DNA of 21,470 nt from a virus: positions 1-21,470 of IMG/VR virus record IMGVR_UViG_3300020182_000206, one strand, 5' to 3'. A program made the translations under genes and the position numbers. Numbering within the stretch: the first letter of the stretch is position 1; each line of letters opens with the position of its first letter. Shown in pieces: positions 1 through 21,470 of this stretch. The notes beneath the pieces were generated by a model. It was not told where the DNA came from. It was given only the letters and a program-made list of their open reading frames with translations, and did not search any database.

Positions 1-854
1 AGAGTTTGTTTATGCAAAACTTGGCAGTTAATTGGATGGAAGCTGGGCTTAATGGGACTTATATTACATTGGAGCTCAGTGAGGGCTTGACAGCCATGCG
101 ACTTGATAGTATGTTAACTGGAACACCTAGCAAACAGTTGTTTAAAGATATTGACACTGTTGAAATGAAAGTCAAGATGGCGGGCAAAAAAGCAGGCAAT
201 CTGCAGATTAAATACATGCCAGCACAAAGCACTGTTAACGATATTCGTGCATTTGTAAAAGAACTTAGCATTAAACAAGGCAAAGACATTGACTTTATGC
301 TGGTTGACTATTTGGACTTGCTTATGCCAGTGAGTGCAAAGGTTAGCCCAAACGATTTGTTTGTTAAAGACAAGTATGTAAGTGAAGAACTTCGCAACTT
401 GGCACGTGAATTAAACATATTATTTGTTACAGCAAGTCAGTTGAACAGAAGTGCTGTGGAAGAGATTGAATTTGATCACTCGCACATCTCGGGTGGTATT
501 AGTAAGATTAACACAGCAGACAATGTGTTTGGTATTTTTACAAGTAGAGCAATGAAAGAACGTGGGCGCTATCAAATACAAGCAATGAAAACCAGAAGCA
601 GTAGTGGTGTTGGACAAAAGATTGACTTGGAGTTCGACATGGAAAGTCTGAGGATCACTGGACTGGATGACGACGAAGCAGCATCGGGTGCAGGCACACA
701 AGGCAGCACTATATTAGCAGGCATTAAAGCAAAAAGTCAAATGGTGCAAAAAGACGTAACTGACAGCATGCCGCAAGATGCTCCCAAGGTAGTGGCCGAT
801 GTACAGAGCAGCAAGCTCAAACAAATGCTAGCAGGAATTAAACAAAACGGATAA
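1..854 (+). CDS. 41: Replicative DNA helicase (T4 gp41-like), 3' part
   Basis: This is the C-terminal RecA-like motor domain of a DnaB/T4 gp41-type hexameric helicase, which unwinds DNA at the phage fork and works with primase. The reading frame is already open at base 3 (AGT, Ser), followed by LFMQNLAVNWM. That Ser is probably the last residue of the Walker A motif GKS, so the gene begins upstream and the TTG at base 6 is not a real start. YITLELSE (Walker A-following strand with the catalytic Glu region) comes next. Walker B is FMLVDYLDLL, with its Asp codon at 306-308. TASQLNR, near 427-447, is the sensor/Gln motif. The last ~65 residues are a Gln/Lys-rich tail ending in KQMLAGIKQNG. The stop is 5 bases before the radical SAM gene. 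Family assignment is firm; exact gp41 orthology is inferred. Confidence 0.9.
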   Translation, partial: SLFMQNLAVNWMEAGLNGTYITLELSEGLTAMRLDSMLTGTPSKQLFKDIDTVEMKVKMAGKKAGNLQIKYMPAQSTVNDIRAFVKELSIKQGKDIDFMLVDYLDLLMPVSAKVSPNDLFVKDKYVSEELRNLARELNILFVTASQLNRSAVEEIEFDHSHISGGISKINTADNVFGIFTSRAMKERGRYQIQAMKTRSSSGVGQKIDLEFDMESLRITGLDDDEAASGAGTQGSTILAGIKAKSQMVQKDVTDSMPQDAPKVVADVQSSKLKQMLAGIKQNG

Positions 855-859
855 TCAAT

Positions 860-1780
860 ATGTGGAAGTGCAGCGAGCCATATAACACTGTGTACTTAGA
901 GCAACAAGAAACTGGGTTGCATGTTGCTCCTTGTTGTGTTGCTACACCTGAGTTGTATGACACTAACGCAACTTTATTTGATCAGCCATACTTACAACAA
1001 GTAAGAGCAGAGTTTGACAATAATAAAATACCAAGTGCGTGTGTATATTGTGTGAAAAATGAACAAAACGGATTCACAAGTCGCCGACAGTCAAGTGGAC
1101 AAGAAGAACATGTACATCAAATAAAAAATTTAGAAATACATGTTGGTAATTATTGCAATCTTAAATGTGTTATCTGTAGTAATCGTTATAGTTCATCATG
1201 GCGCAAAGATGCTGGCGCACTAGGTCACAAAACATATGATAATTTTAAATTTGATTCAGTGGATTTTGTAAAAGATTTAGATACTGTGGAATGGTTGCAT
1301 TTTAACGGTGGCGAACCGTTGTTTACTGACATACATCAAGATATACTTAATAATATATCCAATCCTGGGCAATGCACAGTATACTATAATACCAATGGAA
1401 CTATTCGAGTTACTGACAGTATATTTGAACTTTGGAGTAGGTTTAAACTAGTAAAATTAATTTTTAGTATCGACGATGTTGGCGAAAGATTTAATTACCA
1501 ACGTACAAATGCAGATTGGACACAAGTCGAAAGTAACATGTTTTGGTATAGAGATGTTGCACCGTCAAATATGATGTTTGGCATTAATCGAACTATTAGT
1601 AGATTAAATATGGATCATCTTGATGAATTGGATGAATGGTTCGTGAATTATTTCCCTACAAATAGAGATGGGGATCATAATGATTATACCAATCAATATG
1701 CTGCTGGAAGGTGCGCTATAGATGCCGACAAAACTCATTTTCAAACCTATATTGAAAATCTTGACAAACTGAGAACCTAA
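860..1780 (+). CDS. Radical SAM protein (twitch type, cysteine-rich N-terminus)
   Basis: 306 residues. Radical SAM enzymes hold a 4Fe-4S cluster on CxxxCxxC and cleave S-adenosylmethionine to start radical chemistry. Here the motif is C99-N-L-K-C103-V-I-C106 inside HVGNYCNLKCVICSNRY. The SAM-binding GGEP follows at 150-153 (HFNGGEPLF). Extra cysteines before the core (C4, C25-C26, C61, C64) could bind an auxiliary cluster, although such clusters usually lie C-terminal (SPASM/twitch). The N-terminal arrangement resembles radical SAM proteins seen in other marine T4-like phages. The substrate is unknown; peptide or tRNA modification is possible. It starts 5 bases after the helicase stop, with no clear Shine-Dalgarno, so it may be translated by coupling. 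The gene looks more AT-rich than the helicase by eye. Family certain, function open. Confidence 0.88.
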   Translation: MWKCSEPYNTVYLEQQETGLHVAPCCVATPELYDTNATLFDQPYLQQVRAEFDNNKIPSACVYCVKNEQNGFTSRRQSSGQEEHVHQIKNLEIHVGNYCNLKCVICSNRYSSSWRKDAGALGHKTYDNFKFDSVDFVKDLDTVEWLHFNGGEPLFTDIHQDILNNISNPGQCTVYYNTNGTIRVTDSIFELWSRFKLVKLIFSIDDVGERFNYQRTNADWTQVESNMFWYRDVAPSNMMFGINRTISRLNMDHLDELDEWFVNYFPTNRDGDHNDYTNQYAAGRCAIDADKTHFQTYIENLDKLRT

Positions 1781-1790
1781 TAGTTATAGT
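1761..1790 (+). promoter_or_regulatory. Candidate sigma70-type promoter before the 1827 gene
   Basis: TTGACA at 1761-1766 and TATAGT at 1785-1790 are separated by 18 bases. The element overlaps the 3' end and stop codon of the radical SAM gene. Unlike the three stronger promoters at 8711, 13830 and 19320, it lacks a TGn extension and has 18 rather than 17 bases between boxes, so it is a weaker call. It abuts a late-type motif, suggesting dual control if real. Confidence 0.35.
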
Positions 1791-1806
1791 AAATATACAT
1801 AAATAC
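1790..1806 (+). promoter_or_regulatory. Late-type promoter, two TAAATA motifs
   Basis: TAAATA occurs at 1790-1795 and again at 1800-1805 (CATAAATAC), 22-27 bases before the ATG at 1827. T4 late promoters are TATAAATA, recognised by the gp55 sigma factor with gp33/gp45. Marine T4-like phages use related CTAAATA/NATAAATA forms. The same core recurs before at least six other genes here, so the assignment does not rest on this site alone. Confidence 0.6.
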
Positions 1807-1826
1807 TAAAAAGGACAAACAAAGTC

Positions 1827-2087
1827 ATGCAAAAAAAGACTCGCAGCATCTTTGATGAGCTGGATGGCATTTACAATGAGCGTTATAAAAAACTCGAAGA
1901 ACGTGAATATGTTGTTGAGAGTCGTGCTAGTAATGTTATTGCTAGTGCAGTGCGTCTGATGGAACAAATTGAAGAATTATATACCGCTGAGCAAGCTGAA
2001 AATTTACAACGCAAATTGTTAAATGCCATCCGAGCACGAGATCCTGGCAAGTTTTCTAGATCGGTAAGGCGCACAAATGAAAAGTAA
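1827..2087 (+). CDS. Small conserved helical protein, function unknown
   Basis: 86 residues, charged and predicted largely helical. An N-terminal KTRSIFDELDGIY segment is followed by YKKLEEREYVVESRASNVIASAVRLMEQIEELY, which has a heptad-like character. The basic C-terminus contains KFSRSVRRTNEK. I recall similar short proteins in marine T4-like phages, but no function is known to me. The start is supported by AAGGA at 1811-1815 and the late-type motifs upstream. The last 11 bases overlap the next gene, so the two are probably co-translated. As first gene of a four-gene late-type run it may be a virion assembly or packaging accessory; this is inference. Confidence 0.75.
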   Translation: MQKKTRSIFDELDGIYNERYKKLEEREYVVESRASNVIASAVRLMEQIEELYTAEQAENLQRKLLNAIRARDPGKFSRSVRRTNEK

Positions 2088-2712
2088 AGCACAAATAATA
2101 CAAGAAAATCTATTAGCAGAACTTGAAAAAGTATCTGAAATTGAATTTTTTAAAAAAGCCGGGAAAGCTGTTTCTGGTGTTGCTACAGGGTTGGATAAAC
2201 TTAGTAATCTTGGTAAAAAAATACAAGACTATGATCCATCTAAGCCTACTGTAAAGAAAACACCTGACGAATTTGGAGCTGATGGCGTCCAACGAAATAT
2301 CTCCGATACCGGAAAAGCCATTGACGATCTGCAAGCACTCAACCGCCTACGCCCTGATGCCCGTCAAGATGCAATAATAAAAACGCAAAGCCCTGAACAG
2401 CAAATCATTGCTCGTAAATCGCAGTTAATGAAAAAACATCGCATGACTCCAGATAAGTTGGAAAAAGCACAGCAGGAAAAATCTGAAAAAGCTGCTATTG
2501 CAAAAAGTATTTCTAGACAAAAGAAAAAACGCCCTAGCGGCATTGCTACAGGAATTGCAAAGTCAGCACCAGTTGCGCCAACACCGGTACCTGGACAAAA
2601 AGCCAAAGCAAACAAGCAATCCAAGCTTCCTGCAATTGGTGGAATACTACCAACCGATCCGAGATATCCAGCGTTGGCAGCAAAAGTTGCTGCGGCTGAG
2701 AAAAACAAATAA
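2077..2712 (+). CDS. Basic Lys/Ala-rich protein, function unknown
   Basis: 211 residues, not recognised. The N-terminal ~35 residues are amphipathic (LLAELEKVSEIEFFKKAGK), followed by a Gly/Lys-rich stretch. The middle (about 95-150) is rich in Lys/Gln/Glu and likely helical or coiled. The C-terminal ~60 residues are low-complexity Pro/Ala/Lys (APVAPTPVPGQKAKANKQ) and end with ILPTDPRYPALAAKVAAAEK. There is no membrane segment or catalytic motif. It overlaps the preceding gene by 11 bases and is followed after 9 bases by the 626-residue protein, so all belong to one late-type run. The net positive charge fits a DNA-associated or internal head role, but that is speculation. Confidence 0.75.
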   Translation: MKSKAQIIQENLLAELEKVSEIEFFKKAGKAVSGVATGLDKLSNLGKKIQDYDPSKPTVKKTPDEFGADGVQRNISDTGKAIDDLQALNRLRPDARQDAIIKTQSPEQQIIARKSQLMKKHRMTPDKLEKAQQEKSEKAAIAKSISRQKKKRPSGIATGIAKSAPVAPTPVPGQKAKANKQSKLPAIGGILPTDPRYPALAAKVAAAEKNK

Positions 2713-2721
2713 GGTAAAAGC

Positions 2722-4602
2722 ATGAAACTTCTCAAGGAAGGCGGCAACGTTTTTAAAGATTCCGATGGTGCAAGTGCTACACAGCGCATTAACCAAACTG
2801 ATGTTAAGTCAACTGTGGCCTGGCTCGAGCAACTAACTGGACTACCTCTTATGGATAACATGCTGGGAAGCACAGGACAAAAACCAACATCTGGTGATTT
2901 AGACCTTGCAGTTGACAGCACAGTTATGAGCAAAGAAGAACTTAGTAACAGGTTAACACAATGGGCAACCAGTCACGGTTTTGATCCAATGGAGTGGACA
3001 AAGAAAAGCGGTATCAGTGTGCATTTTAAAACACCTATTACGGGACGAGAAGACCGCGGGTATGTGCAAACTGACTTTATGTTTGTGCAAAAGCCAGCGT
3101 TCAGCAAGTTTATACTGCGCAGTGATCCCAACAGTGAATACAAGGGTGCAACACGAAATGTACTCATTAATAGTATTGCAAAAGCGGCAGGTCTTAAACT
3201 CAATCAGAATTCGGGATTGTATCGCAGGGAAGACAATGCATTTATAACTGATGACCCAGATAAAATTGCTACGCTGTTATTAAATAAAAATGCAAACAGA
3301 GATGACCTAGCTAGTGTAGAATCTATTATGGCCCAACTTAAATCAGACAAGCAACGTGATGCTAAACTAGATGATTTCCGTGGCTACGCTGAACGTGAAG
3401 GTTTTACTTTTGAAGAAGTAAACGAATCCGGAACTGCCTGGCTTGCACGGTTGCGTGATAGAATTGTATACCAGGGCATGGAAGTCATAACCGAAAATCC
3501 ATACACACCTTACAAGCTAACTGAAGGTGTGCGTATTGAGCACCCTGAAGACTTGATCTTTGATTACGGCAGTAAAGGTCTTACACAAGCACTTGCAGGT
3601 CTCAAAAGTGCTGCCGCAGAACCTGCTAAAACAAACACTATTAAATGGGACGGCAAGCCAGCAGTTATATTTGGTAGAGACAGCACAGGAGACTTTGTGC
3701 TCACTGATAAGTCAGGGTTTCTTGCAAAAGGCTACAACGGCTTGGCCAAGTCTCCAAAAGACATTGAACGTATCATGGGCATGCGCAAAGGCGATAGAAC
3801 AGATCTAATTGCAGTGTATGCTAAATTGTTTCCGTTGCTAAGTCGCACAGTGCCCAAGGACTTCCGTGGATACGTGCAAGGTGATTTGCTGTACAGCGAC
3901 ACTCCTCCATTGGAAGATGGTATGTATGTTTTTACTCCTAATACTGTTACATATCGTGTTGATGCAAACACCCCAATTGGAAAAGCGGTTGGTAATAGTG
4001 AAGCAGGCGTTGCAGTACACACATCAATTGACGGCCCAGGTGGCCCTGCAACTCCTGTTACTAGTGCAGTATTAAACAAAGCACCCGGTGTTCTTATACT
4101 CGACCCAACTATGAAAGACACTGGTAGTAAAATCGAATTAAATGCAAAGTTGATTGCACAAGTGGAAAACATTTACAATAACTATGCACCTGAAATTGAT
4201 GCATTCTTTGCTCCAGGTGAGCTGCGCAGCAGAAAGATAACAAACACACCAGCGTTGATAAAGCAATATATCAACAGCAAAGTGCGCAGTGGCAATTATA
4301 AAAACATGATCAAAGATTTTGGTCCATGGATTGAACAAAAACAACCAACCAAGGCAGCTCGTATCATTGACTGGATGAATCAAAATAAAAGTGCAGTTGC
4401 AGCATTGTTCAGTGGGTTTTTAAACATCAGTCAACTTAAAAATGACTTGGTACGTCAGTTGGATGCACAAGACCAAGATGTAAAAGCTGACATTGAAGGT
4501 GAACCCGGTCATGAAGGATACGTAGGAGCAGGAATGAAGTTTGTGGATCGTATGAGATTTTCGCAAGCTAACTTTGCACAAAATAATCCAGGACAAAACT
4601 AA
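2722..4602 (+). CDS. Two-domain protein: nucleotidyltransferase motif plus DNA/RNA ligase-like motifs
   Basis: 626 residues. The N-terminal region carries the pol-beta superfamily signature: G49-S50, then D59-L-D61 (SGDLDLAVD), with a plausible third carboxylate D118 in VQTDFMF. The C-terminal half has IKWDGKPAVIFGRD with K308-W-D310-G311, matching motif I (KxDG) of covalent nucleotidyltransferases such as DNA/RNA ligases. YVQGDLLYSD at 384-393 is motif III-like, and EAGVAVHT at 427-434 is a possible motif IV. Motif V is not obvious. The residues between (about 185-290) and the last ~130 are helical. Similar large conserved proteins exist in marine T4-like phages, as I recall, without firm function. 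It ends TAATG, sharing one base with the next gene. Both domain readings come from motifs only, so catalytic activity is unproven. Confidence 0.72.
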   Translation: MKLLKEGGNVFKDSDGASATQRINQTDVKSTVAWLEQLTGLPLMDNMLGSTGQKPTSGDLDLAVDSTVMSKEELSNRLTQWATSHGFDPMEWTKKSGISVHFKTPITGREDRGYVQTDFMFVQKPAFSKFILRSDPNSEYKGATRNVLINSIAKAAGLKLNQNSGLYRREDNAFITDDPDKIATLLLNKNANRDDLASVESIMAQLKSDKQRDAKLDDFRGYAEREGFTFEEVNESGTAWLARLRDRIVYQGMEVITENPYTPYKLTEGVRIEHPEDLIFDYGSKGLTQALAGLKSAAAEPAKTNTIKWDGKPAVIFGRDSTGDFVLTDKSGFLAKGYNGLAKSPKDIERIMGMRKGDRTDLIAVYAKLFPLLSRTVPKDFRGYVQGDLLYSDTPPLEDGMYVFTPNTVTYRVDANTPIGKAVGNSEAGVAVHTSIDGPGGPATPVTSAVLNKAPGVLILDPTMKDTGSKIELNAKLIAQVENIYNNYAPEIDAFFAPGELRSRKITNTPALIKQYINSKVRSGNYKNMIKDFGPWIEQKQPTKAARIIDWMNQNKSAVAALFSGFLNISQLKNDLVRQLDAQDQDVKADIEGEPGHEGYVGAGMKFVDRMRFSQANFAQNNPGQN

Positions 4603-5534
4603 TGGATCAGCCAGTAACACAAATACAACTTGATGCACTAGAAAAAGCACTTGATAAAGTGTTTGCCCAAGTAGGAATCGATGTTGAGTTTACAAGACAC
4701 TTTCTGGATCGTGTAAATGATGAACGCAACGTGCGGCAAATTACAATACAAGAGCTGGCAATACTATTTAAAAAAGAATTTCAAAAGTATGCCAAGCCAA
4801 TTGCACAACTAGGACCAGATGCACAAGCGGTGCTGAAAGATTTATCATCGGATATCAATGTGCCGTTTGCACTTGTGTGGGATAGTGCAAACCAGGAACT
4901 AGATTTAATTGCTAAAACTGTGATGCGTAAAAAAGATTTCAAGACTCCTAACAAAGAATTTGCAGTTGAGCAGACAAGCATATTTCACGAGCTCAGCGAA
5001 AGTCGCATGTGGCGACAAATGAAGCAACTAACTGGTCTTAAAATGAGCAAGGTTGCTGAACTGATGTTCGAACAGTTGTTAGCATTGCAGATTTTTGCAC
5101 AAAGCGACCCTGCTTATGCAGCACAACAAGCTGCACAAATTATGAGATTACAAAACTTTGATGGGTTTCGTACCAGCCAACCAGACCTTTACAACGTGTT
5201 AACTATTATGGTTGATCCAGAACGCTTTGACAGTCAAATTGTACAAGATGTACAAGTGAGTGTGCCGGAGTTGCGGTTAAAGCGTAATCTAAGAGCAATA
5301 GCAAAAAACAAATATAATGCCGGCGATTATAATTATTTGATGTTGATGTTACAACGAGAAATGCAAGATTACCTACCGGCTCCGCTGATACAAATGCGTA
5401 GACAAATTGGCAATTGGGATCGTACAAAGCCGCAAGACAGGAAAGTTATTGTAGATCGACTCATGCTGCAAATGCGTGAACGTGGATTTCAAAACGAAAG
5501 TTATGAAAGACTGAGAACACTCGATATTTCATAA
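4602..5534 (+). CDS. Conserved phage protein with N-terminal RFHFL-type small domain, function unknown
   Basis: 310 residues. The first ~115 residues form a compact alpha/beta-looking unit: FTRHFLDRVNDERN, a helix (ITIQELAILFKKEF), then strands FALVWD and ELDLIAKTVMRKKDFKTP. I recall this pattern from other marine T4-like phage proteins. The HxxxR-type opening is vaguely like RelE/barnase-fold phage nucleases, but I cannot show catalytic residues. The remaining ~190 residues are helical, Gln/Ala-rich (AYAAQQAAQIMRLQ) and then basic (PELRLKRNLRAIAKNKY). No membrane segment. The start ATG overlaps the previous stop in TAATG, implying coupled translation with the ligase-like protein and a possible shared task. 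It is the last gene of the run from 1827. Confidence 0.72.
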   Translation: MDQPVTQIQLDALEKALDKVFAQVGIDVEFTRHFLDRVNDERNVRQITIQELAILFKKEFQKYAKPIAQLGPDAQAVLKDLSSDINVPFALVWDSANQELDLIAKTVMRKKDFKTPNKEFAVEQTSIFHELSESRMWRQMKQLTGLKMSKVAELMFEQLLALQIFAQSDPAYAAQQAAQIMRLQNFDGFRTSQPDLYNVLTIMVDPERFDSQIVQDVQVSVPELRLKRNLRAIAKNKYNAGDYNYLMLMLQREMQDYLPAPLIQMRRQIGNWDRTKPQDRKVIVDRLMLQMRERGFQNESYERLRTLDIS

Positions 5535-5538
5535 ACGT

Positions 5539-5547
5539 GCTAAATAA
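5539..5547 (+). promoter_or_regulatory. Late-type promoter (CTAAATA) for the 85-residue protein gene
   Basis: GCTAAATAA has its TAAATA core at 5541-5546, a few bases after the upstream stop codon and 51 bases before the chosen ATG at 5592. It has the same core as the other late-type motifs in this window. The longer distance allows a leader of roughly 40 bases containing the AGGAG site. Confidence 0.6.
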
Positions 5548-5591
5548 AAGTAGGGACAGTAATGTTCCAACCATTATTTAGGAGAAATAAA

Positions 5592-5849
5592 ATGGCTGAA
5601 ATTTCAACAAACGCAACAGTTAAGCAAGGCCAAGGTCTTGGTCCAACAACATACATCTATGCAGTAGCAACTGGTACAATCACAGTAGCAGCCGCTTGCA
5701 CAGCAATCACAACAACATATGGTGGCACAATTGCCGCTGTTGAAGGTGTAGCAGACGGCAACCACGTTGCTGTACAAGGCGGCCCAGGTGGCGCAGAAGC
5801 AGTCAGTGGCATCTCACTAGTTGCAACATTTGCTAACCCATCTGCATAA
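5592..5849 (+). CDS. Small Ala/Gly/Thr-rich protein, probable abundant late product
   Basis: 85 residues. I chose the ATG at 5592 over the in-frame ATG at 5562 because AGGAG at 5580-5584 is correctly placed (7 bases) for it and would lie inside the longer version. The sequence is rich in Ala, Gly, Thr and Val with beta-strand character (YIYAVATGTITVAAACTAI, then ISLVATFANPSA). It has almost no charged residues and no signal peptide or long membrane helix. It stands alone between a late-type promoter and a strong terminator, which suggests high, independent expression as expected for an abundant small virion protein such as a decoration protein. I do not recognise the family. Confidence 0.82.
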   Translation: MAEISTNATVKQGQGLGPTTYIYAVATGTITVAAACTAITTTYGGTIAAVEGVADGNHVAVQGGPGGAEAVSGISLVATFANPSA

Positions 5850-5850
5850 T

Positions 5851-5865
5851 AACTTAATTTAAGTT
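5851..5865. repeat. Dyad AACTTAA-T-TTAAGTT
   Basis: A perfect 7-base inverted repeat with a single central base starts one base after the stop of the 85-residue protein gene and lies 8 bases before the terminator stem. The loop is too small for an RNA hairpin, so if functional it would be a DNA-binding site. It may be chance in AT-rich sequence. Confidence 0.3.
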
Positions 5866-5873
5866 CATTCATT

Positions 5874-5905
5874 AAAACCCTAGTTTTTGTAACTAGGGTT
5901 TTTTT
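5874..5905 (+). terminator. Intrinsic terminator after the 85-residue protein gene
   Basis: AAACCCTAGTT (5875-5885), a five-base loop TTTGT, and AACTAGGGTTT (5891-5901) form an 11-base-pair perfect stem that runs straight into a seven-T tract (5899-5905). The run of A before the stem would let it pair further. This is a textbook Rho-independent terminator isolating the small late gene from the gene at 5949. Confidence 0.92.
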
Positions 5906-5912
5906 GTGGCTA

Positions 5913-5924
5913 AGTAATATTACT
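5913..5924. repeat. Perfect palindrome AGTAATATTACT
   Basis: A 12-base perfect palindrome lies between the terminator and the start of the gene at 5949. No promoter of either class seen elsewhere is visible for that gene, so this could be a regulatory site, or chance in AT-rich DNA. Confidence 0.3.
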
Positions 5925-5948
5925 AGCTTGTAGTATTGGACTTTGAAC

Positions 5949-6392
5949 ATGCAATTAATTGAAATAGTAACAGTATTTGACTGCACTTGCACTGGTACAA
6001 CAAGTCACCGAAAATTACAAGATGCACCTATTATAAACAAAGTTGGTACATCTATTAGTACAGTTGATGAATGGAATTTCAGCAGAAATCAACAACGCAA
6101 TTGGGAAACTATATTACAGTGTGTTGGACTAAAAACACAAGCAATTGACATTACAGATCCGGTTTGTACAAATTTAGGAAAAAATAAGTACTGGAAACTT
6201 TCGTTTTGTGTTGAACAAACTGGTATATTTGACGACGGCGAAGACGAACTTGGGTTATTAAAAAACGACATGCACGGTGTTCCTATGATAGTAGGGCTTA
6301 CAGAACACTACAAAGAAGGATTTTTATTTCCTTACTTGATCACACATGGTTCTAAATCTAACATTAAATTCAAGGCAGTAACTTTAGAATAG
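5949..6392 (+). CDS. Conserved hypothetical protein, 147 residues
   Basis: Not recognised. I take the ATG at 5949 (MQLIEIVTVFDCTCTG); a TTG two codons upstream is also in frame. No good Shine-Dalgarno is visible. The protein mixes strands and loops, with five cysteines in the first ~90 residues (DCTC, LQC, PVC, SFC), an acidic turn FDDGEDELG, and a C-terminal KEGFLFPYLITHGSKSNIKFK. There is no signal peptide or membrane helix. It follows the strong terminator at 5874-5905, so it should need its own promoter, which I could not identify. Function cannot be assigned. Confidence 0.7.
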   Translation: MQLIEIVTVFDCTCTGTTSHRKLQDAPIINKVGTSISTVDEWNFSRNQQRNWETILQCVGLKTQAIDITDPVCTNLGKNKYWKLSFCVEQTGIFDDGEDELGLLKNDMHGVPMIVGLTEHYKEGFLFPYLITHGSKSNIKFKAVTLE

Positions 6393-6401
6393 TCCACATT
6401 T

Positions 6402-6410
6402 GATAAATAT
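6402..6410 (+). promoter_or_regulatory. Late-type promoter (GATAAATAT)
   Basis: The TAAATA core at 6404-6409 sits just after the stop at 6392 and 33 bases before the ATG at 6437. This is the same spacing as the sites at 7122, 9457 and 19785. It would drive the holin-like gene and those following. Confidence 0.58.
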
Positions 6411-6436
6411 CTTTAACAAATATTATAGAGGCTACC

Positions 6437-6703
6437 ATGAATGATACCACACCCATCGAGAAAAAAAGTCTAGAAGCACACGTAGACTTGTGTGCAGAGA
6501 GATATAAATTAATGTCTCACCAGATTGTGACTGTAAATAGTAAAGTTGATGCTCTTGAGATGCTTATCAAAGAGGTTCATGACATGGTAGCAGCGATGAC
6601 CCAACGCCGCAATGACCAATTAATCAGCTGGGGAGCTGGCATAATTGCAACTCTTATCGGGGTAATTGGATGGTTAGTAATAAGCTACGTAATAGTTACG
6701 TAA
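6437..6703 (+). CDS. Coiled-coil protein with C-terminal membrane helix (holin/XhlA-like shape)
   Basis: 88 residues. Residues 1-60 are hydrophilic and helical (SKVDALEMLIKEVHDMVAAM). Residues about 63-87 form one hydrophobic helix (LISWGAGIIATLIGVIGWLV), with basic TQRRN just before it. This layout of soluble coiled coil plus C-terminal tail anchor matches the XhlA/hemolysin type and some class III holin-like or anti-holin proteins that act at the inner membrane. It also fits a generic tail-anchored phage membrane protein. AGAGG at 6427-6431 is well placed for the ATG. The end overlaps the next gene by 34 bases. No endolysin is visible in the window, so the lysis role is inference from shape only. 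Confidence 0.72.
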   Translation: MNDTTPIEKKSLEAHVDLCAERYKLMSHQIVTVNSKVDALEMLIKEVHDMVAAMTQRRNDQLISWGAGIIATLIGVIGWLVISYVIVT

Positions 6704-7164
6704 ACAAAGCTGTTAGAAAATTAACAGATATTGTAAAAGAAAATTTACTAGAAAATAACAACGTTATTACTAGAAGCGGTGATAGCATTTCTGCATTCAA
6801 GCATTACCGTATTGTTAAAACAGAAAATTACTCATACAACATTTATAAAGACAACTGTTTGATTACAACAGTGAGTTCTAGCAGGGTTGCACTTGCATGG
6901 TGTATATACGATAAACATAGTAAATTAACAGATGCAACACAATTAATTAAACACGAAAACGAACTAATTAGAAGACAAAGTGAAATGATGCACTATCGCT
7001 GTTTTATCAACAGTGATAAAATCACCGAAACTCGACGAAATATCACAATTAACAGGTTGGACGACACAAAAGATCGTTATCACATATTACAGAAATACAT
7101 TGATAAATATATAAACATTGCTAAATACTGTCAGCAAAAAGGATTTGATAATGAAACTATTTGA
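6670..7164 (+). CDS. Conserved basic helical protein, function unknown
   Basis: 164 residues. The first ATG in frame, at 6670, lies inside the preceding gene (34-base overlap). VNKAVRKLTDIVKENLL directly follows, and no later ATG keeps that helix, so I keep this start. The middle holds a likely strand-rich unit (FKHYRIVKTENYSYNIYKDNCLI) and SSSRVALAWCIYDK. The C-terminal half is a long charged helix ending KYCQQKGFDNETI, an ending I recall from related marine phage proteins. No catalytic motif was seen. The 3' end contains two late-type TAAATA motifs serving the next gene and overlaps it by 14 bases. Confidence 0.7.
   Translation: MVSNKLRNSYVNKAVRKLTDIVKENLLENNNVITRSGDSISAFKHYRIVKTENYSYNIYKDNCLITTVSSSRVALAWCIYDKHSKLTDATQLIKHENELIRRQSEMMHYRCFINSDKITETRRNITINRLDDTKDRYHILQKYIDKYINIAKYCQQKGFDNETI
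7102..7128 (+). promoter_or_regulatory. Two late-type promoter motifs inside the upstream gene
   Basis: TAAATA at 7104-7109 (GATAAATAT) and at 7122-7127 (CTAAATACT) lie within the last 60 bases of the 164-residue gene. The second is 29 bases before the ATG at 7151, the usual spacing here, and is the better candidate. Both fall in coding sequence rich in Tyr/Ile/Asn/Lys codons, so one could be chance. Confidence 0.5.
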
Positions 7165-8368
7165 CCTGGAATCGTCACAAACTAAACAGTCACAAAAAGT
7201 TATGGAAAGTTATTTTCATAACAAAGTTGACTTCACTGCATTGGCCCCGGAAAAAGCCAAAGGCATGTTGAAAAAAGTTCGTGGCTTGATCAGTGAGCAC
7301 CGCAACAGTAAACGTTTGCACACCAGTGAAAAAGATGCTGGGTATTTGCAACTATTGGTTATGGAACGTGGGCTTAGTGCTAGGTTGTCAATGGATGAAA
7401 ACAGTCCAGCAGACCCAATGGTCAAGCAAAGCTTGAATAAAATTAAAAGCCAGCAAACAATCAGTCCAGCAGAACAAAACGCACTTGCTAAAAAACTTAA
7501 TACAAATCCTCAATCGCTAACAAAAGCACTAGCAGGCACAGCCGTTGCCGGCCCGGATAAGGCAGTAGCCGATCAGCTAGCGGGCATGCTGTCAACAGTT
7601 GAATCTAACGAATCAGTGAGCAAACTAAAGTCAAATGTTGATAGTGCATTCAACGCTATCATGAAGAAAGATCCGGGCGACGAAGGAATTGGCTTTATTT
7701 TTGACAAATTTGCAAGTAAAATGTCCGACAATGATGCAAGCAGACTTGCAAGAAAATTGGCAAAATTTTATCCAGAATGGTACGAACAACACTATCAAAA
7801 TGAAGGCAAAGACATTGGCAAACCGGGTAAAAACTTTGCTAAAATTGCTAAAAATGCTGCTAAAAAATATGGTTCAAAGGCAGCAGGCGAGAGAGTTGCT
7901 GGTGCTGTTCTAAACAAGCTACGCAACGAAGGAACCACAGTAACAATGGATGGTCGTTATTTAACTGAAGACGAAGTACAGCAAGCTCAAGTTGTTTTAG
8001 CTGCACAGGATATGGTCGACAGAATGCAAAGCATGCTAGAAGATGTAACTGCTATGCAATTTAAAGATTTGCCTGCGTTGAGTACTAGTATTGCAAGTAC
8101 AGTTGGCACAAATGAAGCACAAGCATTTAACAACGAAGCCAGTGCAGCACTAGCTGCACTAGTTGATGCAGTGCAAGCTGCTAAACTTGGCGTTGAAAGT
8201 GCACAAGGCACACTTACTGGACAAGAACCAGTTGTTCCGGGTGCCGAAGAAGAAGTTGGCTTTGATGCAGATATGGATGTGGATGCCGAAGTCGATGATG
8301 TTGATGTAGACATAGATGTTGATGTTGAAGAACCAGAAATGGGCAGTCTAGGAAGAGCTCGTAGATAA
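7151..8368 (+). CDS. Head/scaffold-type phage protein with acidic Asp-Val tail
   Basis: 405 residues from ATG 7151, preceded by AAAAGG at 7137-7142; an upstream TTG at 7118 is less likely. The N-terminus MKLFDLESSQTKQSQKVMES leads into a helical domain. The middle has MSDNDASRLARKLAKFYPEW, then a basic repeat-like unit at residues 221-260 (GKPGKNFAKIAKNAAKKYGS, then AGERVAGAVLNKLR) that I recall as a recurring module in marine T4-like phage proteins. The last ~45 residues are extremely acidic (Asp-Val/Asp-Ile alternation) and end GSLGRARR. Long helices plus an acidic tail fit a scaffold or internal head protein, but no clear homologue is recognised. It overlaps the previous gene by 14 bases and is followed one base later by the 114-residue gene. 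Confidence 0.78.
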   Translation: MKLFDLESSQTKQSQKVMESYFHNKVDFTALAPEKAKGMLKKVRGLISEHRNSKRLHTSEKDAGYLQLLVMERGLSARLSMDENSPADPMVKQSLNKIKSQQTISPAEQNALAKKLNTNPQSLTKALAGTAVAGPDKAVADQLAGMLSTVESNESVSKLKSNVDSAFNAIMKKDPGDEGIGFIFDKFASKMSDNDASRLARKLAKFYPEWYEQHYQNEGKDIGKPGKNFAKIAKNAAKKYGSKAAGERVAGAVLNKLRNEGTTVTMDGRYLTEDEVQQAQVVLAAQDMVDRMQSMLEDVTAMQFKDLPALSTSIASTVGTNEAQAFNNEASAALAALVDAVQAAKLGVESAQGTLTGQEPVVPGAEEEVGFDADMDVDAEVDDVDVDIDVDVEEPEMGSLGRARR

Positions 8369-8369
8369 T

Positions 8370-8714
8370 ATGCGATTTCGCGAGTTTAGAGAATCAGTTG
8401 ATCATCCATCGCCCCAGCAACTTATGGCGCTTGCCGAATACTTGCTGGGACGAACTGATGATGCTAACAGTGAAAAAGCAGTGCCTATAGATGCGTTTTT
8501 AAGCATGGCACACAATATGGGTGTAAGCATAACTGATAAGCAACTTCGCAACTTAGCAGGACATGACCCGTTAAAAAATGTTATTGTTAATGTCACTGAC
8601 GATGAAGTTATACTCAGCGGCGGCGCTAACATAGAAGCCGACGATACTATGACAGTTGATCAAGCAAGAGACACAGTTGCAGACATGGCAGATTCGGCTA
8701 ACGATTTAACTTGA
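8370..8714 (+). CDS. Small acidic conserved protein, function unknown
   Basis: 114 residues, acidic. It opens MRFREFRESVDHPSPQQLMALAEYLLGR and is helical in the first half. A short strand region NVIVNVTDDEVILSG is followed by an acidic Asp/Ala-rich helix to the end (QARDTVADMADSANDL). The ATG lies one base after the preceding stop (TAATATG), so it is likely translated from the same late message. Its own stop codon (8712-8714) lies within the -35 box of the next promoter. No catalytic motif or membrane segment. Function cannot be assigned; co-transcription with the acidic-tailed protein suggests a related assembly role. Confidence 0.72.
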   Translation: MRFREFRESVDHPSPQQLMALAEYLLGRTDDANSEKAVPIDAFLSMAHNMGVSITDKQLRNLAGHDPLKNVIVNVTDDEVILSGGANIEADDTMTVDQARDTVADMADSANDLT

Positions 8715-8739
8715 CAAGCAATTAATAACATGTTATGTT
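8711..8739 (+). promoter_or_regulatory. Sigma70-like promoter for the exonuclease (extended -10)
   Basis: TTGACA (8711-8716), 17-base spacer, TATGTT (8734-8739), with TGT directly before the -10 giving an extended TGn box. The expected start of transcription, 6-8 bases after the -10, is 8745-8747, exactly at the ATG (8746). The same TTGACA-N14-TGT-TAnnnT layout recurs at 13830 and 19320, each time right after a stop codon. Probably read by host RNA polymerase early in infection. Confidence 0.8.
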
Positions 8740-8748
8740 AGTAACATG
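8729..8748. repeat. Inverted repeat CATGTTA-N6-TAACATG over -10 and start codon
   Basis: Perfect 7-base arms at 8729-8735 and 8742-8748 flank TGTTAG. The left arm covers the start of the -10 box and the right arm ends with the ATG start codon. It could be an operator. It is unlikely to be an RNA hairpin if transcription starts at the ATG. A dyad of the same arm and loop length lies in the nrdB promoter. Confidence 0.55.
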
Positions 8749-9450
8749 ACATTAATTAAACCCAAGTACGATTATACACCCATTTCCCGTAAACAGATAG
8801 ATGGTAAACGCAAGTACATGACACCCGATGGCGGTGCAGTTGCGAGTGTTACAACTATTCTTGATGCTACAAGCGATAAGTCTGGTCTTATTGCTTGGCG
8901 TAAACGTGTAGGCGAAAAGAAAGCACAAGAAGTTGTAACTGAAGCTGCTGGTGTTGGCACACGTATGCACAAGTATCTTGAGGACTACGTTGAATTCGGC
9001 GAATGGCCCACCCCGGGTAGTAATCCGTTTGCTAAAAAGGCACATGCAATGGCAACACAAGTGCGTGATAATGCTCTAGTAGATGTAGATGAGATTTGGG
9101 GTAGCGAAGTTGCTCTTTATGTTCCGCAGATGTATGCCGGTACTACTGACCTAGTAGGCGTATACAAAGGTCAGCCCTGTATTATGGACTTTAAACAGAC
9201 CAACAAGCCTAAGAAGCTAGAGTATGTACAAAACTACTTCCTACAGCTAGTAGCATACGCAGAAGCACACAACGAAATCTACGGTACCAACATTCGCGAA
9301 GGACATATCTTTATGTGTAGTCGCGGAGATGACGGTATGCTGTTAGGTGGCGAAACTTATCAACAGTTCGATGTGTGGCCAGATGAATACGATGAATGGC
9401 GTAACGAATGGTACAATAGGGTATATACATATTACGAGAAACATGCATAG
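8746..9450 (+). CDS. PD-(D/E)XK exonuclease (MGME1/RecB-like)
   Basis: 234 residues. Metal-dependent DNA exonuclease of the PD-(D/E)XK superfamily, close in motif order to MGME1-like nucleases common in marine phages. The motifs are GTRMHKYLED (H75), E121 in SEVALYVPQMYAGTTDLVG with D135, then D148-F-K150 in CIMDFKQTNKPK, and the QxxxY motif Q167-Y171 (LQLVAYAEAHN). All expected catalytic residues are present, so it should be active. Likely roles are host DNA degradation or recombination and end processing. There is no Shine-Dalgarno before the ATG and the promoter's predicted start coincides with it, so the mRNA may be leaderless. The gene is flanked by late genes but has its own sigma70-like promoter, suggesting early or middle expression. 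Confidence 0.9.
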   Translation: MTLIKPKYDYTPISRKQIDGKRKYMTPDGGAVASVTTILDATSDKSGLIAWRKRVGEKKAQEVVTEAAGVGTRMHKYLEDYVEFGEWPTPGSNPFAKKAHAMATQVRDNALVDVDEIWGSEVALYVPQMYAGTTDLVGVYKGQPCIMDFKQTNKPKKLEYVQNYFLQLVAYAEAHNEIYGTNIREGHIFMCSRGDDGMLLGGETYQQFDVWPDEYDEWRNEWYNRVYTYYEKHA

Positions 9451-9454
9451 TATA

Positions 9455-9463
9455 GGTAAATAC
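9455..9463 (+). promoter_or_regulatory. Late-type promoter (GGTAAATAC) for the tail fibre gene
   Basis: The TAAATA core at 9457-9462 is just after the exonuclease stop and 33 bases before the ATG at 9490. Same core, following C and spacing as the other late-type sites. It separates the late tail gene from the exonuclease gene. Confidence 0.6.
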
Positions 9464-9489
9464 ACTTAGATTCCGGAGTTTAACACAAT

Positions 9490-11070
9490 ATGGCAATAGT
9501 TCAAGTATCACGCATTACAAACCGTAAAGGTCTTAGTGAAAATTTACCTCAATTAGCAGGCGCAGAGTTTGGCTGGGTGATTGACAGCCGCCAGCTTTAT
9601 ATTGGCAATGGCACTGTTGCTGAAGGGGCTCCCACAGTCGGTAACACTGAAATTCTTACGCAGTACAGTGATATTTTAAACCTTGCAACTAGTTATGTAT
9701 ACAAAGGCCAACATGCTGGATACACAGTGCAAACTGGAGCCAGTGCCGATGATGCAGTAACACAAACCATACAAGCAAAACTTGACAACTATGCAAGTGT
9801 GCTTGACTTTGGTGCAACCGGAGACGGTGTAACTGATGATACCGCTGCTATTAATAGGGCGTTGTATCAATTGTTTTGCAGAGAAACAAACACAACAGTT
9901 CGCCGCAGTTTGTTTTTTCCAGCAGGTACTTACAAAGTAACTTCCTCAATTAATGTTCCGCCATTTGCGCAATTGTACGGCGAAGGCAGCAACAGTTCAA
10001 CAATTGAGATGAACGGCGGCAGCACTTATGTTATGCGCACAGCCGATAGTTTGCAACAAACTGGAGTTAATATTGGCAACAACAGTGCTACACCACCAAG
10101 CAACATTGAAATTTCAGGAATGACATTCAAGAGTGTTGATAGTGTTGATCTAGTTTTAGTTGATCGTGCTGAGCAAGTTTCATTTAATAATGTTAATTTT
10201 ATTGGCCCATTGGTGCAAGCAACGTTAACTAATGCAAGTGCTAACATTGCTGCCGTACGGTTTGATAGCACGGTTGCAAATACAACAAAACAAATCGAAT
10301 TTAACAATTGTAAGTTCACTGGGCTAACATACGGGCTTAACACTGATGAAAATATTCAAGGTGTAACTGTGCAAAACTCGCAGTTTAACACATTGTACCA
10401 AGGAGTATTGCTTGGCGACGGTACCCCAGTAAATGGTGGCCCGCAAGGTGTACGAATTGTGCAAAACTTGTTTGATGATGTTGCTAAAGAAGGTATTATC
10501 ATTGGTGCAGTATCTCAAAACGTTAGTGCGTACAATATTTTTCTTGATGTTGCTAATGATTTTTTAGGTGCAGGAAATCCAGCATCAACTGTTATTGATA
10601 TCAATGGTGATAACAACGTTAGTGTCGGTGACATGTTTGATCGCAGTGATGCTGATGCACTAACACAAGCAAGAATCGACTTAAACAACAAAGCATGTTA
10701 TGCTCTTGTTAATGGCGAAGAGATTGAATTTGGTACATATCATAAGCTTGCCGGAGTAAGTACAGAACTTACTGTACAAGGATCGCCGACTGTTATATTC
10801 ACTGTTACTACTGCCAATGCCGCTGCGTTTGATTGTATGTACCAATTCAAAGATCCGCTGACTAATGTTATACGTTTTGGCTCTCTTAGAGTTGTAGCAC
10901 AAGACAGTGACGACAGCGCAGGCACACTAAGTTACGTTGACGAATACACCGAGGACAATCCAAGTGCGATTGTACTTGACGTAATACAAAGTGGTAGTAC
11001 AATTAGTGTACGTTACACATCAACTGCCTCTGGCACATTTAAATATTCACTCGAGCATCTTGGCATTTAA
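9490..11070 (+). CDS. Tail fibre/tailspike with pectate-lyase-type beta-helix
   Basis: 526 residues. Residues 1-60 (RITNRKGLSENLPQLAGAEF, then DSRQLYIGNG) match the short N-terminal module found in many phage tail fibres and in the Bordetella phage Mtd N-terminus, which probably docks to the virion. YASVLDFGATGDGVTDDTAA at 101-120 is the classic start of a pectate_lyase_3 right-handed beta-helix. Repeating Asn/Val strands (VSFNNVNFIG, IEFNNCKFTG, VTVQNSQF) continue to about 390. The last ~120 residues look like a beta-sandwich tip (ELTVQGSPTVIFTVTTANAA). It likely binds or cuts a host surface glycan outside the cell; active-site residues cannot be picked out. GGAG at 9475-9478 precedes the ATG. 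Host-range determinant by inference. Confidence 0.88.
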   Translation: MAIVQVSRITNRKGLSENLPQLAGAEFGWVIDSRQLYIGNGTVAEGAPTVGNTEILTQYSDILNLATSYVYKGQHAGYTVQTGASADDAVTQTIQAKLDNYASVLDFGATGDGVTDDTAAINRALYQLFCRETNTTVRRSLFFPAGTYKVTSSINVPPFAQLYGEGSNSSTIEMNGGSTYVMRTADSLQQTGVNIGNNSATPPSNIEISGMTFKSVDSVDLVLVDRAEQVSFNNVNFIGPLVQATLTNASANIAAVRFDSTVANTTKQIEFNNCKFTGLTYGLNTDENIQGVTVQNSQFNTLYQGVLLGDGTPVNGGPQGVRIVQNLFDDVAKEGIIIGAVSQNVSAYNIFLDVANDFLGAGNPASTVIDINGDNNVSVGDMFDRSDADALTQARIDLNNKACYALVNGEEIEFGTYHKLAGVSTELTVQGSPTVIFTVTTANAAAFDCMYQFKDPLTNVIRFGSLRVVAQDSDDSAGTLSYVDEYTEDNPSAIVLDVIQSGSTISVRYTSTASGTFKYSLEHLGI

Positions 11071-11075
11071 AATAC

Positions 11076-11510
11076 ATGTGGGAACACCGTCCTGAGCAGC
11101 AACTAATCGCATGGAATCTCCTCCGCGAACAATGCAAACACGAAGAAAATCTCGACATAGCAATTTCTGCTGTGCACACTTGGTGGCAGGAATGCCCAAC
11201 TAAACTACGATACTTACATTGGACATTGCCACAAGAATGGCCAAATCCTTGGGACTTGATTGCCGATGATATATACTGTGAGCTTGCAAAATGCCTAGGC
11301 ATCAGTTACACCATCTTGATGCTGGGTAACAAGTATATCAATGACTTATGCATACAAGAAACAACAGATGGTTCTTATATAGTGTCGGTCAACCAGGGGA
11401 AATATATATTGAATTGGGATGTGTCTCGAGTGTTAAATATCAGTTCAATAGAACAAATGAATATACACAATAGCATGGATTCTGCCATGTTTGCACACAA
11501 CATACGATAG
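11076..11510 (+). CDS. Conserved hypothetical protein, 144 residues, Trp-rich
   Basis: Starts 5 bases after the fibre gene stop. The protein is rich in Trp in its first 65 residues (MWEHRPEQQLIAWNLLREQ, HTWWQECP, TLPQEWPNPWDLIADDIYC), followed by AKCLGISYTILMLGN and a strand region YIVSVNQGKYILNWDVSRV. I recall similar WPDPW/YC-containing proteins in other marine T4-like phages, with no known function. There is no signal or membrane segment. Its position directly behind the fibre gene allows a fibre assembly or chaperone role, but the sequence gives no direct support. No separate promoter is seen. Confidence 0.72.
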   Translation: MWEHRPEQQLIAWNLLREQCKHEENLDIAISAVHTWWQECPTKLRYLHWTLPQEWPNPWDLIADDIYCELAKCLGISYTILMLGNKYINDLCIQETTDGSYIVSVNQGKYILNWDVSRVLNISSIEQMNIHNSMDSAMFAHNIR

Positions 11511-11522
11511 GAAAAAGTTAAT

Positions 11523-13826
11523 ATGAGCATTCAAGTTTCGAAACGTGATGGTACTAAAGAACTATTAGACATTGATAAACTACACAAAGTTGTGTTTTAT
11601 GCATGCGAGGGTATCACTGGAGTTAGTGCAAGCGAAGTAGAAATTAAAAGCCAGATTCAATTCTACAACGGCGTAACTAGTAAAGAAATTCAAGAAACAC
11701 TCATCAAGGCAGCCGCAGATCTTATCAATGAAGATACACCTAACTATCAGTTTGTAGGTGGTAGATTGATCAATTATGCATTGCGCAAAGAAGTATACGG
11801 CGGATTCACTCCGTGGCATGTCAAGGAATTGGTAGATAAAAATACCAAAGCAGGGTTCTATGATCCTGAACTTGTTACTAAATATACTGACCAGGAATGG
11901 GACAGGATCAATACATTTATTAGACACGAGCGTGATGAAAATCTAACTTATGTTGCCATGGAACAACTACGTGGCAAGTACCTATGCCAAAATAGAGTAA
12001 GCGGTGAAATTTTTGAGACACCGCAGATGTGTTATGTTCTTATTGCAGCAAGCCTATTTCAGGATTATCCAGTTGATGCCCGGTTGAAATGGATAAAGGA
12101 ATATTATGATGCCATTAGTTTACACGACATTAGTTTGCCTACTCCTGTTATGGCCGGTGTACGTACTCCGCAAAGACAGTTCAGTTCCTGCGTTCTTATT
12201 GAAACTGACGACAGTCTTGATAGCATTAATGCTACCAGCAGTAGTATTGTTAAATATGTAAGTCAAAAAGCAGGCATCGGCATCGGTGGTGGCAGTATTC
12301 GTGCTATCGGTTCACCTATTCGCAAGGGCGATGCTTACCATACAGGTATTATTCCTTTCTATAAAATGTTTCAAGCTGCGACCAAATCTTGCAGCCAAGG
12401 TGGTGTGCGTGGCGGCGCAGCAACAATATACTATCCTATTTGGCACCTAGAAGCAGAAGAAATGTTGGTGTTAAAGAACAACAAAGGCACAGAAGAAAAT
12501 CGTGTTCGTCACATGGACTACGGCGTACAGTTCAACAAGCTAATGTACGAACGTCTAATTACAGGCGGCAATATTACATTGTTCTCGCCAGCTGATGTTC
12601 CAGGTTTATACGAAGCGTTTTTTGCAGATCAAGACAAGTTTCGTGAACTATATGAAACAGCAGAACGTAACACAAGACTACGCAAAAAAACTTTACCAGC
12701 AAGTGAGTTGTTTGGTAGCTTCATGGAAGAGCGTAAAAATACTGGACGCATCTATCTACAAAACGTAGACAATGCCAATGACCACGGTGCATTTTTACCA
12801 GAAGTTGCACCTATTCGTCAATCAAACTTGTGTGCAGAAATTGATTTGCCAACCAAGCCACTCAAAGATCTCAACGACCCAGAAGGCGAAATTAGCCTAT
12901 GCACATTGAGTGCAATCAACTGGGGCAACATTCGTACTCCAGCAGACTTCGAGCGTGTGTGTCGTTTGGCAGTGCGTGGGCTTGATGCACTACTAAGCTA
13001 TCAGAACTATCCAATACTAGCAGCGCAGCTATCCACAGAGAAACGCCGTCCTTTAGGCGTTGGCATTATTAACTTTGCATACTGGTTGGCTAAGAATGAT
13101 TTGAGTTATCAAAACATTACACCAGAAGGACTTGCACTTGTAGACGAATGGGCAGAAGCTTGGTCGTACTACTTGATCAAAGCTAGTGCCGATTTAGCAA
13201 CAGAGTTTGGCGCACCTAGCGGCAACATGGAAACAAAGTATGGACACGGTATTACACCTAATCAAACATACAAGAAAGACTTAGACGAATTAGTTCCGCA
13301 TGTTGAGCGTATGGATTGGGAAGGACTGCGTGAACAGCTAAAAGCTACTGGCATACGCAACTCAACACTAATGGCTCTTATGCCAAGTGAAACAAGTGCG
13401 CAGATTGCAAACGCAACTAACGGCATCGAGCCGCCACGTTCGCTTATCAGTGTAAAGCAATCAAAGCACGGTGTTCTCAAGCAAGTTGTACCAGAGTTTA
13501 AACGTCTAAAGAACAAGTATGATTTGCTATGGAATCAACAGTCGCCTGAAGGATACTTGAAGATTATGGCTGTACTACAAAAATACATCGACCAGGGTAT
13601 TAGTGTGAACACTTCATACAATCCGGTACACTTTGAGGACGAAAAGATTCCAATGAGTACAATGTTGCAGCATCTATTGATGTTTTACAAGTACGGTGGC
13701 AAGCAACTTTATTACTTTAACACCAATGATGGCCAAGGCGAAATTGATGTAAGCAAGATGATGGGCGAGGTCGATCTTGAGCAAGTTGAAATAGATGACG
13801 AAGATTGCGAAAGCTGTACTATTTAA
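11523..13826 (+). CDS. nrdA: Ribonucleotide reductase class Ia, large subunit
   Basis: 767 residues, full length against ~761 in E. coli. NrdA reduces ribonucleoside diphosphates to deoxy forms, supplying dNTPs for phage replication. An N-terminal ATP-cone-like region (VSKRDGTKELLDIDKLHKVV, to ~90) is present. The catalytic set is complete: C223 (SSCVLIE) and C460 (SLCTLSAINWG) form the redox pair, N435/C437/E439 (NLCAEID) the active site, and Y730-Y731 (KQLYYFNT) the radical path. ALMPSETSAQIANATNGIEP is the loop before the substrate site. The tail ends C762-E-S-C765-T-I, the pair that glutaredoxin re-reduces. AGGA at 11509-11512 precedes the ATG. There is no promoter between it and the 11076 gene, while nrdB has its own. 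Confidence 0.97.
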   Translation: MSIQVSKRDGTKELLDIDKLHKVVFYACEGITGVSASEVEIKSQIQFYNGVTSKEIQETLIKAAADLINEDTPNYQFVGGRLINYALRKEVYGGFTPWHVKELVDKNTKAGFYDPELVTKYTDQEWDRINTFIRHERDENLTYVAMEQLRGKYLCQNRVSGEIFETPQMCYVLIAASLFQDYPVDARLKWIKEYYDAISLHDISLPTPVMAGVRTPQRQFSSCVLIETDDSLDSINATSSSIVKYVSQKAGIGIGGGSIRAIGSPIRKGDAYHTGIIPFYKMFQAATKSCSQGGVRGGAATIYYPIWHLEAEEMLVLKNNKGTEENRVRHMDYGVQFNKLMYERLITGGNITLFSPADVPGLYEAFFADQDKFRELYETAERNTRLRKKTLPASELFGSFMEERKNTGRIYLQNVDNANDHGAFLPEVAPIRQSNLCAEIDLPTKPLKDLNDPEGEISLCTLSAINWGNIRTPADFERVCRLAVRGLDALLSYQNYPILAAQLSTEKRRPLGVGIINFAYWLAKNDLSYQNITPEGLALVDEWAEAWSYYLIKASADLATEFGAPSGNMETKYGHGITPNQTYKKDLDELVPHVERMDWEGLREQLKATGIRNSTLMALMPSETSAQIANATNGIEPPRSLISVKQSKHGVLKQVVPEFKRLKNKYDLLWNQQSPEGYLKIMAVLQKYIDQGISVNTSYNPVHFEDEKIPMSTMLQHLLMFYKYGGKQLYYFNTNDGQGEIDVSKMMGEVDLEQVEIDDEDCESCTI

Positions 13827-13829
13827 AAC

Positions 13830-13858
13830 TTGACATGCTCTGCGTAGCATGTTACACT
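13830..13858 (+). promoter_or_regulatory. Sigma70-like promoter for the nrdB operon (extended -10)
   Basis: TTGACA (13830-13835), 17-base spacer, TACACT (13853-13858), preceded by TGT. It starts three bases after the nrdA stop. The predicted transcript start near 13865 leaves a ~30-base leader before the nrdB ATG at 13895, with weak TAGG at 13882-13885. Same architecture as the promoters at 8711 and 19320. Confidence 0.78.
13833..13852. repeat. Inverted repeat ACATGCT-N6-AGCATGT in the nrdB promoter
   Basis: Perfect 7-base arms (13833-13839, 13846-13852) fill the space from the end of the -35 to the base before the -10. No T-tract follows, so it is not an intrinsic terminator for nrdA. An operator, or a hairpin at the nrdA mRNA 3' end, are the options. 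Arm and loop lengths equal those of the dyad at 8729-8748. Confidence 0.6.
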
Positions 13859-13894
13859 AACACAGACAGACACACAAAGAATAGGTAAAATTTT

Positions 13895-15022
13895 ATGAGC
13901 GTTTTTAACACTGAAAACAATGCAGACCATACTAAAGTATTGGCATTTTTAGATCCGTCGGGCGGACCTACGATTCAGCGTTATGATACACTGAAGTATA
14001 AAAGTTTTGACGGACTTACAGACAAGCAACTAGGGTTCTTTTGGCGCCCTGAAGAAGTTGATGTAACCAAAGACAGTAAGGACTTTAAAGCTCTTAGCGA
14101 CCACGAGCAGCATATTTTTACCAGCAATCTCAAGCGTCAAATTCTATTGGATAGTGTACAAGGCCGTGCACCAGTAGAAGCATTTGCTCCTATTGTAAGT
14201 TTGCCCGAAATTGAAAACTGGATTCAAACATGGACATTCAGTGAAACAATCCACTCACGTTCATATACACATATTATTCGCAATGTGTACAACAATCCAA
14301 GTAAAATCTTTGATGAAATGATGGACATTGAAGAGATTGCTGATTGTGCAGGTGACATTTCTAAATATTACGATGGTTTGATTGAAATGAGTAGCTGGTA
14401 CAATTTGCTAGGAGAAGGCACACATAAAGTCAATGGTAAGAAAGTTGTAGTTGATCTTTACGAGCTAAAGAAACTGTTGTGGCTCACACTAATGAGCGTT
14501 AATATCCTAGAAGGTGTACGGTTTTATGTGTCGTTTGCTTGTAGCTGGGCATTTGCAGAAATGAAGCAAATGGAAGGCAATGCTAAGATTATTAAATTAA
14601 TTGCACGTGATGAGAACTTGCACTTAGCAAGCACACAGATGTTGCTTAAAATACTTAAAAAAGATGATCCAGATTACGCAAAGATTGCAGAAGAAACTGA
14701 AGAAGCTTGTATTCAAATGTTTGTTGAAGCAGTTGATCAAGAGAAAGCCTGGGCTGACTACTTGTTCAAAGACGGCTCAATGATTGGTTTGAATGCCGAA
14801 CTACTAGGACAGTATATCGAATGGATCTGTACACGACGAATGACCAATGTAAATCTCAAAAGTCCGTATAGTGTAAAAAACAATCCGTTACCGTGGACAC
14901 AAAAATGGATCAGTGGATCAGAAGTACAAGTGGCACCACAAGAAACAGAAATTACAAGTTATGTAAGTGGCGGAACAAAACAAGATGTTGGCGCTGACAC
15001 ATTTAAAGGATTCTCACTATGA
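13895..15022 (+). CDS. nrdB: Ribonucleotide reductase class Ia, small subunit
   Basis: 375 residues (E. coli 376), very close to the enterobacterial/T4 type. It holds the di-iron centre and stable tyrosyl radical that starts NrdA catalysis. Iron ligands and radical site are present: D86 (LLDSVQGR), E117, H120 and radical Y124 in FSETIHSRSYTH, the Glu in LEGVRFYVSFACS, and E240/H243 in ARDENLHL. W50 (FFWRPEE) and Y356 (EITSYVSGG) of the radical transfer path are kept. The C-terminal FKGFSL is the tail that docks on NrdA. It has its own promoter after nrdA, and its stop overlaps the glutaredoxin start (ATGA), so B and the thiol donor are co-translated. All active-site residues are intact. Confidence 0.97.
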   Translation: MSVFNTENNADHTKVLAFLDPSGGPTIQRYDTLKYKSFDGLTDKQLGFFWRPEEVDVTKDSKDFKALSDHEQHIFTSNLKRQILLDSVQGRAPVEAFAPIVSLPEIENWIQTWTFSETIHSRSYTHIIRNVYNNPSKIFDEMMDIEEIADCAGDISKYYDGLIEMSSWYNLLGEGTHKVNGKKVVVDLYELKKLLWLTLMSVNILEGVRFYVSFACSWAFAEMKQMEGNAKIIKLIARDENLHLASTQMLLKILKKDDPDYAKIAEETEEACIQMFVEAVDQEKAWADYLFKDGSMIGLNAELLGQYIEWICTRRMTNVNLKSPYSVKNNPLPWTQKWISGSEVQVAPQETEITSYVSGGTKQDVGADTFKGFSL

Positions 15023-15270
15023 TTGAAATCTACGGTAAAGCACAATGCCCGTTCTGTGATCAAGCGAAAACGTTGTGTGAACAACGACAATTTGAGTACA
15101 GGTACTACCAACTAGACGTAGACTTTACTCGAGACGAAGTATTAGAACTGTTTCCAGGGGCCCGTACTTTTCCGCAAATTAAAGTAAATGGGCAAAAAAT
15201 TGGCGGATGGTCGGACTTTCCGCAATATTTAGAAGAAACTTCATATACAGGATCGGGTGAAACTTTGTAA
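15019..15270 (+). CDS. nrdC: Glutaredoxin (reductant for the ribonucleotide reductase)
   Basis: 83 residues, a full-length thioredoxin-fold glutaredoxin. The active site is C10-P-F-C13 (KAQCPFCDQAK), as in bacterial glutaredoxins; T4 NrdC has a different CxxC pair. The cis-proline motif is T50-F-P52-Q-I, and the glutathione-binding GGWSDF is at 62-67. It would recycle the NrdA C-terminal Cys pair. The start overlaps the nrdB stop in ATGA, and the stop is directly followed by the amidinotransferase ATG. The symbol follows T4 usage by function; orthology with T4 nrdC is inferred. Confidence 0.93.
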   Translation: MIEIYGKAQCPFCDQAKTLCEQRQFEYRYYQLDVDFTRDEVLELFPGARTFPQIKVNGQKIGGWSDFPQYLEETSYTGSGETL

Positions 15271-16524
15271 ATGTCTTATAATGTATGGAACAAATGGGAC
15301 AAGCTTAAAACAGTCATGCTAGGCGAGTGTTATAATCCGGAGTTTTTTCGAGACATTAAAAATTCAAATGTTAAATCTGCATTGCAACGTATTGCCAGCG
15401 AAACCCAAGAAGATCTCGAAAACTATGAACGTGTATTAAAAGATTTTGGGTGTAAAGTATTGCGACCGAATATCGATCGCAATGATTCAATTATAGCACA
15501 TGTAAACAATGACGGCAAAGTAGCGAACATACCTCGCAGTCCTCTTCAGCCAAGAGATACTCAGATGGTTATCGGTAATGAGTTATTTTATACTGGAAGT
15601 GACCATCATGGAATAGCTTCGGCACTTAGTGAGTACAATTCCCAAGATACACCAGTGGTTGCAAATATGGCGTTACGCCAGGTGGACTTTAACAACTACA
15701 AAGGCGAAGATGCACCAGACTGGCCAAGCTACGAAGAATACCTGCATTGTTTTACAAAAGATCTTCAATTTTCTAGTAATCTAGCTGTATGCAACGAAAT
15801 AAAAGAAGAGCAACGTAAAATAAATTCTCTTAGCGCCAACAAGAGAAACTTTTTTCCAGTTGACGCTCCTTCTATTACTGTTGTTGGCAAGGATGTTTAT
15901 GTTGATGTAAAAATAACAGATCAAGATTGTTTAGAATATCCTTTTTTGTTGACACATTATTTCGACCATCTACAAAATCTATTTCCAAGTTTTCGATTTA
16001 ATTTTTTAAATATTGGCGGACACAATGACGGATGTTTTCATACTATTAAACCAAATGCAATATTGAGTCTCAATGAAATTCAAACCTATAGTAATACATT
16101 TCCGGGATGGGATGTGTGTTATTTGCCAGATCAAAGCTTTGACAAAATTGAAAAGTTTATAAAACTTAAAAAACAAAACAAAGGCAAATGGTGGGTCCCT
16201 GGTGAAGAAGATAATAACGAATTTACACATTTTGTAGAAACGTGGTTACAAGACTGGCTGGGATATGTAGAAGAAACAGTGTTTGATGTTAATGTTCTTG
16301 TGTTAGACGAACATCATGTGTGTGTAAGTCAGCCAGATAATAAGATTGTAAATGAATTTCTTAAAAAACATAATATGGAGCCCGTGTACATTCCGTGGCG
16401 ACATAGGTATTTCTGGGATGGCGGATTGCATTGCATTACCTTAGATCTTGTACGTGAAGGTACCCAACAAGACTATTTTCCACAACGAACAGCTCCGATA
16501 ACAGATAAAGGATACTCATTATAA
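15271..16524 (+). CDS. Glycine amidinotransferase-like protein (guanidine-modifying superfamily)
   Basis: 417 residues. The beta/alpha propeller superfamily includes arginine:glycine amidinotransferase (GATM), which moves the amidino group of arginine to an acceptor amine. VWNKWDKLKTVMLGECYNPE opens the fold. P94-R95-D96 with VIGNELF matches the PRDxxxVxGNE motif. H251-N-D253 (IGGHNDGCFHTIKPN) is the catalytic His-x-Asp. C388 in WDGGLHCITLDLVREGTQQD is the nucleophile. DAPSITVVGKD at 198-208 aligns with the GATM FDAAD segment but has Ser where the second Asp would be. The acceptor is unknown: glycine, lysine, another amine or a protein are possible. It is tightly coupled between glutaredoxin (adjacent) and the 29-residue peptide (TAATG overlap). 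Parts of the gene look more AT-rich than nrdB. Confidence 0.85.
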   Translation: MSYNVWNKWDKLKTVMLGECYNPEFFRDIKNSNVKSALQRIASETQEDLENYERVLKDFGCKVLRPNIDRNDSIIAHVNNDGKVANIPRSPLQPRDTQMVIGNELFYTGSDHHGIASALSEYNSQDTPVVANMALRQVDFNNYKGEDAPDWPSYEEYLHCFTKDLQFSSNLAVCNEIKEEQRKINSLSANKRNFFPVDAPSITVVGKDVYVDVKITDQDCLEYPFLLTHYFDHLQNLFPSFRFNFLNIGGHNDGCFHTIKPNAILSLNEIQTYSNTFPGWDVCYLPDQSFDKIEKFIKLKKQNKGKWWVPGEEDNNEFTHFVETWLQDWLGYVEETVFDVNVLVLDEHHVCVSQPDNKIVNEFLKKHNMEPVYIPWRHRYFWDGGLHCITLDLVREGTQQDYFPQRTAPITDKGYSL

Positions 16525-16613
16525 TGGCATTACGTAAACCTCGAGCAACTAAAACTAAAATGAAAGTTGCTGCTAAAAAAGCAACTAAAATTGGAAAGAA
16601 GCGCAAAAAATGA
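16524..16613 (+). CDS. 29-residue highly basic peptide
   Basis: ATG at 16524 shares one base with the amidinotransferase stop (TAATG), and the TGA at 16611-16613 overlaps the next ATG (ATGA). The peptide begins MALRKPRATKTKMKVAAKK and ends KIGKKRKK. About half its residues are Lys or Arg and it has no acidic residue. The precise double overlap, filling the gap between two genes in frame with a start and stop, argues for a real coding gene rather than chance. It may bind nucleic acid or, as with other tiny basic phage peptides, a host protein. No family recognised. Confidence 0.65.
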   Translation: MALRKPRATKTKMKVAAKKATKIGKKRKK

Positions 16614-16900
16614 TCATCGAAACACCGTATAAAACTGGAGACACAGTTTCTTTTAAATTATCATCAGGTGAAGAATTAGTAGCACGGTTGGATGCTGAAA
16701 ATGCTACATCTTACACTCTAAAAAAGCCAATGTGCTTGATTGCACAACAGCAAGGATTAGGACTAGCACCGTTTATGTTCGGCGTAAATCCTGAAGGAAA
16801 GTTTGTATTGCAAGCGCATGCTGTAAGTTGTGTTGCAAAAACAGAAGCAGATATTGCTAAACAATATTTGGCAACCACTTCGGGTATTGTACCGGCCTAA
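16610..16900 (+). CDS. Sm-like (LSm/SH3-barrel) phage protein
   Basis: 96 residues. TGDTVSFKLSSGEELVARLD followed by SYTLKKPMCLI resembles the Sm1 motif strands (binding of a ligand through a small barrel). It ends KQYLATTSGIVPA, an ending I recall in marine T4-like phage proteins labelled Sm-like. Such small barrels often form rings and bind RNA or proteins, but no Hfq-type RNA-binding residues can be assigned here. Start ATGA overlaps the 29-residue peptide's stop, placing it last in the nrdB-driven coupled run. A structural role cannot be excluded. Confidence 0.68.
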   Translation: MIIETPYKTGDTVSFKLSSGEELVARLDAENATSYTLKKPMCLIAQQQGLGLAPFMFGVNPEGKFVLQAHAVSCVAKTEADIAKQYLATTSGIVPA

Positions 16901-16908
16901 AAACTCAC

Positions 16909-16917
16909 CATAAATAC
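16909..16917 (+). promoter_or_regulatory. Late-type promoter (CATAAATAC) for the PAAR gene
   Basis: The TAAATA core at 16911-16916 follows the Sm-like gene stop by 10 bases and precedes the PAAR ATG (16940) by 29 bases. CATAAATAC is identical to the site at 1798-1806. Would drive PAAR and the large virion protein. Confidence 0.65.
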
Positions 16918-16939
16918 TGTTGTAATAGTGAGGATGAAT

Positions 16940-17233
16940 ATGCCACAGGCAGTAAGAATAGGTGATGCAAACAGCATGGGCGGCATTGCAATAGGCCCAG
17001 GTGCATTAAGTGTGCTAATCAATGGTCAACCGGCGTGCCTTGAATTTACACCGGTTAGCCCACATCCGTGTTGCGGCCCAGGTCCTTGTGCAAAACATTG
17101 CACTGCAAAAACCTCACTAGGATCGCCCAGTGTGTTGGCAGAATTTCAAACAATTAACTTTGTTGGCAATGTTGATTCGTGTTTTGACAGTCGCACACAA
17201 GGTAGCCCAGACGTAATAATTGGTGCAATGTGA
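16940..17233 (+). CDS. 5.4: PAAR spike-tip protein (T4 gp5.4-like)
   Basis: 97 residues from ATG 16940, the length of T4 gp5.4. GAGG at 16930-16933 is well spaced for this ATG and would fall inside the longer versions starting at 16928 or 16934. PAAR proteins cap the central spike of the baseplate and sharpen it for membrane piercing. AVRIGDANSMGG, then LSVLINGQPACLEF (PAAR strands) and LGSPSVLAEF, and a terminal QGSPDVIIGAM, follow the family repeat pattern. H42, C44, C45, C50, H53 and C54 give a cysteine-rich cluster that could bind the usual metal ion, with more Cys than typical. The stop is one base before the next ATG. Confidence 0.88.
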   Translation: MPQAVRIGDANSMGGIAIGPGALSVLINGQPACLEFTPVSPHPCCGPGPCAKHCTAKTSLGSPSVLAEFQTINFVGNVDSCFDSRTQGSPDVIIGAM

Positions 17234-17234
17234 T

Positions 17235-19316
17235 ATGACAGTTACATCAATGACATTAACAGCAGGCGCAAGTATGCTTGCCAACGGCAGTGACCCAACC
17301 ATTGGTGCTAAGCCGATAGCCAGTAACGCCGGGGTAACGTTAAACTTAGTCGATAGCACAACAGGATTAACTGGTGATCCAACGTTGTATAGCATGAATT
17401 ATTACACTGTGCAAATACAAAGCATTCAGAGCACACTGTATGATGTAACAGCCAAAGTAGCAAACCTGGCCAATACATACATAAATGAATTTAGTAGTAT
17501 GACCAATGGCCTTGGTGATAACGTGTTTTCGGCACCTTTTGATTTGTATTCTGGTAATGCGTATGCAGTGATGCACACAGACGATAGTGTTGACAGCGTG
17601 TTAACATTTGGCCGTACTGAAAGTGCTAATGTGTTAGGTGGAGCGATTAACAGTGGCGAGATCGAAGGTGATGCTAGAACGTTTGCTACAGCACTTACTG
17701 GTTCAATTTCTTTTGTACAAAACAGTAACCAATCCATTAATGCTGCTAACAACAGTGCAAATGCTTTTACAGGCGGCACGTTTGCAGGAATGGACAATGT
17801 TGCAAGTGGTGCACTAAGTGGAGTTAACTTAGCCGGCCCGGCATTTGGTGCTGACTGCTCATTGCTAGGTACAGTTATTAACTTTTCAGCAATACCAAAC
17901 TTGGGTAGCCCAGGGCAGATGTTGAGCAACATGTTGGACGCAGGCACATTAGGTCCTATGTATGAACAATTATCCAAAGTAGTACTAAGTCCTAGGCTTG
18001 CTGCAACATTGGGTGCAACCCCTCCACCAACAACAAATATTTTGCTAGGAAGTCTCGGGCTTGATTTAAACAATCTTGCTAGAGTTGGGGCAGGGTTACC
18101 ACAAGGCATTCAGGAGCAAATCTACATAGCATTTGCAACATTGTCAACAGATGATGTGTCTCAAGTTAAAGCTATTTTAAAATGTACCCAGGTAAATGTT
18201 GTTGCTGGCAGTGATTTGTTTGATCCTACAAAACTGTTTCCGACAAGTTTTCAGACACTAACAGCACCAGTGCGCACAGGCAAACTTGGTACTAGGGCTA
18301 TCTACGTAGATAGTAGCGGAAGTGTTAATCCTATTTTTAGTGATTTAGGTGTTAGGCTAAATGGGATGATTCCAGACAACTTAGCAGTTGCCAATGGCGC
18401 ATTGTCATTGAGTTTAGGACAAATCAAAGGTATCGAAGCAACAGATATTACTACATTTACTGGTGCTGCTAGCAATCTTGAAACAATGAAAGACTTGCCG
18501 GATATTCAAAACTTAACAACATATATACCTGCCGGTGTCGCTGAGTATTGGCAAGACTACTACGGAGTGCAAAATAATATACAACTTGCAACCGGGCCAA
18601 GTGCTAACTTTACAATCGCTGACTGTATTGGGTATGCTGCTGGTTATAATAGCGCAGCACCGTTGCAACAAAATTACGACTTGTTAACCACAATGAACGC
18701 TAACGGTGATCTTGATGTATTTTACAAGGACGATGGTTCAAGCAGTGCCGATACTGGAGTGTTGGTTGTTCTTGAATACTTAATAGACGGCACATATGTT
18801 AGTGGACCAAATTGGGTTATACCAGTAGGAGTATATGGCGCAGGAACGTATAGTTCATTTGCTGATGCATACACAGCCGTTATCACTGCCGCTGTGTCAC
18901 TTATGCAAAGTGTTTATTCCGGTAATACAACAGCGCAAACAGTACAAGCAAATTTCAAACGCATACAAGAACAATTAGCACGAGAAAAGTTAATTCGTGC
19001 AAAAATGGATATGACAGTGTCAGCATTAGTGCCAAGCGAAAACAATGCTATATCACTGAGCAACAGTCTGCCAGTGTATGCACTGGATACAACCAGCGGC
19101 GGTACAAGCGAATACCTTGAAAGAATAATGAACATTGATTCACTTGGCGGACAAGCTGCAATTGCGGCAATGAGAGAATCTCGCAACACCAACAATTTGG
19201 ATGCAGCACATTTGCAACAAGACGGCGGCCTAAATTTAACCCCGCCACTTAATCCGGGCGCAATTAGTTCGTCACAATACACTGAAGACGAAGCGAGTGC
19301 TATAATTGTAAAATAG
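17235..19316 (+). CDS. Large virion structural protein, baseplate-associated (inferred)
   Basis: 693 residues from ATG 17235, one base after the PAAR stop; the in-frame TTG at 17220 would overlap PAAR. It has low charge and is rich in Ser, Thr, Asn, Ala and Gly, as in virion proteins. It has an N-terminal Gly/Ala repeat region, SDLFDPTKLFPTSFQTLTAP near 335-355 (a motif I recall from marine T4-like structural proteins), a strand-rich stretch with GVLVVLEYLIDGTYVSGPNW, and a helical charged segment FKRIQEQLAREKLIRAKMDM near 575-595. The C-terminus is Asp/Glu-containing. No catalytic motif seen. Coupling to PAAR and the late promoter upstream support a tail or baseplate role; this is inference. 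It is followed by a sigma70-like promoter. Confidence 0.78.
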   Translation: MTVTSMTLTAGASMLANGSDPTIGAKPIASNAGVTLNLVDSTTGLTGDPTLYSMNYYTVQIQSIQSTLYDVTAKVANLANTYINEFSSMTNGLGDNVFSAPFDLYSGNAYAVMHTDDSVDSVLTFGRTESANVLGGAINSGEIEGDARTFATALTGSISFVQNSNQSINAANNSANAFTGGTFAGMDNVASGALSGVNLAGPAFGADCSLLGTVINFSAIPNLGSPGQMLSNMLDAGTLGPMYEQLSKVVLSPRLAATLGATPPPTTNILLGSLGLDLNNLARVGAGLPQGIQEQIYIAFATLSTDDVSQVKAILKCTQVNVVAGSDLFDPTKLFPTSFQTLTAPVRTGKLGTRAIYVDSSGSVNPIFSDLGVRLNGMIPDNLAVANGALSLSLGQIKGIEATDITTFTGAASNLETMKDLPDIQNLTTYIPAGVAEYWQDYYGVQNNIQLATGPSANFTIADCIGYAAGYNSAAPLQQNYDLLTTMNANGDLDVFYKDDGSSSADTGVLVVLEYLIDGTYVSGPNWVIPVGVYGAGTYSSFADAYTAVITAAVSLMQSVYSGNTTAQTVQANFKRIQEQLAREKLIRAKMDMTVSALVPSENNAISLSNSLPVYALDTTSGGTSEYLERIMNIDSLGGQAAIAAMRESRNTNNLDAAHLQQDGGLNLTPPLNPGAISSSQYTEDEASAIIVK

Positions 19317-19319
19317 TGG

Positions 19320-19348
19320 TTGACATTAATACACATAAATGTTATATT
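19320..19348 (+). promoter_or_regulatory. Sigma70-like promoter for the small membrane peptide operon
   Basis: TTGACA (19320-19325), 17-base spacer, TATATT (19343-19348), with TGT before the -10. A shorter dyad ACATT-N10-AATGT (19323-19327, 19338-19342) occupies the same promoter positions as the nrdB dyad. Predicted start near 19355, then AAGGAG at 19363-19368 and ATG at 19376. It is four bases after the upstream stop, as at the other two promoters. Confidence 0.8.
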
Positions 19349-19375
19349 GTATTATGTTTTAAAAGGAGCATCACT

Positions 19376-19516
19376 ATGATTAAACCAGCAATCTTTGTTG
19401 TGTGCGGCATTATTGGGTATAGTTTATACACAGGTGCGTCGATAACAGATATAGTAGATACAAGTCAGCACGTAGTACATACTATTGCTACAAATGTTGC
19501 CGATGCAACAGATTGA
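19376..19516 (+). CDS. Small single-pass membrane peptide, 46 residues
   Basis: MIKPAIFVVCGIIGYSLYTG gives one hydrophobic helix (about 4-19), followed by a polar tail TDIVDTSQHVVHTIATNVAD. Start chosen because AAGGAG at 19363-19368 sits 7 bases before ATG 19376; the GTG at 19316 upstream is not supported and overlaps the previous stop. The strong promoter and ribosome site suggest good early or middle expression. It overlaps the next gene by 14 bases. Possible roles are superinfection exclusion, lysis timing or membrane remodelling; the sequence does not decide. Confidence 0.75.
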   Translation: MIKPAIFVVCGIIGYSLYTGASITDIVDTSQHVVHTIATNVADATD

Positions 19517-19784
19517 TCAATCTATAGTAGAAGCTGAGATTAGGCGGCGCATAAGATTATCAGTTGCAGCGTATGCATACGAGTACAAAAATGACTCGAT
19601 TATGTCTGATGCGTTGTTTGACGAAATGTCTAATGCTGTTGACACTAGTGTGATCACTGGCAACCGTAAAATGGACAACTTCTTTAAAAAACATTTCGAA
19701 CCTGCAACTGGTATGTGGGTCCGAAAACATCCAAATAAAGCAGGATTGGAAAACATATATCAACGATATTTTACAAAGACATAG
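19503..19784 (+). CDS. Small protein resembling NAD+-dependent DNA ligase domain Ia
   Basis: 93 residues from ATG 19503; ATG at 19494 is also in frame. LSVAAYAYEYKNDSIMSDALF resembles the domain Ia pattern of LigA (helix with Tyr pair, a Ser/Ile-Ser-Asp-x-x-Tyr/Phe-Asp motif), which binds NMN. Then VITGNRKMDNFFKKHFEPAT and TGMWVRKHPNKAGLENIYQR. No adenylation domain or KxDG is present, so it is not a ligase on its own. I recall such proteins in marine T4-like phages as conserved hypotheticals. It overlaps the membrane peptide by 14 bases and shares its promoter. LigA likeness is a motif impression of moderate strength. Confidence 0.72.
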   Translation: MQQIDQSIVEAEIRRRIRLSVAAYAYEYKNDSIMSDALFDEMSNAVDTSVITGNRKMDNFFKKHFEPATGMWVRKHPNKAGLENIYQRYFTKT

Positions 19785-19791
19785 TAAATAC
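19784..19791 (+). promoter_or_regulatory. Late-type promoter (GTAAATAC) for the coiled-coil membrane protein
   Basis: The TAAATA core at 19785-19790 follows the preceding stop directly and is 36 bases before the ATG at 19826, with C after the core as at 1806, 9463 and 16917. Confidence 0.55.
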
Positions 19792-19825
19792 AATTTCATT
19801 CGCACGAAAGTATAAGTAATACGTT

Positions 19826-21470
19826 ATGTTTATGGCTCTCTTAATTCTCTTTGTTGCACTTAGTTTAAGTGCTATTGCTGCGTATTACAGCATTGTCGGC
19901 TTGGCTGCGATCTTTGCATCTGCTATTATTCCTATTGTTATAATGGGAAGTGTATTAGAGGTTGCAAAACTTACAGTTACGGTATGGTTACACCAGAATT
20001 GGCAACGTGCTAGCTATATAATGAAATTTTATATGGTGCCTGCTGTTCTTGTTCTTATGTTTATTACAAGCATGGGTATTTTTGGTTTTTTGAGCAAGGC
20101 ACACATTGAACAAACTAGCGCAGCAGAAGAACAGGCAGCACAACTGTCACGCATGGACGAAGAAATAATTCGCCAACAAGACATTATTACCAGAGCTAAT
20201 GCAAGAATCGCTAAGGGCGAAGCAGATGCTAACAAACAAGATGTGGGCATCCAAGATAAAATTGATAGAGAACAAGAGCGTATTAATAGTGCATACACCA
20301 GACGTCAGCCTAGCATTGATGAACAACAAGCTATTATTACTGCACAAGAAAACGCACTACTAAATCGTGTAGCAGTGTATGAAGATGAAATTTCTAGTCT
20401 AGATACAGATTTATCACGACTAAACGATGTAGTCAGTGACTTTAGAACTGCATTAGAAAGTGCCAGTGTTGCAAGTGTTGAAGAACAAATACAACCTTAC
20501 CTATTACAAATTACACAACTAGACGCAGACTTGGAGCGAATTAACACACAAGCAAATGAATATGAAGCAAGGATCAGCGAAGTAGAAGCTGATAACAGTG
20601 CAGTTAATAGTTTAAAATCACAAATTGCTGCAATTGAAGAAAACATTGTTGTTACTACAAATAAATTACAAAGTACAGAGCGTTCTCAAATTAGAGAAGG
20701 CCAATCAGTCATCGGAGTCTCAGACGATGGATTATTCGGCGGCAATACACGTAGAGCATTAGCAACATGGGTAGACGCACAACAGTCACGAATTGCACAA
20801 TTACAAACACAAGAAACAGATCTAAGAACACAAGCACAAACAGTAGCCAACGACGAACGTACTAGACTCACTGAACTAGTTACAGAATTGCGTGGCACAC
20901 AAACAGTACGTATAGACACTCGCAAGCAGGTATTGCTAGACACTATTGATCGTATACGAGCAGATGCTGTTACTGGATTAGCAACTCAGCGTAAAAACAT
21001 ACAAAGCAAAATTGATAATGTGTTGAACATAGACATTCCGGGCAACAGAGAGGCACGTAAAAACGCCCAGGGCATTATCACTGAACTGCGTAATAAAGAA
21101 GATCCTAGAATTGAAATTGCTAGAGAAGAAATTTCCAGGATACGTGCAGTTGCAGAAGAAGAAATTGCAAACAGCCAGACGGTTATTAACCGTTTGAGGG
21201 CGCAAATACAAGTAGGTGACGATGTTGACCTTGACACATTAATTGATGAACAGCAAGAGCGTATTAGAGTTGCTAACAGTGAAATTGATGCTATAATTGA
21301 AAACAAGTTTGCACTTGAATCTGAGGTGCGCAAGCTAGAAGCCGAAGTAGGACCAATTAAGTACATTGCGCAATTAATCTATGGTGAGGACACCAATAGT
21401 AATGTGTTAGAATCTGCTGTTAGATGGGTTATTATCTTAATTGTTTTTGTATTTGATCCACTTGCAATTA
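19826..21470 (+). CDS. Long coiled-coil membrane protein, 3' end cut by window
   Basis: At least 548 codons, open to the window end; the ATG at 19826 (or 19832) starts it, without a clear Shine-Dalgarno. Three membrane segments come first: about 3-22 (LLILFVALSLSAIAAYYS), 25-50 with charged E45/K48, and 69-90 (MVPAVLVLMFITSMGIFGFL). SKAHIEQ leads into about 420 residues of charged Gln/Glu/Arg-rich coiled coil (IDREQERINSAY, IDEQQERIRVANSEID), with one Gly break near 295-310 (GVSDDGLFGG). At the right edge AVRWVIILIVFVFDPLAI begins another membrane helix. I recall this layout from marine T4-like phages. A large periplasmic or cytoplasmic coiled arm is suggested; function unknown. Confidence 0.82.
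   Translation, partial: MFMALLILFVALSLSAIAAYYSIVGLAAIFASAIIPIVIMGSVLEVAKLTVTVWLHQNWQRASYIMKFYMVPAVLVLMFITSMGIFGFLSKAHIEQTSAAEEQAAQLSRMDEEIIRQQDIITRANARIAKGEADANKQDVGIQDKIDREQERINSAYTRRQPSIDEQQAIITAQENALLNRVAVYEDEISSLDTDLSRLNDVVSDFRTALESASVASVEEQIQPYLLQITQLDADLERINTQANEYEARISEVEADNSAVNSLKSQIAAIEENIVVTTNKLQSTERSQIREGQSVIGVSDDGLFGGNTRRALATWVDAQQSRIAQLQTQETDLRTQAQTVANDERTRLTELVTELRGTQTVRIDTRKQVLLDTIDRIRADAVTGLATQRKNIQSKIDNVLNIDIPGNREARKNAQGIITELRNKEDPRIEIAREEISRIRAVAEEEIANSQTVINRLRAQIQVGDDVDLDTLIDEQQERIRVANSEIDAIIENKFALESEVRKLEAEVGPIKYIAQLIYGEDTNSNVLESAVRWVIILIVFVFDPLAI

Follow-up and report, generated by a model that had tools for sequence, protein, structure and literature searches.

The window, that is, the whole stretch of DNA analysed here, is a 21,470-base virus record in which one ORF joins a predicted Pol X-like nucleotidyltransferase (NTase) to a predicted ligase-like domain. 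The ORF is genuine; it opens with an ATG preceded by an AAGG-type sequence, a plausible ribosome-binding site, and its stop codon shares the sequence TAATG with the next gene in a one-base overlap. Its product, the domains and motifs recognized in it and the most informative neighbours are listed in Table 1.

Table 1. Features in and around the gene for the two-domain protein (positions are those of the window)
Feature	Positions	Strand	Basis
Replicative helicase (DnaB/gp41), end	3..854	+	PF03796, E 8.7e-12; same position in 72/91 loci
Conserved neighbour, 86 aa (phrog_11854, virion structural)	1827..2087	+	Same position in 103/109 loci and in two jumbo phages
Two-domain protein, 626 aa: Pol X-like nucleotidyltransferase and DUF6267 ligase-like domain	2722..4602	+	ORF, relatives, alignment
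Leader MKLLKE with predicted prohead-protease site L4-K5-E6↓G7-G8	2722..2739	+	[LIV]xE↓GG in 129/129
Domain 1, residues 7-233, predicted Pol beta superfamily, palm and thumb like family X	2740..3420	+	AlphaFold2, Foldseek
Flexible linker, residues about 234-269	3421..3528	+	Low pLDDT at 234-237 and 252-269
Domain 2, residues 270-626, DUF6267, predicted covalent nucleotidyltransferase (ligase-like)	3529..4599	+	PF19782, model, Foldseek
Motif I, K308-W-D-G	3643..3654	+	Identical throughout the 129 homologues and 52 DUF6267 sequences from the two groups
Motif III-like, G383-Y-V-Q-G-D388-L-L	3868..3891	+	G383 and D388 invariant; strand 383-391
Motif IV, E598-G-Y-V601, and motif V, K606-F-V608-D-R610	4513..4551	+	Invariant where aligned; strands 599-602 and 605-608
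Overlapping downstream neighbour, 310 aa	4602..5534	+	TAATG; found in 40/120 eligible loci

Gene order within the fused lineage is strongly kept, and the downstream genes at 5943, 6437, 6670, 7118 and 8370 recur in 99/101, 92/93, 81/87, 74/74 and 65/68 loci, respectively. A radical SAM gene (860-1780) lies between the helicase and the conserved block and seems to be a variable insertion, as only 35 of the 103 eligible relatives have it. The initial annotation had placed the gene in a late-type operon, which stands as far as the flanking genes are co-directional and, by family, partly virion-structural; however, the T4 late-promoter octamer TATAAATA occurs nowhere in the 21,470 bases and the conserved upstream neighbour is a replicative helicase. 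The product of 4602-5534 is homologous to the C-terminus of a 602-aa protein of Sinorhizobium phage phiM12, the N-terminal part of which looks by eye like a degenerate cytidylyltransferase, tying this neighbour to the theme of the cyanophage cytidylyltransferase T4-GC190 taken up below. Further downstream, 8746-9450 encodes a candidate RecB-like PD-(D/E)xK nuclease (PF12705, E 0.004, below cut-off), whose position is kept in 47 of 61 related loci.

The two-domain protein is not a chance arrangement, since at least 599 stretches found in an IMG/VR scan with the window protein match it and encode relatives. Its carriers include many large uncultured phages of water. From the loci kept from three scans, 128 homologues were aligned with the window protein, giving 129 full-length sequences that reach down to about 50% identity. 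The motifs G49-S50, D59-x-D61, D118 and K308-W-D-G all lie where the initial annotation had put them, and G49, S50, D59, D61, D118, K308, W309, D310 and G311 are 100% identical in 129/129, so that no aligned homologue without D59, D61 or K308 was met. Among annotated phages, none of the 227 matching records covers 80% of the protein; cyanophages match through domain 2 only, and Phosso, Atu_ph07 and PA5oct-type phages through domain 1. Scans with the jumbo-phage NTases as queries returned few relatives. The family appears to be phage-borne, because 84,980 cellular genomes gave one contig only, a MAG fragment with DUF6267 alone. On this contig, binned as a Rickettsiales MAG (L273), the DUF6267 protein at 739-1980 carries an N-terminal extension that ends directly before the domain in NIAE↓G, a T4-like cleavage site; the contig is probably a phage sequence. 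The same MAG also holds, in L274, a family X polymerase core within a very long open frame (1327 aa).

Domain 1 is predicted to adopt a minimal family-X-like polymerase fold with palm and thumb. The AlphaFold2 model of the full protein (57 homologues as input) has an overall pLDDT of 88, with values mostly of 87-97 over the domain 1 block and below 50 only at residues 1-6, 234-237 and 252-269. When domain 1 was compared with the PDB using Foldseek, the best 50 matches were all Pol lambda, beta, mu or TdT (best E 0.003, probability 0.97-1.00), which agrees with the polymerase-beta-type motif read initially and does not point to an unrelated fold. The features of the Pol beta superfamily are found together in it, namely GS at 49-50, D59, D61, the third acid D118 and, by prediction, the superfamily fold. 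By eye, the motif G-S-x6-S-G-D-x-D (GSTGQKPTSGDLD) and a later segment, YKG...R...AxxxGxKLN...GL, are together similar to the palm and thumb of Pol X. At the level of sequence, domain 1 is with certainty homologous to the NTases that Phosso, Atu_ph07 and a 462-kb contig (L284) encode as standalone proteins (hhalign E 1.4e-27). As for family X itself, its Pfam palm model matched none of 57 diverse members, its thumb model reached two of the 57 with no match above threshold (best E 0.21), and the palm model PF14792 was absent from five large relatives; the domain 1 profile compared by hhalign with two bacterial PolX cores did not rise above shuffled controls, and PDB sequence searches, whether run with the full protein, a family profile or a domain 1 profile, gave chance matches only. 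Because these sequence-level tests fall short of significance, we claim a Pol X fold and not family X membership. No HhH/8-kDa DNA-binding domain is seen in the protein, where the confident fold begins at about residue 11 and the palm motif lies at 49; this domain is also missing from some known viral Pol X.

Domain 2 belongs to DUF6267, matching PF19782 with E 7.9e-50 and 170.7 bits (gathering cut-off 27) over model positions 4-374 of 376, and the same model matched all 57 diverse members tested. It is a member of phrog_455, DUF6267 carries no assigned function, and the name did not appear in the literature searched. Together with DUF6267 of cyanophages (phrog_455, T4-GC 71; here loci L191-L270, L086 and L282) it forms one family, in which KWDG and the distal EGxV...KxVxR are kept at about 30% identity; across both DUF6267 groups, wherever aligned, K308-W-D-G, K330, G383/D388, N407, E598-G-x-V and K606-x-V-x-R are invariant. 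Thus motifs I, III, IV and V of covalent nucleotidyltransferases are present in order, including motif V (K606-F-V608-D-R610), which had initially been reported as not clearly found and which follows motif IV (E598-G599-Y-V601). Placing motif IV at residues 427-433 (EAGVAVH) was tried and dropped, as E427 is kept in 69/129, whereas E598-G599 shows no variation in the sequences aligned there. Motifs IV and V thus lie at the very end of the protein, beyond a large helical insertion (475-582), and no OB-fold is apparent in the domain.

A separate model of domain 2, built from 52 sequences including cyanophage-type members from IMG/VR, reached pLDDT 93 and pTM 0.88. Its top 20 PDB matches in Foldseek were all ligases, each of them weak (best E 0.39, probability 0.38), including DNA ligases IV and I, the African swine fever virus ligase, archaeal RNA ligases and fungal tRNA ligases; covalent nucleotidyltransferases made up 39 of the best 50, none individually significant. 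In a BFVD search, an Atu_ph07 "RNA ligase" (probability 0.75) and several DNA ligases of low probability followed below the DUF6267 proteins. Neither PF01068 (ATP-dependent DNA ligase) nor PF09414 (RNA ligase) matched the window protein in Pfam. Taken together, these models and motifs suggest that DUF6267 is a ligase-type covalent nucleotidyltransferase of the ligase/capping superfamily, in line with the ligase-like domain read initially from the KxDG motif, with PDB matches that are individually weak.

Independent support for joining the two activities comes from three jumbo phages, in which the same locus carries two genes. The NTase gene of Phosso and of Atu_ph07 shares an overlap with the gene upstream of it, which encodes E-K-L-D-G-S near the N-terminus and EGVV followed by K...F...N, and L284 has the same overlapping pair, ligase-like gene then NTase. 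The three ligase-like partners match the RNA_ligase model PF09414, all below cut-off (E values of 0.002, 0.008 and 0.085), and that of L284 also matches PF19782 (E 0.006) at EGFVV...KIVNR, the motif IV-V end of DUF6267. A profile-profile comparison of domain 2 with the jumbo ligases was marginal (P 0.004), with only motif I aligned. Upstream, Phosso and L284 carry a DnaB helicase and a homologue of 1827-2087 as in the window, and Atu_ph07 carries the helicase. One locus therefore exists in two forms, as a fusion with the NTase in front of the ligase or as a gene pair with the ligase first, and we argue from this overlapping pair in reverse order that the two parts have one joint function, as the initial annotation had proposed in suggesting an end-adding and sealing enzyme.

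We propose, with a probability of about 0.6, that the two-domain protein is a nucleic-acid repair enzyme that adds nucleotides and seals strands. Since a polymerase-type NTase is tied to a ligase-type domain, fill-in followed by sealing is the economical reading, and since the two are fused in one phage protein and form a gene pair in distant phages, a single repair reaction is predicted. We infer that D59, D61 and D118 would form a two-metal site with which domain 1 extends a 3′ end or fills a gap by at least one nucleotide. Domain 2 would then transfer AMP from a nucleotide cofactor onto K308 and from K308 to a 5′ phosphate, after which the strand would be sealed. The flexible linker could allow both domains to act on one broken end, and the protein would correspond to the jumbo-phage NTase and ligase-like genes of this locus joined into one.

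The same logic of filling and then sealing is known from family X polymerases that act with a DNA ligase, such as Pol lambda or mu with ligase IV in end joining or a viral Pol X with its ligase, and by prediction each domain resembles its counterpart there in fold, domain 2 through individually weak matches. Unlike those systems, the protein described here is fused, shows no HhH/8-kDa, BRCT or OB-fold domain and is not reached by the family X Pfam models. Another precedent is RlaP of large phages, likewise a Polbeta NTase that works with a ligase; in jumbo phages, RlaP NTases occur together with RNA ligases and have been predicted to put back missing nucleotides ahead of the ligation step (PMC7824862). 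Our protein differs from that pair in being one polypeptide, in lacking a sequence match to RlaP and in having family X polymerases as the closest match of domain 1 among solved structures. Cyanophage members of DUF6267 have no Pol X-like domain; their partner, coupled or fused, is the cytidylyltransferase T4-GC190. No phage Pol X or Pol X-ligase fusion was named in the titles and abstracts that the literature searches listed. The partnership of a Polbeta NTase with a ligase is already known, and, as far as our searches show, the fusion, the link to DUF6267 and the leader are new.

As for the substrate, DNA and RNA appear about equally likely. DNA is favoured by the closest structural matches, which for either domain are DNA enzymes, and by the adjoining replicative helicase; in favour of RNA are the split partner's match to RNA_ligase and the standard ATP-dependent DNA ligase that three of the five large relatives already possess. 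An RNA-specific sub-case, whose probability overlaps with that of the general repair reading, is anti-defence tRNA repair, in which domain 1 would restore what a cut anticodon loop has lost and domain 2 would act as an RNA ligase, making the protein a fused analogue of the RlaP NTase and RNA ligase pair. The part ascribed to RlaP NTases in jumbo phages, the match of the split partner to PF09414, weak as it is, and the separate DNA ligases are consistent with it, as is a domain 2 without an OB-fold, like T4 Rnl1, which shows none. Yet RlaP PF10127 matched neither the window protein nor, even at E 10, the five large relatives; the window is without a tRNA gene, no kinase or phosphatase domain for end healing is seen beside the protein, and the DNA-enzyme folds and the helicase speak against it here. 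On balance, we regard tRNA repair as conceivable and rather unlikely.

The leader has the form of a T4-type prohead-protease site; its P3 residue is Leu or Ile in 128/129 sequences, P2 and P4 vary freely, and its length up to the Glu is 4-9 residues, apart from one homologue annotated with a longer start. Since residues 1-6 are disordered in the AlphaFold2 model, the fold does not explain why E6 is invariant. Moreover, the jumbo-phage NTase relatives begin directly with M-G-G or M-S-G, where a protein cut after E6 would start. The T4-type prohead protease PF03420 is found in five of eight relatives' records, the five largest (the window is too short to tell), which also encode a gp23 capsid protein, and AL[LM]E↓GL is a conserved site close to the N-terminus in the capsid sequences of four large relatives. 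In T4, gp21 cuts off propeptides of 7 to 65 residues, and in the 10-residue targeting sequence of IPIII it is residues 8 and 10 (P3 and P1) that matter for processing (PMC9026906). The T4 internal head proteins (IPI-III, Alt), with their protease-cleaved propeptides, likewise carry [L/I]xE↓G right at the start of the chain, although the leader here, of 4-7 residues in nearly all sequences, is shorter than most targeting sequences and would be packaged only by prediction. A genome-wide count of N-terminal [LI]xE[AG] was about threefold the background in G001 and at background in G004 and G005; not being raised in two of the three large relatives, it was set aside as proof of packaging.

Cyanophages offer a positive control for reading the leader in this way. 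There, the gene directly after DUF6267 encodes T4-GC190, which was found experimentally in S-SM1 virions (PMC3037559), and a cytidylyltransferase is present in S-CREM2 virions (PMC10665884). The leader of T4-GC190, M[RK]...F[IL]xE↓A, occurs in 41/41 distinct IMG/VR sequences and in S-SM1 (MKKFSAFLNE↓A). In PA5oct, the relative of domain 1 is annotated as a structural protein with an ESI-MS/MS note; this detection in virions may reflect contamination, because a ribonucleotide reductase there bears the same note. It was also observed that phrog_455 includes a fusion of DUF6267 with the cytidylyltransferase.

The N-terminus thus fits cleavage by a T4 prohead protease, and packaging into virions is plausible on this ground; that the leader is actually cut by such a protease, the enzyme being packaged in the head and entering the cell with the genome, we would put at somewhat below even odds. 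The structural role that the initial annotation had left open may therefore hold partly, in the other sense of an enzyme carried by the virion. A fuller version, in which a fill-in polymerase-ligase packaged in the head is activated or released by the protease and mends gaps, nicks or host cuts in the incoming DNA before phage expression begins, is unlikely as a whole. If the leader is indeed a capsid-targeting propeptide, a repair enzyme carried in the head would be an unusual strategy of counter-defence or genome protection.

Perhaps, after injection, both domains could instead serve one target other than nucleic acid, transferring nucleotides to host proteins or metabolites by NMPylation or a capping-like reaction. 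Polbeta and covalent-NTase folds are both used outside repair, and the HIGH-type cytidylyltransferase of virions to which cyanophage DUF6267 is coupled or fused hints at a nucleotide-centred modification. However, end repair is what one would expect of a Polbeta NTase paired or fused specifically with a ligase-type domain, and the match of domain 1 to family X extends over palm and thumb, a feature of nucleic acid polymerases, so that we hold this explanation to be improbable. Still more doubtful is a catalytically inactive protein that serves head structure or assembly and is retained for its fold; it would suit the virion structural families of the neighbouring genes, the leader and the structural label in PA5oct and yet is hard to hold, because the invariance of all catalytic residues of both domains in 129 divergent homologues, and of the domain 2 motifs in cyanophage-type proteins too, is hard to explain without catalysis.

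Hundreds of T4-like cyanophage records and many large uncultured phages contain DUF6267, and under the preferred reading of fill-in and sealing this family gains a function that can be tested.

Some further genes are worth recording. Motifs like those of PD-(D/E)xK nucleases were seen by eye, without Pfam support, at L085 4640-6004, L086 4738-5910, L271 7204-8289 and L084 6647-7666, genes that directly precede DUF6267 in cyanophages and Melnitz or lie close to the NTase in PA5oct. Within the window, the product of 15271-16524 is amidinotransferase-like by eye, without a Pfam match, and a start resembling it was seen in G001 (232028-233074), close to the homologue but on the other strand. Finally, 16928-17233 encodes what looks by eye like a PAAR-like spike-tip protein, and a similar gene is present in G004 (92294-92581).
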